From positions 1 to 64,000 of the forward strand of contig RECI01000164.1 in the NCBI GenBank assembly GCA_007694095.1: a DNA stretch of 64,000 bases, in the 5' to 3' direction. Origin of the DNA: Balneolaceae bacterium. Its GTDB lineage: Bacteria > Bacteroidota > Rhodothermia > Balneolales > Balneolaceae. This document shows positions 1-64,000 of the stretch, in pieces (within the stretch, counting starts at the first letter, position 1; each line of letters starts with the position of its first letter). Both the position numbers and the translations under genes were made by a program. The notes under the pieces are model-generated. The model was not told the origin of the DNA and did not search any database. It saw nothing but the letters and a program-made list of their open reading frames with translations.

Positions 1-16
1 AAGAATAGCTTTATGC

Positions 17-607
17 TTGCTTTCATTTTTGTTTTTATCTGCTGATGTATTTGCTCAAATTGGGGTACAAGCGGGTTTGATTGGTGTTCCGGGAGAGGCC
101 TTTACCACAGCAGACGGTCTCGATAAAGCGGGGGGAGCGATGGGTTTTACATTTGGCATGTTTTATAATTATCCGGTAAGCGAAAAGATTACATTCCAGC
201 CCGCACTAAATTTTGTTAATAAAAAATGGAAAGATGACCTCGACGGAATTGAAATTACAGAGGTAAGTATCAATTATCTCGAAATACCACTGCAGGTTGT
301 GTATATAACAGGTGGCGACAAGGGATTTTTTATTGGAGCCGGCCCATCAGTTATGTATGGATTGTCTGGTAAAGCGGATATCACAATTGGTGGTTCAAAA
401 ACAAGTTTTGATTATGAATTCGGGAGCGGAGAGTTTGAAGAAAACCCTTTCACTGTTGCAGCGAATATTATGGCGGGTTACTCATTCGGAAGCCTGAATA
501 TCAATCTTAATTTCAGCCAGGGTCTCACGAACCAGCCTGACAGCAACCGTGACCAGGGTAATGAAAACCACTTTGCACTCAGGGTTGGTTTTACATTCGG
601 GAGATAA
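17..607 (+). CDS. outer membrane beta-barrel (PorT-like) protein
   Basis: ORF track; alternating barrel-like strands, C-terminal aromatic strand (FALRVGFTFGR); possibly 5' truncated by window edge. Confidence 0.65.
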   Translation: MLSFLFLSADVFAQIGVQAGLIGVPGEAFTTADGLDKAGGAMGFTFGMFYNYPVSEKITFQPALNFVNKKWKDDLDGIEITEVSINYLEIPLQVVYITGGDKGFFIGAGPSVMYGLSGKADITIGGSKTSFDYEFGSGEFEENPFTVAANIMAGYSFGSLNINLNFSQGLTNQPDSNRDQGNENHFALRVGFTFGR

Positions 608-700
608 CCGTATCACACGTTTTTAATTTTGGTGACTGGATTTTTATTTTTTTTGGTAAAGGATTTGATTTACAATCTAAGACATTGATCAATAAGCTAT

Positions 701-2068
701 TTACCCGACAAGTAAATTTGCCAGTAACATAGTACTAAGGCCGAGATAGATGGTTACCCCTGTTATATCGGTGACGGTAGTAAGCACCGGACCGGTCATC
801 ATGGCGGGATCACCCCCAAGGCGTTTGATGATAAAAGGCAGGGTTCCGCCAATAATTCCCGCAAGCAATACATTACAGCCAAGTGCAATTCCTGCTACTA
901 TTCCGAGGGTGGGGTTGCCCTGTATGATGAGCGCAATCACTGTAAAGAGTAAACCCAGAGCCAGGCCGTTCACGCAGCCAACGATTACTTCTTTGCGGGC
1001 AGCACGCCAGTAATCGCTCAGCCTTACTTCACCCAGGGCTATGCTCCGTATAGAGACCGAAAGCGCCTGTATACCAACATTGCCACCCATATCGGTAATC
1101 ATTGGGAGAAAAATGGCAAGAGCTGCCACAGCTTCTATAGTTTCTTCGAAAGAAGCAATAACAGCAACTGCGCCGAGGTTCAGGAAAATATTACCTGCCA
1201 TCCACGGCAGACGTTTTTTTACTGAACCGAGTGGCGGAGTATAAAACGATTCTTCAATAGATGCTGCACCCATCTGTACAAATTGGTCGGCAAGGTTTTC
1301 CGACAAAATATCAATGGCATCGTCCAGCAGCAGTACACCTACCAGTACATTGGTTTCGTTTACAACCGGTATCATCTGGAAGCGCCGGTTTCTCAGAAGC
1401 TGTGCGGCGTGAATGGCCTTGTCGTAAGTATGTACAACAACAATATCTCTTGTACTGATTTCACTGATATCTTTTGCGGGGTCTGTACGAATAAGGTCTT
1501 TCATAGAGGCTGCACTTACAGGCTTACCGTCACCGTCCACAACATACACATACGCCCGGTTTTGAATCTGAGCAGGGGCATCTTTCATTGCGTTCAGTGT
1601 ATTGCCCACAGTGGTACCCTCGCGTACGGCAATGTAGTATGTATTCATTACCGATCCCACAGAATCGTGCTCATACCTCATCAAATCGCGTATAGTGTTA
1701 CCGATCTCAGGATTGATTTTTTCAAAAATCAAGCTAATTTCATCTTTTTCGAGCAGGGCAATAATATCGGCTGCATCATCAACAGGAATCGTATCAAGAA
1801 GACGTGTGGAGAGTTCGGGCTTAATAAGTCGGAAAATCTCGGCAGCCATTTCATGCGGCAACTTAATGATGATGTCGGCAGCCAGTTTTTCATCCACTTT
1901 TTCGAGAAAAGGGATTACAACATCATTATCGAGTTCGGTGAGAATCTGGGCAATTCTGCCGGATGAAAGGTTTGGTGCAATATCTACAGCAGTGTCTACT
2001 TTTTTTTCTGCCATAGCCTCGGCAAATTTATCCCGGTAAGCAGTTAAAACTTGGGGTTCTAAAATCAT
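701..2068 (-). CDS. mgtE: magnesium transporter MgtE
   Basis: MgtE N domain, CBS pair (DSVGSVMNTYYIAVREGTTVGNTL), TM domain with PMITDMGGNVGIQALSVSIRSIALGEV. Confidence 0.95.
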   Translation of the reverse strand: MILEPQVLTAYRDKFAEAMAEKKVDTAVDIAPNLSSGRIAQILTELDNDVVIPFLEKVDEKLAADIIIKLPHEMAAEIFRLIKPELSTRLLDTIPVDDAADIIALLEKDEISLIFEKINPEIGNTIRDLMRYEHDSVGSVMNTYYIAVREGTTVGNTLNAMKDAPAQIQNRAYVYVVDGDGKPVSAASMKDLIRTDPAKDISEISTRDIVVVHTYDKAIHAAQLLRNRRFQMIPVVNETNVLVGVLLLDDAIDILSENLADQFVQMGAASIEESFYTPPLGSVKKRLPWMAGNIFLNLGAVAVIASFEETIEAVAALAIFLPMITDMGGNVGIQALSVSIRSIALGEVRLSDYWRAARKEVIVGCVNGLALGLLFTVIALIIQGNPTLGIVAGIALGCNVLLAGIIGGTLPFIIKRLGGDPAMMTGPVLTTVTDITGVTIYLGLSTMLLANLLVG

Positions 2069-2133
2069 GATTTATGATGATTTTGGTTCAAATTGAATGT
2101 GTAATGACATACTTGATACTGAAGATCAAATAT

Positions 2134-3441
2134 TTATGGCAAAGTCATCAGAAAATATTGGTTTCTGATAGGCGGGGGTAAATGATTCGCTGCCTGAATC
2201 GCTCTGTATCTTGTTTCGTATTGCCCGATCGCAACACGATAATAAGTGGTGTTGTTTACAATTGAAGGTATTACCAAAATCCTGTAACCGGCCTGCCTGA
2301 GTTCATCAGCAAGCCTGTTTGCCCGGTTTAAATTTACCAGCGAATGAACAACGATTGTATAACCTTCGAGTTCTACGGTATTCCATTCACCGGTTGTGCC
2401 ATATTCTGAAACAATAGATGGCAATGGAGACATTACCAGATCTTCATCACTCAGGGCTTGGACAATGTCTTCTGTTCGGTCGTCTCTTTCAGTTACCGGA
2501 ACGAACTCGGAGATCACTTCCTGTTCAATATTAGTTATTGAAAATGTTATTTCCGAGTATGAATCAAATCGATGAAAATTTTCACGGGTAAGTTCGTTTC
2601 GAATGTCATTAGCAGCAACAAGTGAATCCAATGATGGTTCTTTAATATAGATGGATTCAAAAAAATCTGAGAATGAGGGTGGTGCAGGTTGTGGAGTTAA
2701 TCGTTGGGAATGGAAATTGTTTTGAACGTAAGGAACCTTCTTCCGATGGAATTTTATTTGAATACCCGCCTGAAGCCCCCTCCATCTGCTGCTTGTACTT
2801 GTAAAATCAGTATTAAGATTGTCGCGGATTATATTCGAATCTATAATCTGCTTGTCAGATATGAACAAGTTGTATTCCGTGAAGAGGTTCACATTCGAGG
2901 ATATATATAGCCGTAGCCCCCCTCCAATGGTATAAATCGGATTTTGGGTATTCTTTTTTTGAGATTCGATAGTATTGTTATTTTCGGGAACAACGGAAAG
3001 GCTATTGAAATTTAATCCGAATCCAAATAGCCCATATATATTCATCGGTTGTGGCGGAACTCCGAGATACCGCATCAAACTGAGTTGGGCTGAAATGGAA
3101 GTTGTAATAAAATCATTGGTAAAAATCAGATCAGGCCAACCGGCATAATTAGTAATTAATGAAAATTTTCCCGAAGAGATATCAGTGCGGATTGCTTCGT
3201 ATGGACTGAAATCGTATTGAATGTTTAATCGATAACTGAGATAACTATTTTGATTGAGCAAGAATGGATTGATGTCTTCAAAGAAGAAATCTCCGCCTGA
3301 TGCAAGATTCGTATTTATTACACCTGCTGATAAGCCGAGACCCCATCCTTTGGCTATCAGGTGGTCCTGCGAATAAACCTGATTTGTCGTAAATTTAAAA
3401 AGCAGGAGTATTAACAAAAAAGGTAATTTATAAACTTTCAT
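2134..3441 (-). CDS. outer-membrane barrel-like N-domain plus C-terminal SPOR domain protein
   Basis: signal peptide from MKVYKLPFLLILLLF; C-terminal YTIVVHSLVNLNRANRLADELRQAGYRILVIPSIVNNTTYYRVAIGQYETRYRAIQAANHL is SPOR-like. The track starts at 3501; an internal Met at 3441 fits a signal peptide better. Confidence 0.75.
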   Translation of the reverse strand: MKVYKLPFLLILLLFKFTTNQVYSQDHLIAKGWGLGLSAGVINTNLASGGDFFFEDINPFLLNQNSYLSYRLNIQYDFSPYEAIRTDISSGKFSLITNYAGWPDLIFTNDFITTSISAQLSLMRYLGVPPQPMNIYGLFGFGLNFNSLSVVPENNNTIESQKKNTQNPIYTIGGGLRLYISSNVNLFTEYNLFISDKQIIDSNIIRDNLNTDFTSTSSRWRGLQAGIQIKFHRKKVPYVQNNFHSQRLTPQPAPPSFSDFFESIYIKEPSLDSLVAANDIRNELTRENFHRFDSYSEITFSITNIEQEVISEFVPVTERDDRTEDIVQALSDEDLVMSPLPSIVSEYGTTGEWNTVELEGYTIVVHSLVNLNRANRLADELRQAGYRILVIPSIVNNTTYYRVAIGQYETRYRAIQAANHLPPPIRNQYFLMTLP

Positions 3442-3637
3442 GATCGAATTACCAATTAAGATTTGGCAATATGTAGATAATTTCCGAATTATCAATATCA
3501 TACAAATGTATAAAAAAACGGGGGAAATGGAAACTTAAAGGTGATACCTGCTTATGCCATGTTCAGTAACATATAAGAAACAAGTTTTATTTTTACATGA
3601 TAAAAAATACAATTTTATTATCAATCAATGATTATTT

Positions 3638-6607
3638 TTGTTCATTATTATTATTAAGATTTTTGTGCAAAGACTTAAGATTTCAATAATTGGATTTCTA
3701 TATGTCCTTTTTCTTGTGACAGAATCAGCATGTCAGGGGTTTAATGTATTTAATAACCGTAACCATCCCTACCTAAACTGGCTGGTCGCCGAAACCGAGC
3801 ATTTTGAGATCATTTACCCGGAGAGAATATCAGGAATTGAATTAGAAGCTGCAGCAATTGCAGAGGAGAGCTACCGCGCACTATCGGAAAATATGGGAGT
3901 CACATTTTCCTCGAAAATAAGGATCTATCTTGCGGATATGGATGAAATTTCCAACGGTTTCGCCAACCCGATAGGAAAAGGGTATACAATGATCTGGGTA
4001 AACCTGAATGATTACAGTGTCATTAAAACAGGTCGTTTGAAATGGCTGCGCAGTGTGATTGCACACGAACTGGGGCATATTTTCCATTTCAAGGCAGTTT
4101 GGTCGGACATGGGGCTGTTGAACTTCGTACTGGGGACACCATTCCCGATATTCTGGACTGAAGGTATCGCTCAGTATCAGGCAGAAGAGTGGAATTCTGA
4201 GCGGGGCGACCGATGGCTGCGGAAAGCTATTTTCGATAGCAGGCCCGATTTCAGGCGCCGGGAATCTATTGAAGACGGACGACTGATGTATGCAGCGGGC
4301 CACTCCCAGGTACTCTATTTTACGGAAAAATATGGCGACAGCACTCTTGTTGATATGCTCTCGCACAGGAACAAGCGGCTGGGATTGTTTGAATACCACG
4401 ATTTTTATGAAGCATTCGACGAATATGTGGATGGAGGATACGATTCTTTTTATGAAGACTGGCTGAAGCACATGAATATTCATTATAACACACTTGCTTC
4501 ACAAATGGAGAGGGTTGATTCTCTTAAAACAGATGCCCTTGATTATCCCGGCCAATTTTATTTCGATATGGCGGTAAGCCCGGATGACAGGTTCGTGGCG
4601 GTTCTCGGTTTAGAGTCGTTGAGGAGGCCGGTTCGGAACCTGTACATCGTAAAAAACGATTCTACAAATGAATCCAAAAAAATGGCTGAAGGGAGTATCC
4701 GTGACGATCTGAACTGGAGCCGTGACGGAAACTTTCTCTATTATGCAAGGCTCGTAAGAGGGGAGAAGTCCGAAATCCTGAACGATATTTTCCGGCTGGA
4801 TGTGAATACTGGACGGGAGAAACAAATCACTCACAGCCGCAGGGCACGGTTTCCTGTTGAAGGGCCCGGGGAATATGAAATCAGCTATATCGTGAATGAG
4901 GGGGGGACGGGTAATCTCGTAACACTTGATACCGAAGCCGGAATTGAAACCCGCCTCACAAATTATACCGGGGATGTGCAGCTTCACTGGCCGGTTTGGC
5001 TTGAATCTCAAAACAAATGGCTTCTTTACAGGTTTGATAAATCCGGAAACCGCAACCTGATTCTGTTTGATCCGCAAACAGGTGGGGAAACAATTCTGGA
5101 TGATGGGGATCTGGACAACAGAAAACCTGTTTTGAGCCCTGATGAAAAGAAAATAGCATTTACCTCGCTTCGTGATGATGTACCGAATGTTTTTGTGTAT
5201 CATTTTGATACAGGAAAGACCCGGCGTGTAACCCACCTGTTTACCGGTGGTGAGGTTTATGGCTGGATTGCAGAAAATGATACCGTTGAAACAGAAAAAC
5301 TGTTAATCAAAGCGAGTGAAATTAAACAAAAAGATCACGTTTTTTGGGTAGATACAAACCGAAGTTTACCCGCTTACAATGTTGATGCAGCAGCGGATTA
5401 TGCAAGCTGGCGAATGAAAAAACCACCCAGGCAAATTCCACAAGTAATTGAATCTGATACATCACTGGTATTAAACCGCTATCACTACCGTCCGTTCAGC
5501 AACATTACACATGCTGCTTCATTTGCACTGCCATATTTCGCAGGCCCGGATAACTGGGGAGTGTTTGCCACTTCGAACTGGACGGAACCACTTGGCAAAC
5601 ATATTATATCAACCCTGGGCTGGGTGTCTGTTTCAAATCCGAAAAGGCATAGCTATGGCGCCATTAATTACGTGAATAACCTCTTCTATCCTACTTCGGT
5701 ATTATCTATTTACAGGATCCCGGGTGAATCAAAATATTATGGTAACCGATTTTTAGTTCAGGAACTTACAGGAGGTGAATGGTCAGTAACCTGGCCAATC
5801 GATTTGCTTGACAGGCCGTACCAATCTTCAATGTTCAGATTGCGACTTCGCCATGTCCTGATAAACCCGATAAATCGCGATCGTTTTGAGGATCTGCCCA
5901 ATATCCCACAGCCGGAGAAAGGGAAGCAGACGGATTTCGGGCTGGAATGGATCATAAAAAAGCAGAGGCCGTGGAGTGATAATTCTATCCATCCACTGGA
6001 CGGCCACGGAGTGAAAATCAGCCTTATAGGTGCGGAGAAATCGCTGGGATCGGATGTATCGTTTCTGAGGGCTGATGTCAATACATATAAAATACTTCGA
6101 TCAATAGGGCTTCAGCGGATTTATTTGCAGGCACGATACCAACAGGTATGGGGAAAAGAGCTTCCGCAGAATTATATCGGATTTTCAAGGTACGATAATA
6201 TTTCACTGAACTTACCTGACCTGGTATTCCTCCGGTTTTTCCAAGATACTGAGAGGGTTCGCGGATACCGTAATTTTATCGCAGGTAAGCAGGTATTATT
6301 CGGCTCACTCGAATATCGTGTGCCATTTTTACCATCACTCCAAACAAAAATCCTTGGGTTTGCAGAGCTTGGATCAACAGCTGTTAACATTTTTTCGGAT
6401 GCGGGGGTTATTTGGAACGCACTATTTTCTGATGGGGATAACAGCACGGAACACCGCTGGGGAGCCGGCGCTGAATTAAGAAATGAACTGCGCCTGTTTG
6501 GAATCGGTATATCTCATTCAGTAGGTATAGCACAGCCTGTAAATAAACTGTTTAAAGATGACTCTTATGATCTTTATTACCGGGTTAGAGCTGTTATTCC
6601 TTTTTGA
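3638..6607 (+). CDS. HExxH metallopeptidase-like + TolB/WD40-like propeller + C-terminal OM barrel protein
   Basis: IAHELGHIFHF...TEGIAQYQAEE (gluzincin-like), propeller repeats (SPDDRFVAVLG, SPDEKKIAFTS), terminal barrel ending in ...VRAVIPF; TTG start. Confidence 0.75.
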   Translation: MFIIIIKIFVQRLKISIIGFLYVLFLVTESACQGFNVFNNRNHPYLNWLVAETEHFEIIYPERISGIELEAAAIAEESYRALSENMGVTFSSKIRIYLADMDEISNGFANPIGKGYTMIWVNLNDYSVIKTGRLKWLRSVIAHELGHIFHFKAVWSDMGLLNFVLGTPFPIFWTEGIAQYQAEEWNSERGDRWLRKAIFDSRPDFRRRESIEDGRLMYAAGHSQVLYFTEKYGDSTLVDMLSHRNKRLGLFEYHDFYEAFDEYVDGGYDSFYEDWLKHMNIHYNTLASQMERVDSLKTDALDYPGQFYFDMAVSPDDRFVAVLGLESLRRPVRNLYIVKNDSTNESKKMAEGSIRDDLNWSRDGNFLYYARLVRGEKSEILNDIFRLDVNTGREKQITHSRRARFPVEGPGEYEISYIVNEGGTGNLVTLDTEAGIETRLTNYTGDVQLHWPVWLESQNKWLLYRFDKSGNRNLILFDPQTGGETILDDGDLDNRKPVLSPDEKKIAFTSLRDDVPNVFVYHFDTGKTRRVTHLFTGGEVYGWIAENDTVETEKLLIKASEIKQKDHVFWVDTNRSLPAYNVDAAADYASWRMKKPPRQIPQVIESDTSLVLNRYHYRPFSNITHAASFALPYFAGPDNWGVFATSNWTEPLGKHIISTLGWVSVSNPKRHSYGAINYVNNLFYPTSVLSIYRIPGESKYYGNRFLVQELTGGEWSVTWPIDLLDRPYQSSMFRLRLRHVLINPINRDRFEDLPNIPQPEKGKQTDFGLEWIIKKQRPWSDNSIHPLDGHGVKISLIGAEKSLGSDVSFLRADVNTYKILRSIGLQRIYLQARYQQVWGKELPQNYIGFSRYDNISLNLPDLVFLRFFQDTERVRGYRNFIAGKQVLFGSLEYRVPFLPSLQTKILGFAELGSTAVNIFSDAGVIWNALFSDGDNSTEHRWGAGAELRNELRLFGIGISHSVGIAQPVNKLFKDDSYDLYYRVRAVIPF

Positions 6608-6817
6608 GTCATGAGCAGAAAATAGTGCAAACGTCCCGTTTGTGCTGTCATTGGATGTAGAACACGCAAGCAGCAAAACCAATCCGTGCCGTTTTAGGTA
6701 CGGTATATTTTACAAAAGATGAGAAAGACTTCTGGGCATTGCGCCACAATACACCATGCAATATTTCTTGTAAACCAATTTCAATCCTTTCAAATCTCAC
6801 CCCCACAGCTGCTCTTT

Positions 6818-7585
6818 CTAAATCCCCCTTCGTAAGCCGCGCTCTGTGAAACGCCACTCTTCTATTTCGGCATTGATTTCCCTATTACTCCAGGTGAGTT
6901 CAGTTTTACGGTTGTCTTTGTGATCGTACATGGTCATTTTTCGCGGGCTCCATAGCCTGCCAGTAAGCTGCTCAAAATCTTTGGCTTCAAGACGTTTTAT
7001 TTCTTCTCCCGCGCTATTAAAGTATCGAATTGTTTCCAATGCGAGTGTTTCCTTAATAATTTCAAATTCTAGATAAGCGTATTGATCAGAATCTGGCTTG
7101 GAAGCCCTGATGGTGTGATGAGTCTCGCCAGTTTCAAGCCATTCGAATTCAAAGTCGTCCGGGTCCTGGTCGCCCAGGTCTTCATAGGTAAAGTCGCTTC
7201 CCATGAAACGGTCGCCCCGTTCTGTTGATCCAATCACCTGAATTCTGCCGACTGACGGAAGATATAATCGCTGCGTGCGGTTACCACCTTCATTGATGGA
7301 GAGGAAACCGGTGCCGCGAACATTGCCGGGTTCAGCAAAAACGATGAGAGTCATGGTGTCGTCACCCGCATTTTTTATCCAGGAGCGAAGCATCCGGGTA
7401 CGGGTTCGCCCGCGGTTATCGGTAATCACCATGGTTAAATCTGAAAGCTCGGTTTCGATGGAATTTCTTCGTTCATCCATTTCTTCAAAGATGGCACGAG
7501 CTTCTTTTTCATCTGAAATTCTTTCCTGGGCGTTAAGCTGAAGAACCGAAAGAACGATAATTAAAACTGATAATAAGATTTTCAT
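6818..7585 (-). CDS. outer membrane lipoprotein-sorting (LolA-like) protein
   Basis: MGSDFTYEDLGDQDPDDFEFEWLETGE, KMTMYDHKDNRKTELTW pattern shared with the 57147-57917 product. Confidence 0.8.
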   Translation of the reverse strand: MKILLSVLIIVLSVLQLNAQERISDEKEARAIFEEMDERRNSIETELSDLTMVITDNRGRTRTRMLRSWIKNAGDDTMTLIVFAEPGNVRGTGFLSINEGGNRTQRLYLPSVGRIQVIGSTERGDRFMGSDFTYEDLGDQDPDDFEFEWLETGETHHTIRASKPDSDQYAYLEFEIIKETLALETIRYFNSAGEEIKRLEAKDFEQLTGRLWSPRKMTMYDHKDNRKTELTWSNREINAEIEEWRFTERGLRRGI

Positions 7586-7746
7586 ATCTGTGTAATGTTC
7601 ACGGTTAAACGTACTGAAACAGACAAACGTTCAGCAATTTTTCACTCATGTAAAATCTCATTATTTGATCCGGTTTTGTCAAAAATGTTGCATATCCCTT
7701 AAAAACGAAGTAGATCCGCAAACCGGGTGTAATCAAATTAAAAAAA

Positions 7747-8505
7747 ATGAAATCAGTAATCAGGAACCTGAAAAGAGTTCATATTTTTCTCTTCTTCGCA
7801 GGTATGTTTATGATGCTGGTGGCATGTAACAGTAATAACTCTACAAATGCTGTCGAAAACCTGACATCGGAACTGTGTCCAGAGCTGCGCGGCCCGGAAG
7901 CGCTGTATTGGGACCTTGCCAACGGTATTCCGCGAGGTGATATCCCTGGCGGCTTGCCAACCGTCCGAAACGTTGGTGGATCCTTTATTCACCCGGCATC
8001 CCCGCTTCTCAGTTTTGTTTATCCGGCAGGATACCAGGCCAGTATTGATCCGACACAAAATACCATTGGTGTAAATGTAATCCGAAACGATAACCAGTCT
8101 ATATGGCGGCAAGCTCAGATCAGTCTGCCGAACGTTCAGCTAAATTCGGCCCAAGTCATGGATGTTGAAATGCGTAACCTGTTAAGTTTCCTGGGTCGCA
8201 ACAACAGTACACCAAACATTGTCTGTGTGAATCAGGGTTCCGGGCCTGCTCCCGGCGGCGGTGGTTTGTTGATGTCGGATTTTACCAATATTTTTTTAAG
8301 GGTAGATAATTTTACAGCCACTTTAGTAACAAGGGTAACTATTTTGCAAGGCACTGATGTTACTTTTTCCACTGTAGATATTGGTGTTACAGCCGCACCC
8401 ACATCCCAGTATAATGATGAAATATTGCTGACTTTTCTTCCAATCTCCTGGCAGCTTCTTTTTAGGGACCCTGATCTGAGGGGCAAAACCGATTATGGTG
8501 AGTAG
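7747..8505 (+). CDS. hypothetical lipoprotein
   Basis: ORF with signal/lipobox-like MMLVACNSN. Confidence 0.6.
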   Translation: MKSVIRNLKRVHIFLFFAGMFMMLVACNSNNSTNAVENLTSELCPELRGPEALYWDLANGIPRGDIPGGLPTVRNVGGSFIHPASPLLSFVYPAGYQASIDPTQNTIGVNVIRNDNQSIWRQAQISLPNVQLNSAQVMDVEMRNLLSFLGRNNSTPNIVCVNQGSGPAPGGGGLLMSDFTNIFLRVDNFTATLVTRVTILQGTDVTFSTVDIGVTAAPTSQYNDEILLTFLPISWQLLFRDPDLRGKTDYGE

Positions 8506-8833
8506 CTAAATCACATTCCATTCCAGTTTTGGAAACGGTAGTAAATTCTTTGGTTCTACCACTAATTATATTGTTAAACAGTAAACCCCGATACCCCGAT
8601 GAGTAAACCCAAAATTCAAAACTTAAAAATCACAATACAAAACCAAATATCATCCGAATTAATTAATAAAGTGGTATTCAGGAATTGGGATTAATCTGAA
8701 CTGGCAAGAAATTGAAAACTCGATTATAGTTTGATTTTTAGATGGATTCAAGGATATTAGTTGGTTTTTAACCTTCTGATAGCCAATCACTTAGAAAATA
8801 ATATCCTTCAAATTAATGCAGGGCGGGCCTCTT

Positions 8834-9001
8834 TTAGAAGCCCTTGGCCCGCTTAAATTCACCGCCAAATAATTCAGGCCTATAAAACCGGGCAGCCCTG
8901 GCTTCCATGTTTTCGGTATCCCCGCTTTTCACCTGCCGGGCCATATAGCGTAGCGGCTCTCCGTTTTTTCCGGCTGTTAAAGAAAAGAGTTGTTTTGAGC
9001 A
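8834..9001 (-). pseudogene. cas1: cas1 relic (C-terminal part of CRISPR integrase Cas1)
   Basis: minus-strand open frame CSKQLFSLTAGKNGEPLRYMARQVKSGDTENMEARAARFYRPELFGGEFKRAKGF*, matching the Cas1 signature V.SGD..N.EA.AA..Y...LFG..F.R; bounded by stops, no start or remaining gene. Confidence 0.7.
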
Positions 9002-9013
9002 TCACAGGCCGGG

Positions 9014-9490
9014 TTATTTCCTGTTTCGGTAATTCCTGATTTTTTGTAGTTCTTCAACATCGGCTTTGTCTTTTAGCCTGCCGGTTAACATTTTATTTGT
9101 AATCAGGTCTTCAATTCGGAGAAATCTGACGGTAAGTTGATTTTGAAATTGGTAAGGAATGCTGTTATCAAATGCTTCATCATAGCGAAGTCCGCTTACG
9201 GCATTGAAAATGTCGATCTGTAAAGGTTCATCTCCCAATTTCACAGCGAAAGGCTTTGTAAAGTCAAGTTCCTTAATATGTTCAATCAGTTCAGAAGTGA
9301 AATTTAAATTTTTGAAGGCGTATATAATTTTCTCTTTGTTTCCCGGATCAGGTTTAATCCATATATCCATATCGCCGGTGGTTCGCACATAGCCGTGAAA
9401 AATGACCGCATATCCACCCACAATAAGATAACTGACCCCAAAAGTCGTGAACTCTTTTAAGACCTCTTCAAAATTATTGGCCAGAATCAT
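9014..9490 (-). CDS. nucleotidyltransferase-fold protein (DUF6036-like)
   Basis: YLIVGGYAVIFHGYVRTTGDMDIWI = GG...DxD NTase motif. Confidence 0.85.
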   Translation of the reverse strand: MILANNFEEVLKEFTTFGVSYLIVGGYAVIFHGYVRTTGDMDIWIKPDPGNKEKIIYAFKNLNFTSELIEHIKELDFTKPFAVKLGDEPLQIDIFNAVSGLRYDEAFDNSIPYQFQNQLTVRFLRIEDLITNKMLTGRLKDKADVEELQKIRNYRNRK

Positions 9491-9740
9491 GGTTGTGAAG
9501 TTTTTTTATTTGAAAGGCTTTGGAAAGTGAAGGCCATCTGCCATCCGGCAACAAATATTGATGGAAAACCATTTTGCGAAGTTCTTCTACATGTAATAAC
9601 CGTTTATCGTAGGATAAACCGGCCCGTTGTTTGGTTTCAAACTCAGCAGCTTCTTCTAAAGAGTTGAATATGTGCACGTTTTTAAAAGCAACAGAGGGCT
9701 CTTCGGTTTTATTGGTTGTATCTTTGTTCTTATTTTTCAT
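9474..9740 (-). CDS. small hypothetical partner of the nucleotidyltransferase
   Basis: 88-aa ORF overlapping the next gene by 17 nt in the same operon. Confidence 0.6.
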   Translation of the reverse strand: MKNKNKDTTNKTEEPSVAFKNVHIFNSLEEAAEFETKQRAGLSYDKRLLHVEELRKMVFHQYLLPDGRWPSLSKAFQIKKLHNHDSGQ

Positions 9741-9870
9741 TATTCCTAAATCTAATCTTTTTAATCAGAAAATCAACCATTTGACCGGCAGGCAGGTGGT
9801 GGCCACAGTAAAATTGCTGTTCGTGCTCTGAACTCTGTAAACAGTGATAGATTGGATACCTGTAATCGGG

Positions 9871-10671
9871 TTACGATCTTCTGAATATCTTTCGTACGCT
9901 GGCAGCAAAACCATCTACCCACTTTATAGTTGTTACCGTTCGGGTAACCCGCGGATCTCTCGTGGGTGAGGCCATGATCAGGCGCGCAAGTACAGCGGCC
10001 TGGTCATCGAGTGCCCTGCGGAGTATTCTTGATTCGGTAGGAGTAGCTGCACGGGTTAAAGCGATCGCAAACGACCAGGCATGATCGCGAGCTTTCGGTA
10101 TGCTGAAATTGGTAATCTCATCACTTACGTAGCCTGTTTTTTTATCGAGCCGTTTCAGTATGGGAGCGTATTTAACCGAAACCTCACGTTTCATCTGTTC
10201 TGTGGCTTTTGCCAGGACGTCATTGATCCTGTTGTGATCACCATATTTTTGAACCCTCTCAGGATCGATGGAGACATCAAATAGTGCAATGGCTAAATCG
10301 TGGTTGATATGCGCGTTGATGCCAAGCAGCAGATGCTGGATTATAAGACCTTCTTTTTCCTTTGCAAGGCTGAATGATATTTTCCACGATTTTGGGACAA
10401 GATTTAGGTTCCCCTTTTCATCATTCATCACCGCTTCGCGATACAAATTGGCAAAGCGTATCAGGTAGATACGGGTCCAGGTTGCATCAGTAAAAACTGA
10501 GTCGCCAAGCCCTTTTTCTATTGACCTGGTGATGTGGAGATATGCGGTGGCAAAAACGCCACGTAAATCACCTGATTCCAGGCAAAGATCTTCAAATGCA
10601 GATAGTTTTTTTATGACCTCATCAACAGATATAAATTCATCACGAAAGAGAAACTGGACTTTTTCTGGCAT
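9871..10671 (-). CDS. DUF5995 family protein
   Basis: LLLGINAHINHDLAIALFDV and overall family resemblance. Confidence 0.7.
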   Translation of the reverse strand: MPEKVQFLFRDEFISVDEVIKKLSAFEDLCLESGDLRGVFATAYLHITRSIEKGLGDSVFTDATWTRIYLIRFANLYREAVMNDEKGNLNLVPKSWKISFSLAKEKEGLIIQHLLLGINAHINHDLAIALFDVSIDPERVQKYGDHNRINDVLAKATEQMKREVSVKYAPILKRLDKKTGYVSDEITNFSIPKARDHAWSFAIALTRAATPTESRILRRALDDQAAVLARLIMASPTRDPRVTRTVTTIKWVDGFAASVRKIFRRS

Positions 10672-10673
10672 CT

Positions 10674-11705
10674 TTATTTTTTCTTCAGGGGTGCCCCGGC
10701 TTTATTCCAGTTTACTTTTTTCAGCAGGAGCCAGATACCTATCAAAACGAATGGAATACTAAGAAGCTGACCCATGTCGAGTGCTGCACCGGCAAGAAAA
10801 TTGGCCTGGGTTTCTTTTGTAAATTCAATCAAAAATCTACCGGTAAACAACATTACCAGGAAAGTGCCAAAAAGTGATCCTTCGGGTGGGTTTTTTTCAT
10901 ATTTGTAATAAATCCATCCCAGCACAACCAAAACTAATATACATAGTAAAGCCTCATAAAGCATGGATGGATGACGCGGGAGCATATCCACTTTTGCAAA
11001 GATAATGGCCCAGGATACATCGGTTGGCATACCTAGAATTTCGGAATTAAAAAAGTTTCCAAAACGGATAAACATCCCACCGATAGCAACACCCGGCACC
11101 ACTCTGTCAGCTACCCACATAAATGTGGTTTTGGCAGTTTTTCGGGCATAGAGATACATTGCAATAATGATACCTACGGCTGCGCCGTGGCTGGCCAGGC
11201 CGCCAGTCCATACCTGAGGAATAAGGTGGATATTCCGCAGGTAATAGTCAGCCTCGTAAAAGAAAACATGGCCTAACCGGGCTCCGATAATTGTTGCCAC
11301 AAGAACGTAAATCAAAAGCCTGTCAAGCTCTTCCTGAGATCTTCCGGCATCTTTAAACATTTTGAAACCAATCATGTAGCCTGTTATAAAAGCCATTGCA
11401 AACATCAGGCCGTACCATCGCGGTTCGAGAGGGCCAATACTATTCAGGGAAGGCGAATCGATAAACAGAAATGGCAGTTGAGCAATAATGATTGATCCGA
11501 CTAAAAGAAGCCAGAATTTTGCCGGTGGTGGTGGTTCTGGTTCCTGGCCTTTTTTTACTTTAGGTATGATTTGCTGATATCCGAAATAAAAAAGTATAGC
11601 CGCCAAAACCAGGCCCCAAATAGAAATGGAAAACGGTAGTTGGACTTCAGGAATCGAAAAGAGTACAGGATCAAAATCCCATATAATGAAATTGTTAGAA
11701 TTCAT
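10674..11705 (-). CDS. lgt: prolipoprotein diacylglyceryl transferase
   Basis: WYGLMFAMAFITGYMIG, GARLGHVFFYE, GGLASHGAAVG, RFGNFFNSEILG, HPSMLYEALL. Confidence 0.95.
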   Translation of the reverse strand: MNSNNFIIWDFDPVLFSIPEVQLPFSISIWGLVLAAILFYFGYQQIIPKVKKGQEPEPPPPAKFWLLLVGSIIIAQLPFLFIDSPSLNSIGPLEPRWYGLMFAMAFITGYMIGFKMFKDAGRSQEELDRLLIYVLVATIIGARLGHVFFYEADYYLRNIHLIPQVWTGGLASHGAAVGIIIAMYLYARKTAKTTFMWVADRVVPGVAIGGMFIRFGNFFNSEILGMPTDVSWAIIFAKVDMLPRHPSMLYEALLCILVLVVLGWIYYKYEKNPPEGSLFGTFLVMLFTGRFLIEFTKETQANFLAGAALDMGQLLSIPFVLIGIWLLLKKVNWNKAGAPLKKK

Positions 11706-11827
11706 GTGGTTTATTAATAATTAAACTGTATAACAAAACAAAATACAAAAGCGGGAATCTAAATTCTTTCAGAGATTAAACTGAATTATCCTGTTCAGCT
11801 AAAAAGTTAGAGCACCTGATTTACAAG

Positions 11828-11868
11828 GCATAAAAAAAGCCCCTCATTTTTTTATTGAGGAGCTTATG
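11828..11868 (-). terminator. intrinsic terminator downstream of the 11887-13992 gene
   Basis: minus-strand AGCTCCTCAATAAAAAAATGAGGGGCTTTTTTT. Confidence 0.75.
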
Positions 11869-11886
11869 AATATTGTTTATAAATCT

Positions 11887-13992
11887 CTATTTCTTTTTGG
11901 ATTTGGATGAAAACAGGTCACCAAAAAAGTCAGAAACTTCGGTGGCAGCCATCGAAAAGAAGGCAAATACGGATGAACTGTTTCGCCCATTCTTGTCAGC
12001 CCGGGATTTTTTTGACTCATCTGGAATTTCTTCTACTTTTGGCGCAATAGGTTCTTTCTGCTTGGGTCTCTTGGGCTCTAATACCACGCTGTGTTCCGGA
12101 ACAGTGTAACTTGGTTTTGCTTTGCTTTCAACTTTAGGAATTACAACTTCTTCAATATTCTGATCGTTATCCTCTTCTTTTACAGCCCCGGCAGCAACTG
12201 CTCCGGTTGCCGCGGCGGTACCGGCACCGGTTCCTGATTTTTTCACACCTGATTTGGGTGAAAATGCTTTTGCAACGTAGTAAATAATTCCTGCGGCCAC
12301 TAAAGCAAGTATAACATAGATGAGCCACAGCGGACTTCTCCGATCTGCTTCATCGGCTTCAGCATCTTCAGGATCGAGCATAGGTTCTTCTGTAACTGCT
12401 CTTTCATCTGGTGTAAGCTCTTCTGCAAGCTCCGTGTCTTCAGGTGAGATTTCATCGATTGCAGCTCTCTCTTCCCGCTCGACCCGGTCATCAGTGTAAA
12501 AATCCTCGACGATTGGCCGGTCTTCCTCTCGGTCATCATCAGGTTCAATTTCTTCCATTTCCGGTTCTTCAAGAAGGTCGGTTTCCGGTTCCTGGGCTAC
12601 CGTTCGTGGTACATCGACTATTATGGTTGTATCTTGTTCATCTTCATCAAGTGGTTCCTCCGTTGTCGGCAGATCAGCGATATCAGTCAGAGGATCGGTT
12701 TCTTTCCTTCCCTCAAGTTCCGGCTGCATTCGCGCCTGGTAGTCGGGATCAGCAGGATCAACAATCGTCTCTGGCTCATCCGGCCTTAGCAGATCGCTGA
12801 TATCGCGCCCGTCAATTGCACGTTCAAGATCACGTTCAAGAGAATCGATTTCACTCTGAAGTTCACGGATCGATGCAGCATACTGTTCTTCCTGCTGAAC
12901 CCTTGCCTGTTCTTGAGCAGCAAGTTCGTCTTGCAACGAACGTATAATAGACGACAACGATTCAATTTCAGTTGCATTTGCATCAGCTCTTCCTCTTTCT
13001 CTTGCAAGTTCTTCTTCAAGTGCTGCAATTCTTGATTGAAATTCATTGAGGGTGTTTGCATAGTGTTCAACGAGTGCATTACGGGCTTCTTCTTCGGATA
13101 GCCTTTGTGCTTCAAGTGAGTCAATGAGACTTCTTAGTGATCTGACTTCCTCAGCAAAGAGTTCATCCTGCCGGGCAATTAGTGCTTCTTCAAGTTCACG
13201 AAGTACGTCACGATCGCCCAATGTTGGCAAAGCAGGTGCCCGCGACGGTACATGCCAATCAGCATCACGGCTACTACCCCCAAACTTAAACTGTATACCA
13301 ACCGATACCGCGCTCCATGATCTTGAACTTTGAGCAGCTCCTCCAAGATTCAGTAATTCACCAACAAAATTTCCATCAATGATATCCCTGCTTGAGGAGA
13401 TGTACTCGTATTGAGCAAAGGAGTCAATTCTTGGCCCAAGATTAAACCTCACACCACCACCAAAAGTTGTGAAAAAAGAAGTAAAGGGGTGGTCTTTAGC
13501 AGAAACTGAAGATTGATTTATTTCCGGCCTGTCTGATTCGATGCTAACATTATTGAACATTAAGCCGGTCCCGAAACTGCCGTAAATATTAAAATTACTG
13601 GATGTGGCACCAAACAACCGAAGTAAACTTAATTGAGTTGTAATCGAAGTGGTGAGGTAATTATTTTCAAAAGAAAGAAGGTCCTGGTCAAAAAAATCAC
13701 TTAGAATGGTGAATCTGCCATAAACAATATTAGATTGCAGGGCTATTTCGGGGGATATTACATATCGAATATTGAAGCCGAGATTTGTATTAAACTGATC
13801 CTGAAACTCAAAAGCACCTGCAACACCCGACTGGAAAGATGAAGTGCCCATGTGGCCTTTCGCAACATTACCCATTATGCCAAGGCTTAATCTATTAGGC
13901 TCATCGTCATTATTATTTTGTGCGTGCAAATGGGTGGTTTGCCAAATCAGCAAAGTAAAAAGTATTGTTAGAATCTTCCCCGAATACATCAT
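11887..13992 (-). CDS. barrel-like N-domain + coiled coil + acidic region + C-terminal TM helix protein
   Basis: N-domain paralogous to 2134-3441; long coiled coil; TM segment LWLIYVILALVAAGIIYYVAKAF; lysine-rich tail. Confidence 0.65.
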   Translation of the reverse strand: MMYSGKILTILFTLLIWQTTHLHAQNNNDDEPNRLSLGIMGNVAKGHMGTSSFQSGVAGAFEFQDQFNTNLGFNIRYVISPEIALQSNIVYGRFTILSDFFDQDLLSFENNYLTTSITTQLSLLRLFGATSSNFNIYGSFGTGLMFNNVSIESDRPEINQSSVSAKDHPFTSFFTTFGGGVRFNLGPRIDSFAQYEYISSSRDIIDGNFVGELLNLGGAAQSSRSWSAVSVGIQFKFGGSSRDADWHVPSRAPALPTLGDRDVLRELEEALIARQDELFAEEVRSLRSLIDSLEAQRLSEEEARNALVEHYANTLNEFQSRIAALEEELARERGRADANATEIESLSSIIRSLQDELAAQEQARVQQEEQYAASIRELQSEIDSLERDLERAIDGRDISDLLRPDEPETIVDPADPDYQARMQPELEGRKETDPLTDIADLPTTEEPLDEDEQDTTIIVDVPRTVAQEPETDLLEEPEMEEIEPDDDREEDRPIVEDFYTDDRVEREERAAIDEISPEDTELAEELTPDERAVTEEPMLDPEDAEADEADRRSPLWLIYVILALVAAGIIYYVAKAFSPKSGVKKSGTGAGTAAATGAVAAGAVKEEDNDQNIEEVVIPKVESKAKPSYTVPEHSVVLEPKRPKQKEPIAPKVEEIPDESKKSRADKNGRNSSSVFAFFSMAATEVSDFFGDLFSSKSKKK

Positions 13993-14420
13993 TTAAAGAG
14001 CTGTTTGGAGTAATAAGAAATGACATCAATAGATAGTAACATAACCATTTCGATAAAAAAAAGCTTTAAACATAAAAAAACTTTTCATTAGTAGATTTTT
14101 CGAAGAGTTTCAAATAAACATTTTCGAAAATCGATTTCCGCTTCTTGCAACCTGCAACGCAAGATTTAAAGTGGTTTTGTAGAAGCGTTGTAACTATTAA
14201 CTTCACATTATTTATAAAAAAAGTACATCTAGTGCACACAATATACTTATTAAAAAAAAAAAACAAGTATAAATAGTGAAATTTAACAGCTGCAACCGGT
14301 TGATTAAAAAATCACATAAATTCGAAATCAATATGTCAATCACACCGGCTTAATGATCATTTTTACCCTTGTATTGTGAATATATGTTTCATTACGGAGA
14401 ACATGTAATTCACTTTAGCT

Positions 14421-15434
14421 TTATTCGAGGATCGTTACACATGTATGTGCGTTGCCAATATCAAGGCCCAGGCTTAGCGTATCAGGTGAACTTCGTTTAT
14501 TGGCAGAATGTAAGCAATATCCAGTGCTGGCCATTGTAAGCGGATCATCCGGAATTTCAATTTTCAGAAGGCCTTTAAACTCGTCGTGAAAGCAATTCAC
14601 CAGTTCAGGGTAATTAGCACCGCCGCCAACCAAAATTAATGTACTGGATTTGTTAAAATCTTCATCAATCCAGGTATTCTGAATCAATGGCGAAATGACG
14701 TTACTGTAGTATTGTTTCATTACAGTTTTTCGAATTTCCGTCAAATCAATTCGTTTTCTGTTAATGGTAATACTGCCATTTTTTAAAGCCTGGTCGAACT
14801 GGTGTTCGGTTCTGAGTCCCAAATAATGGGTTGTTGCCATTTCTTTCATCGCGGAATCTATGGCGTAGCGAAGTCCATTACCGCTGTTTAGTGTTCGCTG
14901 GATGAAACCATTGTCGGTACATAAACCGAATTCCAGTGTGCCATATCCCAAGCTGACAACAAACATATTTCCGCGAATATTCATATCCCCCTCGCGGGCC
15001 GTGATGATTGATCCAAATAACTCCGGGATTATATTAATCCGTTCCAGATTCACTTCAACATCTTCATACCCGGGGCCGCCATAGGGCCTTGTATCCTGTC
15101 GTATGGTTTCAAGTTTACTGATATAATCGGATGCGGCGGTTTTAAAGATATTAAACGTAGCGTGAGGAAAACCGGTAGTCAGGGATATTGGTTTGTCAAG
15201 AGCATAATCGGCAGCAATAACCAAACCTGATTTAAGCAGTAACTGATAATCAAGGTCATCCGGGGCGCTGTTGATGCCTTTATGCGGTGCTTTGCCTTCG
15301 GATAGTGCTAAATGGCCAATGATATAATCTTCTTTTTCGTGCTGGATTTTTATCCCGGCAGACCTGTCTGTGGTAACATTTACTAAAGTGGAGCCGAAAC
15401 TTTCCGAAACACTTGGATATAGAAATTTTTTCAT
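14421..15434 (-). CDS. ParM/StbA-like actin-family ATPase, apparently circularly permuted
   Basis: starts MKKFLYPSV (normally follows phosphate-1), phosphate-2-like VVSLGYGTLEFGL, adenosine motif LILVGGGANYPEL, and ends LSLGLDIGNAHTCVTILE* (phosphate-1-like). Confidence 0.8.
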   Translation of the reverse strand: MKKFLYPSVSESFGSTLVNVTTDRSAGIKIQHEKEDYIIGHLALSEGKAPHKGINSAPDDLDYQLLLKSGLVIAADYALDKPISLTTGFPHATFNIFKTAASDYISKLETIRQDTRPYGGPGYEDVEVNLERINIIPELFGSIITAREGDMNIRGNMFVVSLGYGTLEFGLCTDNGFIQRTLNSGNGLRYAIDSAMKEMATTHYLGLRTEHQFDQALKNGSITINRKRIDLTEIRKTVMKQYYSNVISPLIQNTWIDEDFNKSSTLILVGGGANYPELVNCFHDEFKGLLKIEIPDDPLTMASTGYCLHSANKRSSPDTLSLGLDIGNAHTCVTILE

Positions 15435-15630
15435 AGATTGGTAATAGATTAATTATTTTAGATTTAAAGATGTAAATGGTCGATAAATCAAGATTCAGAA
15501 ATCACCATAATCTTATATCTGCATAAACTAACAATAGTTTTGAAAACTAACTTATCAGGAAAAGTATAGAAAATTTCCGACAAATGATGATTTCATTCAT
15601 GCAAGGCACTAAATAAAATTGACTGTTACC

Positions 15631-18600
15631 CTAATTTAGAAACCTTCTCAGTATATCCCTTGCTCCATCCTGCACGGCATCTCTTACGATTCGTTCAATG
15701 GTTTCACCATCCGGGCGAACCTGCGGGTTTGAAGTTGTACCTGTAATTCTGACCGGAACTGCCATTCGCCCGTCTTCAAGCTGCAGGGCATTTGCTGCTG
15801 TGGAAGAAATGACCGATGCAATTCCCTGTTTGAAGCGCTCAGGAAGCAGGATTGTTGCCTTATAATTGATACGGTCGTTCACCATATGGAGGGTTCCTTC
15901 AAGTTGCATGCCAAGATTGCCGCTGGTGAGGCTAAAGTTCTGTATGGTCATCACTGTATCTTTAATACTGAAATCTGCATTCCAGGCATCAAGAGTGAGT
16001 GCTTCAAGTTCGCTGGCATTTAAAAATTCTGCAACACGTTTTTGAATGGGATGGCCCCGCATTTGTGCACGGCTCATGCCAAATGTTCCGCTGGCATCTG
16101 TGGTGGTGATATCGGGGTTGATCTCCGGGGTAAGTTCTGTGTAATATCGTATTTCTGTGTTGAACACTCCGGAAATATAGTTGTGTAGTGTACTTTCAGG
16201 GCCAAGGAATCCGGTATCACGGAAGAATGTTTCAGCTTTTACTCCTTCCAGCTTTCCATTAAACAGGAGATTGGTTTTAATAGGATCAGGTACATTCCAG
16301 TCCATTCGCCCGGTGGCTTTGCCATCAAACAATTTTGCTTCAGCCTCATCCACCCGGATCAGCGTTGGTGTGATGCGGCTTGTCCCTTTTATTTCAGTAA
16401 TCGGGATCCCGAAAATCACAAGTCGTTCGATATTTGCATTTACGTTTGCTGTAAGATTGGGTAACTCAATAGGAATAGGATCGTCCGTTTCATCATCCCA
16501 GTCAATCATCTCGTCCATATTTAAAAACCGGCTGTGGTAGGTTCCTGAAATGGCTGGCATGGTTTCGGTTGAGGTATGATCATCCAGAAAGCCAAGATAA
16601 TTGCGCAGTGATCCCTGCAGTGTGATGTCGGTTGATCCGTACATCATGGAGAAGCGTTCGAGATTCATGGATTGCGGTGTGATACTCATTCTGCCATTGA
16701 GATCAGTTACCGGCAAAAACAGCGAATCACCGGCAGCAGAAACATTGTTTACTTCGAGTGACCCATTGAGTGCAATTCTTTTAATATCATTAACCGGTCC
16801 TCTGGAGCGAAGGTTCATTACGGCGGTACCCTGAAGTTCCTGAATCCACGGTTCTAGTGTATAGTAAGAAGTTACACTGCTTAACAAAGCATTTCCGTCA
16901 ATGGTGAGATCCACTTCAGGGTTATCGCTTAAATAATTTGTAACAGTTCCGCTCATTGACAAGGCATTATCTCCAGTTTTAAAACGTGCCTCGCTGATAT
17001 TTAACCTTCGGCCGCTCGCTTCTGCCCGAAATGTAACATCCTCCAGCGGATTCGTTGTGATGCTATGGGCAAGATATCCGTTGGTAAGCTCAAACGTACT
17101 CTGCTGCAGAAGCGATTCTATCTGATCGGGATCGGGCCGGCCACGGAGGTTGATTTCTGCAATCAGCCTGCCGCTCATTCTCAGAGTGTCTTCATCAATC
17201 GGGTAAAATTCTTTGATTGTAGCAAGGTCAAAGTTAATATTAGAGCGTACATCCACGGTTCTGCGTTCTTCGTCAAGAGGACGAAGAATGGATCCGGATA
17301 GTGTAAACCGGTTGTTTGCAGCGGTAAAACCCGATTCAGCGATTAGAATACGCTCCTGGTTTGCATCAACCCGGGCATTGATCTGTTCAATGGCACGCGG
17401 AACATCAATGTATTTTAAAAGGCCGTTTGTAAGCTGGAAGTTGCCTGAAAAGGTGGCGTTTTCGGGCTGATCAATTCTGCCATTGGCCCGCGCATCTGTC
17501 TTAAGTAACCCGGCAAGCTGTTCAATTCCCAAATCCTGGATCGGGTAGAAACTGCTGACGGTGGCCAGGTCAATATCACCATCCAGGTCGAGTGAAAATG
17601 TGGCATCCTCTTCGAGAGGCCGTTCAATAGTGCCGGAAGCTGTTACACTGTTCACACCCGCACGTGCCCTGAAATTGCTGATGGTGGCAAGCTCGTTATT
17701 AAAGAGGATCTGAAAATGAATATCCTCGATTGCCTGGGGCAGGTCAGGATTTTGCAGGTACCCATCGGCAACCGCAATGATTAAGTCAAAATTGGGCAGA
17801 GTTTCTTCTGAATAAACACCATTAACAGAACCTTCAAGAACCAGTGAACCGCGTGTTTGCAATCCGGTGATGTACTCCTCATATTCAGCCGGAGCGAGCC
17901 GTAGCAATTCACCGAAATTTTCGGATGTGGATGAAAACTGAAGGGAAAGTGCAAGCTCATCACTGCTCCAGTTTGATACAGAACCGACCAGGTTCAGCGC
18001 AAGCCCGCGAATGGAAACGGTACCTTCAGTGAAGTTTAAAATTTCATTTTCAAGATCGAGTGTGGATACCTGGTTAATACTTAAATTAAGATTTGTGATA
18101 TAGGATGAACCATCTATGATCACATTCAATGAACCAACTTGAGCGTTGATTCTGCTTTCAATCAGCTCGGCAAAAAAGAGGGAAATGTCAGCATCAAGCT
18201 GTTCAAGAGTGACAATTGAATTGGTGGTATTATCGGTATAAAAGACAGAGGCATCATTCAGTTTAAAACCAGGAATGGAGATACTGTAACCTTCACCGTC
18301 ATCCACTGCTTCTTCGTCATCCAGAAGAAAATCAATATTGGTGGTAGAGTCAGCAAAAACTGTATAGTTCAGTATTGGTCTTGTAATTGAGAGACGTGCC
18401 ACGGAGATTTCATTCCTGAAAAGCGGGAATAGTTCAAGTGAGAGCAATAATTCATCAACAGATGCAACAGGGTTACCTTGCGGATCGGGTATTCGGAGGC
18501 CGTCAATATCTAGGCCGAAACGGGGGAATGTGCGGAAAAATGTAATAGACATTTTATCGACTTCCACCTCACTGCCAACTGCAGCCTGAACATGTGGTAG

Positions 18601-18705
18601 TATGGTATTTTTAAGGCGGTCGTCGGTGAAATAAAGATTTAATCCTACAAGCACCAGGATAAACAGCGCAAGCAAGACAGCAAGTATTTTTAAAAATAGT
18701 TTCAT
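15631..18705 (-). CDS. AsmA-family protein
   Basis: N-terminal TM and AsmA-like opening; repeated sequences; C-terminal GTTSNPQVRPD. Confidence 0.85.
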   Translation of the reverse strand: MKLFLKILAVLLALFILVLVGLNLYFTDDRLKNTILPHVQAAVGSEVEVDKMSITFFRTFPRFGLDIDGLRIPDPQGNPVASVDELLLSLELFPLFRNEISVARLSITRPILNYTVFADSTTNIDFLLDDEEAVDDGEGYSISIPGFKLNDASVFYTDNTTNSIVTLEQLDADISLFFAELIESRINAQVGSLNVIIDGSSYITNLNLSINQVSTLDLENEILNFTEGTVSIRGLALNLVGSVSNWSSDELALSLQFSSTSENFGELLRLAPAEYEEYITGLQTRGSLVLEGSVNGVYSEETLPNFDLIIAVADGYLQNPDLPQAIEDIHFQILFNNELATISNFRARAGVNSVTASGTIERPLEEDATFSLDLDGDIDLATVSSFYPIQDLGIEQLAGLLKTDARANGRIDQPENATFSGNFQLTNGLLKYIDVPRAIEQINARVDANQERILIAESGFTAANNRFTLSGSILRPLDEERRTVDVRSNINFDLATIKEFYPIDEDTLRMSGRLIAEINLRGRPDPDQIESLLQQSTFELTNGYLAHSITTNPLEDVTFRAEASGRRLNISEARFKTGDNALSMSGTVTNYLSDNPEVDLTIDGNALLSSVTSYYTLEPWIQELQGTAVMNLRSRGPVNDIKRIALNGSLEVNNVSAAGDSLFLPVTDLNGRMSITPQSMNLERFSMMYGSTDITLQGSLRNYLGFLDDHTSTETMPAISGTYHSRFLNMDEMIDWDDETDDPIPIELPNLTANVNANIERLVIFGIPITEIKGTSRITPTLIRVDEAEAKLFDGKATGRMDWNVPDPIKTNLLFNGKLEGVKAETFFRDTGFLGPESTLHNYISGVFNTEIRYYTELTPEINPDITTTDASGTFGMSRAQMRGHPIQKRVAEFLNASELEALTLDAWNADFSIKDTVMTIQNFSLTSGNLGMQLEGTLHMVNDRINYKATILLPERFKQGIASVISSTAANALQLEDGRMAVPVRITGTTSNPQVRPDGETIERIVRDAVQDGARDILRRFLN

Positions 18706-18979
18706 ATGGGGCTCAATTGATTTAACAGGTAAACGCTTGAGAAGGCAGATTGTTTCTTTTCGGTAGGTACGAAATAAAATGGATATCTGATATAGAGGTG
18801 GGGCAAATTTTTATCAGGGCCGGTTATGATTATGATAAGGATGAGATTCTTTGTTAAAACTCTCAGCCAAGCGGCGTTACTACCAATGCAAAACCAGATC
18901 GGTCAATCACCATTCGGTCATTCGGTTTATCGCAAATCAAAGAAGGGAATGACCGAATAACCGAAGAATCGAATGGCGA

Positions 18980-20050
18980 TTGGCGAATGGATTAAACCCG
19001 CCCCCTTGCAAACACCCTGAAAGGGTGAAACAACAAAGCCCCGGGCGCAATGAGGGAAATCGCGCAGCGAATAGCCCCATGGAGCCCGGGGATAAACGAG
19101 CCGAACCCCCGCGTCTCCCGAGCGAAGATCTCTTGAAAGTGAAAATTAACATCGAGGGGATGGTGACAACGCGTTGTCAGGGTGATCAACCCCTTGCGGT
19201 GGCCAATGCCAGCCATCATGCCGCTGCCCCTCGAAACCTGCCGTACCTCCGGCACGGGGTCGCGCTTCGATCGCTGGTTTCTACAAACATTTCGCACCTC
19301 ACGGCGCGCTTGGTTTCATAAAATACATCGACGCATGAATAGGTTTGTGATTCAGAGATCGTTTGTTCCAATGCAACTTCCCTCGTCCCGGCAGGGATGG
19401 TATGTTTGTAGAAAATGACCGGCCCGAACATGCCTTTGTCCCGGCAGGGACAATATGTTTCTGGTTAAATAAAATTGTCGTACGGCGTATTTGCGGACGT
19501 CCTTTCAGCATCGAAGGTCAGTTTCCGGTTGAATGATAAAAATAAGCCCTACCTCCGGCGTTTTTTTGCGTCGGGTGCAGGAGAGGGGTAGGGTTGAAAT
19601 AGTTGGAAATCGATTCTATCATTCATCACCTAAATTTATAAAGCTTAAAAATGGCATTAACGACTTTTGAGACAGCCTCTAACGATGTCGTTGGCGCATC
19701 CAAACCCGAAATACCGCAAAGCGATCCCTTCGGGGAATTCCGGGGCTATAACATCGGTCATCCGTGATGCGGATTGTTTTGAGCAGATGACCGGTACAGA
19801 ACCTAAAAAACCGGGTTATGCATTGCACAAAACAGGAAAAGGAATAGCAACGACAACGCCATTTTGGGGAAGTTGAGTTAAAAAGAAAATTTGAAAATTA
19901 AGAGGTCTGATATATCAGCAAAAGATTATTGATCAAGTATAAAAAAGCAGGTGGAAGAAAGTCTGATCGTAATGGTTTGGAAAAATTGGAATTACTCATC
20001 AAAACTTAGTCCCGACATGGTATTTCTATTCGGAGAAGTGCCTGAAATTG
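18980..20050. repeat. dispersed-repeat island (Bacteroidota-type REP-like units)
   Basis: multiple TCCCGGCAGGGA palindromes followed by ATGGTATGTTTGTAGAAA-like tails in both orientations (about 19239-19300, 19384-19415, 19438-19466, 20012-20040); no credible long ORF. Confidence 0.6.
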
Positions 20051-20124
20051 TCTTGCAATTGAGATTTATGCAGACCGGTTTTATAGGATAAACAGAATTA
20101 CCACGTCTCATTTGAAAGACAGGC

Positions 20125-22404
20125 CTAAAACTTCATTTCCACCACCACCTGGAAATTTCTCGGCGGGGCAAATATTGCAGGCCGTTCCACATAGTAATAG
20201 TTAAACAGGTTCCTGGCCATCAGAGTAGCACTCATTTCAAACCGGTTTGCCGGCTGTGCCCATATAAAACGTATTCTGGCATCAGTTACATAAACAGCAG
20301 GGAATACCTCGGCATCACTCACAAAAAATGAAAAATCGGTATCCACTCGGTCAGGCGCACTTGCCGTACGAAAATCGAGGCCGGCCTCTATCCAGCTTGT
20401 GATGAAAGAGCGGCCGCTCAACTGGAGAAGGTGTTTCGACCGGTAGACCAGTGGCTGATTCAATTCAAGATCGGCCGGATCCAAAAGTGTATAACTCGCA
20501 GTGACCTGGTGGTTCTGATCCAGCGTGGTGACAGACATGGATGCTTCCGCGCCACGTATTCGTGCTTCGGTGAGGTTTACAAACTGGAAAGAGCCGGATG
20601 AAGGTTGGAATGTTGGTTCTACCAGCCGCTGGTATTCGTTCCAAAAACCTGTGAGTTCAGCCCTGAGGCTGAATAAACTTCGAACCGGCCTCATGTAGGT
20701 AAACCCGGCCTCATAGCCGGTACTGGTTTCCGGCTGCAGGGTGATATTCGATACAAGCGGAAAAAAATCAGCATTATTGAAAAAACGTTCGGCAACACTG
20801 GGAACCCGGAAACCGCGGCCGAAGGATCCCCTTACAGTCAGATAATCATCCACAACATAGGATGCACTGAACTTTGGGCTGAATTGTGTGGCAGTCTCGA
20901 GGGTATGTACCTGGTAAGCATCGTACCTGAAGCCGGCAGTTGTGGTTAACCGGTTGCTCCAGTTATACTCTGCCTGGAGAAAAATTGCCCCTTCAGGCTG
21001 GTTTCTAACCATCAGTGAATCTTCACCCACAAAAACATCCGAGCGGATGTAATTTTCATCAAACGATCCTCCGGCAGTTATAATCAGCTCATCAGATGCC
21101 TGGATGTTGATTTGTGCTTCACCTCCATAGCGAACACCAACATTATGCTTTTCTGATGGGCGCACATTCCCCTGCCTGTCAATGGGACGGAAAGCCACAC
21201 CAAATAATCTGCCTTTCAAAGAATACTGTACGTGCGGGCTGATGTTATGTGTGAAAACAGGGAGAATGGTGAGGCGGTCGGAAAGACCCCTGTTAGAACC
21301 GGATGCAGTGTCGCCTGTAAGGCGGATTTCACCCGGACGGAGCGGATCTTTAAGCCCGTTCCAGTAAAGAAACTGGTAATTCCGGTTTCTTCGTGCGCTG
21401 GTGTAAAGCGAAAAATCGATCTTGCGGGTAACATTCCAGCCAAGTTTACTGTAAAGTTCAAGCCCTTCGGTGGTATTATTTTGCAGGTAACCGGCATTGT
21501 CGTGCAATTTTCCGCTGAGCCAGAAACCGAAATTATCGCCCGCTTTTTGTGAGTGGCCAAAAAGCAATCCCCTGAACTGGCGGTAATCTGATGCACCATT
21601 CCACGTCTGCCACACATCGTACCTTACCGGCTCATAAACACCGCCATAAAATCGCAGTGTGGTTTCGGGCTTTTCGGGAAAATCTTTTGTGATGATATTG
21701 ATCACCCCTCCAAGTGCCCCGCCTCCATAGAGGGCAGAACCGGGGCTTTTCAATACTTCGATCTGCCGGGTTTGGGTAAGCGGGAGGCCGTCAAAATCCA
21801 TTCCGCCCTGGTCGGGACCCATCATCGGAACACCGTCTACGAGTAAAAGTACCCGGCTTCCCACACCATAGGTAAATCCGGATGAGCCGCGTACGTTTAC
21901 AGAATTCCCAAGTACCTGTACACCGGGCACATAATCCAGGGCCTGGTCAAGAGATGTAATATTTCTCGACTGGATTTCTGCGGGTGTAATCGTATTCATA
22001 CTTACCGAAACCCTGCCGATCAGCTGGCTTCGCCGTGATGCCGTTACCACCAGTTCACCCGATTGCATGGTGATTGGTTCCAGTTCTATATCAAGAATAG
22101 TTATTTCACCGGAGGAAAGCAGGATGTTGAAATTTACTGTTTGAAATCCAACCATGGATACCCTCAGGGAATAGGAGCCGGGAGGAAGTGAGCGGATACG
22201 GTACACTCCTTCAGAATTGGTAACTGTTCCGGTCTGCAGTTCCGGGATAAAGAGATGTACTCCGGGCAAGGTTTCGCCGGTGGTGCCCTGAACAACGCCC
22301 CGCAGTTCGGCCCCGGCATCCTGTGCATAGCTATAGCTGTGCGTGCTGCTCAGCAAGGCAATAATCATGAAGAGGATGTAGCAGTATTTCACAAGATCAT
22401 TCAT
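20125..22404 (-). CDS. TonB-dependent receptor with CarboxypepD_reg-like N-domain
   Basis: GVVQGTTGETLPGVHLFIPELQTGTVTNSEGVYRIRSLPPGSYSL, plug domain RSSGFTYGVGSRVLLLVDGVPM, C-terminal barrel ending VVVEMKF. Confidence 0.95.
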   Translation of the reverse strand: MNDLVKYCYILFMIIALLSSTHSYSYAQDAGAELRGVVQGTTGETLPGVHLFIPELQTGTVTNSEGVYRIRSLPPGSYSLRVSMVGFQTVNFNILLSSGEITILDIELEPITMQSGELVVTASRRSQLIGRVSVSMNTITPAEIQSRNITSLDQALDYVPGVQVLGNSVNVRGSSGFTYGVGSRVLLLVDGVPMMGPDQGGMDFDGLPLTQTRQIEVLKSPGSALYGGGALGGVINIITKDFPEKPETTLRFYGGVYEPVRYDVWQTWNGASDYRQFRGLLFGHSQKAGDNFGFWLSGKLHDNAGYLQNNTTEGLELYSKLGWNVTRKIDFSLYTSARRNRNYQFLYWNGLKDPLRPGEIRLTGDTASGSNRGLSDRLTILPVFTHNISPHVQYSLKGRLFGVAFRPIDRQGNVRPSEKHNVGVRYGGEAQINIQASDELIITAGGSFDENYIRSDVFVGEDSLMVRNQPEGAIFLQAEYNWSNRLTTTAGFRYDAYQVHTLETATQFSPKFSASYVVDDYLTVRGSFGRGFRVPSVAERFFNNADFFPLVSNITLQPETSTGYEAGFTYMRPVRSLFSLRAELTGFWNEYQRLVEPTFQPSSGSFQFVNLTEARIRGAEASMSVTTLDQNHQVTASYTLLDPADLELNQPLVYRSKHLLQLSGRSFITSWIEAGLDFRTASAPDRVDTDFSFFVSDAEVFPAVYVTDARIRFIWAQPANRFEMSATLMARNLFNYYYVERPAIFAPPRNFQVVVEMKF

Positions 22405-22409
22405 AAAAA

Positions 22410-22883
22410 TTATTCCGGAGGGAAGGGTGGAAGGTTGTCAAAATCTACGTGAATGTGGATGGTGGTAGTGTCTCCATTTACAACGATGATGCCATCATTT
22501 TCGGTGTAAATTCCTACCGGACGCCAATCGGCCAGAATGTTGTTGCCAAATTGCTGTGCGATGATATTGTAAACATAAACCCCGTTTACTACGTCTTCCA
22601 CGATAAATGTATCATCCTGAACAAAGTATTGAAGGCGTCCGCTGAATCGCAGGTTTTCGAGGTCTGCGAAAATATCAAAGACAGTTTGTGGCGCTTTTGT
22701 GAGTGGCACAAACCTCAGGTCGACCAGGGATTGTTGTGGTGGCCATTCACCACTGTAAGAAATCGTGCCGCGAATAGCTCCGGGTGGCAACGGGTCTTCA
22801 AATGGGGGTTTTAATCCGCTATCACAACCGGCTATAATCAGCAAGCTGATCAGACAAGAAAGAATGGGGGCAACTCTGGCCAT
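22410..22883 (-). CDS. hypothetical lipoprotein, operon with the TonB receptor
   Basis: lipobox LLIIAGCDSG; 5 bp from the downstream TBDR gene. Confidence 0.65.
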   Translation of the reverse strand: MARVAPILSCLISLLIIAGCDSGLKPPFEDPLPPGAIRGTISYSGEWPPQQSLVDLRFVPLTKAPQTVFDIFADLENLRFSGRLQYFVQDDTFIVEDVVNGVYVYNIIAQQFGNNILADWRPVGIYTENDGIIVVNGDTTTIHIHVDFDNLPPFPPE

Positions 22884-22965
22884 AATATCGGACCTTTTTC
22901 AGCTAATATGTACAACATGAAGGATGCAATCAAGAGCCCGCGAAAGAATTGAGTTAGAAATTTAA

Positions 22966-23065
22966 GGCAGACATGGTATGTTTATTCGTGCAGGTCAACC
23001 GGTCAATATCACATCGTTTATTCGAAGTCGAACAAGGTTCTTGATCCCGTACAAACATACCATGC
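22966..23065. repeat. inverted-repeat element (GGCAGACATGGTATGTTTATTCG ... GTACAAACATACCATGCC)
   Basis: direct reading; shares ATGGTATGTTT core with the 19.4 kb units. Confidence 0.7.
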
Positions 23066-23084
23066 CTTTTCCAACCGGATGGAA

Positions 23085-24572
23085 TCAGCCAATTTTTTCA
23101 ATCGCTGTATCAATTCTTCTCAAAACGGTGGTTTTGCCGAGTAGTTCCATAGATGTAAACAGGTCGGGCCCGAAACCCTGTCCGGTTACAGCAATCCGTA
23201 GCGGCATCATCAGTTTGCCAAAGCCGACACCATGCTCACCGATAACTTCTTCAAGAAGTTTTTTCAGGGTAACTGCTTCAAACTTTTCTTCGGGTATAGG
23301 TTGAATTCTTTCCCGGTATTCTGAAACAAGTACAGTGCTGTCTTCTTTCCACTTTTTCAGGGCACTTTCATCATAAATTTCCGGGTCTTCAAAGAAAAAT
23401 GATGCCATGTCTATGATTTCATCGAGTTTACTGACCCTGTCTTTTACCAGTCCGATTACACCTGCGAGAAACTCATCATCCGATTGTTTGATGATCTCCT
23501 TGCTTGTAATTGCTTTTACCCTTGCTGCAAGCCGGAGGTTTGGCTGTTCGCGCAGATAATGTTCGTTGTACCAAAGAAGTTTTTTGTGATTAAAGACCGC
23601 ACCGCCCTTACTTACCCGGTCAAGTGTAAACAACCGGCAAAGTTCATCCAGTGAATGGATTTCACTATCATCACCGGGACTCCATCCAAGGTATGCAAGG
23701 AAATTAATGAGCGCCTCCGGTTCGTAATGCAGTTTATTGTAATCCTTTGTGTTGATTGGAATACCTTCCGATTCGGCGTTTCGTTTGGAAAGTTTGCCGC
23801 CGGAGGGAGACATGATCAGTGGCAGGTGCGCCATTTGTGGAGCATCCCACCCAAAAGCCTGGTAAAGCATGATGTGTTTTGGGGTACTGGACAGCCACTC
23901 TTCACCACGGATTACATGTGAGATATTCATCAGGTGATCATCCACCACATTGGCCAAGTGGTAGGTAGGCATGCCGTCTGACTTCAGCAGAACCTGGTCA
24001 TCCAGGCCCTTCGATTCAAAGGAAACATGTCCTCGAATGAGGTCTTCGAACCTGATGGTTTCCCTTCGCGGTACTTTCAGGCGTATTACATATTCAGCAC
24101 CGCTTTCGAGCAGTTTTTGCACCTCATCGTTGGGCAGCGTCAGGCTGTTTTTCATCGACTGACGGGTGATTGAATCGTACTTGGGAGATGGATTGCCAGA
24201 TTTTTGAAGGCGTTCCCTCATCAGATCCAGCTCTTCGGTAGTATCAAAAGCATAATATGCAGCTCCATTTTTGATGAGTATTTCAGCATACTTACTGTAA
24301 ATATCTTTTCTTTCACTCTGGCGGTAGGGTCCGAAATCACCCGGAATCCCCGGTCCCTCGTCAATTTTTATACCACTCCATTCCAGGGATTCAATGATAT
24401 CCTGCTCAGCATTTTCAACGTAGCGGCTTTGATCTGTGTCTTCAATTCTTAAAATAAATTTGCCGTTGTGATGGCGTGCAAAAAGGTAATTATAGAGTGC
24501 GGTTCGCAATCCCCCAATATGCAGATATCCGGTTGGTGATGGTGCAAATCGAACGCGTACGGTATTTTTCAT
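23085..24572 (-). CDS. gltX: glutamyl-tRNA synthetase
   Basis: RFAPSPTGYLHIGGLRTALYNYLFAR, KLSKRN (KMSKS-type). Confidence 0.97.
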   Translation of the reverse strand: MKNTVRVRFAPSPTGYLHIGGLRTALYNYLFARHHNGKFILRIEDTDQSRYVENAEQDIIESLEWSGIKIDEGPGIPGDFGPYRQSERKDIYSKYAEILIKNGAAYYAFDTTEELDLMRERLQKSGNPSPKYDSITRQSMKNSLTLPNDEVQKLLESGAEYVIRLKVPRRETIRFEDLIRGHVSFESKGLDDQVLLKSDGMPTYHLANVVDDHLMNISHVIRGEEWLSSTPKHIMLYQAFGWDAPQMAHLPLIMSPSGGKLSKRNAESEGIPINTKDYNKLHYEPEALINFLAYLGWSPGDDSEIHSLDELCRLFTLDRVSKGGAVFNHKKLLWYNEHYLREQPNLRLAARVKAITSKEIIKQSDDEFLAGVIGLVKDRVSKLDEIIDMASFFFEDPEIYDESALKKWKEDSTVLVSEYRERIQPIPEEKFEAVTLKKLLEEVIGEHGVGFGKLMMPLRIAVTGQGFGPDLFTSMELLGKTTVLRRIDTAIEKIG

Positions 24573-25088
24573 GAATTATGTAATGTTCAGTTAAAAACCT
24601 TTTTTCATTAACTTTGAAAGTTAAGGCGATTTATAATCGAAGGCTAATTTAATCGGGTTGTGGGAGTGAGGTAAAAAGAACTATCCATAATGTTTTGTTC
24701 AGTACCGCATGCTAATCGCTCTGGTGGGCTGTCAGAGGTCAAATCAAGGAGATCTCGTTCTGAAATCAAACCTTTATCAAGGAGATTCCTCTTACGTGTC
24801 CCGAGCGATTTGATTAGAGGATTGTTTATTTTGGAATTACCTTAGTACCATGAGATCCTTCACTACGCCCCGGCAAAAAGAGCCTGGGCCTTGTTCCTAG
24901 ATAGCACTATGTGGGGGATTGATTTTCAACTGGAGAAAAAAACTGTCCTAAACAGACGGAAACGAAGTTATATTGCAATTTCTAAAAAGTTTTGGACAAC
25001 TAAGGGTGGTAATATAAAAAACCGAAGCCTCTCAAAATTTTTTAAAAAAAAGTTGCATTTAAATTTTTTTTGGGCGAAACTTACAGTT

Positions 25089-25151
25089 ATGAAATTTAAC
25101 TCACAGATAATCTTATCTAATCTTCGCCGTCGCCGCCCTTTGGGCGTGTGA
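25089..25151 (+). CDS. arginine-rich leader peptide MKFNSQIILSNLRRRRPLGV
   Basis: 20-codon ORF with CGC CGT CGC CGC at 25125-25136, upstream of argF and of a terminator hairpin. Confidence 0.8.
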   Translation: MKFNSQIILSNLRRRRPLGV

Positions 25152-25219
25152 TATAAGTGTAGTTAAATCTGCAAAGGACTTATCACCAGCCCCGACATAT
25201 TATGATCGGGGCTTTTTTT
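25125..25219 (+). promoter_or_regulatory. ribosome-mediated arginine attenuator
   Basis: hairpin 1:2 CGCCC-TTT-GGGCG (25134-25146); antiterminator 25142-25158 pairing with 25178-25192; terminator 25188-25213. Confidence 0.8.
25188..25219 (+). terminator. attenuator intrinsic terminator
   Basis: AGCCCCGA-catattatga-TCGGGGCTTTTTTT. Confidence 0.85.
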
Positions 25220-25320
25220 ATGCTTTTTCAATTTTGTTCTGAAATTGCAACCCTGCCAGGTCCTTCTTACCCCAATTAATCACCTATTTTTTAACAAACA
25301 AACATACCATATACAATACC

Positions 25321-26307
25321 ATGAATCATTTATTAACCATTGGAGAACTCGAACCCGAAATCATTGAGGCCATTTTGGAACTCAGTGTTTATCTCGAAGA
25401 GACCAATGAACCCGTACTGAAAGGGAAAAACATCGGTTTCGTATTCGAAAAACCATCACTTCGAACAAAAATCGGAACTGAAGTTGCCATCAATCAATTA
25501 GGCGGAGATGTTGTTAAAATTGAGGCCGACCTTTTGATGGCTAACGGGAAAGCAGTACCGTTTACCAGTCGTGAATCACTTTACGATGCCATGATGAATG
25601 TATCACAATGGTGTGATGCCATATTTGCCAGGGTATATGCGCACAATACCCTTGAAAAAATGAAACAATACGGCACTATTCCAGTGGTGAATGCACTTTG
25701 CAACCTGCATCATCCGATGCAGGCACTGGCCGATTTGTTAACCATCAGGCAAAATTTCGGCAGTGATAAACCTTGTAACATCACCTTTGTGGGTGATGCC
25801 AATAATGTGGCTTTTTCATTAACTGAAATTGCACTTTTAACGGGTAACCATGTTACATTCGCAGGCCCTGAAGATTACAGCTGGAATAAAGATAAGCTCA
25901 GTTATTTTTCACTTCTCTCCGTTCAATATGGCGGTAGTTTTTCCAGCACCACAAACCCCGAAGAAGCGGTTCTTAACGCAGATGTGGTTTACACGGATAC
26001 GTTTGTTTCAATGGGAGAAGAGCACTTGTTCGAAGAAAAAATCAGGCATTTTCAACCCTACCAGGTTAACCTGGAATTATTTTCAAACGCGAAAAAGAGT
26101 GCAGGATTCATGCATTGCCTGCCTGCCCACAGGGGTTATGAAGTAACCGATGATGTAATTGATCACCCGAATTCATGGGTGTTTCAGCAGGCAAAAAACA
26201 GGAAAGTGGTTTCGAAAGGTGTTTTTGCCCTCCTGCTCGATGAAACCATCCGGAAAAATTATCTGAAAAATCATACAACATCCGAAGTTTTGAATGTGAA
26301 AACGTAA
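25321..26307 (+). CDS. argF: ornithine carbamoyltransferase
   Basis: FEKPSLRTKIGTE, HHPMQALADLLTI, HCLPAHRGYEVTDDVID. Confidence 0.9.
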   Translation: MNHLLTIGELEPEIIEAILELSVYLEETNEPVLKGKNIGFVFEKPSLRTKIGTEVAINQLGGDVVKIEADLLMANGKAVPFTSRESLYDAMMNVSQWCDAIFARVYAHNTLEKMKQYGTIPVVNALCNLHHPMQALADLLTIRQNFGSDKPCNITFVGDANNVAFSLTEIALLTGNHVTFAGPEDYSWNKDKLSYFSLLSVQYGGSFSSTTNPEEAVLNADVVYTDTFVSMGEEHLFEEKIRHFQPYQVNLELFSNAKKSAGFMHCLPAHRGYEVTDDVIDHPNSWVFQQAKNRKVVSKGVFALLLDETIRKNYLKNHTTSEVLNVKT

Positions 26308-26373
26308 CAGACAGTATTCAAATCCAAGATTAACCATTTTTAAAAACCTGAAACTTCCAATTATTTAACCACC

Positions 26374-27642
26374 ATGGAACAAACAACCAATTATAAAAAA
26401 GTCGCATCTCACGAAGCCGAAAAAGGAACTTTTAACACATGTCTGCTTCTCTACTCAGGCGGACTCGATACCAGTGTTATGCTGAAATGGATACGGGAAG
26501 AGTATGAATGCGAGATTATCGCTCTTACGATTAATATCGGCCAAACGGCGGATAACCTGGATGCCATCAAACAAAAAGCACTGAAACTGGGTGCGAAAGA
26601 TGCTATTGTATATGATGCCAAGGATGAATTTGCAGAACTTTGCGCTGAAGCAGTAAAAGCAAATGCCGATTACCAGGGAGGTTACGCACTTGGGTGCCCG
26701 CTGGGAAGAGTGATGATCTCCAAGCTGGCAGTACAGTTTGCGGCTGAATTTGGCTGTGAAGTAATTGCACATGGCTGTACAGGAAAAGGCAATGACCAGG
26801 TGCGATTTGAGAGCTATATCACCACCCTCGATCCATCCCTGAAAATAATCGCACCTGTTCGGGAGTGGGGCATGGGCAGGGAAGAAGAAATTGCCTATGC
26901 CATAAAGAATGGCATACCTGTAGAACAGACAAAAAAAAGCCCCTACTCCTATGATGAAAATATGTGGGCAAATACCGGTGAAGGAGGCGAAATTGAGAAT
27001 CCGCAGCTTATACCACCGCTGGAAAATATTCTGAAATGGTGCAATACGCCGCAAAATGCACCCAACCAGGAAGAGCTTGTAAAAATTGGCTTTGAGCAAG
27101 GTGTACCGGTTTCATTAAATGGTATTGAGTACGACAAAAAAGACCTTATCATGCTGCTGAACCAGATTGGCGGAAAGCATGGTGTGGGATATTTCCACCT
27201 GATTGAAGACCGGATTGTGGGGCTTAAAGTTCGGGGTGTATATGAGAATCCGGCAGCACATATATTGATCCAGGCACACAAAAACCTGGAGCAGCTTGTT
27301 TCCACCCGGGAGGAAAATGAAATGAAAACACTTATAGATCAGAAATGGGCTTATCTTGTCTATGGCGCTAAATATTTTGAACCGGTATTGGACAATATAA
27401 GGGCCTACATCAATGAACAGAATAAAAAGGTAACCGGTGAGGTAACCGTAAGGCTTTACAAAGGAAATTGTGAAGTGGTTGCACTGGTTTCTCCCTATTC
27501 CCTGTTTGATGAAAATTTGGCTACCTTCAACAAGTCAGCAGCATTTAATCAGAACGCTTCAGCCGGATTCATTGAGTTGTGGAACCTGCCTCAGAAAACG
27601 GCTTACCAGCTCAAACAACAGGTTATAAAAGAAGTTGTATAA
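26374..27642 (+). CDS. argG: argininosuccinate synthase
   Basis: LLYSGGLDTSVMLKWI; HGCTGKGNDQVRFE. Confidence 0.95.
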   Translation: MEQTTNYKKVASHEAEKGTFNTCLLLYSGGLDTSVMLKWIREEYECEIIALTINIGQTADNLDAIKQKALKLGAKDAIVYDAKDEFAELCAEAVKANADYQGGYALGCPLGRVMISKLAVQFAAEFGCEVIAHGCTGKGNDQVRFESYITTLDPSLKIIAPVREWGMGREEEIAYAIKNGIPVEQTKKSPYSYDENMWANTGEGGEIENPQLIPPLENILKWCNTPQNAPNQEELVKIGFEQGVPVSLNGIEYDKKDLIMLLNQIGGKHGVGYFHLIEDRIVGLKVRGVYENPAAHILIQAHKNLEQLVSTREENEMKTLIDQKWAYLVYGAKYFEPVLDNIRAYINEQNKKVTGEVTVRLYKGNCEVVALVSPYSLFDENLATFNKSAAFNQNASAGFIELWNLPQKTAYQLKQQVIKEVV

Positions 27643-27772
27643 GCCAGTGTACTGACTGCAAAGATCGCTATATTCGCAAAGCGAAAAATTATAGTATTTA
27701 AGATTGCTAAATATATAATTGCCGGATCACACGGTACAATCGTGATCACTACGGCTCTATCCGGGAACAATT

Positions 27773-29080
27773 ATGACCAAATTGTGGAAAAAAACAACGG
27801 GTGAAAATTCCAATGATCTCACCAGGAAAGTAGAGGCTTTTACTGTCGGAAATGATTATATGCTCGACCAGGTACTGGTGCCATATGACCTTGCCGCATC
27901 CGCAGTTCATGCTGAAGCATTGACAATTGCCGGGGTGATTTCGGATGAAGAGTACATGCTGCTGACTCACGGTTTAGAGGATATACATGAAGCCTGGAAG
28001 AAGGGTTCATTCAAGATACTTCCTGAAGATGAGGATATGCATACGGCAATAGAAAATGAGCTCACCTTGAAACTCGGAGAACTTGGAAAAAAAATTCATG
28101 CCGGCCGTTCGCGCAATGACCAGGTTTTGACTGCTGTTCGATTATACGAAAAAGAGAAACTGAACGAGGTGTTAAGGTCGGTTATAAAAACTGCTGAATT
28201 GCTGATCATATTTGCTGAAAAATATGAAAAAGTACCAATGCCCGGATTCACACACACCCGCAAAGCCATGCTGAGCAGTGTAGCATTATGGGCCGGAGGG
28301 TATGCAGAACTGCTGATTATGCAGGTGAAGGCTGCCGATGGTGTTCGTTCGCTTGTTGACCGCTCCCCGCTTGGTACAGCTGCCGGATTTGGCACCACGT
28401 TTTCAATCAACAGAGAACTGGAGGCAGAGAAGCTCGGCTTCAGACAGACAATGATCTGTGCAACAACTGCGCAGCTTTCGAGAGGGTGGGTAGAACTTCA
28501 ACTGGTTCAATACCTGTCGGCTCTAAGCTCAATTATCAACAGGCTGGCCTCCGATGTGATTCATTACAGCAGCGAAGCCTACGGTTTTTTTGATCTTGAC
28601 GAGGCAGTCTGTACCGGATCCTCCATTATGCCCCAGAAAAAGAACCCGGATCTTGCCGAACTGATGCGAGCCCGCCATTCAAGAATGGCAAGCCATGCAT
28701 CAGCACTCCAGACACTAATTGCCAATTTAGGGAGCGGATATCACCGGGATTTACAGCTGACCAAAGAACCGGTGATTCAGTCTTTCGAAGATGCACTTGA
28801 GCTGTTTGAAGCGGCAAAGTGGTTGATAGTTTCCATAAACCCGCAGGTGGAGAAGCTCAAAAATGCATGCACACCCGAACTTTTTGCGGCTGAAGCTGCC
28901 AACCACCTTGTAAAAAATGAGGGTAAGTCGTTCAGGGAGGCATACAGAATTATCAAAGAAAATCCCGGGTCCATACCACACCAATCACCGGAAGAGATGT
29001 TAAAAGAGTATTCGCATCTTGGTTCGCCAGGCAACCCGGGGCTGTCACTTCTTAGGGTGGAGCTAGAAAACCTGACTTAA
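27773..29080 (+). CDS. argH: argininosuccinate lyase
   Basis: HAGRSRNDQVLTAVRLY; GSSIMPQKKNPDLAELMR. Confidence 0.97.
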   Translation: MTKLWKKTTGENSNDLTRKVEAFTVGNDYMLDQVLVPYDLAASAVHAEALTIAGVISDEEYMLLTHGLEDIHEAWKKGSFKILPEDEDMHTAIENELTLKLGELGKKIHAGRSRNDQVLTAVRLYEKEKLNEVLRSVIKTAELLIIFAEKYEKVPMPGFTHTRKAMLSSVALWAGGYAELLIMQVKAADGVRSLVDRSPLGTAAGFGTTFSINRELEAEKLGFRQTMICATTAQLSRGWVELQLVQYLSALSSIINRLASDVIHYSSEAYGFFDLDEAVCTGSSIMPQKKNPDLAELMRARHSRMASHASALQTLIANLGSGYHRDLQLTKEPVIQSFEDALELFEAAKWLIVSINPQVEKLKNACTPELFAAEAANHLVKNEGKSFREAYRIIKENPGSIPHQSPEEMLKEYSHLGSPGNPGLSLLRVELENLT

Positions 29081-29083
29081 TTT

Positions 29084-30043
29084 ATGACGGATATTTTTGC
29101 AGGTGTTGAGAACCGCTTTTTATTACAACATGTGAAGCAGCCATTTTTGAAAATCACTTTCGCTTTATTTATTGGTTTGTTTCTTATCTGGCCGGCTGAT
29201 GCACGGCAAAAACAAACATCTGTTGCAGATCTTAAAACTGAAATTGAACAATTTCTGGACTCCCTGGAGGGTACCTTTGCAGTCTGGTTTCAGCACCTTG
29301 ACGATGAAAATCTTCATATTTCCATCAACCCTGATACCCTCTTCCATGCTGCAAGTACCATGAAAACTCCGGTTATGGCAGAACTGTTCAGGCGTGCCGA
29401 ATCAGGGGATTTCGACCTTGCCGACTCTATTCAGGTTGTAAACCTTTTTTACAGTATAGTGGATGGATCAGAATTCCAACTGGATCTGAACCCGGACGGC
29501 GACGACCCGTTTGAAAGGAAAGTTGGTGAAATGGCCACTTTGTTTGATTTGAATCATGCCATGATAACCTATAGCAGTAACATTGCCACCAATCTAATAT
29601 TGCAGCTTGTTGGCGTAGAAAAGACCACAGAAACCATGCGTAAGTTAGGGGCGGAACGGATTGAAGTGATTCGCGGGCTTTACGATATGAAAGCATTTGA
29701 GCTTGGCCTGAACAATCGTACCACCGCGCAAGATCTTGGAATTATTTTTGAAAAAATTGCCCGCAAGAAGGCTGTAAGTCCTGCAATGGATGAGCTGATG
29801 ATTGAGGTTCTGAAAGACCAGTTTTACCGGGATGTGTTTCCCGTCCATTTACCTGATAATGTTGTGGTGGCAAACAAAACAGGGTTTATAACCGGGGTAG
29901 TTCATGATTCAGCGATTATTTTCCTGCCTGACGGCCAATCGTATGTATTAATTTTTCTTTCCAAAAACCTGCCTGATAATCAAATTGGAACAGCTGGCGG
30001 AGCTGAAATTTCAAGGATGATTTACCAATATCTCACACAATGA
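29084..30043 (+). CDS. serine hydrolase (class A beta-lactamase-like)
   Basis: SxxK in AASTMKTP, YSSN, NKTGFITG; signal peptide. Confidence 0.85.
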   Translation: MTDIFAGVENRFLLQHVKQPFLKITFALFIGLFLIWPADARQKQTSVADLKTEIEQFLDSLEGTFAVWFQHLDDENLHISINPDTLFHAASTMKTPVMAELFRRAESGDFDLADSIQVVNLFYSIVDGSEFQLDLNPDGDDPFERKVGEMATLFDLNHAMITYSSNIATNLILQLVGVEKTTETMRKLGAERIEVIRGLYDMKAFELGLNNRTTAQDLGIIFEKIARKKAVSPAMDELMIEVLKDQFYRDVFPVHLPDNVVVANKTGFITGVVHDSAIIFLPDGQSYVLIFLSKNLPDNQIGTAGGAEISRMIYQYLTQ

Positions 30044-30161
30044 AATAAAAAAGGTGCGATTATGGTGGAGCAAAATAGATTTGGCAGCTTTTGAAAAATT
30101 TCCCACCTTGTTGGGCGAGTATGAAACTAACCATTAAACAATCTGCAACGGTTCTAGTCAC

Positions 30162-30923
30162 ATGAGATATTTCATTTTTATTGTTACCGTATTTATACTT
30201 TGTTATCAAGATCTATCTGCCCAGGCAGATTCGGGTGCCTACCTGAAAATTACCTACCTGAATTCAGATGCCGGAATGCCAATCATTCAACATATGGACA
30301 TCATCAAAGAAACACAGAAGAAAAGAGTTGAGGAGGGGGAAATCGATACATGGCGTTTCTATCAGGTACTGTACAGCAGCAATGCTTCGCACCGTTATCG
30401 GTTTGTGACAGTGGAAATATCCGGGCATTTGAATGGATTGCAATCGCTTCCGTTTGGAAGTGCAGGGACTGCAGAAGAGCGGGGACTTGAAAATGTAATT
30501 GCTTCCGCAAAAGTACATTCAGAAATATGGAATACACGTGCAAATGTTTATCGGGAGAGCCTGGATTCACCGAGCCGTTACAAAAATGCAAACTTCATGC
30601 GTGCAACACCCGGGCGGCTGGAAGAATATCTTGATCTTGAAATCAATATTGCCGCACCGTTGCACCAAAACCAGGCCAATAATGGTCGCATGGATGGCTG
30701 GAATTTTAACCGGTTGGTTTTCCCTACCGGTACTTCAGTAGCTTACAATTTTATTACTGCCGATTTTTACAGCGAACTGGAACAAATTGAAATGGGCATT
30801 ACCCGAGATTTGATTGAAAAAGTGCATCCGGACATGGATGTAAACGAGTTTGAAGATTTTGCTGACTCAATCCGCGAAAGGGTTTGGAGCGACCTTTGGG
30901 AGCTTCTTGAATACGTTGAATGA
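30162..30923 (+). CDS. hypothetical secreted protein
   Basis: ORF with signal peptide MRYFIFIVTVFILCYQDLSAQA. Confidence 0.55.
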   Translation: MRYFIFIVTVFILCYQDLSAQADSGAYLKITYLNSDAGMPIIQHMDIIKETQKKRVEEGEIDTWRFYQVLYSSNASHRYRFVTVEISGHLNGLQSLPFGSAGTAEERGLENVIASAKVHSEIWNTRANVYRESLDSPSRYKNANFMRATPGRLEEYLDLEINIAAPLHQNQANNGRMDGWNFNRLVFPTGTSVAYNFITADFYSELEQIEMGITRDLIEKVHPDMDVNEFEDFADSIRERVWSDLWELLEYVE

Positions 30924-31033
30924 TCAGTTTTTTATAAACCGTGGTGAGCTTGATATCTTTAATCAAAACAACATTGGCTGTGTTGATTAGTATGGCCAAG
31001 GTATTCAGGCAGATTTATTTTACCGCGTACAGA

Positions 31034-33010
31034 TTAAAATCGTATTTCCAGGCGGGACATGTAACCAAAACCCTCTCTGATACCAATTGGATGTGTCTGG
31101 TAATCATAATTAAGGATGTTTTTAAGCTGTAATGCCACACGCAGCCGCTGCTGCCACAGCCATTTCGAAACGCGAATATCAATCCTCAGATGTTGCGGCA
31201 GAGTATTTGAGTAGGTAAAATATTTAAACGGGAACTGTACGTAAAAAGAACGGTTTAGCTCACCGTCAAGCCTTGAAAATTCTGGCCAGGTTCGTTCTGA
31301 GAGGTATTGCACATCGAGCTGAAGTTCAAGGTCGGGGGATGGGGTGTAAAGAGCCGTATACTGAAATCGAATTGCAGGTGTCATTTCCCAGTATTGCTGA
31401 TAAACGGCATCACCATCCATGGTAGTGCGATATGTAAGATCAGCCGTTTGCTTGATCCGGTATGTGGTTTGATGATGGAGCCTGAAAGTGGCTGCCAGTC
31501 TTTCACCGGATTGTCCGCTGTAGAGGCTGAAAGTACCCGGTTGAGTACTGAATGGCAAATCATAGAGTACTCTTTGAAAAGGGATTTGAAGCGATAAATG
31601 GCGGAAGAATTGGAGGCCCATTTCGAGATTCCAGTCATCGTGCAATTTGATTTGATTATTTAAAGCCAAGTGTAATAAACGGTTGTTTTCGATTTCAGAC
31701 GGTATGTCAGATGAAATATTGAGATGAGAAAACAAATCATAGCCCTGGTTTATCCAGGTTTCAAGCGGGTTTGATTGTTCCGGCAGTAATTCACTGAATC
31801 CACCGGTTATTTGAACCCGCCATCCGGTAACAGGAAGGAGATCAATTGTGGAGTTCGAAGAAAAGCTACGGTTGTTATCATAAAAATGTACAATATTTTC
31901 TGTAGTAATCGAGAGACTTCTGTGAATACTAAACCGGTTTTGCATAAAGAATGAGGGAATGGTTACCTGTTTAAACGATGTCTGACGGCCGGTTGCCTCT
32001 GTCGACTCGTTTCCCATGCCGGCATCAATCCCTATTCGGTCTCCATCAATATAAAATGAACCACGCCAGGTGTGCACCTGTTTTTCCCACCCGATATCGA
32101 AATCAAATATATTACTGCGGAATGTGGTGGCCAAATTGCGCTGCTGGTAAAGTCCCCTGATGCCGCTTTTTTCCGATGTTCTCACATGTGCAAATGCTGA
32201 GTACTGTTCGGTTTCAAAACCTGTTGGAATTTCTCTTCCAAGTGGCTGGAAGAACAGAAAATCGGTGCTTTCAGACCTGGTTCCCTGCAGGCGTATTTCA
32301 ACGCGGTCACTTAAAAATCCGGTTTCTACAAGCCCAAGAGTGGAGATCGCATCAACCCTGAGCCAGATATTTTCTTCCGGAATACCCCTCATATTAATGA
32401 TCCGTGTCTGGATAAATTCATCAATATGCAGGTAATCGTGATAACGCAGGTTTCCTTTTGCATACCATCCTCCAAACCGCACTGAGAGCCCGGCATCGAG
32501 CCAAGGCCCAAATCGCTCCACGTTTGGTGTAACTTTATTCGGGTCAAATACCCAAGGCCCCGGTTCACCGCTGTTATGCCCGAGTTGACCGGACCCAAAA
32601 AGGGAGATACCCCTAGGAATGGGTTCAGATTTCAATTTCATGATTCCGGCCTGATATGGCAGGCCATTTTGGATGCCTGAACCATGAAAAGTCTCAAGGT
32701 TTTCTATCCTGAAAAGTGAAAGAGGAAATAGCTGTGCGTAATGAACTCCAAAAAAACCGGGTTCAAATGGGATGCCGTCTAATACAAAGGTCGGTTGAGG
32801 GCCGTAATACCCGTATTCGTTTGAATTGATCATAACCGACATACGATCCATAGAAGCATAATCCCACCCTGTTTGCCATACCAGGTCTTCCACTCCCATC
32901 ACAAATGATGAGTTGACGGAGTCTGGCTCAACTGCATGCAATGAACCAATTTCATCAAAGGCAAGCAGCATCGGGATAAAAAGGGCAACAACAGTTGAAA
33001 CAATGGGCAT
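31034..33010 (-). CDS. TonB-dependent receptor-like outer membrane protein
   Basis: plug-like GYYGPQPTFVLDGIPFEPG; barrel ending LKNILNYDYQTHPIGIREGFGYMSRLEIRF. Confidence 0.8.
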   Translation of the reverse strand: MPIVSTVVALFIPMLLAFDEIGSLHAVEPDSVNSSFVMGVEDLVWQTGWDYASMDRMSVMINSNEYGYYGPQPTFVLDGIPFEPGFFGVHYAQLFPLSLFRIENLETFHGSGIQNGLPYQAGIMKLKSEPIPRGISLFGSGQLGHNSGEPGPWVFDPNKVTPNVERFGPWLDAGLSVRFGGWYAKGNLRYHDYLHIDEFIQTRIINMRGIPEENIWLRVDAISTLGLVETGFLSDRVEIRLQGTRSESTDFLFFQPLGREIPTGFETEQYSAFAHVRTSEKSGIRGLYQQRNLATTFRSNIFDFDIGWEKQVHTWRGSFYIDGDRIGIDAGMGNESTEATGRQTSFKQVTIPSFFMQNRFSIHRSLSITTENIVHFYDNNRSFSSNSTIDLLPVTGWRVQITGGFSELLPEQSNPLETWINQGYDLFSHLNISSDIPSEIENNRLLHLALNNQIKLHDDWNLEMGLQFFRHLSLQIPFQRVLYDLPFSTQPGTFSLYSGQSGERLAATFRLHHQTTYRIKQTADLTYRTTMDGDAVYQQYWEMTPAIRFQYTALYTPSPDLELQLDVQYLSERTWPEFSRLDGELNRSFYVQFPFKYFTYSNTLPQHLRIDIRVSKWLWQQRLRVALQLKNILNYDYQTHPIGIREGFGYMSRLEIRF

Positions 33011-33597
33011 TACTGCAGAAAATTTTTGAGCCAGGCCGGAGTTTGAAATTTCAGTGTAACCCCTGCGGTTCCGTAAAATGCAGCGAAAGGAATGTTAAAA
33101 ATTGTACGATTATAGGATGCTGACATAAAAAACTCAGTGTTTTTGTTGATTTCAAGCTGGAGTCTTGCAAAAAGTTCATAAGAAAATTCACTTTCTTCAC
33201 GGCTGAATTTATACTCATCAGCATATATTTTATCGCGGTCGTGTAGTATAAAATTATTGCCCAAGCGGATTCCGGAGGTAAAAATCAGGTCATCGGCAGC
33301 GATATAACTATAGTTCCACCCGGCAAACACGTAGTGAGAGTGAAAGCCGGACCCTTCAAAGGTAAATTCATCGAATCTGGTGTAGCGAAGGCCTGCTTCA
33401 AAATTTCCAAATATATAAGGGGCACTCAATTCAAAACCGATCCCGTTTGCTGCATCCCAATTCCTTATAATAGTATTTCCGGCAAGCAGCCGGTGTCCTG
33501 TTACGGATATGCGTGTTCTTTCAAATGCAATTTGCCCATAAGAATAATCCACAGGCATAAAGGCAAGAAGTAAAATTATGAAGATCAGCTTATTCAT
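33010..33597 (-). CDS. hypothetical outer membrane beta-barrel protein
   Basis: signal peptide, barrel strands; stop/start overlap with the next gene. Confidence 0.6.
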   Translation of the reverse strand: MNKLIFIILLLAFMPVDYSYGQIAFERTRISVTGHRLLAGNTIIRNWDAANGIGFELSAPYIFGNFEAGLRYTRFDEFTFEGSGFHSHYVFAGWNYSYIAADDLIFTSGIRLGNNFILHDRDKIYADEYKFSREESEFSYELFARLQLEINKNTEFFMSASYNRTIFNIPFAAFYGTAGVTLKFQTPAWLKNFLQ

Positions 33598-33616
33598 ATG
33601 AAGATCAGCTTATTCA
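33577..33616. repeat. perfect 20-bp tandem duplication over the start codon
   Basis: tatgaagatcagcttattca x2. Confidence 0.95.
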
Positions 33617-33912
33617 ATAGCAAACGGATTTTTGATACTGTGATAATATGATAATCTGCAGCCATTTTCCTGAACAATCCTGGTTTCTTAAAATTTTTTC
33701 ATAATTTGGAAAAAAGATGGCCTAAATTACAATAAAATTGCGTATTTCCGTGTAAAGGATATAATTGTTTTATAATGAAGACAAAATGCTGACCAAATCA
33801 AGACAGAAATCCGCCTGAACAGGTTGTTAACACATTTGCAGATATGGTGAAACTGTCTGGATTGTTGATAAATGTGGTTTTAGCAGTTCAAACAACCTAT
33901 TCGGCGGTTTTT

Positions 33913-35055
33913 TTATGTAGTTGAATCCGGGCCACCGGCTGAGTTTGGGTTTTTTTCCAGACCGATATTCAGTGGTCGCTTGCTGTCGCCGGCAAGATGA
34001 ATGGTTTGTGTCGGGAACGCAAAATCAATTCCTTCTTCGTTAAATCTTCTGAAAATTTCACGGTTTACCCATTCAGTAAACTGCATGTATAGCCAATAAT
34101 CGGGCGGATGGTACCAATAGAAACATTTCAGGTTCAGAGAGTCGGCATTTAATTCATCAAAGAAGACACGAGGCGGCATATCCGGGTTCATTCCTTCGTG
34201 ATCTTCAAGGATCTCTTTGAGGATTTGAACAGCCTGGTCAACTTTTGCATGAGGTGTGTCATAGGTAATGGTCACATCGAACACGCGCCGGATGAATTGC
34301 CGTTTGCCTATATTATGAATGGTCATGTTGGCCAGGTTACCGTTGGGTACGGTGAGCATATGTCCGTCAAGTGTTCTAATTTTGGTAGTACGCACACCTA
34401 CCTCTATGATCACTCCCAATTTATTATCGAGATTGATCAGTTCACCTACGTTGAAGGGTTTGTCAGCAAAAATCATCAAGGAACCAAAGAAATTCCGGAT
34501 CGTGTCCTGGGCAGCGAGTCCAAGTGCCAGGCCTCCTATCCCAATGCCGGCAAGAATACTCGTGATCGGCTGGTCGCTGAGGGTTTGTGCTGCCTGCAGG
34601 ATAATGAGTATAACGACTGCCACCCGGATCGATTTGCCCACAATCGGGATCAGCATCTGGTCAATATTTGCAGTGTCCTCTTTTGCAAAACTTTTTATCC
34701 AGGCATCCAGCACATCAACCTGCCGGTAGGCAAAATGTCCGAATGCCAGGACGATAAGCAGTTCCAGAGTCGTAAATAACAGGCTATGAAATCCTTCGGG
34801 TATATTCAGAAACGAGATACCCACTCTTAAACCGATTGCGAAAAAGAGAAAAGTGACACTTAAAGATGCCGCTTCGGCTGAGACCGCAAGCAGGTTTTTT
34901 TGCATCGCTTCCAGTTTTGGCTTTAAACGATGAAGAAAAAATTTCAGAATTCTGCCTAAAAAGAGTGACAGTGCAATAATGATTATGAGCAAGGCAATAC
35001 GCCACACTTCATTTCCTGCAAACACAAATTCTGCAGGTTCGGTTAGTAAGTCCAT
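33913..35055 (-). CDS. mechanosensitive ion channel, MscS family
   Basis: GIGIGGLALGLAAQDTIRNFFGSLMIFADKPFNVGELI. Confidence 0.95.
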   Translation of the reverse strand: MDLLTEPAEFVFAGNEVWRIALLIIIIALSLFLGRILKFFLHRLKPKLEAMQKNLLAVSAEAASLSVTFLFFAIGLRVGISFLNIPEGFHSLLFTTLELLIVLAFGHFAYRQVDVLDAWIKSFAKEDTANIDQMLIPIVGKSIRVAVVILIILQAAQTLSDQPITSILAGIGIGGLALGLAAQDTIRNFFGSLMIFADKPFNVGELINLDNKLGVIIEVGVRTTKIRTLDGHMLTVPNGNLANMTIHNIGKRQFIRRVFDVTITYDTPHAKVDQAVQILKEILEDHEGMNPDMPPRVFFDELNADSLNLKCFYWYHPPDYWLYMQFTEWVNREIFRRFNEEGIDFAFPTQTIHLAGDSKRPLNIGLEKNPNSAGGPDSTT

Positions 35056-35074
35056 ATTTGTAACTGATCTGAGA

Positions 35075-36262
35075 TTATTCTTTTATTAAACCATTGTAGA
35101 GAGCTTCCAATAATTCGCCATTCAGATTTTGGCTGTACTCCCAAAACATTGCGCCACCCAGCCCTCTTGCTTTTATATAATCTGTTTTATGCTGAATGGA
35201 TTCCTCATCATCATAAGACCAAAAAGTACCGGTTTCGGGATTCCAAAGCCAGGGAGCTTTTGCCTCTGGGTCCCAGTAACGGGTAAAACCGTTTTTGTTA
35301 ATATATTCAGCTTTGAGCCGGTCGAAACCGGCTGCACCCCTGTCGCTGCCCGGAGCAAACTGGTAAAGCCCGTTGTCAACCGGTCGTACATCGGTCCAGT
35401 ACCGGCCATAAAATGCAACCCCAAGTACCAGTTTTTCAGATGGGATCCCCGAATCAATAAACCATTGTACCGACTGGTCGGCAGAACCTCTTGTATAGTG
35501 AAGGCTTTGTGAGCGGAAAAGATTGGTGTGATGGCCGGCAACAGGTGAGCCACCCGTGTGATAATCGTACGTCATCAATAGCACATAATCGAGATACTGG
35601 TGGGCCTTGTTCATTTCAGTATTCTGAAGAAATCCCTGGCTTGCCCCCGTGGCAATGGTAAGCAGATACGGGTCGGTTTCCCGGCCGTCAAGTACTGTTT
35701 GCCTGTCCAGGCGAATCCTCAGCTCCTCAAGCAGAAAGGTGAAGTTTTCACGGTCAACCGCGCGGAAAACATTTCCGGCGCCGGGGCTTCCCGGGTACTC
35801 CCAGTCAAGGTCAATACCGTCCAGGTTATAACGCTGTAAAAATTCGATTGCACTTTCAGCGAATTTTTTTCGCGATTCTTCGGTAAGGGCTGCATCTGAA
35901 AAATAGGTTGACCTGCTCCATCCGCCTACTGAAACCAGGATTTTTAATTCAGGATTTATCATCCTCAGTGAATCGAGAATAGCGTAATTAATGTCATCGT
36001 TGTCCAGGTAGGAGTTAATTTTTCCATCCTTGATATCAGCAAATGCATAATTGATGTGAGTCAATTTTAAAGCATCGATTTGTGTTGTTGACCACTCTCG
36101 CCAGCCTGCTACATAAGCTGCAATGATATAATCCTTACCTGTTTCATGGTTTGTTACTTCCAGACCCAGACCTGATTCAGAGTTCATATGGCCCAAAGTA
36201 TTTTGTGGTACAAGAAAAACAATGAAGCAGAGAGCTGCGGTATAGATTGTGAAGTATTTCAT
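35075..36262 (-). CDS. glycoside hydrolase family 18 (chitinase)
   Basis: YNLDGIDLDWEYPG (DxxDxDxE), VGGWSRS. Confidence 0.95.
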   Translation of the reverse strand: MKYFTIYTAALCFIVFLVPQNTLGHMNSESGLGLEVTNHETGKDYIIAAYVAGWREWSTTQIDALKLTHINYAFADIKDGKINSYLDNDDINYAILDSLRMINPELKILVSVGGWSRSTYFSDAALTEESRKKFAESAIEFLQRYNLDGIDLDWEYPGSPGAGNVFRAVDRENFTFLLEELRIRLDRQTVLDGRETDPYLLTIATGASQGFLQNTEMNKAHQYLDYVLLMTYDYHTGGSPVAGHHTNLFRSQSLHYTRGSADQSVQWFIDSGIPSEKLVLGVAFYGRYWTDVRPVDNGLYQFAPGSDRGAAGFDRLKAEYINKNGFTRYWDPEAKAPWLWNPETGTFWSYDDEESIQHKTDYIKARGLGGAMFWEYSQNLNGELLEALYNGLIKE

Positions 36263-36367
36263 CTAAAAAATCTTTGAATTACGAAAATGATTCCATTCTC
36301 TTAAATATGGGCAAATTTTTGGCGATATTCTTCCCCGATTCAATGAGTATAGAAAAAACAGGCATTC

Positions 36368-37825
36368 GTGAAAGAAAAGAACAACATTAAGCAAAAGCTA
36401 TCGGAGCTGGAGGGGGTATCCAAAACTCTGGAATCATCAACGGAGCGTAGAAATATGTTGAATACCCTAGCATTTAATTATGCTGAGCGGTTTTATGCTT
36501 CAATGAAGCAGGAGGCTGCATATCATTCATTTGATGAAACCGTGAATGATTTGCTAAACATTCCGTTAAATGAAGACGGGGAAGGTGCTGAAGAAGCTTT
36601 TTCATTTATAGAGGAAAAAATTATCCGCCCGGGGTTAAATTCAGCATCCGGGCGGAATTTTGGCTATATACCCGGCAGCAGCCTCTCAATCGCAGCTATT
36701 GGCGATTACCTGGCAGCAGTTACAAACCGTTATGCCAGTGTATATTCATCTTCGCCGGGAGCTGTTTTGCTGGAGACACAATTGGTTAAATGGATGGCGG
36801 ACACAGTGGGGTATCCTTCAGGTTCCGGCGGATATCTGGCATCGGGAGGCAGTATTGCTAACCTGACTGCTGTGGTTACTGCCCGCGACCATGCCCGGCT
36901 AAAAGGTGAGGATTTTATTAGGGTTGTGGTCTATCTTACAGATCAAACCCACCATTGTGTTGACCGTGCTTTGAATATTTCCGGCCTCAGGGAGTGCATC
37001 CGCAGGTATGTTCCCATGGATTCCGCATTTCGAATGATACCGGGTGAGCTGGACAGGCAAATTACAGAGGATAAAGAAAACGGGTTGATTCCATGGCTAA
37101 TCGTGGCATCTGCCGGTTCTACAGATAGCGGCGCAGTTGACCCGCTTGATAAAATCGGTTCGATAGCACAGTCACATAAACTCTGGTTTCATGTGGATGC
37201 AGCCTATGGTGGTTTTTTCCTGTTAACTGACGAGGGCAGAAATAGAATGAAAGGGATCGAACTGTCTGATTCGGTGGTACTTGATCCGCATAAAAGCCTT
37301 TTTTTACCATACGGTACAGGGGCATTGCTGGTGAAGGATATTGTTAATCTTGCTTCCTCCCACGCTTATAACGCAAATTATATGAAACATGCTGCAAGTG
37401 ATACCGGCATATACTCGCCAGCCGATATTTCTCCAGAACTCACGAAACATTTCAGGGCCATGAGAATGTGGCTTCCGCTTAAAATACATGGAGTCCGGGT
37501 ATTCAGAAGTGCACTTGAAGAAAAACTTCTGTTGGCAGATTACTTGTGGAGGGAGTTTAGCACGATGAATGATATTGAAGTAAGTCCGCCGCCCCAGTTA
37601 AGTATTTTCTTGTTCCGATGGGTTCCGGAAGGCGGTGATCACGAATTATTGAACCGGAGACTGCATGACTCACTTTTGCGGGATGGGTGTGTATTCTTGT
37701 CAACAACAGAGGTATATGGAAAATTTTATTTCCGGGTAGCAGTTCTGTCGGCCGCCACACATCTTGAGGAAGCAGAAATCTTTGTTCAAACCGTAAAAGA
37801 AAAAATGGCAGAGATCGGCCGGTAG
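36368..37825 (+). CDS. pyridoxal-dependent (aromatic amino-acid type) decarboxylase
   Basis: HVDAAYGGFFLLT, DPHKSLFLPYGTGALLV; GTG start. Confidence 0.9.
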   Translation: MKEKNNIKQKLSELEGVSKTLESSTERRNMLNTLAFNYAERFYASMKQEAAYHSFDETVNDLLNIPLNEDGEGAEEAFSFIEEKIIRPGLNSASGRNFGYIPGSSLSIAAIGDYLAAVTNRYASVYSSSPGAVLLETQLVKWMADTVGYPSGSGGYLASGGSIANLTAVVTARDHARLKGEDFIRVVVYLTDQTHHCVDRALNISGLRECIRRYVPMDSAFRMIPGELDRQITEDKENGLIPWLIVASAGSTDSGAVDPLDKIGSIAQSHKLWFHVDAAYGGFFLLTDEGRNRMKGIELSDSVVLDPHKSLFLPYGTGALLVKDIVNLASSHAYNANYMKHAASDTGIYSPADISPELTKHFRAMRMWLPLKIHGVRVFRSALEEKLLLADYLWREFSTMNDIEVSPPPQLSIFLFRWVPEGGDHELLNRRLHDSLLRDGCVFLSTTEVYGKFYFRVAVLSAATHLEEAEIFVQTVKEKMAEIGR

Positions 37826-38100
37826 ATTCGGATATCCCGGATTATTCACCTGTCTCATTGTTCGAAAGCGAAGCGATATTTCGTTGTGAGTAAGGCAAAA
37901 GGTAAAAAGCGACTGAAGGTAATCTGTTATCCCCCCTCGGTTTGATAATTGGCTTTAACCGGTTGAACGCTCGGTTGCGGAATGTGTGTGTTACTTCGCG
38001 CTGCATTGTGTGGCTGCCCAAGCGCTGACCGGCATTTCTCCCGGGGCTGCAAAAAGCTCACCTTGCTGGATTGAAAGGTGAACACTAAAAACTAAAAAAG

Positions 38101-38877
38101 TCACTCTAAACCTAAGCTAAAACGGTCGCGCAGTTCCTGTACATATATGCCAATATCGTTCCTTATTTCGAACAGTCGTGAATGGAACCGTGAGTAGATT
38201 GAATCTACGATAAACGGCTCACGTTTCATTTTTTGCAGGTACGAGAGAGCATCGTTGGCACTGTAGAGTGCTTTTTTGGTGTAGACAATGTTACCGCCAA
38301 GCACATCCTGTTCAAATCCGAATGAATAGCCACCGGCAAGTTTCGCACTGATTTTGAGAATGCTGATGATAAACTCGTGCACCTGTTTGGTTTGCAGATG
38401 GTCGGGAATGGCTTCAGCCCATTTCAGGATATCAACGGCAAAATTCCTTGCTTCGCGATATATATCGAGATTTTCGATGGATCCATAATCGGAGAATGTG
38501 AAATCTTCACTTAGTTCTTTCCATTCTTCACCGTAATCGAAATCGTCATCATCCTCATCATCCGCCATAAATGGTATGGAAGAGTCATCGAAAAAGAAAT
38601 CATCATCATCGATTTCATCCTCATCATCTTCCCAGTCATCCTCATCTTCAGGGAAATAGGCTTCATCTAAGAGCAGTTCTTCCTCGATAAAAGCCTCAAC
38701 CGCGTCAAGTTCGTCAAGACTTTCCTGAAGCAGCGTAATCCATCGGGGGGTATTGCCTTTAGGGTCAGAGGTGATAAAGCGCCTTAGTTGTTCGCTCCGT
38801 TTTTCGATTTCGTTTAGATGAGACTCCCATTGGAACTCGTTCCAAACGGGGCCGTCTTCAAAACCGTCTAAGCTCAT
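38101..38877 (-). CDS. hypothetical protein with Asp/Glu-rich segment
   Basis: ORF with EDEDDWEDDEDEIDDDDFFFDD. Confidence 0.6.
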   Translation of the reverse strand: MSLDGFEDGPVWNEFQWESHLNEIEKRSEQLRRFITSDPKGNTPRWITLLQESLDELDAVEAFIEEELLLDEAYFPEDEDDWEDDEDEIDDDDFFFDDSSIPFMADDEDDDDFDYGEEWKELSEDFTFSDYGSIENLDIYREARNFAVDILKWAEAIPDHLQTKQVHEFIISILKISAKLAGGYSFGFEQDVLGGNIVYTKKALYSANDALSYLQKMKREPFIVDSIYSRFHSRLFEIRNDIGIYVQELRDRFSLGLE

Positions 38878-38990
38878 TCAGTGATGTGCTAATGTTAATG
38901 GGTTATCGCATTAAAATAAAAGTTGCGATTAATTACAACCTGAAAAATACGATTTTTGCTAAAGAAAAACAGGAATAATATGCTCCGGCA

Positions 38991-39827
38991 TTAAAGTTTC
39001 TCAAGCACCCGGATCATTACTTTTGTCATTTTTGGTTCAGCCATGGCTGCCGCGTCCAGTATATCCTCAATAATCACGGGCTCGAGGGCATCGGGGAAGC
39101 ATTCATCGGTAATTACAGAAATACCGAGAACATCCATTCCCATGTGTACCGCGGCAATTACTTCGGGTATTGTACTCATGCCAACCACATCAGCGCCGAT
39201 GAGCCGGAGGAACCGGTACTCGGCCCTGGTTTCGAGCATGGGGCCGCTTACTGCCACATACACTCCCTGGTACATCTGAATGGCTTCTTCAAGTGCCACA
39301 TTTTGTGCTATTTCACGAAGGCGCTCGGTATAGGGATCGCTCATATCGGGGAAACGAGGTCCTAATTCGTTATCGTTTGGCCCAATAAGCGGGTTGTCGC
39401 CAAGCAGGTTGATATGATCACGGATAAGCATGATATCTCCCCGTTTGTAGTTTGGGTTCATTCCGCCGCATGCGTTGCTAACAAAGAGAGTGTCGGCGCC
39501 ATTGGCTTTTAGAACACGCACGGGAAAGACTATTTGCTGCATAGTGTACCCTTCATAGAAATGAAACCGCCCCTGCATGGCTACCACTTCTTTACCGCCG
39601 AGTTTTCCGAATAACAGTTTGCCGGCATGACTTTCTACGGTTGAGAGTGGAAAATGCGGGATGTCTTCGTAATGTATTTCGGTTTCAATATCCATTTCAT
39701 CGGCAAGCTGGCCAAGGCCGGTACCGAGTATAAGCATATAATTGGGTCTCAGGTCAGTTTGTGATTGTATATATGCAAGTGCTTCATTTCGTTTTTTACG
39801 AAAAGATTCGATGGATTCAGGCTGCAT
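38991..39827 (-). CDS. purine-nucleoside phosphorylase
   Basis: LILGTGLG; AMQGRFHFYEGY; SNACGGMNPNYKRGDIMLIRDHINL; GADVVGMSTIPEVI. Confidence 0.95.
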   Translation of the reverse strand: MQPESIESFRKKRNEALAYIQSQTDLRPNYMLILGTGLGQLADEMDIETEIHYEDIPHFPLSTVESHAGKLLFGKLGGKEVVAMQGRFHFYEGYTMQQIVFPVRVLKANGADTLFVSNACGGMNPNYKRGDIMLIRDHINLLGDNPLIGPNDNELGPRFPDMSDPYTERLREIAQNVALEEAIQMYQGVYVAVSGPMLETRAEYRFLRLIGADVVGMSTIPEVIAAVHMGMDVLGISVITDECFPDALEPVIIEDILDAAAMAEPKMTKVMIRVLEKL

Positions 39828-39845
39828 GTAAAAAAGATGTTTTGG

Positions 39846-40454
39846 TTAGTCGATGTCGTCCAGAATATCGTCAATTTTTTCGGTACCTGGTACTGTACTT
39901 TTTAATGATGCAGACTCAGGTTTCGGTTCTTTATCAGTTTGCTGTTTTTTCTTTTTTTGTTGTGATTCAAATTCAGATAAATCCGGAAGTGTGAATAATG
40001 AAGCATCGTCCTTACTGAACTGATGAACGTACTCGCTGGCATTATCCAGAAATGAACGGAGAGTTCTGATGATTTCAGTTCGTTTGTCAACTAATTGATG
40101 AATATTCTGCCTGATTTCTCTACGGGCTTCGTAAGCCTCTTTGATAATCTTTTCAGCTTCCAGTTCAGCTTTATCTTCTATCAATTTGGCCTGACGGCGT
40201 GCCATGCTAAGTTTTTCCTCAGCTGAACTTTTTGCAGTTTGAAGGGTTTCGTGCAATGCTTCCTCAACCCGCTCATAATGCTTTAATTTATCATTCAGTT
40301 TGTCGACCTGGTTCTCAAGTTCTCTCATTCTTCCTGTCATATGTTCCCACTCGCTCGCCAGCAGGTTCAGAAATGAGTTCACTTCACCAGGATCATATCC
40401 TCTTAATGATTTTTCAAACTGCTGCTGCTTAATCTCAAGGGCCGTTAATTTCAT
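39846..40454 (-). CDS. DivIVA domain-containing protein
   Basis: MKLTALEIKQQQFEKSLRGYDPGEVNSFLNLLASEWE. Confidence 0.9.
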   Translation of the reverse strand: MKLTALEIKQQQFEKSLRGYDPGEVNSFLNLLASEWEHMTGRMRELENQVDKLNDKLKHYERVEEALHETLQTAKSSAEEKLSMARRQAKLIEDKAELEAEKIIKEAYEARREIRQNIHQLVDKRTEIIRTLRSFLDNASEYVHQFSKDDASLFTLPDLSEFESQQKKKKQQTDKEPKPESASLKSTVPGTEKIDDILDDID

Positions 40455-40486
40455 AATGCAAAGAGGTAATAATGTTAATGGAATAA

Positions 40487-40855
40487 TTACTGGTTGAGCA
40501 TGTTGCGCAGCTTACTGCCCTGATTTGTTGCTTCTTTTTTACCTTCGTTCTCAATTTCTATTTCTATGGAACTTTTCTGTTCCAGCCTTGGAGAATCTTT
40601 TTTAGTGGCGGCAGATCTGCTCATTGCATTCTCAGGTTTATCATCTGTAACGATGGCTTCAAGGTTTGCAAGCCGCCGGTCGGTTTTCTCTTTAAATTCA
40701 CGGAGTGCCGACAGAAACTCCTGGTTCTCAGTGATATTTTTTCCTGAACCTCTTTTCACCCAAGCCTTTATGATACTGCCCACTATACCCAGGAAAACGA
40801 TGGTAACGACGCTTCCAAATACAATAGCTACAATTGCGATTTCTTGAGGATCCAT
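40487..40855 (-). CDS. small membrane protein, PspB-like paralog 1
   Basis: N-terminal TM + TDRRLANLEAIVTDD. Confidence 0.6.
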   Translation of the reverse strand: MDPQEIAIVAIVFGSVVTIVFLGIVGSIIKAWVKRGSGKNITENQEFLSALREFKEKTDRRLANLEAIVTDDKPENAMSRSAATKKDSPRLEQKSSIEIEIENEGKKEATNQGSKLRNMLNQ

Positions 40856-40897
40856 AAAATTTGTTCTTGTTGTGTTATTGGTTGTTTACAGCCGAAT

Positions 40898-41263
40898 TTA
40901 CTGATTCAGCATGTTTTTCAGTTTAGCTTTTTGTCCGGATCCTGATTCACCGGGTTCTGTATCAATTTCAATATCAAGCAAGCTCTTTTGAGCGGGTTTC
41001 TGCTGCTCTTGTTTACTTTTTACACCAGCACTTTGCCTTTGGTCGCCCACAATGGCTTCAAGGTTAGAAACACGGCGTTCCATATTTTCCTTGAATTCCC
41101 TCAGTGCAGCTAAAAATTCACGGTTTTCGGTAATATTGCTCCCGGAATCTTTTTTAATCCAGGCTTTTATAATGGTTCCTATGGTTACAATTAAAACTAT
41201 TGCAACTCCACTTCCAAATACTAAAAGTGCGTGCGGGTCTACTCCTGTTAACATATCAATCAC
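40898..41263 (-). CDS. small membrane protein, PspB-like paralog 2
   Basis: N-terminal TM + MERRVSNLEAIVGDQ; IIKAWIKKDSGSNITENREFLAALREFKE matches paralog 1. Confidence 0.6.
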   Translation of the reverse strand: MIDMLTGVDPHALLVFGSGVAIVLIVTIGTIIKAWIKKDSGSNITENREFLAALREFKENMERRVSNLEAIVGDQRQSAGVKSKQEQQKPAQKSLLDIEIDTEPGESGSGQKAKLKNMLNQ

Positions 41264-41567
41264 CTTTCATTGTTGCTTTTTTGGCTACAGTTTTTCGATT
41301 GTTTTCTTTAATGGATTCATGGTCATCTATTTCAATTGAAAAAGCGGATGCTTCTGAATTATTACCATGAAATGTATCATCAGTAACAATAGCTTCCAGG
41401 TTCTCAATGCGTTTTGTCATTTTTCCAATGGTAATCCGCAACTCTTCTATCTCTGAATCACTTTGCTGATTTTTGGATTGCATCTTCAGCTTATTTTTCT
41501 GGTAATCAATTAAATACCCGCCTATGATTGCTGTGAGAATGATGAGGGCTATCAGAGTTCCTGACAT
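41256..41567 (-). CDS. small membrane protein, PspB-like paralog 3
   Basis: N-terminal TM + MTKRIENLEAIVTDD. Confidence 0.6.
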   Translation of the reverse strand: MSGTLIALIILTAIIGGYLIDYQKNKLKMQSKNQQSDSEIEELRITIGKMTKRIENLEAIVTDDTFHGNNSEASAFSIEIDDHESIKENNRKTVAKKATMKGD

Positions 41568-41751
41568 AACAAAGTATAAATCGAAATTGTTAATAATTGC
41601 CGGTTTTCCGGTTATTTACAGGCTTTCGCCTATCGTAAAAGTAATAAATTAATGAGACTATTTGTTGAGTTTCTTGGGCAGCGTTATGGAATATTCTTTG
41701 ATAAATATTAACTGCCGGTTGTATAACGATTATAAGATACGTTTAACACGT

Positions 41752-42450
41752 TCAGTAGTTTCGCTCTCCGAAAATTGCCGTTCCCACCCGCACCATTGTT
41801 GCACCTTCTTCAATGGCTACTTCAAGGTCGTTGGTCATTCCCATTGAAAGCTGTTCAAGGGAAACGCTCCCGCTTTCCATGTGACGATGTTCATCCCGCA
41901 GTGTACGGAGTTTTCTGAATTCGGGCCTCACTATTTCCGGGTTATCAGATAAGGTGGCCATGCCCATTAAACCTTTTACTTTAACGTGTGCAAGAGGTTG
42001 GGCAGTATTCAATATTGTCTCTAGTTCTTCCGGATCACAACCGCTTTTCTGGTCTTCCTCACTGATGTTTACCTGTATCAGTACGTTGATTTCCCGGTTT
42101 TCAGCGGCTGCCCGTTTCTCAATTTCTTCAAGTGCTTTCTTTTTATGTACGGATTGAATCCAGTTCACGCGTTGAGCCATAAATTTGATTTTATTTGTCT
42201 GAAGTGTTCCGATAAAATGCCATTGTACGTTCGGATCTTCTATGGAAGCCATCCGGTCTTCAAGGGCTTTCGCGCGGTTTTCACCAAAATGGAGATGACC
42301 GGCATCAATCAACTCAAGAACGTCAGAATCGGGTTTGGTCTTGCTAACTGCAACAAGGGTAATTCCGGACGGGTCACGGCCAGCCAGTTTACAGGCGGTA
42401 TTGATTCGATCAAGAATTGAATGATAACGGCTTTTAATATCTTCCGGCAT
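41752..42450 (-). CDS. YggS-family pyridoxal phosphate homeostasis protein
   Basis: LVAVSKTKPDSDVLELIDAG, HFGENRAKAL, WHFIGTLQTNK, LSMGMTNDLEVAIEEGATMVRVGTAIFG; internal Met at 42450 is the likely start (track start 42498). Confidence 0.95.
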   Translation of the reverse strand: MPEDIKSRYHSILDRINTACKLAGRDPSGITLVAVSKTKPDSDVLELIDAGHLHFGENRAKALEDRMASIEDPNVQWHFIGTLQTNKIKFMAQRVNWIQSVHKKKALEEIEKRAAAENREINVLIQVNISEEDQKSGCDPEELETILNTAQPLAHVKVKGLMGMATLSDNPEIVRPEFRKLRTLRDEHRHMESGSVSLEQLSMGMTNDLEVAIEEGATMVRVGTAIFGERNY

Positions 42451-42556
42451 GAATAACTTGGGCAAAAGGGTATAAATTTCGGTTATATAAGGTAACAAAT
42501 TTTATAGGTTAAATGATCCGTCTGCTTTCAGGTTGCAGGACTAACCCGCCAATGCA

Positions 42557-42643
42557 CAGTACAGCGGGTCGCGCCACAGGCATTCCTCCGGAGCTGACCC
42601 GCTCGGGAAAGACTTTGCCCGCTGCCTGATTCTTTATTTCAAT
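42557..42643. repeat. modular palindromic repeat copy 1 (with ~22-nt inner hairpin)
   Basis: CAGTACAGCGGGTCG-cgccacaggcattcctccggag-CTGACCCGCTCGGGAAAGACTTTGCCCGCTGCCTGATTCTTTATTTCAAT. Confidence 0.8.
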
Positions 42644-42747
42644 GCTCATTATCCATCAAGATTATTCTTCACTGAAATTCGGTACTTTTCAATGAAGGAT
42701 AACTTATATCAACAAAGACTGATGTGAATCGGGAAAATTTGGTTTAG

Positions 42748-43614
42748 ATGTTAAAAAAAATCCACCATTACAGTTTAAAACCCTATCCAAAAAACTTTCT
42801 GCTCAAGAGGCCTGCCGCCGGGGCATCCATTATTGCTCTGTTCAACTACCTCTTCCTGATGATATATCGTCCGGTTCATACACAACCGGGATATCTGTTT
42901 AATTATGAACTCACCATGGCCATTTATTGCCTTGGGGGTGGGGTGGCTGCATTTGCCGCGATACTAATTGTGAGCCATTCCGGCATCTTCAAGCCGGGAA
43001 AAAGATGGAATATTTTGAAGGAGATATCAGCCATTATCCTGGTGATTTTTGCTATGGGTACAGCTGTCTTCCTCCTTGCTTTCATTGTCGAGGTGCCCGG
43101 CGACAGGTGGAATCTTGATACAATCATCGACTCTTACCGTCTTACTTTTATGATTGGCGGCATACCGCTTTATCTTTTTACGATTCTCAATTTCAATTAC
43201 CTGTTTCAGTCTAAACTTACCCACCAGGACACCGGAAGAGAATCAGAAGGTGAAATTGAGGAGATTATTACCATCAATACCCCGCTGAAAAAGGAGGAAC
43301 TCAGTTTTTATCCCCGGGAATTTCTTTATGCCGAATCGGAGGGAAATTATGTGAATGTTTATCTGCAGAAGGGGGAGGAGGTTCGGAAAGAGATTATCCG
43401 GATTTCCATCAGCAGTTTTGAAGAACAGCTTTCTGAGTTGTCTTTCATCATGAGAACACACCGGGCCTATATCGTGAACCTGAAAAAAGTAACAGAAGCA
43501 AGCGGTAATTCGCTTGGTTACCGGCTAAACGTGTTCGGTGTCAAGAGTGAACTTCCTGTTTCAAGAAGGCACACCGGCAAGTTCAGGGCACTTTACAGTA
43601 CAGCGGGTCGCTGA
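42748..43614 (+). CDS. membrane-bound LytTR-domain transcriptional regulator
   Basis: four TM segments then FLYAESEGNYVNVYL...MRTHRAYIVNLKKV...LPVSRRH. Confidence 0.9.
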   Translation: MLKKIHHYSLKPYPKNFLLKRPAAGASIIALFNYLFLMIYRPVHTQPGYLFNYELTMAIYCLGGGVAAFAAILIVSHSGIFKPGKRWNILKEISAIILVIFAMGTAVFLLAFIVEVPGDRWNLDTIIDSYRLTFMIGGIPLYLFTILNFNYLFQSKLTHQDTGRESEGEIEEIITINTPLKKEELSFYPREFLYAESEGNYVNVYLQKGEEVRKEIIRISISSFEEQLSELSFIMRTHRAYIVNLKKVTEASGNSLGYRLNVFGVKSELPVSRRHTGKFRALYSTAGR

Positions 43615-43660
43615 CCCGCTCGGGAAAGACTTTGCCCGTTGCCTGATTTTTTATTTCAAT
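43596..43660. repeat. modular palindromic repeat copy 2 (without inner hairpin)
   Basis: CAGTACAGCGGGTCG-CTGACCCGCTCGGGAAAGACTTTGCCCGTTGCCTGATTTTTTATTTCAAT. Confidence 0.85.
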
Positions 43661-43720
43661 ACGCTGTTTGTCTTTTGGGGAACATGATCCCGGTAATGTC
43701 GGGGATGTTCTGATTTCGAA

Positions 43721-43776
43721 GGCTTTCCTTTTCCGGGTCGGCCCCGGAGGGATGCCTTCGGCACGACCCGGGGTAC
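43721..43776. repeat. related palindromic repeat copy 3 (inverted, with inner hairpin)
   Basis: ggctttccttttccgggtcggccccggagggatgccttcggcacgacccggggtac. Confidence 0.7.
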
Positions 43777-43949
43777 GGTTTACCATTCATCACAAAACGT
43801 TTCCGTTTATCACAAAAGGGCTGATTCAGGTTAGCTGTTCACGTCAAAAAGTTGCTGTGTGTCCCTGTTCATTGTTCCTTTATTGGCTCTCCGCGAACTT
43901 GTTTGTAGCGAAAGCCGCAAACCAAGAATAAGACATACGGAGAACCATC

Positions 43950-46301
43950 ATGAAAACAATAATCAGCACATCATTAGCAATAAAATTCTTTTTGTTATTT
44001 GCCATAATTACACTTCAGGCCGTACACCTTTTTGCCCGGCAGGCAGGCGATATAACCGGGATTGTCACAGATAGTGAAACTAAAGAATCTGTGCCATTTG
44101 CACATATAGCACTTCTGGATGCAACCGGTTCAGGGTTTCTTGCCGGCACGGTGAGTGATATTGACGGGATCTTTACCCTCAATTACTCTGAAGGTGGCAC
44201 CGTAATCTTACGCATCAGTGCTATCGGTTACGAAACCTGGCAGATAGAAAAAGTCCTGGAATCAGGTTTGAGTATTAATCTCGGTGAAATTCCACTGACT
44301 TTTGCGACAATCACACATGAAGGAATTACCGTAGTGGGTGAAGTGACGGCAAGAACGGAGGCCGGACGCACCTCTTATTATGTTAATGAAAATATGGTGG
44401 CTGTATCGTCAGCAGGTACCGATATTTTAAAAATGATTCCAGGGGTAGAGGTGGATATCATGCAGAATATCTCGCTGGAAGGGAGCCGGAGCATCCTTAT
44501 TTTTGTGGACGGAAAGGAGCGAGACCGTAGTTACCTGAACCAGCTTCACCCATCACAGATCAGCCGGGTAGATATCCTAAACATGCCTCCTGCCAGCTTT
44601 GATGCCGGCATTACCGGTGCCATAAATATTGTTCTGAACCAAAAACCGGAGAACCATTTAAGCGGCCATGTAAACCTGGATGTACCGGCTATACAGTCAG
44701 AAAAATATCTTTTTCCGGCTTACAGCATTCATTATGGAACTGGCAGGATCAACTTTTTTACTTCGTACAACGGCGAATTCAGTTACTTCGATGTAATGGA
44801 AAATTCGCGGAGAACCACACCGATTTCAGTTTGGGAGAGCCGGCAGAATGTTCGGCAGCAATACTGGTCACATAAGTTCCACTACGGTATGGATGTAGAT
44901 CTTGGCAAAAGGCATGAGTTCGGTTTTTATGGCTGGCTGAATCCATACTCACAGGAAAACAGCGGCACGGCAGAACTGATTGTAACCGGCGAAAACCGTG
45001 AGAACTGGCTGGCAGATAAAAAGGATGAAGATTCAAATCTCGGTGCATTTTACGCCTTATCATATAACTTTACTCCAGAAAGCAATAACGGCAGCCACCT
45101 CCGGGTTGATGCAGCATACCAAACGCTGGAGGCATCCAATACTATCACATATACAGGACTTCAAGATGTACTTCTTTATAAAAATCGGGTGGAACCTGTG
45201 CAGCAGACATTCAGGTTCAGGGCGGATTTAAATCAGCCGGTTACCGATAATGTGTCAATCGAAACGGGTTTTCATCTCACAAGTTTATCACTTCGTGACC
45301 GGGCAGTTGATGAGTACCGGTATAATCACGGATCTTTGGCGGGTTATGGTTCATTGAGTGCCCGTTTCAAACAATTTGAATTTACAGGCGGGATGCGGGT
45401 TGAACGGATTGTATATGGCCTGAACTCCAATCCGGAGAATAAGCTTATGGCGCTTTTTCCCAATGCATCCATCAAATACCAGTTTCCCGGAACGGGGCAA
45501 AACATCCGTTTGTCGTACAGAAGGTCGGCTCAATACCCGCACCTTTATCAGCTCAGTCCTGTTGTGACAGCAGATGATCCCTACAGCAACAGAAGCGGCA
45601 ACCCGGCACTGGACCCTGCTGTTCGCGGGCAGGTAAACCTGGAGTACAGTGTATTGTTTGGCAGCAGTTTTATCACAGCCAATCTGTTCTACACACAACA
45701 CTCACGTGCTATCCATACACTGAATACTATCAGCCCGGATGGGATATATGAGAGCATATGGCTGAATATGGGCGATGTTAGACAGGCCGGTATACGATTT
45801 TCAGGCTCATTGAACCTGGGTGACAGAACCGGTATCCAACCATATCTGAGCCTCTATGATGTACAAACATCACCCAATAGTGTTGCTAAAGAACACGGCC
45901 TCACCGGCCAGCGGTCATATGCATACGAAACCGGATTGTCGGCATTTGCCGGGTTTGGCAGCGGCTTTATGGCCAGTGTGCTGTTTCAGTATGCAAGCCC
46001 TGCGGCGGAGATTCAGCGATCGCTTTTCAGCGACGCGCTCTATTTTGTAAGCCTGGAAAAATCGTTCGGACCGGATTTGAAAGCGGGGATTGTGAGTGCC
46101 CTTCCGTTTGCAAAATCCTTTACCTATGGCGGTCATAAAATCGAGGGTATAGATTTTGAAAGCCGCTCCGAAGGGATCATCCGTACCTCTGCCGTCCCGT
46201 TTTGGTTCACCCTGAATTATCGGTTTTCGCGGGGAAATGCCAAAGAGCGAAGCATGAATGTGGATGTCATTGCACCAGATGTTCCAAGGCGGGGGTTATG
46301 A
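43950..46301 (+). CDS. TonB-dependent receptor / outer membrane beta-barrel family protein with CarboxypepD_reg-like domain
   Basis: GDITGIVTDSETKESVPFAHIALLDATGSGFLAGTVSDIDGIFTL; plug and barrel. Confidence 0.9.
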   Translation: MKTIISTSLAIKFFLLFAIITLQAVHLFARQAGDITGIVTDSETKESVPFAHIALLDATGSGFLAGTVSDIDGIFTLNYSEGGTVILRISAIGYETWQIEKVLESGLSINLGEIPLTFATITHEGITVVGEVTARTEAGRTSYYVNENMVAVSSAGTDILKMIPGVEVDIMQNISLEGSRSILIFVDGKERDRSYLNQLHPSQISRVDILNMPPASFDAGITGAINIVLNQKPENHLSGHVNLDVPAIQSEKYLFPAYSIHYGTGRINFFTSYNGEFSYFDVMENSRRTTPISVWESRQNVRQQYWSHKFHYGMDVDLGKRHEFGFYGWLNPYSQENSGTAELIVTGENRENWLADKKDEDSNLGAFYALSYNFTPESNNGSHLRVDAAYQTLEASNTITYTGLQDVLLYKNRVEPVQQTFRFRADLNQPVTDNVSIETGFHLTSLSLRDRAVDEYRYNHGSLAGYGSLSARFKQFEFTGGMRVERIVYGLNSNPENKLMALFPNASIKYQFPGTGQNIRLSYRRSAQYPHLYQLSPVVTADDPYSNRSGNPALDPAVRGQVNLEYSVLFGSSFITANLFYTQHSRAIHTLNTISPDGIYESIWLNMGDVRQAGIRFSGSLNLGDRTGIQPYLSLYDVQTSPNSVAKEHGLTGQRSYAYETGLSAFAGFGSGFMASVLFQYASPAAEIQRSLFSDALYFVSLEKSFGPDLKAGIVSALPFAKSFTYGGHKIEGIDFESRSEGIIRTSAVPFWFTLNYRFSRGNAKERSMNVDVIAPDVPRRGL

Positions 46302-46367
46302 AAAGAAGCTTTATTTGTTGATGATAAAACGATACTTCCGGGCGAGCCCCGGTTAAAAAATACTGCA

Positions 46368-46400
46368 TGAGCGCATTACTTTGATGCGCTCATTTTTTTT
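46368..46400 (+). terminator. intrinsic terminator
   Basis: TGAGCGCAT-tactttg-ATGCGCTCATTTTTTTT. Confidence 0.85.
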
Positions 46401-46428
46401 CAAGAGATGGCTAGGCCCGAGAATTCGT

Positions 46429-46653
46429 GCCGTATCCACACAAAATCGCGTAGCAGTCAATGAAGATCCTACGAATGGATACATTCTTTTAGGTTTAAAT
46501 GCCGGATATCATTTTAAACCCAATTTTTCATTGGCATTCAGGGTTGACAATCTTTTGAATACAAGCTACCGGGATCATCTGAGTCGCATTGAAGAACGGA
46601 ATAATCCCATGCCGGCAAGGAATTTTAATGCGATGCTAAGATGGGATTTCTAA
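46429..46653 (+). pseudogene. C-terminal fragment of a TonB-dependent receptor
   Basis: AVSTQNRVAVNEDPTNGYILLGLNAGYHFKPNFSLAFRVDNLLNTSYRDHLSRIEERNNPMPARNFNAMLRWDF. Confidence 0.8.
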
Positions 46654-46785
46654 TATAGTCTATTAGAAAATCAGTAGTCTCAGGGACCTCTCTTAAAGCC
46701 ACAATATGCACAGTGAGCTGCAGAGTGTAATACTATTGAGATGCGCAATCGAAAAACCTATGCGTTGCTCTGTAATCTCTGCAGT

Positions 46786-47124
46786 TCACCCCCTAAATGG
46801 GGTACATGCGGTTTCCCACCCGTCAAACTCTACACCAAAGTGTTCAGCCAAAATTGACATTTCCATACACACCTGGTCAAGCAATTCGATGCCTGGACTC
46901 AAGGTGCGTTCGGCAATACAAAGCCAATTACCCGAATTGTTTGTAAATTCGCAACAGACAATCTCATATCCGATGTTCTGCAGATAAGCCGCCAGCCGAT
47001 AGCTTTTCTCTTCATTCGCTGAATAGAACCAAAAGGTGACAGGTCTTGCATTTTCCGGATTGGAATCCAGGGCTTTGATGTAGCTGATCACCTTCCTGTT
47101 AAGTATGGGTATGATTGATTTCAT
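46786..47124 (-). CDS. RraB-like (RNase E inhibitor family) protein
   Basis: TFWFYSANEEKSYRLAAYLQNIGYEI ... EHFGVEFDGWET. Confidence 0.65.
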   Translation of the reverse strand: MKSIIPILNRKVISYIKALDSNPENARPVTFWFYSANEEKSYRLAAYLQNIGYEIVCCEFTNNSGNWLCIAERTLSPGIELLDQVCMEMSILAEHFGVEFDGWETACTPFRG

Positions 47125-47528
47125 TATTCTCTCTTTTTATTTCGATAGTTGTAAATACAGTTTTCTTATAAGTAAGAACCATTATTTTGAAAATTCTTAC
47201 AAAGATTTTTTAAAAATATCGAACATTCAAAACTAATGTGGCTTTTTTGGTCGATAGCTGCATTGTCAGGTAAGACTTGATGAGGTGTTCCCATGATTTG
47301 GGTGATACTTCTGCTTCACCATTATGCAGCAGAGGTGTTCTTCTATTGAAACGTTATATTCAAAATTTTCACAAAAACTGTTTTTAATGGAAGTAAATCA
47401 TTCGTATTTTTAGAGTCTGTGAAAAAAACAATGATTCACCAGCGAAAATTGATATACCGGGCGAACCTGCTGTTCGATTCCCAAAACCACTTTAAGCCTT
47501 ACCAGGGTATGACGGGAGGAGAACAAAC

Positions 47529-48581
47529 TTGAACACTCAGGTACGTCATATAACAAGCTTTATACATCAATGGGCACCGCCCGGTATAAAGATGAGTTAT
47601 GACAATGTAGGCCTTCACCTGGGCGACCCCTCCTCTCCTGTCTCAAAAATTCTTGTTAGCCTTGATGTTACCGAGGCGATTGTTGATGAAGCGATTGAAA
47701 AAAAGTGCGAGCTGATTGTTTCACACCATCCGCTCATTTTTGAAAAACTTTCGTCTATAAACCCCACCGACGAGAAGGGTCGCATCATTTATAAGATGAT
47801 CCGCAATAACATAGCCCTGCTCACTGCACACACAAACCTGGATGCTGCACTTGACGGGGTATCGTTTGTACTTGCTAACAACCTGGGCCTCGATGATCTC
47901 CAGTTTCTCGACAAAACGTACAACATCAGCCGCAAAATTTCACTCACCACCGATTATGATGATACGGAAGCGGTGCTGAAGCTTCTTAACTATCATTCGG
48001 CAGAAGAAGCACATTTTTTTGAAGTAAATGGAAGAAAAGGCGGTCAGAAATATTTTGAAGCTATCATTGACCAGCACAATGTTTCGCAGCTGCGAAATGC
48101 TCTCGAAAAAGAAGGTCTGCTAAAAAAGGGAAGCTTCCAGGAAATTGAAATATCCACACCAACAAATAACTTTGGGATGGGTGTTCTCGGGTATTATCCT
48201 GATTTGGGGATTGCCATGGAAGAGTTTTTACACCTGGTATGCCGTGCACTTGATGTGCCGACAGTGAGATATTCAGGTCGTGCCGACCGTATACGGAAAG
48301 TTGCGGTTTGTGGCGGTGCAGGGATTTTTCTCAAGAAAGCGGCTATTAAAGCGGGAGCGGATGCGTTTGTAACCGCAGACATTAAATACCATGATTTTTT
48401 TACCGAAAAACCGAATTTTTTACTGGTGGATACCGGCCACTACCAAAGCGAATTTCCTGTTGTAGAGGCCATTCGAAAGGAACTGGCCGAAGCATTTGAG
48501 CATATCCAGGTAGAAGCTACCGAAGTGGTGACTAATCCAATGAAGATCTACGTAACCGATTTTGAACCCAAAAACATTTAA
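47529..48581 (+). CDS. Nif3-like dinuclear metal center protein
   Basis: SYDNVGLHLGDP, ELIVSHHPLIFEK, ALLTAHTNLDAA, KVAVCGGAG, DTGHYQSEF. Confidence 0.95.
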   Translation: MNTQVRHITSFIHQWAPPGIKMSYDNVGLHLGDPSSPVSKILVSLDVTEAIVDEAIEKKCELIVSHHPLIFEKLSSINPTDEKGRIIYKMIRNNIALLTAHTNLDAALDGVSFVLANNLGLDDLQFLDKTYNISRKISLTTDYDDTEAVLKLLNYHSAEEAHFFEVNGRKGGQKYFEAIIDQHNVSQLRNALEKEGLLKKGSFQEIEISTPTNNFGMGVLGYYPDLGIAMEEFLHLVCRALDVPTVRYSGRADRIRKVAVCGGAGIFLKKAAIKAGADAFVTADIKYHDFFTEKPNFLLVDTGHYQSEFPVVEAIRKELAEAFEHIQVEATEVVTNPMKIYVTDFEPKNI

Positions 48582-48600
48582 TATCCCGTAAGAAAGAGCC

Positions 48601-49335
48601 ATGGAAGAGGTACTTCAACAACTCGCAAACCTTCAGTATATCGACAGCCGCATTGATGAAATCCGACAGCTTCGCGGCGACCTTCCCGAAGAAGTACTCG
48701 ATATTGAGACCAACATTGTACGATTTGAGGCTAAACTCAAGCAGCTCGGTGATGAACAAACATCACTTACCAGCGAGAAGAACAAACTCGAATTGGACAT
48801 TGAAACCTCGATGGAAAAAACAAAAAAATATGAGGAGCAGCAGCTAACCGTTCGTAATAACCGGGAGTATGACGCATTGACCAAAGAGATTGAAGCCCAA
48901 AAGCAGTTTGTAGAAAATGCCATTTCCAGGATTGAAGAGATTGAGAAACGACAGGTAGAAGTTGTCCAGGAAATTGAAACCCATAAGGAGAATCTGGATG
49001 AAACCATGGTGCTGTTCAAAGAGAAAAAGGAGAACCTCGACAGTGTAATAGAGAGTACGAAATCTGAGGAGGAAAAACTGTTGAAGAAAAGGGGCGATCT
49101 CGAAAAAGAGCTCGATACGAGGTATGTTCGAAGCTATAACCGTCTTCGTGAAGGACTCACCAACGGCATTGCCGTGGTTGCAATGGAAAAAGGTGCAGCG
49201 CTTGGAATGGCACTTCCTCCACAAACCCAGGTTGAAATCCGCCGGAAAAACAAGGTAATTATCGACGAACACAGTGGCCGTATTGTGATTGATCCATCAT
49301 TTTTCGCCGAAGCCAGAAAACAGCTGCAAATCTGA
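48601..49335 (+). CDS. CT398/C4-type zinc-ribbon family protein with degenerate ribbon
   Basis: long coiled coil; C-terminal GAALGMALPPQTQVEIRRKNKVIIDEHSGRIVID lacks the Cys ligands. Confidence 0.8.
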   Translation: MEEVLQQLANLQYIDSRIDEIRQLRGDLPEEVLDIETNIVRFEAKLKQLGDEQTSLTSEKNKLELDIETSMEKTKKYEEQQLTVRNNREYDALTKEIEAQKQFVENAISRIEEIEKRQVEVVQEIETHKENLDETMVLFKEKKENLDSVIESTKSEEEKLLKKRGDLEKELDTRYVRSYNRLREGLTNGIAVVAMEKGAALGMALPPQTQVEIRRKNKVIIDEHSGRIVIDPSFFAEARKQLQI

Positions 49336-49562
49336 GCCAATCCACAACACGTTATTCCCCCGCAAATTCGTTATCTTACCGGATGAATCGACATTCGTGA
49401 TGTTGATAACTATGATATTGTAATCGTGATACTTTCTTATCAGAGAGGTATGCACCGAAATGCAATATCGAAGACAGGTACTTTTGTTTTACCACAAAGG
49501 CTGTAAGGTAACAGAGTTTTCAAATAATATTTGTGCAATTGCGCCTTCGTGGAAAAAAAATT

Positions 49563-49940
49563 GAAAGGTTCCGGGCAATCGTCCCGACAAGCATGTCGGG
49601 AAGGAAAGTCCGAACACCAACGAGAACCGTGCCCCGGGAAACCGGGGGGCTTCCCGATTTGTCGGGAAGAACAGACAGTGCCACAGAAAACAGACCGCCC
49701 CGGTGCGTAGCACTGGAGTAAGGGTGAAAAGGCGGGGTAAGAGCCCACCGCCCCGGCCGGTAACGGTCGGGGGCACGGAAAACCTCACGGGGTGCAAGTT
49801 CACGCAGGTTGTGCGCCTCTCGTCGCTATACAACCGGGTGGAACGCTAAATGTACCGGGAGCAATGCCGGTGCCAGATAAATGATTGCCATCCCGACAAG
49901 CTTGTCGGGTTACAGAATTCGGCTTACAGGGAACCTTTTC
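49563..49940 (+). ncRNA. rnpB: RNase P RNA (bacterial class A)
   Basis: P1 GAAAGGTTCC/GGAACCTTTTC; P4 core GGAAAGTCCG; ACAGAAAACAGACCGCC; GGTAAGAGCCCACCG; AGATAAATGATTGCC; ACAGAATTCGGCTTACAGG. Confidence 0.95.
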
Positions 49941-49945
49941 AATCT

Positions 49946-49985
49946 AAGGCTGTCCCGGCACATTGCCAGGGCAGCCTTTTTTTAT
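49946..49985 (+). terminator. rnpB terminator
   Basis: AAGGCTGTCCCGG-cacattg-CCAGGGCAGCCTTTTTTT. Confidence 0.85.
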
Positions 49986-49993
49986 TAGAAGCC

Positions 49994-50027
49994 GTAGCCC
50001 GGGTCGCTGACCCGGAAAAGGAAAGCC
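49994..50027. repeat. related palindromic repeat copy 4 (without inner hairpin)
   Basis: TAGCCCGGGTCGCTGACCCGGAAAAGGAAAGCC, shares CGACCCGGAAAAGGAAAGCC-type arm with copy 3. Confidence 0.65.
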
Positions 50028-50247
50028 ATTGCAAAAAGGAAGTCAATGGAGTTGCCGTGATTCTGGATAGGAAACCATCCAACCGATACCATTCAGTCAA
50101 GTTGCAGAGATCAACCAGCCGGCTCAGCGAGCCGGGGTACTGTAGCCCGGCTTTCTATTAAAACTTGTAATGCCGGGCAATAAACCCTTATACTTAAGGT
50201 TGTAATTTTACAATTTCACTATAAAAAAAACGAATACTGATATATTT

Positions 50248-50739
50248 ATGACATTTTATAAAAGCCTGTCAATTACAGCCCTTGCACTTGTTTTTTTTGC
50301 AGGAGCGGCATTTGCACAAGTTCAGCAGCAACCACAACAAATGCCAGACCTGCCCAGCTCTGAAGATGTTACTGATGAAGAAATTTCTTTATTGGTTGTT
50401 ACTTTGAATGACCTCGGCCCTATTGAAGAAAAAGCCCAACGTAAAATTGAAGAGGCGGTTGAGGCAGAAGATATGAGCTTTAACCGGTTCAGGGAAATGA
50501 TGATGGCCATGCAGAATCCCCAAATGGCCGGAGATGCGGACATCACGGATGAAGAGATGACCAAAATCCAGAACCTTCAGCCCAAACTGATGGAAATTCA
50601 GGGTGAAGCTGAACAGGAGATGATTGCGAAAATCGAAGATAACGGGATGACAATCCAGCGTTACCAGGAAATTATTATGGGCGCCCAACAGGACCCCGAT
50701 CTCATGCAGCGTTTGCAGGATGAATTGGGCATCGAATAA
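50248..50739 (+). CDS. DUF4168-like secreted protein
   Basis: signal peptide; RFREMMMAMQNPQ / RYQEIIMGAQQDPDLMQRLQ. Confidence 0.75.
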   Translation: MTFYKSLSITALALVFFAGAAFAQVQQQPQQMPDLPSSEDVTDEEISLLVVTLNDLGPIEEKAQRKIEEAVEAEDMSFNRFREMMMAMQNPQMAGDADITDEEMTKIQNLQPKLMEIQGEAEQEMIAKIEDNGMTIQRYQEIIMGAQQDPDLMQRLQDELGIE

Positions 50740-50819
50740 ATGCATTCTATTCAACAATCCTGAACAAGAACAACCAGGCTCATTGACCCGCTGTACGGCA
50801 ACGGTTCCGGGTTGGGTGA

Positions 50820-51311
50820 TTACAGGTTTACGCTATACGTGCCTTTCACTTTACGGTCGAGTTCCCTGCGTACATTTTTTTCTTTGATATCTTCGCGTTT
50901 GTCGTACTGTTTTTTACCGCGTGCAAGGCCAAGCATTATTTTCGCATATCCGCCCTTAAAGTAGAGTTTGAGCGGCACGAGTGTGAAACCTTTCTGGTTG
51001 ATGTGCTTGTCGATATCCCTGATCTCTTTTTTCTTTAAAAGCAGTTTTCTGTCCCGGCGTTCATCATGATTATTATAGGAACCGAATTCGTACGGTTTTA
51101 TATACATATTTTTGAGCCATACTTCTCCCTGGTTCAGGTAAGCAAAAGCTTCGTTCAGGCTCGCTTTGCCAGCCCGAATTGATTTTACTTCCGTACCCCG
51201 CAAAGCAATACCGGCTTCAAATGTTTCATCGATATGGAACTCATGCCGGGCCTTCCGGTTTTCAATGGAAGGAGGTGCGCTCTTTTTATTTTTTTCAGCC
51301 TTTTTTACCAA
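50820..51311 (-). CDS. smpB: SsrA-binding protein
   Basis: NRKARHEFHIDETFEAGIALRGTEVKSIRAGKASLNEAFA; ARGKKQYDKREDIKEK. Confidence 0.97.
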   Translation of the reverse strand: MVKKAEKNKKSAPPSIENRKARHEFHIDETFEAGIALRGTEVKSIRAGKASLNEAFAYLNQGEVWLKNMYIKPYEFGSYNNHDERRDRKLLLKKKEIRDIDKHINQKGFTLVPLKLYFKGGYAKIMLGLARGKKQYDKREDIKEKNVRRELDRKVKGTYSVNL

Positions 51312-51679
51312 AATGATGATACTAAATGATTTTTAGAATGGTAGAATATAAGGGTTTTTGAATTGCCTGTCAGGTTTATAGCGCGGCACACATAGCGCCG
51401 AGCTCAAAACGTATGATCACTGCACTGCAGGCGCCTTTGTCATCACACCTGCCTCAGGGGAGTGAGTGAATTGAGGGATAGCACTTCATGTGCAACAGAT
51501 GAGCATCGAGCCTGGATAAGATTTGTTTAAGACAATGCACTAATTTCATGCATTGAATCAGTACTTTCTTAAGGGTTCTGTTTAAATGTCATCCAGCATC
51601 CAGCATCTGATATCCTGCGACGCTGACAGAACCCCGGGAACGCACCGGGGATGCTGTCAGGTCGAATCGGTATCATGTA

Positions 51680-52159
51680 TTAATATTCAAATCCTACTTC
51701 CCTGAGGCCTTCGAGCACATCAGGGTCAGGATCGCGGTTTGGGATAGTGGAGTAAATCATTAATATTTGTTCTATCTGCTCGCGGGCTACCACATTTCCT
51801 GGGTTAAGTTTCAAAACTTCCGTGAATTGAACCAGAGCGTTATTCATTCGGGTACGCATTTCGTTCATATCGAACGTACTCATGCTGTGCAGCCCGAAAT
51901 TGAGATGTGTTTTTTCGAGCAGTAATCTGATTTCAGGATCTTCGCGATCATGTGTCTCCAAAATGGATAATGCCGTAGTATAGCGGTCATTTTCAATAAG
52001 CCGGTCAATTTGCTGATCAAGCGGCAGATTTTCGTCAATCAGATTGGTTTCCGAATTACTGCAGGCAGTAATGACGAAAACAAGAAATAAAATGGCAGAA
52101 ATTTTTAATAAAAGACTATTTAGCATAATTGATGTAAATATATATGGTTGGGAAAACAC
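51680..52159 (-). CDS. hypothetical lipoprotein (TPR-like)
   Basis: lipobox FVITACSNS; helical repeats. Confidence 0.65.
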   Translation of the reverse strand: MFSQPYIFTSIMLNSLLLKISAILFLVFVITACSNSETNLIDENLPLDQQIDRLIENDRYTTALSILETHDREDPEIRLLLEKTHLNFGLHSMSTFDMNEMRTRMNNALVQFTEVLKLNPGNVVAREQIEQILMIYSTIPNRDPDPDVLEGLREVGFEY

Positions 52160-52216
52160 GGATCAAATTCGGGATCACAGATTTTCAGATATCGTTAATC
52201 AAATCTGAAGGTTATT

Positions 52217-53416
52217 TCAGGTTAAAAAATAAATGGGTGTAGGGCTTATGCACAAAATAAACACTGCCATGCTGATCCATCCAAGCCGTTGACGGGCAGG
52301 TGATAATGTTTGCTCGAATACTACGGGTGGATGCTCAATTCTAACAAAATACACCAGGAAAAAGCTCCAGAATACCCATATTAATGATCCGGCCTGTTCA
52401 AAACCGGATGTAATTATCAAATAGAGAACGGACGCTCCGAGCGAAAGCACCCACAAAGGGAATATCCAGCGGATGTCATTATAAAATCCTTTTTTCATAA
52501 AAAACAATAGCAATACAGCCCAAAGCAGTATCGCAGTGAATCCGAATCCAGGAAACCACTCACTGATATTCATGTAAAGAAACGGAATTGCTTCAATACC
52601 TCCGAGAGTTGTGATACCGCCAAAAACAACCCTCGCCACCTGTTTATGCTTTTCATAGCCAATAAGCGAATACAGAATATGCCCGCCATCGAGCTGGCCT
52701 ACTGGAGTGAGATTCAGGGCTGTAAAAAAGAGGCCCAACCATCCAGCAAAGAGAAATGGATAGTGATACATTTCGTACATGGGGGGGACATTATTGAAAA
52801 AACCGGCAAGAAATGAGTAAAGCAATGTCTGTCCAAGGATGATGGTTGCGCCGTTTGGATCAGCAGCCGGAGGTGCTTCGGGAAAAGTTCCAGTTTCCTG
52901 GATATGTGATATGATTGCTTCATGACCGCCAAAATTTTCGATAAACTCCGGACCCGGAAGTGTTGCAAAGCCATAAATCAAAATTCCCAAGGATACAATG
53001 AACCCGGCAATGGGACCCGAAATGCCGATATCAAATAATTTTTTGGTATCACGGATTCTTTCCTCAATTTTAATGACAGCGCCAAGAGTACCAATACCGA
53101 TGGGTACCGGGATAAAATAGGGCAGTGTAACTTTCACATTGTGATACACAGCTGCAAAATAGTGGCCGAATTCATGTGTTGCAAGGAACGCCAAAAGCAG
53201 CACGGCAAAAAGTGCGCCTTGCGGCCACATTTCCCAATACGATTCCGCATGCGCAGAATGACCCACCCAGATAATTCCAACAAAAGTTACGCACAAAAAG
53301 GTAAGTACGAATAACGTGGTATGCTTTATAATTGTCCAGAGGGTGGGACGGTTTTTTTGTTTCTTGTTCAGATCTTCTATTGGAATAGTCCGATACTCAA
53401 TTTCCGGGTACGACAA
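52217..53416 (-). CDS. site-2 protease family (M50) membrane protein
   Basis: FLATHEFGHYFAA (HExxH) and NLTPVGQLDGGHILYSL. Confidence 0.9.
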   Translation of the reverse strand: MSYPEIEYRTIPIEDLNKKQKNRPTLWTIIKHTTLFVLTFLCVTFVGIIWVGHSAHAESYWEMWPQGALFAVLLLAFLATHEFGHYFAAVYHNVKVTLPYFIPVPIGIGTLGAVIKIEERIRDTKKLFDIGISGPIAGFIVSLGILIYGFATLPGPEFIENFGGHEAIISHIQETGTFPEAPPAADPNGATIILGQTLLYSFLAGFFNNVPPMYEMYHYPFLFAGWLGLFFTALNLTPVGQLDGGHILYSLIGYEKHKQVARVVFGGITTLGGIEAIPFLYMNISEWFPGFGFTAILLWAVLLLFFMKKGFYNDIRWIFPLWVLSLGASVLYLIITSGFEQAGSLIWVFWSFFLVYFVRIEHPPVVFEQTLSPARQRLGWISMAVFILCISPTPIYFLT

Positions 53417-53443
53417 AATGATTCAGCTTTTAAATATTATCGA

Positions 53444-54661
53444 TTATAGTCTTGATATTGGAAGCGTCATGCAACGGGCTCCGCCGCGCCCCCGGCAAAG
53501 TTCATGTCCTTCAAAGCTGATGGCAATTTTCTTCCTGTTATCAGCCGGTATACCTTTTCCTTTATATTCTTCAACAAACTCAAACTGGGTCATGTGGGTA
53601 TAGCCATAATCTGCCATGGTTTCAAAAGTTTTTGTATTGCGGCCGTAACCAACTACCACACCCGGGGCAAGGGCAAAAAGATTTGCGCCATCGGTCCATT
53701 GTTCGCGATACTGGCTTATTTGCTCTTCACCACCGCATTTCATGAAGGTAAATTCCTTGCCGGTTAGTTCTTCAAGGGCATGCTTAAGGGAATAAAACTG
53801 CCTGCTTTGCACAAAATCGCCCCCTGAAAAGAGGTCGACAACATTGTGTGTTTGCTCCATAATAGCTGGTGGAAAAGCCACACATTCGGTTTCATCGGCA
53901 AAGGTAAAGATGGTATCCAGGTGCATGGAAGAGCGCTGTTTGGGAATATCAACTGCGAGCACATGCTCCACACCGTGAGCGTGAAGTTTCCCTGCTACGC
54001 TCATCAGGCCGCTGAAAGATGTACGCTCGCTCATTCCGATTAACACAATTTTTTCACTGGCAACCAATACATCACCACCTTCGATGGATTGCTTTTTGCC
54101 TATAGAAATTACTTTTTTTCGCACCTTTTCAAATAAGGAATGATATTTGGTGATAATCCGGATCAATAAAAATTCGCGGGAGCGGGCATGTTTTGCCGCC
54201 CGCGAGAGAATGATTCCATCACCGACTACTGCTGCAAGGTCGCGCGTGAAGAGCAGATTGGGGGCGGGCTGCAGATTAAAAAAACCACCAATGGTGCCTT
54301 CAACGGCAAAACGCAGCAATTTCTCAGGCTCAAGCTGTAAAAGTTCCTTTTCTATCGCTTTTATGTTCTCGAAAGGCAGCTCAGTTTCCATCATTTCGAT
54401 AAACTCTGCCCGGGCATCTTCAAGTTGAAAACACTCAAGTGCAAGATCCGTTATCTCATAAACCCGTCCATCAGGTGGCATGGCGGCGCGGAAAATATCG
54501 AGCATGTCAAGGTGTTCCTGGCGCGCATCATTTTCGAAAATTATATCATCAAACAGCAACTCTTCTTTCAGTGCAGGGTTCACAAGGGATACCTCGCGGC
54601 CCGGTGTATGCACAATCACTCCTCTGAGATGACCTGTTTCCGATGTTACATGAACATTCAT
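53444..54661 (-). CDS. arcA: arginine deiminase
   Basis: LRGVIVHTPGRE, NLLFTRDLAAVVGDG, IEGGDVLVASEKIVLIGMSERTS, SMHLDTIFTF, GRGGARCMTLPI. Confidence 0.93.
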   Translation of the reverse strand: MNVHVTSETGHLRGVIVHTPGREVSLVNPALKEELLFDDIIFENDARQEHLDMLDIFRAAMPPDGRVYEITDLALECFQLEDARAEFIEMMETELPFENIKAIEKELLQLEPEKLLRFAVEGTIGGFFNLQPAPNLLFTRDLAAVVGDGIILSRAAKHARSREFLLIRIITKYHSLFEKVRKKVISIGKKQSIEGGDVLVASEKIVLIGMSERTSFSGLMSVAGKLHAHGVEHVLAVDIPKQRSSMHLDTIFTFADETECVAFPPAIMEQTHNVVDLFSGGDFVQSRQFYSLKHALEELTGKEFTFMKCGGEEQISQYREQWTDGANLFALAPGVVVGYGRNTKTFETMADYGYTHMTQFEFVEEYKGKGIPADNRKKIAISFEGHELCRGRGGARCMTLPISRL

Positions 54662-54982
54662 AGTATTTTTACCGTAAATAATGCAAAGGTTTAAGCGCTT
54701 ATCGCATTTGTTTGAAATTATAACTGCATCAAATTGGGCAGAAATAAAGAAATCTTTTTATATAAATTTCAGCGTGGAAGATACGCTTTTTAGAATACTT
54801 TTTTGGTGTGAAGAATAGAGGGCTGAATAGTCTCTTCTATTTTCCCGGGGTTAAGGGGGTAGTTGGTTTAGAAGAATGACACATATTATTCTGAAAGCGG
54901 AATGCAATTCAGGTGATTTACCTGAGTAACCAAAAAAAAGATTATACGTAAAGGAGTATGTTACTCCTGTGAATACATCATC

Positions 54983-56254
54983 ATGTCGTCTGCGGTTAAA
55001 ACCTCCCTTTTACTTTTTTTGATTTTTACGATGCCTGTTATGTCACAGGCCCGGCAGGATTCCGGCCTTGAATACCGTGCATTCAGGGTTACACTGATTC
55101 CCGGACTCGGTTCGAACGGAATTGAGGCACACCGGTATACTGCCAAATATTCACTTAATATCCTGGGTGGCTTTCACGGAGGACTGGAGGGGTATGAAAT
55201 CGGAATCATTAACCTCAACGAAAGATACACCACCGGATTCCAGCTTGGCGCACTAAATGCATCAGGAGGGGAGATGACAGGTGTAAATATTGCTGCCATT
55301 GCAAACCTGTCAAGGCGTGAGATGACAGGAATCCAGTTTGCATCCATTGCAAATGCGGCTGAGGGAGAGCTTGTTGGGATACAGGCAGCGGGGTTTATCA
55401 ATACCGGCTTCCGGTCGGTGACCGGACTGCAGGTTGCGGGTATCGGTAATCTGGCGCGCGGCGATATGCTGGGTTTACAATTTGCAGGGCTGTTTAATGC
55501 ATCAGCCGAAGATGCGCGTGGCCTGATGGTTGCTGGTTTTGGGAATGTTAATGCCGACCGGGCACAGGGATTTTTTATCGCAGGAGTTGCCAATCTGGCA
55601 AGGGATACACAAGGGGTAACAATTGCCGGCCTGTTGAATGCTACCCGCAGGATGCAGGGCTTCCAGTTATCGGGCCTGGCAAATATTGCTTACAGGGTGC
55701 AGGGGATGCAAATCGGTTTAATCAACTATGCACACGACTTTGAAGGCATTCCGGTTGGTTTGATCAGTTATTATGGCAATGGCCGAAAAAACATGGATAC
55801 CTGGATATCGGATGGCGGATTCCAGAATATCGGGATCAAGCTTGGTACCAGCTCGATATATAATATGCTCTTTTTTGGATACAACCCCTTACTGAAAGAG
55901 AGAGAAGTGTGGTCCGTTGGCTGGTCAATTGGTTCCTATACCCCGCTTGATGAGGCATGGAACCATCACAGGTATGAAGGCTATTTCCGTATGCGCGATT
56001 TTACCATTCAGCAGGTGCAGGAAGGCAGGCAGAGGGTCCGGCTCAACACCATCTACAGCTACCGCTATTTGCTGGGCAAAGATATTACCAATAGATTTGG
56101 GATATATGCAGGCCCAAGCCTGAATTTTCTCCTGTCACGTGAAGCGAGAAGCAATGAATATTCGTGGTATTCCATTTTCCGTGGAGAGAGGGGTGGCAGT
56201 GATTTTGCCATCTGGGTCGGATTCACTGTTGGTATGCAGTTTTTTGGACATTAA
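54983..56254 (+). CDS. surface-repeat protein (LA_2272-like), ~16-aa repeats
   Basis: tandem units such as TGLQVAGIGNLARGDM / LGLQFAGLFNASAEDA / RGLMVAGFGNVNADRA. Confidence 0.8.
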   Translation: MSSAVKTSLLLFLIFTMPVMSQARQDSGLEYRAFRVTLIPGLGSNGIEAHRYTAKYSLNILGGFHGGLEGYEIGIINLNERYTTGFQLGALNASGGEMTGVNIAAIANLSRREMTGIQFASIANAAEGELVGIQAAGFINTGFRSVTGLQVAGIGNLARGDMLGLQFAGLFNASAEDARGLMVAGFGNVNADRAQGFFIAGVANLARDTQGVTIAGLLNATRRMQGFQLSGLANIAYRVQGMQIGLINYAHDFEGIPVGLISYYGNGRKNMDTWISDGGFQNIGIKLGTSSIYNMLFFGYNPLLKEREVWSVGWSIGSYTPLDEAWNHHRYEGYFRMRDFTIQQVQEGRQRVRLNTIYSYRYLLGKDITNRFGIYAGPSLNFLLSREARSNEYSWYSIFRGERGGSDFAIWVGFTVGMQFFGH

Positions 56255-56458
56255 TTGCGAATGGCCCGGAACGTTGTGCACATTGCCCTCCTTTGTGCCA
56301 AAATCAGCCCTTTTTTTTGCCGAAACTAACTGCTTACACAGCGAGCTTAATTAATAAGAAATACATTATTCAGATAAAAATATCTAAATAATGCAACTCC
56401 TGTCTCAGTCATTCGTATTAGGTGTAAGATGTTCATTTTGATGTACTAATGATTTTTT

Positions 56459-56494
56459 GTTCATTTAGTTCAATTTTTATTGAACTAAATGAAC
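56459..56494. promoter_or_regulatory. perfect inverted repeat, probable operator
   Basis: GTTCATTTAGTTCAAT-TTTT-ATTGAACTAAATGAAC, 20 bp before the regulator ATG. Confidence 0.8.
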
Positions 56495-56514
56495 TTACTT
56501 TCGTATATTGAGAT

Positions 56515-56976
56515 ATGGATAAGGAACAACTCTCATATATCGAAGAATCAGGAATCATATTTGAACAAATGGGAATGACCCGAATGGCAGGCCGGATATT
56601 TGGTTTTTTGGCTGTTTCAGACAAGAGCGAGGCTTCATTTGATGAAATCAGGCAGGCGCTCGATGCCAGCAAGGGGAGTATCAGCGGTACCACAAAGCAG
56701 CTGATCAATGCCGGGCTTGTACAGCCGGTATCGCTGCCTGGTGACCGAAAAACCTATTATAGGTTGAATAAAGTAGCGGTGGGTCAGTTATTAAGGGCCC
56801 GTATTCAGCTGTTTAACATATTCGCCGATTTGCTCTCCAAGGGGAGGGAATTAAAAAAAAGCGAAGACGATGTTTCAGAATGGCTGAAAGAAGTCTCAGC
56901 TTTCTATACCTGGCTTGGTGGAGAAATTAACGCAGTTATAGAAAAGTGGGAAAATGTTAAAGATGATATCATGTAA
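56515..56976 (+). CDS. GbsR/MarR-family transcriptional regulator
   Basis: winged-helix GRIFGFLAVSDKSEASFDEIRQALDASKGSISGTTKQLINAGLVQPVSLPGDRKTYYRL. Confidence 0.9.
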   Translation: MDKEQLSYIEESGIIFEQMGMTRMAGRIFGFLAVSDKSEASFDEIRQALDASKGSISGTTKQLINAGLVQPVSLPGDRKTYYRLNKVAVGQLLRARIQLFNIFADLLSKGRELKKSEDDVSEWLKEVSAFYTWLGGEINAVIEKWENVKDDIM

Positions 56977-56978
56977 TC

Positions 56979-57122
56979 ATGACAACAAAATCACACAAAA
57001 GGAGAGTGCAATCCGGCTCAACCTTTACACACATTCAACATTTTTTTCAGGAGCTCGATGAAAGAATAGAAGAGTGGGTCCGACATTTCATCAGGCAGAT
57101 TGAAAAAACCTATCAAAGTTAA
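56979..57122 (+). CDS. 47-aa small protein MTTKSHKRRVQSGSTFTHIQHFFQELDERIEEWVRHFIRQIEKTYQS
   Basis: ORF 2 nt after the regulator stop, same strand; below ORF-track length cutoff. Confidence 0.55.
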   Translation: MTTKSHKRRVQSGSTFTHIQHFFQELDERIEEWVRHFIRQIEKTYQS

Positions 57123-57146
57123 TTATTGACTATAAATTGCAGGACG

Positions 57147-57917
57147 ATGAGATCAATAAAAATAATCAGCGGATTAAAAATAATCGTGGCCACAATTTTG
57201 CTAAGCACTGTATACAAACCAGCTTTAGCCCAAGATGCAGCTGAAATACTTGACAGAATGGAGCAGGTTATGAGAGGCGATTCGGGTTATTCTGAAATGA
57301 CGATGAAAATTGTTCGCCCACGATACGAACGGGAAATTTCTATGAGGTCGTGGCATTTGGGAACAGACTATTCACTGATACTTATAACCGCACCTGCCCG
57401 TGATGAGGGAATCGCTTACCTGATGAGGGAAAACGATATCTGGAACTATGATCCCAGAATCGATCGCACAACACGTCTCCCTTCTTCAATGATGGCACAA
57501 TCATGGATGGGTTCGGATTTTACCAACGATGACCTTGTGCGCGACACGGATATCATCCGGGATTATGAACACACAATCCTGAGAACCGAAGAGGTTGATG
57601 GCAGGGAAAGTTATGTTATCGAGATGATTCCGAAACCGGGTACGCCCATCGTATGGGGTAAAGTATTGGTTTGGGTAAGCAAGGACGATTACCTGCAGCT
57701 CCGGGCTGAAAATTATGATCAGCGGTTTGAATTGGTGAATACCATGACGCTGGATGAAATCAAAGAGTTGGGAGGTCGCACAATACCCTCACGAATCACC
57801 GTCACTCCGGCAGACAAGCAAAATGAACAAACCGTTCTGAATTACCGGGCCATGGAATTTGATATCGACATTGATGAGAATTTCTTCTCAAGAGCTAACA
57901 TGCAGCGCGTAAGGTAA
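57147..57917 (+). CDS. outer membrane lipoprotein-sorting (LolA-like) protein
   Basis: RPRYEREISMRSW, MAQSWMGSDFTNDDLVRDTD; ATG at 57147 preferred over TTG at 57126. Confidence 0.85.
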   Translation: MRSIKIISGLKIIVATILLSTVYKPALAQDAAEILDRMEQVMRGDSGYSEMTMKIVRPRYEREISMRSWHLGTDYSLILITAPARDEGIAYLMRENDIWNYDPRIDRTTRLPSSMMAQSWMGSDFTNDDLVRDTDIIRDYEHTILRTEEVDGRESYVIEMIPKPGTPIVWGKVLVWVSKDDYLQLRAENYDQRFELVNTMTLDEIKELGGRTIPSRITVTPADKQNEQTVLNYRAMEFDIDIDENFFSRANMQRVR

Positions 57918-57980
57918 CTCTGCATCATCTTCTATATAACTACGGTATGATGACAACCTGTAAAAGCAAAGGGACGAACG

Positions 57981-59201
57981 ATGAAAATCTACTTAAAACT
58001 GGCGTGGAGAAATATCTGGAGGAATAAACGCCGCACAATAATTACAGTTTCCGCGATAATATTTGCAGTAATGCTGGCCATTATTCTGCAATCCGTTAAC
58101 CGGGGAAGCTATGAAGTGATGATTGACCGGATGGTGAGTTTCAATACCGGATATGTGCAGATTCAGGATATGCGGTATGATGAAGAATCTTCACTTGACA
58201 ACTCTTTTTGGTATGATGAGGAGTTGAGAGACCGGATTCTGAACGCCGATTTAAGAATAGAAAGGATGGCGCCCAGAATTGAAACATTTATGCTGGCAGC
58301 GAATCACACATCTACACGCGGATCGGTTGTATTCGGCAAAAACCCTCAAAAAGAAAAGAAATTTAACGATTTTGAAAACTATCTGAGTGAAGGACGCCTT
58401 TTTGAGATGAATGAACAGTCAGTGGTGCTTGCACGTGGGCTTGCTGAGCGGCTTCAATTAGGAGTTGCCGATACGTTGGTTCTCATCGGACAGGGCAGGT
58501 TTGGTATGTCGGCAAGCGGGCTGTTCGAAATCGTAGGGATTTTGGATCACCCTGTAAGACAACTGAATAATAACGGTGTTTTTATGGCTCTTGACACCGC
58601 ACAGCACCTGCTTTCGGCTGAGGGCTATATTACCGGGCTGATGATTGCACCTGTGCATGAGAGGCAGACAAACTCCGTCGCTTCGTCACTGAAAGAAGAA
58701 TTGAAAGATGAAGAACTGGCTGTCTATACATGGCCTGAATTAATACCTGAACTTCTCGAGCTGATGGAAATGGACCTGGCCACTCCCCGACTTCTCACAG
58801 TTGTGCTTTATGTGGTGATCGGTTTCGGCTTTTTGGGAACCATTCTAACCATGACACTTGAACGGCTCAGGGAATTTGGTGTATTGCTGTCTGTGGGTAT
58901 GCAAAGATTTAAATTATCTGCGGTTCTGTTTATTGAAACCATCTTTATCAGCATAATCGGTGTATTGGCCGGAATCGCTGTTGCCTGGCTGATTCTGGTA
59001 CTGATTGACCCGATTTATCTTACCGGTGAGGCGGCACAGGCAGTGATTGATATGGGTTTTGACCCGGTTATCCCGATGTCGTTTGCCGCTGATCAATTTT
59101 ACAGACAGGGTTTCTTTGTGTTCCTGGTTGCGGTAGCAGTATTCATGTTTCCGCTGATTAAAATCTCAAGGCTGAATATCCTTGATGCAGCAAGATCATA
59201 A
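57981..59201 (+). CDS. ABC transporter permease (FtsX/LolC-like), A1
   Basis: LAWRNIWRNKRRTIITVSAI; C-terminal TM set. Confidence 0.93.
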   Translation: MKIYLKLAWRNIWRNKRRTIITVSAIIFAVMLAIILQSVNRGSYEVMIDRMVSFNTGYVQIQDMRYDEESSLDNSFWYDEELRDRILNADLRIERMAPRIETFMLAANHTSTRGSVVFGKNPQKEKKFNDFENYLSEGRLFEMNEQSVVLARGLAERLQLGVADTLVLIGQGRFGMSASGLFEIVGILDHPVRQLNNNGVFMALDTAQHLLSAEGYITGLMIAPVHERQTNSVASSLKEELKDEELAVYTWPELIPELLELMEMDLATPRLLTVVLYVVIGFGFLGTILTMTLERLREFGVLLSVGMQRFKLSAVLFIETIFISIIGVLAGIAVAWLILVLIDPIYLTGEAAQAVIDMGFDPVIPMSFAADQFYRQGFFVFLVAVAVFMFPLIKISRLNILDAARS

Positions 59202-59239
59202 TTGAGAGACAATAACAGGAATTTATAAAATCGAATGAC

Positions 59240-60460
59240 ATGAAAACCTTATTAACCATAGCCTGGAGAAATATATGGCGGAATCCGGCAAGAAGTGGAG
59301 TATTACTTGCCGCTATTGTGGCGGGCCTTTGGGCCGGAGTAGTAACGGTAGGCATCATCAACGGCCTGATGCAGCAGCGAATCGATTACATGATTGAAAG
59401 CGAAATCACACACGCCCAAATCCATCACCCTGAATTTTTAGCCGAAGGGTATTCCTGGCTTTACATTCCGGATCACGATGAGATAATCAGCCGGCTGGAA
59501 AACGATTCACGGGTACTGAGTTTCACCTCGCGAACCATCACCGATGGCATGCTGCAATCGCCGGTTAAAACGTCAGGGGTGCGTATCCGGGGCATAGATG
59601 CCGATAAGGAAAGGGAAACAACTACCTTCCATGAGAATCTGATTGAGGGTGAATATCTCGATTCCGGTATGTCATCAGCCATACTTATAGGGCAGGAAAT
59701 GGCCAGGGAACACAGCATGGAAATCGGAAATCGCGTGGTACTTACTTTTGAAGATGTCAATAATGAACTTATCTCAGCTTCATTCAATATTGTTGGCATT
59801 TTCAGGTCGGCATCAACGGATTACGACAGAACCAATGTCTTCATCCGGTCTGAAGAATTTATTAAGCTGCTGAGCCACAAGCCGGTTTATCACGAAATCG
59901 GAATGATGCTTGTGCATGAAGACCTTGCCGGAGAAAAGGTGGCAGACCTGAATGATCATTTTGCCGGAATCAAAGCGCAAACCTGGCGTCAGCTTTCTCC
60001 GGAACTCAGCATGCTTGTTGAGCTGGGCGGTGTGATGGTGATCATTATTACCATGATCATTATGGCGGCGCTGGCATTCGGCATTCTGAATACCATGCTG
60101 ATGGCACTTTTTGAGAGAATGAGAGAAATCGGGATGCTGATTTCCATCGGGATGAGCAAACTACGGGTATTCACTACAATCATGTTTGAATCGGTAATAC
60201 TGACGCTTACAGGCGCTGCTGCAGGTTTTCTGCTCGCATGGATTACCATAGGTTATCTGAGCGGTTCGGGCTTGAATCTTGAGATGTTTGCTGAAGGCGC
60301 CGCACAACTTGGATGGGACCATATTATCTATCCGGTACTTACACCCGGCGAATATGTGATCATCATCATTGTAGTGGTTCTGATCACACTGATATCATCA
60401 CTTTATCCAGCAATTAAGGGCATTCGCATCAATCCGCTCGAAGCGGCAAAAAGCAGCTGA
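59240..60460 (+). CDS. ABC transporter permease (FtsX/LolC-like), B1
   Basis: IAWRNIWRNPARSGVLLAAIVAGLWAG. Confidence 0.93.
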   Translation: MKTLLTIAWRNIWRNPARSGVLLAAIVAGLWAGVVTVGIINGLMQQRIDYMIESEITHAQIHHPEFLAEGYSWLYIPDHDEIISRLENDSRVLSFTSRTITDGMLQSPVKTSGVRIRGIDADKERETTTFHENLIEGEYLDSGMSSAILIGQEMAREHSMEIGNRVVLTFEDVNNELISASFNIVGIFRSASTDYDRTNVFIRSEEFIKLLSHKPVYHEIGMMLVHEDLAGEKVADLNDHFAGIKAQTWRQLSPELSMLVELGGVMVIIITMIIMAALAFGILNTMLMALFERMREIGMLISIGMSKLRVFTTIMFESVILTLTGAAAGFLLAWITIGYLSGSGLNLEMFAEGAAQLGWDHIIYPVLTPGEYVIIIIVVVLITLISSLYPAIKGIRINPLEAAKSS

Positions 60461-60500
60461 AATGAATATTTAAACAGTAAATACTAACAGTGAGACAATT

Positions 60501-61208
60501 ATGGCTATCTTGCAAACCAAAAATCTGTCAAAAGTTTATAACCCGGATACAGTTCCGGTTCATGCACTTCGTGATGTATCCATTACCATCGATAAAGGAG
60601 AATTTACAAGTATAGTAGGCCCCTCAGGGTCAGGAAAAACTACACTTTTGAATATGCTAGGCGGACTCGATAAACCCACGTCAGGTAGTGTCTGGGTCAA
60701 TGGAGAAGAGATCACGAGCATGAAAGAGAGTAAACTCATCGATTTTCGACTGCATAACATTGGATTTGTATTTCAGCATTATAACCTGATCCCAGTATTC
60801 ACCGCACATGAAAATGTTTCATTTATCATGCTGCTTCAGAACAGGAGCAAAAAGGAGATAAGGGAGCGGGCCGACGACCTTCTCGAGCAAGTTGGACTTG
60901 GTGACAGAAAAAATGCTCGTCCGGTTCAGATGTCGGGGGGTCAGCAGCAGCGAGTGGCAGTTGCCAGGGCACTTGCATCAGAGCCAAAATTTATTCTGGC
61001 TGATGAACCGACTGCAAATCTTGATTCAACCTCTGCCATGAATCTGCTCGATATCATGAATAAAATGAACCGGGAACAGAATGTTACCTTTGTTTTCTCC
61101 ACGCACGATCAGCGGGTGATTGACCGCGCCCGACGTGTGATCACAATGGTTGACGGGGCAATCCATAAAGATGAGTACCGGGATGTGGAAGAAACAGCAG
61201 AAAATTGA
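60501..61208 (+). CDS. ABC transporter ATP-binding protein (LolD-like)
   Basis: Walker A GPSGSGKTT, signature MSGGQQQRVAVARAL, Walker B FILADEPT. Confidence 0.97.
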   Translation: MAILQTKNLSKVYNPDTVPVHALRDVSITIDKGEFTSIVGPSGSGKTTLLNMLGGLDKPTSGSVWVNGEEITSMKESKLIDFRLHNIGFVFQHYNLIPVFTAHENVSFIMLLQNRSKKEIRERADDLLEQVGLGDRKNARPVQMSGGQQQRVAVARALASEPKFILADEPTANLDSTSAMNLLDIMNKMNREQNVTFVFSTHDQRVIDRARRVITMVDGAIHKDEYRDVEETAEN

Positions 61209-62379
61209 TCTGGTGCCGGGAATCCTGCCGGCACTGGTCGTCATTATTCTTATTGTGCTGCCGGCTGATATGATCGCACAGCGAGGCGATAATTTCTGGA
61301 TCAGGGGTTATCTGCAGACGAACCCGGTACGGATATCAGCTGATCTGCCGGAACCTTTTGGTGAACAGGTGTGGATGGAATACCGTTTGCAAAACCGGAT
61401 GAATGTAGCCTGGTACACCACACCAAACCTCACATTTCACTGGCAGATGAGAACCCGGTTCTTTGCCGGAGATCTTGTGAAGGATTTTCCTGCATATGGT
61501 GATGGTATTCACTCAGACGACGGCCTTGTGAACCTCTCATGGATGATAGCCCGCGAGAATAACTGGCTTTTGCATTACATCCCCGACCGCCTCTATGCCG
61601 AATGGGATAAAGGTGACTGGAATGTAAGAGTTGGCCGGCAGCGGGTGAACTGGGGAGTAACCATGGTTACCAATCCGAACGACATATTTAACATTTACTC
61701 ATTTTATGATTTCGACTATCCGGAACGCCCCGGGAGTGATGCCATACGGATTCAGCGTCATATCGGCTTTGCATCAAGGTTTGAGATTGCCATCAGCCCG
61801 GCCAGGGAGCTGGAAAACAGTGTGGTCGCTGCACTTTACGGGTTTGATCTTCGGGGTTATGATGTGCAGCTTATCGGTGGTTACTACCGCGAAAGGCTGG
61901 CTTTGGGCGGCGGATGGGCGGGTGATTTCAGAGGTGCAGGCCTGAAAGGAGAAACCATGTTCTATACCGATATCAACCCTGTTGACGGCGAAAGATCTTC
62001 CAATGTTATCATTGCCACATCTGTAGACTATATGTTCGAAAACAGCCTCTTTCTGGTTGCTGAATTTCTGTTTAACGGTGATGGCGGAAGGGAAGAGTTT
62101 ACACTATTAGCAGATACCTTTACCCCGGATAACCCATCATTTTCTAAATACCAGTCAACCATTAGTATGTCTTATCCCATTCATACCCTGGTGGATGGAA
62201 CCCTGGCAGCAATCTGGTATCCCGATGAAAAGGCAGTGTTTATCAGTCCTTCAGTTACGTGGTCGGTTATCGAAAACCTCGATTTCAGAATGGTTGCACA
62301 GTTCTTTACCGGCAGTGATGATTCCATTTTCGGAACAGCCGGAAATATTATTACAGCCTCGCTGAAATATAATTTTTAA
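61171..62379 (+). CDS. outer-membrane porin-like protein, overlaps the ABC ATPase gene
   Basis: signal peptide, WNVRVGRQRVNWGVTMVTNPNDIFN porin-like motif; ATG at 61171 (TTG at 61150 in track). Confidence 0.75.
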   Translation: MSTGMWKKQQKIDLVPGILPALVVIILIVLPADMIAQRGDNFWIRGYLQTNPVRISADLPEPFGEQVWMEYRLQNRMNVAWYTTPNLTFHWQMRTRFFAGDLVKDFPAYGDGIHSDDGLVNLSWMIARENNWLLHYIPDRLYAEWDKGDWNVRVGRQRVNWGVTMVTNPNDIFNIYSFYDFDYPERPGSDAIRIQRHIGFASRFEIAISPARELENSVVAALYGFDLRGYDVQLIGGYYRERLALGGGWAGDFRGAGLKGETMFYTDINPVDGERSSNVIIATSVDYMFENSLFLVAEFLFNGDGGREEFTLLADTFTPDNPSFSKYQSTISMSYPIHTLVDGTLAAIWYPDEKAVFISPSVTWSVIENLDFRMVAQFFTGSDDSIFGTAGNIITASLKYNF

Positions 62380-62573
62380 ACTAATGAAGATTTCATACAA
62401 TGATTATTTATAAGGTTCTGCTTTTTTTAACCTTGAACCTTGAATTAATTTGTAGCCAAAGGTGATGATTTATGTACCTGGAGACAATTTGCCGTCTGCT
62501 GACTCCTGAATGCTGTCTGCCAATTACCTTCATCCATCTGCTGAAACGGTGGATTTAATCAAATAAATATGCC

Positions 62574-63794
62574 ATGTACCTGAAACTTGCCTGGAGGAAT
62601 ATCTGGAGAAATAAACGGCGGACACTCATCACCTTGAGTTCCATTCTGTTTGCAGTGGTTTGCGCTCTTTTTATCGAATCAATAGAAAGAGGTTCGCACG
62701 ATCTTACTGTAGAAAATATGACCCGTTTCCATACAGGATATCTGCAGGTTCAGGATTTTCGCTTCGAAGATGAGCCCTCTCTTGATAATTCATTTTACTA
62801 TGATCCCGAATTCTTTGGTTCCATTGAAGAAAATGTGGAGGGGATTGAATTTACGGTTCCCAGGATTGATGGCTTTATGCTGGCTGCAGGAGAGGAGCTA
62901 ACACGTCCCGCAATGGTATTGGGCATCCTTCCCGGGCGCGAACAGAGGCTAAATGGCCTTGTAGACAGGCTTGTTGAAGGGCGATTTTTTAATGAGGGGG
63001 AGAGTACAGCCGTAGTGTCACAAGGGTTGGCAAGCCGGTTGAATGTTGCTGTGGGTGATACTTTGGTCCTTCTTGGTCAGGGGCGTTTCGGGATGTCAGC
63101 AGCGGGAAAATATTATATCAGTGGCATCGTAAAATTACCGCTGCGAGAGATGGACAATCAAACCATTTATCTCTCAATAAGTGAAGCACAATGGCTCCTT
63201 TCTGCCGAGGGCTATATTACTTCCTTGTTGATAACACCCGAATCGGCCGCCCAGGTGAACATATTAGCAGAAGCTTTGTCGCAGATTTTTGAGGGTACAG
63301 AGTATCGGGTGCTTACATGGCGCGAAATGATGCCAGAACTTATTGAAGCACTTGAATTCGATAAAGCAGGTACACGGATGTTTATGGCAATCCTTTATGT
63401 AGTGATTGGTTTCGGAATTTTCGGAACTATACTCACTATGACCCTGGAACGCCTGCGCGAATTCGGGATACTGCTTTCTGTAGGCATGAAACGAATGAAA
63501 CTGGCGGCTGTAGTATTTATTGAAACCTTGCTTATTAGTATTCTGGGTGTACTGAGCGGATTCGGACTCGGCCTGTTTTTAATCATCTATTTTAATATCA
63601 ATCCTATTACAATTGGCGGTGATGGGGCGGAGTACATGCTGGATATGGGATTTGATCCGATTCTTCCAACAGCCATTGCACCAGATATCTTTTTCTATCA
63701 GGGCAGTGTAGTATTTCTCATTACACTGGTGATAAGTTTGTATCCATCATTCAAAATTCTGAGGCTTAACATAATTGAAGCGGCAAAGAAATAA
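62574..63794 (+). CDS. ABC transporter permease A2 (paralog of 57981-59201)
   Basis: YLKLAWRNIWRNKRRTLITLSSI; GDTLVLLGQGRFGMSAAG matches A1. Confidence 0.93.
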   Translation: MYLKLAWRNIWRNKRRTLITLSSILFAVVCALFIESIERGSHDLTVENMTRFHTGYLQVQDFRFEDEPSLDNSFYYDPEFFGSIEENVEGIEFTVPRIDGFMLAAGEELTRPAMVLGILPGREQRLNGLVDRLVEGRFFNEGESTAVVSQGLASRLNVAVGDTLVLLGQGRFGMSAAGKYYISGIVKLPLREMDNQTIYLSISEAQWLLSAEGYITSLLITPESAAQVNILAEALSQIFEGTEYRVLTWREMMPELIEALEFDKAGTRMFMAILYVVIGFGIFGTILTMTLERLREFGILLSVGMKRMKLAAVVFIETLLISILGVLSGFGLGLFLIIYFNINPITIGGDGAEYMLDMGFDPILPTAIAPDIFFYQGSVVFLITLVISLYPSFKILRLNIIEAAKK

Positions 63795-63823
63795 AATAAA
63801 TACTCATTTAATTTAAATTAGTC

Positions 63824-64000
63824 ATGAAAATATTAGCTGCTATCGCCTGGCGGAATATATGGCGCAATCCGGCTCGAAGCGGGGTGCTTATTGCCGCCAT
63901 TGTTGCCGGGCTTTGGGCAGGTATTTCGGTTTCGTCGCTTTCAAACGGTCTTATTGTTCAGAGGTTTAATAATCTCATTGAGCAGGATCTGACCCATCTT
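63824..64000 (+). CDS. ABC transporter permease B2 (paralog of 59240-60460), truncated by window end
   Basis: MKILAAIAWRNIWRNPARSGVLIAAIVAGLWAG. Confidence 0.9.
   Translation, partial: MKILAAIAWRNIWRNPARSGVLIAAIVAGLWAGISVSSLSNGLIVQRFNNLIEQDLTHL

Follow-up and report, generated by a model that had tools for sequence, protein, structure and literature searches.

Sequence and modeling evidence for a conserved actin family of the ParM/Alp class with a natural circular permutation, encoded beside tryptophan-tailed bactofilins in many relatives

A phosphate-1 hairpin at the C-terminus

A gene of a Balneolaceae bacterium raises the question of whether an actin with a rearranged chain order can occur in nature. 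The gene lies in the first 64,000 nucleotides of contig RECI01000164.1 (assembly GCA_007694095.1; this whole stretch is referred to as the window), and its product had been predicted from the DNA alone to be a ParM-like actin in which the phosphate-1 motif was moved from the front of the protein to its end. The reading frame is genuine; it runs from 15434 to 14421 on the minus strand, which the original prediction had left unstated, and encodes 337 residues. The motifs quoted at that time (FVVSLGYGTLEF, LILVGGGANYPEL, DDPLTMASTGYCLHSA, and LSLGLDIGNAHTCVTILE at the C-terminus) all occur in the protein, the last of these being its final 18 residues. The first element of the chain is strand three of subdomain IA (FLYPSV, within MKKFLYPSV), and its last is the phosphate-1 hairpin, GLDIGNAHTCVTILE. 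An in-frame TAA, said to precede the ATG, was located seven codons before it (TAA LIYYQS M), so a concealed N-terminal copy of phosphate-1 is ruled out; most homologues also have stops a few codons upstream. Promoter and terminator predictions were not above those for shuffled sequence. The positions of the features are collected in Table 1.

Table 1. Features of the permuted actin-like gene and the evidence on which each rests.
Feature	Position	Strand	Basis
Permuted actin-like protein, whole gene including stop	14421..15434	-	ORF, conserved family, AlphaFold2 actin fold, Foldseek
Phosphate-1 hairpin (beta1-beta2), residues 319-337, TLSLGLDIGNAHTCVTILE, C-terminal and not N-terminal	14424..14480	-	Invariant residues in 70/70 rows; rotation restores ALP_N
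Part of the new linker from ancestral C-terminal helix to phosphate-1 hairpin, approximately residues 314-318	14481..14495	-	Variable length in family
Strand beta3, MKKFLYPS, now N-terminal; preceded by phosphate-1 in ordinary ParM/Alp	15411..15434	-	Profile alignment, DSSP
Phosphate-2-like motif MFVVSLGYGTLE, residues 157-168; Ser161 replaces the usual Asp	14931..14966	-	70-row alignment; pCBH ParM alignment
E138, invariant glutamate (70/70)	15021..15023	-	Catalytic Glu/Gln position of ParM/actin by assignment, without superposed structure
Adenosine motif VGGGAN, residues 269-274	14613..14630	-	G270 and G271 in 70/70 rows, G272 in 65/70

The native protein matched the ParM profile phrog_691 with 64.9 bits over residues 3-293 (profile positions 25-306), an alignment that leaves out the phosphate-1 hairpin and sets residue 3 at profile position 25. 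When the C-terminal 20 residues were placed in silico before residue 1, the match extended over residues 5-313 and profile positions 6-306 and rose to 77.8 bits, a gain of 13 bits. Two controls carrying shuffled hairpins gave 65.6 and 67.0 bits, with starts at positions 24 and 21. For the Pfam profile ALP_N (PF17989), the native protein was unlisted at E values up to 10, and the rotated protein scored 33.0 bits (cut-off 26.3) over profile positions 1-147 of 148; ALP_N was absent for both shuffled-hairpin versions. Rotation of the alignment or profile brought no improvement in searches of PDB sequences. Several relatives exceed the ALP_N cut-off without rotation, and an unrotated match at E ≤ 0.01 was obtained for 47 of 54 members. 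All ten ALP_N matches in 248 genomes of the phylum begin at profile positions 16-21, and since these ten sit at places already known for the permuted family, no ALP_N protein of ordinary order was seen in those genomes. The rotation test with its shuffled controls and the split of the profile matches support the prediction that the permutation is real and extend it to the whole family.

An alignment-based scan of genome contigs succeeded in finding 71 homologous loci, which tree labels assign to Bacteroidota, Balneolota, Rhodothermota, Ignavibacteriota, and Gemmatimonadota; a single-sequence genome scan had yielded no match. Among 59 relatives, 12 genomes contained matches (one a fragment) that were mostly full length and 46-72% identical, the window's own protein being excluded, and full-length homologues with the same start and end (40-72% identity) were present at every rank of relatedness, from genus through family, order, and class to phylum. 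The distribution is patchy, with the permuted actin found in 18/297 and 23/393 genomes sampled across the phylum (∼6%). In all complete loci the protein opens with the FPSV strand, in most cases only a few residues after a stop codon, and has a GxDxGNxxT hairpin close to the C-terminus, followed in some by an extra tail. The phosphate-1 hairpin is C-terminal in every member that reaches its C-terminus, and G323, D325, G327, N328, and T331 are identical in all 70 aligned rows. One locus (L094) is truncated by a contig end. Another, the permuted actin of a Candidatus Azobacteroides MAG (L097:5998-7058), is split over three frames and represents a pseudogene or sequencing errors. Homologues with an N-terminal phosphate-1 motif together with a rearrangement at this locus, or a predicted structure with the C-terminal segment outside the phosphate-1 position, would have refuted the prediction; neither condition was encountered. 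The same order in 71 loci of other genomes argues against an assembly rearrangement in the window, and an assembly or annotation artefact was ruled out. Judged from sequence, the gene thus belongs to a conserved family of ParM/Alp-class actins in which circular permutation has occurred naturally. New chain ends would have arisen at the turn that links beta2 to beta3 in subdomain IA, and the ancestral ends, near each other in IA, would be bridged by a short variable linker. The distance from helix to hairpin is 7-28 residues in the family and 7-9 in 57/70 members, as expected for a bridge between adjacent ancestral ends.

Predicted fold and altered nucleotide site

An AlphaFold2 model built with 54 family sequences displayed an actin fold at high confidence (mean pLDDT 92.6, pTM 0.90). 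Residues 2-7 form a strand according to DSSP, and the C-terminal strands 320-326 and 330-336 were modeled at pLDDT 93-95. The structure prediction proposed earlier as a check thus returned a confident actin fold with a confident hairpin; that the hairpin packs at the phosphate-1 position is inferred from the model without superposition. Foldseek gave the best TM score for pCBH ParM (0.74, E 2e-15), followed by Ta0583 (0.69), Dh-cParM1 (0.68), Alp7A (0.66), and CorM (0.65), with MreB lower. The ParM/Alp proteins (pCBH ParM 6ixw/6izr, Alp7A 5ec0, and chromosomal Dh-cParM1 8x1i) have the actin fold in common with the window protein at 17-19% identity, are collinear with its residues 3-293 over most of the ParM profile, and share the phosphate-1 motif, the adenosine motif, and a catalytic-type Glu. 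In contrast to them, the permuted family has its phosphate-1 hairpin at the C-terminus, a Ser for the phosphate-2 Asp, no ParR/parC that could be found, and a bactofilin neighbor in many relatives. Ta0583 (2fsj), the second-best fold match, is an archaeal actin homologue of Thermoplasma acidophilum and belongs to a different lineage. We know of no permutation in Ta0583.

The phosphate-1 and adenosine motifs are kept throughout the family, whereas phosphate-2 lacks its Asp in all 70 aligned rows: the position holds Ser in 66, Cys in 2, Gly in 1, and Asn in 1. Ser161 aligns opposite the Asp of pCBH ParM LIDVGFKTTD, while G163, G165, and E168 of the same motif are invariant (70/70). The phosphate-2-like motif had been recognized before and is present, but the loss of its Asp had been missed. 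The family likewise shows no variation at D325 of phosphate-1, at E138, or at the two leading Gly of the adenosine motif. From family knowledge and motif context, we take E138 to be the catalytic Glu/Gln position of ParM/actin. The phosphate-2 Asp of ParM is D170. The ParM D170A mutant forms static filaments (PMC5539076). From the replacement of this Asp by Ser together with the behavior of the mutant, we infer slow or no hydrolysis. The permuted actin probably binds ATP and hydrolyzes it slowly or not at all, although neither ATP-binding nor ATPase data are available. By analogy with D170A, and likewise without polymerization data, it may form stable assemblies instead of dynamically unstable ones.

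Bactofilins with a tryptophan tail as neighbors

No ParR-like gene or parC had been reported near the gene, and this is right for the window, but many homologues have a candidate partner nearby, a bactofilin, a linkage that had been overlooked. Bactofilin (PF04519) is the commonest neighbor of the permuted actin in relatives, and five such neighbors that were tested scored 48-80 bits against this profile (cut-off 27.9). In a six-frame search, a bactofilin was found within 1.6 kb of the actin in 41/72 loci (∼57%), compared with an expectation of ∼0.2% for a random gene. Thirty-three of these 41 lie less than 500 bp away on the same strand, usually directly downstream. The remaining 31 loci, including that of the window, have no bactofilin nearby, 8 of them with short flanks. 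The mere presence of a bactofilin was dropped as support: all 24 actin-bearing genomes have one, but so do 44/61 of a wider sample, so that only adjacency and the tail described below are informative. No recurrent ParR-like neighbor appeared among the neighbor-gene clusters compared.

The downstream bactofilins possess a distinctive end. Trp is the final residue in 27/36 and lies within the last three residues in 31/36, whereas Trp within the last three residues was found in none of 13 upstream bactofilins, none of 21 encoded elsewhere in the same genomes, and none of 29 from a wider sample of the phylum (a few of which repeat genes of the other sets). The raw Fisher value of 3e-15 is inflated because the sequences are related, and the counts overstate independence; by clade the contrast is 7/8 versus 0/13. 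An unplanned confirmation came from the genomes of loci without a linked bactofilin, where a W-ended bactofilin of Parapedobacter koreensis (ending GGWW) proved to adjoin a second permuted actin. In the same sample, a W-ended bactofilin of Sphingobacterium belongs to a cluster already known (L055), and all others are without the tail. A model of one tailed bactofilin comprised a confident beta-rich core to approximately residue 110 followed by a low-confidence tail. Linkage to an aromatic-tailed bactofilin occurs in several deep branches (Ignavibacteriota, Balneolales, Cyclobacteriaceae, Sphingobacteriaceae/Dysgonomonas, Fodinibius, and Salinibacter), which indicates that the pairing is probably old; it needs approximately six changes on the tree.

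The arrangement varies among loci. The order bactofilin-actin-bactofilin is seen at some Sphingobacterium, Dysgonomonas, and Massilibacteroides loci; the Sphingobacterium clusters are preceded by an M23 peptidase gene. In three genomes the tail is missing and there is an intervening TPR gene. Bactofilin-M23 modules shape cells (PMC10945521). The BacA-LmdC modules described there have a bactofilin in common with the loci studied here and, in nine of the latter, an M23 peptidase gene nearby; the permuted-actin module adds the actin, and its bactofilin has the Trp-ended tail. Sphingobacterium alkalisoli (L055/L087) and Parapedobacter koreensis (L085/L194) each encode two permuted actins, one within a bactofilin-actin-bactofilin cluster and the other alone. 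The members from Gemmatimonadota MAGs (L076, L077, and L080) form a long branch, and two of them (L076 and L077) have bactofilin-like and M23-like genes upstream, not downstream. Five Bacteroidales actins without a linked bactofilin (L041, L044, L046, L050, and L052) themselves end in a similar peptide, F/Y-x-P-x-F-S (KPAFS, EPTFS, EPDFS).

The organism of the window belongs to a Rhodohalobacter clade that lacks tailed linkage and has as its sister a Balneolales clade that possesses it. Its genome has a single bactofilin, which is unlinked and tailless, so the pairing does not explain the window copy, and the partner of the latter is unidentified. Near the gene, 11890-13992 on the minus strand encodes 701 residues with an apparent signal peptide, an OMP-type barrel, a coiled coil, an acidic stretch, a transmembrane helix, and a basic tail. 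This product is possibly an envelope-spanning linker; its relation to the actin is unestablished. Related genes adjoin the permuted actin elsewhere in Rhodohalobacter, downstream at L027 and upstream, without the transmembrane helix, at L028, but neither position nor architecture is conserved as would suit a replacement partner. A further region of ∼1.4 kb (18706-20127) has no convincing genes, no Rfam match, and imperfect GTCCCGGCAGGGA-type repeats at 19380 and 19433.

Interpretation and alternatives

We consider it probable, though well short of settled, that the family comprises a permuted, slow or non-hydrolyzing actin that in much of the family is paired with a membrane-bound bactofilin through the Trp tail. 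The partner would be the bactofilin encoded directly downstream, whose beta-helix core is followed by a disordered tail with a terminal Trp motif. C-terminal partner peptides dock in the IA/IIA groove of the actin in ParM-ParR and in crenactin-arcadin-2, the latter with a Trp (PMC5173319). The proposed principle is the same here: the tail most likely docks on the permuted actin as the ParR and arcadin-2 peptides do on ParM and crenactin, where they occupy a hydrophobic groove. The partner differs in being a bactofilin, and its binding has not been demonstrated, so the docking remains inferred. It would tie an ATP-switched actin to a membrane-bound, nucleotide-independent scaffold, and that scaffold would position cell-wall enzymes; the wall function is inferred, and the M23 peptidase neighbors fit the known bactofilin-M23 link (PMC10945521). 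The fuller version, a two-polymer module of Bacteroidota and relatives in which the actin with its altered phosphate-2 motif serves as an ATP-dependent polymer or switch with slow or absent hydrolysis and the Trp peptide couples it to a bactofilin scaffold that is bound to the membrane and places cell-wall enzymes, is advanced only tentatively.

The bactofilin could instead be a mere neighbor in a morphogenesis operon, with the permuted actin functioning on its own or together with different proteins (a filament similar to MamK or FcmB would be one example) and with the Trp tail binding something else, such as the membrane or a wall enzyme. We regard this as rather unlikely but worth keeping in view, since 31/72 loci, among them that of the window with its one tailless bactofilin, lack a bactofilin nearby, and a terminal Trp could insert into the membrane. 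FcmB sets a precedent: it and CorM (9rmi) are ParM-like cytoskeletons of cyanobacteria that, like the present family, are chromosomally encoded actins derived from ParM, and FcmB controls cell shape and has a dedicated partner, FcmC (PMC12645912). The resemblance extends to a weak NCBIfam FcmB match (E 0.003) and the CorM fold match; FcmC, however, is ParR-like and not a bactofilin, and no permutation has been reported for FcmB or CorM. Against the neighbor explanation, the tail occurs only in bactofilins directly downstream of the actin and in none of the others sampled, which a specific partner fits better than a general membrane role. A shape role of the permuted actin could be redundant, because MreB is retained in all genomes checked. 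Substitution for MreB was itself ruled out, as a separate canonical MreB is present in 34/34 genomes. The permuted actin is near MreB/Hsp70 in its phosphate-1 wording and has shape-related neighbors; MreB, however, is unpermuted, and the matches of the family to MreB_Mbl (20/54 members) are weak and not comparable to those of true MreB.

Three other explanations received little credence. A domain swap, in which the C-terminal hairpin completes a neighboring subunit to give strand-swapped polymers or dimers, is conceivable because the hairpin sits at a free end behind a linker that reaches 28 residues in some members; we think it very improbable, as most linkers are only about the length required to bridge the ancestral ends within one subunit and the monomer model is confident throughout. 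A ParM-type partition system that segregates DNA or plasmids with an undiscovered adaptor would suit the best profile match, phrog_691 being a phage/plasmid partition family, and the nearest structure, pCBH ParM. It is scarcely favored by the remaining data: no homologue was present in 72,556 plasmids, 50,697 phages, or the scanned viral contigs, for which reason a plasmid or phage origin was dropped, the linkage is to bactofilins instead, and no ParR-like gene or parC-like array was noted, although no systematic repeat search was made. Equally hard to sustain is a non-polymerizing ASKHA enzyme or adaptor (similar to acyl-CoA dehydratase activase, EutJ, or PilM) that happens to be permuted; a few members have weak NCBIfam matches to CoA_E_activ and EutJ, but rotation lifts the protein above the ALP_N cut-off, most members match ALP_N even unrotated, and the best fold matches are polymerizing actins. 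For the permuted actin paired with a bactofilin, which we continue to prefer, filament formation and an envelope role are inferences.

To our knowledge, no natural circularly permuted actin is known. We found no natural case in the open-access PMC literature, where the one relevant-looking match is reportedly a paper on a ParM-based ADP/ATP sensor (PMC6695626); subscription papers and preprints were outside this scope, and a prior description is not excluded. The chromosomal ParM and FcmB papers mention neither permutation nor bactofilins (FcmB: PMC12645912). Because the standard ALP_N and ParM profiles begin at phosphate-1, the family is under-detected, and this may explain how it has escaped notice. 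Its existence shows that an actin maintained by selection need not keep the phosphate-1 hairpin in a set order, and both chain ends have been relocated within subdomain IA. With the phosphate-2 Asp consistently lost, the family makes a clear prediction about ATP hydrolysis that can be tested. Finally, bactofilins with a private Trp tail suggest that, in a large group of common bacteria, actin and bactofilin, two cytoskeletons so far mostly studied separately, may be directly coupled.

Follow-up and report, generated by a model that had tools for sequence, protein, structure and literature searches.

The P3 and P19 hairpins of the RNase P RNA gene (rnpB) in the analysed window, a stretch of 64,000 nucleotides from a Balneolaceae genome (G000), carry one palindromic module, CCCGACAAGCWTGTCGGG, which also forms the tip of composite palindromes of approximately 50 bp dispersed in the same genome. 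Most likely, a member of this dispersed family replaced the P3 tip of G000 or was the source from which it was copied, a direction of copying that we infer. Inserts in the P3 helix of related genomes are a stronger result than the invasion of G000 rnpB by a palindrome.

Hairpins of the rnpB gene in the window

The source organism is an uncultured soda-lake member of the Balneolaceae near Rhodohalobacter. An M50-like protein encoded in the window is 71% identical to its counterpart in Rhodohalobacter sulfatireducens and 86, 79, and 78% identical to those in the related genomes G047 (PWLN01), G056 (SLPZ01), and G055 (SKYV01), respectively. The rnpB gene is located at positions 49564-49942 of the forward strand and encodes a class A RNase P RNA, matching the complete Rfam model RF00010 (model positions 1-367 of 367) with 224.3 bits at a gathering score of 100.

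The preliminary description of this gene had placed the same palindrome in P3, P12, and P19. The three strings are indeed present on the forward strand at 49582-49601 (TCCCGACAAGCATGTCGGGA), 49650-49669 (CTTCCCGATTTGTCGGGAAG), and 49892-49909 (CCCGACAAGCTTGTCGGG), and each palindromic 20-mer is predicted by folding to form a hairpin of -11.3 to -12.3 kcal/mol (z -4.4 to -5.1). The first of them is assigned to P3 by sequence, Rfam alignment, and folding, the last to P19 by sequence, and the sameness of these two holds. The middle one is P9 according to the Rfam hairpin order and has only the 6-bp stem TCCCGA/TCGGGA in common with P3 and P19; the actual P12 is a different forward-strand hairpin at about 49700-49716, which is not related to the palindrome. 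P8 (CCCCGGGAAACCGGGG, 49632-49647, forward strand) is common to G047, G055, and G056. The names P8, P9, and P12 follow the helix numbering of E. coli.

P3 and P19 of G000 agree in 17 of 18 letters and represent a true repeat pair. When the whole window was searched with CCCGACAAGCATGTCGGG allowing up to three mismatches, only P3 and P19 were retrieved (four strand matches), compared to a mean of 0.03 in shuffled sequences, with none of 100 shuffles attaining four matches. Scored against its own P19, the P3 of G000 reaches 17, which ranks first of 24. The likeness of P9 to the P19 of G000 is unremarkable, since 12 of the 24 P19 helices of the genus, its own included, score equally well or better.

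Two further repeats were observed in the window, namely more palindromic repeats of the GTAGCCCGGGTCGCTGACCCGG and AGCCGGCTCAGCGAGCCGG types downstream of rnpB (49998-50160) and a diverged tandem duplication (57987-58977 and 62574-63564) with stretches of about 73% identity at a spacing of 4587.

The dispersed palindrome family

The pattern CCCGACN6GTCGGG occurs at 21 sites in G000 vs none for the reversed control, and relaxing the spacer to CCCGACN{0,12}GTCGGG gives 24 sites vs three in the control. Outside rnpB, the family comprises 19 copies, 18 of which lie outside open reading frames of at least 100 codons and one inside a 106-codon frame. The palindrome thus qualifies as a dispersed short palindromic repeat in the broad sense and is found at other, mostly intergenic loci, as had been expected. 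The exact 18-mer of P3 occurs seven times in the genome when P3 itself is counted, i.e. in six further copies, and the 18-mer of P19 is unique.

The dispersed copies recur in two contexts. Many of them lie within the arms of an outer imperfect palindrome, CTGCAAGAGTGC...GCTCCTTGCAGAG, and others have a bare form flanked by TTTTCAT and ACTGTCGCT, to which the P3 of G000 (T-core-A) is closest. The arm unit is also repeated in G047, G052, and G056. As outer 50-bp palindrome arms (CCTGCCAGAGT...TCCTGGCAGAG) enclose another core in G047 (L278:3240-3420), the cores look like exchangeable tips. At one orthologous spacer (L016), the syntenic spacer of G047, which is otherwise rearranged, is devoid of the element, suggesting that copies turn over between these sister genomes. 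MITEs are characterised by target-site duplications and precise empty sites; no target duplication was seen here.

CCCGACN6GTCGGG is abundant in only three of 92 family genomes, G047 (23 sites), G000 (21), and G056 (15); G055 has it once, in its own P3. Beyond G000, the exact P3 18-mer was found only in G047, at four sites, among the sites listed (G067-G071, G076, G078, and one G047 site excepted). One G047 palindrome (C68, L260:50-110) occupies, judged by eye, the place of the anticodon arm in a tRNA-Pro-like remnant; a tRNA was called at this locus neither by ARAGORN nor by Rfam (E up to 10). The palindrome in P12 of G047 was also considered as a dispersed repeat and rejected, having one other match in that genome with one mismatch.

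Rickettsia palindromic elements (RPEs) and cyanobacterial short repeats can invade rnpB. STRR repeats consist of tandem heptamers, and this dispersed repeat class was reportedly encountered inside cyanobacterial rnpB by Vioque in 1997. The palindrome of G000 is similar as a dispersed repeat within RNase P RNA but differs in being a single palindrome found in P3 and P19. Hairpin elements inserted in structured-RNA regions are also known as mitochondrial GC clusters and double-hairpin elements, which are comparable as hairpins in structured RNA but are organellar and of other sequence. Dispersed short palindromes of the RPE or CGTC-tagged kind also land within genes, as stated in PMC3733652; the G000 palindrome shares this property with them but has no CGTC tag.

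Origin of the palindromic helices

Detection of rnpB was possible in 88 of the 92 family genomes, and 87 genes were compared, G088 having a partial match and G051, G054, G066, and G071 having none. G051 belongs to the same genus and is 98% complete, so that the gene may be disrupted or may fall into a gap of the assembly. In a protein tree, G000 pairs with G047 (support 0.998), G055 with G056 (0.996), and G052 with G063 (1.0), and these three pairs group together at a support of 0.92. Related forms of P19 are found in G000 (CCCGACAAGCTTGTCGGG), G047 (CCCGGCAAGCTTGTCGGG), G056 (CCCGACATGAATGTCGGG), G052 (CCCGACAGGGTTGTCGGG), and G055 (CCCCGAATTGTCGGG), and the helix is different in G063; P19 is therefore regarded as inherited and drifting in this six-genome clade. 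Between G000 and G047, it differs at two places, once within the stem and once at the stem foot. P9 has a common CTTCCCG stem in G000 and G047 (CTTCCCGTTTCAACGGGAAG) and differs towards the loop, and the P9 palindrome of G000 looks like a product of drift from the form of its sister. The palindrome in P3 is present in G000 and G055, and other forms of this helix occur in G047 (CTCAGCTAAGCCATGGCGTAGGTGAG), in G056, which has an insert of about 150 bp, and in G052 and G063, which have stems of the TCTCCCGA type. The anticipated differences between orthologous helices are thus borne out by the P3 of the sister species.

TCCCGA-type stems are widespread. TCCCGAN{3,12}TCGGGA occurs in 86 of 92 family genomes and is enriched in most of them (20 occurrences in G000 vs one in the control). 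Within rnpB, palindromes of this type are found in 18 of 87 genomes from several genera, mostly as stems of P3 or P19, which appear to be homologous throughout the genus and into a second one. If placement were uniform, 0.18 occurrences in rnpB would be expected, but this is an unfair null because the gene is full of hairpins. Across the 87 genomes, the genomic density of TCCCGA palindromes is associated with their presence in rnpB (p = 0.022); inside the genus, density does not predict rnpB content (p = 0.34, 10 vs 15 genomes). In genus-wide permutations over 24 genomes (G056, which has no short P3, was omitted), helices within one gene were no more alike than helices from different genes (P3-P19, p = 0.15; P3-P9, p = 0.48; P9-P19, p = 0.62), and a family-wide co-evolution of P3, P9, and P19 is not supported by these tests. 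Colonisation of three helices by one element, as proposed initially, is at odds with the drift of P9, the inheritance of P19 within the clade, the wide occurrence of TCCCGA stems, and the lack of concerted likeness across the genus. What persists of the proposed mobile palindrome are the dispersed copies and the variation of P3; transposition of the short palindrome itself is putative. Conversely, confinement of the motif to rnpB, which would have spoken against mobility, does not apply, and the ordinary drift named along with it does apply to P9 and to the inherited P19.

The preferred reading, which is considered about evenly balanced between right and wrong, combines a P3 tip from the dispersed family, an earlier origin of P19, drift of P9, and P3 as a recurrent landing site. 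P19 would have gained or evolved the CCCGACAAGCWTGTCGGG module first and would then have been inherited with ordinary drift, and P9 would be a look-alike produced by drift. The P3 tip may have been exchanged by template switching between palindromes or by insertion and subsequent trimming, and its replacement would be tolerated since DNA with a perfect inverted repeat is transcribed into an RNA hairpin, which restores a working helix. A dispersed-family origin of P3 is opposed by G055, whose P3 has the palindrome with no other site in the genome. In principle, rnpB could also be the donor of the dispersed copies.

Ordinary helix drift together with convergence, the main rival, is a possible but clearly less probable explanation. 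P3, P9, and P19 of the genus tend towards G+C-rich TCCCGA stems, two of which would nearly coincide in G000, and the dispersed palindromes would be an unrelated family of similar make-up. The intermediate-looking P3 helices of G052 and G063 may be cited in its favour. The TCCCGA stems in P3, P9, or P19 of 18 of the 87 genomes, the small differences in P9 (mainly near the loop) and P19 between G000 and its sister, and the non-significant permutations of helix likeness also agree with drift. However, the entire P3 18-mer including its loop is the very sequence found six more times in G000, and six of eight P3 stem pairs are unlike the genus form CTTCCCGAN4TCGGGAAG in an ungapped comparison by eye.

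It is rather improbable that P19 converted P3, or the reverse, with no participation of the dispersed family. Such intragenic copying would account for the 17 of 18 shared letters and is in line with P19 being the older carrier (G000, G047, G056, G052), but P3 is identical to dispersed copies and one letter off P19, and the P3-P19 likeness is absent genus-wide. The described REP families are defined by GTAG or CGTC tags (PMC3733652). The G000 family is similar to REP/RAYT systems in its small, many-copy intergenic palindromes but has no tag and no cognate RAYT that was found. RAYT-type Y1 transposases are encoded in 65 of 92 genomes (five in G000), but RAYT-driven REP transposition into rnpB is very improbable and was rejected: 20 RAYT flanks, including four of the five in G000, show other hairpins or none, and GTAG or CGTC occurs within 10 nt of 0 of 19 dispersed copies.

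Inserts in the P3 helix of related genomes

In G056, P3 (L138:7277-7452) consists of a stem of roughly 22 bp around a dispersed element of about 150 bp with long inverted ends (GGCTGTCCAAAAAGGCC). The insert (query stretch 19-171) has at least eight other copies in G056 with 79-85% identity, some of them partial, among 9 of 83 candidates scored, and nine matches in G055. It contains CGTCATCCCGTACTTGATACGGGAT and looks like a member of the CGTC-tagged repeats, a resemblance only.

In four genomes, G001 (L221), G003 (L222), G004 (L223), and G029 (L226), an open reading frame of about 86 codons with a GIY-YIG domain is located between the paired strands of P3, which in G003 (CCCAGCACATAACGTTCATTGTTC and GAACAATGAACGTTATGTGCTGGG) flank a frame of 86 aa. 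In G034 (L228), the contig starts inside such a frame, and G074 (L229) has, judged by eye, a decayed piece of it. The catalytic domain PF01541 was identified in all four distinct proteins scanned (G001, G003, G029, and G034) with E values of 3.4e-14 to 2.7e-19; the translation from G004 is the same as that from G001. As regards a possible horizontal transfer of the GIY-YIG gene, protein identities of 72-78% match the divergence of the rnpB core in the same genomes (74-78%). A short P3 in G030, CCTGGCACATTTATGTGCCGGG, resembles an empty site, and the rnpB core of G030 is 92% identical to that of G029. A DNA search of the 92 genomes with the G003 insert yielded no other full copy and, as the sole other match, a 59-nt piece in G010. 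To look for GIY-YIG in P3 outside the Balneolaceae, 244 genomes of the class were searched with a pattern, which misses G034 and G074; it retrieved only the cases already known from four genomes and four more matches that look fortuitous. Like GIY-YIG homing endonuclease genes, the P3 frame encodes a GIY-YIG protein, is single-copy, occupies one fixed site, and has a patchy distribution, but it differs in that it lies in the loop of a ribozyme hairpin, with no group I intron involved. A literature search, beyond whose reach most subscription papers lay, found no bacterial GIY-YIG gene in RNase P RNA.

Other rnpB variants were also noted. P3 of the related rnpB genes of G021 and G028 (L224, L225) encloses a repeat of the GTCATCCTGAGCG/GAAGGATCT type in opposite orientations, by eye as if the loop had been inverted between the P3 strands. 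The rnpB gene of G033 (L227) has an AT-rich insert of about 125 nt in the P12 region, and G032 and several members of genus g2 are longer to a similar extent.

P3 of Balneolaceae rnpB may be a landing site that tolerates inserts and has taken up inverted-repeat DNA on repeated occasions, from the repeat of about 150 bp in G056 to the GIY-YIG frame in G001, G003, G004, and G029. Whether the P3 tip of G000 is the smallest-scale case of an inverted repeat accepted in P3 is an even call. Only tentatively can the P3 loop of the family be viewed as a recurrent home for selfish DNA, in which elements with inverted-repeat ends, including a putative homing GIY-YIG gene without an intron, would replace the helix and leave the ribozyme unbroken, with the 20-nt palindrome of the window as the smallest member.

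For annotation, these inserts imply a warning, as the 5' part of insert-bearing rnpB genes is missed: in G003, the Rfam match covers 379 nt despite P2 lying 319 nt upstream of the AGGAAAGTCC anchor. If true, the acceptance of mobile DNA in one helix of an essential ribozyme would show that selfish elements need no intron to live in structured RNA genes, since a perfect inverted repeat supplies its own helix. The palindrome shared by two outer helices, together with the larger repeats and the nuclease gene in relatives, suggests that selfish DNA can land in RNase P RNA and be tolerated there.
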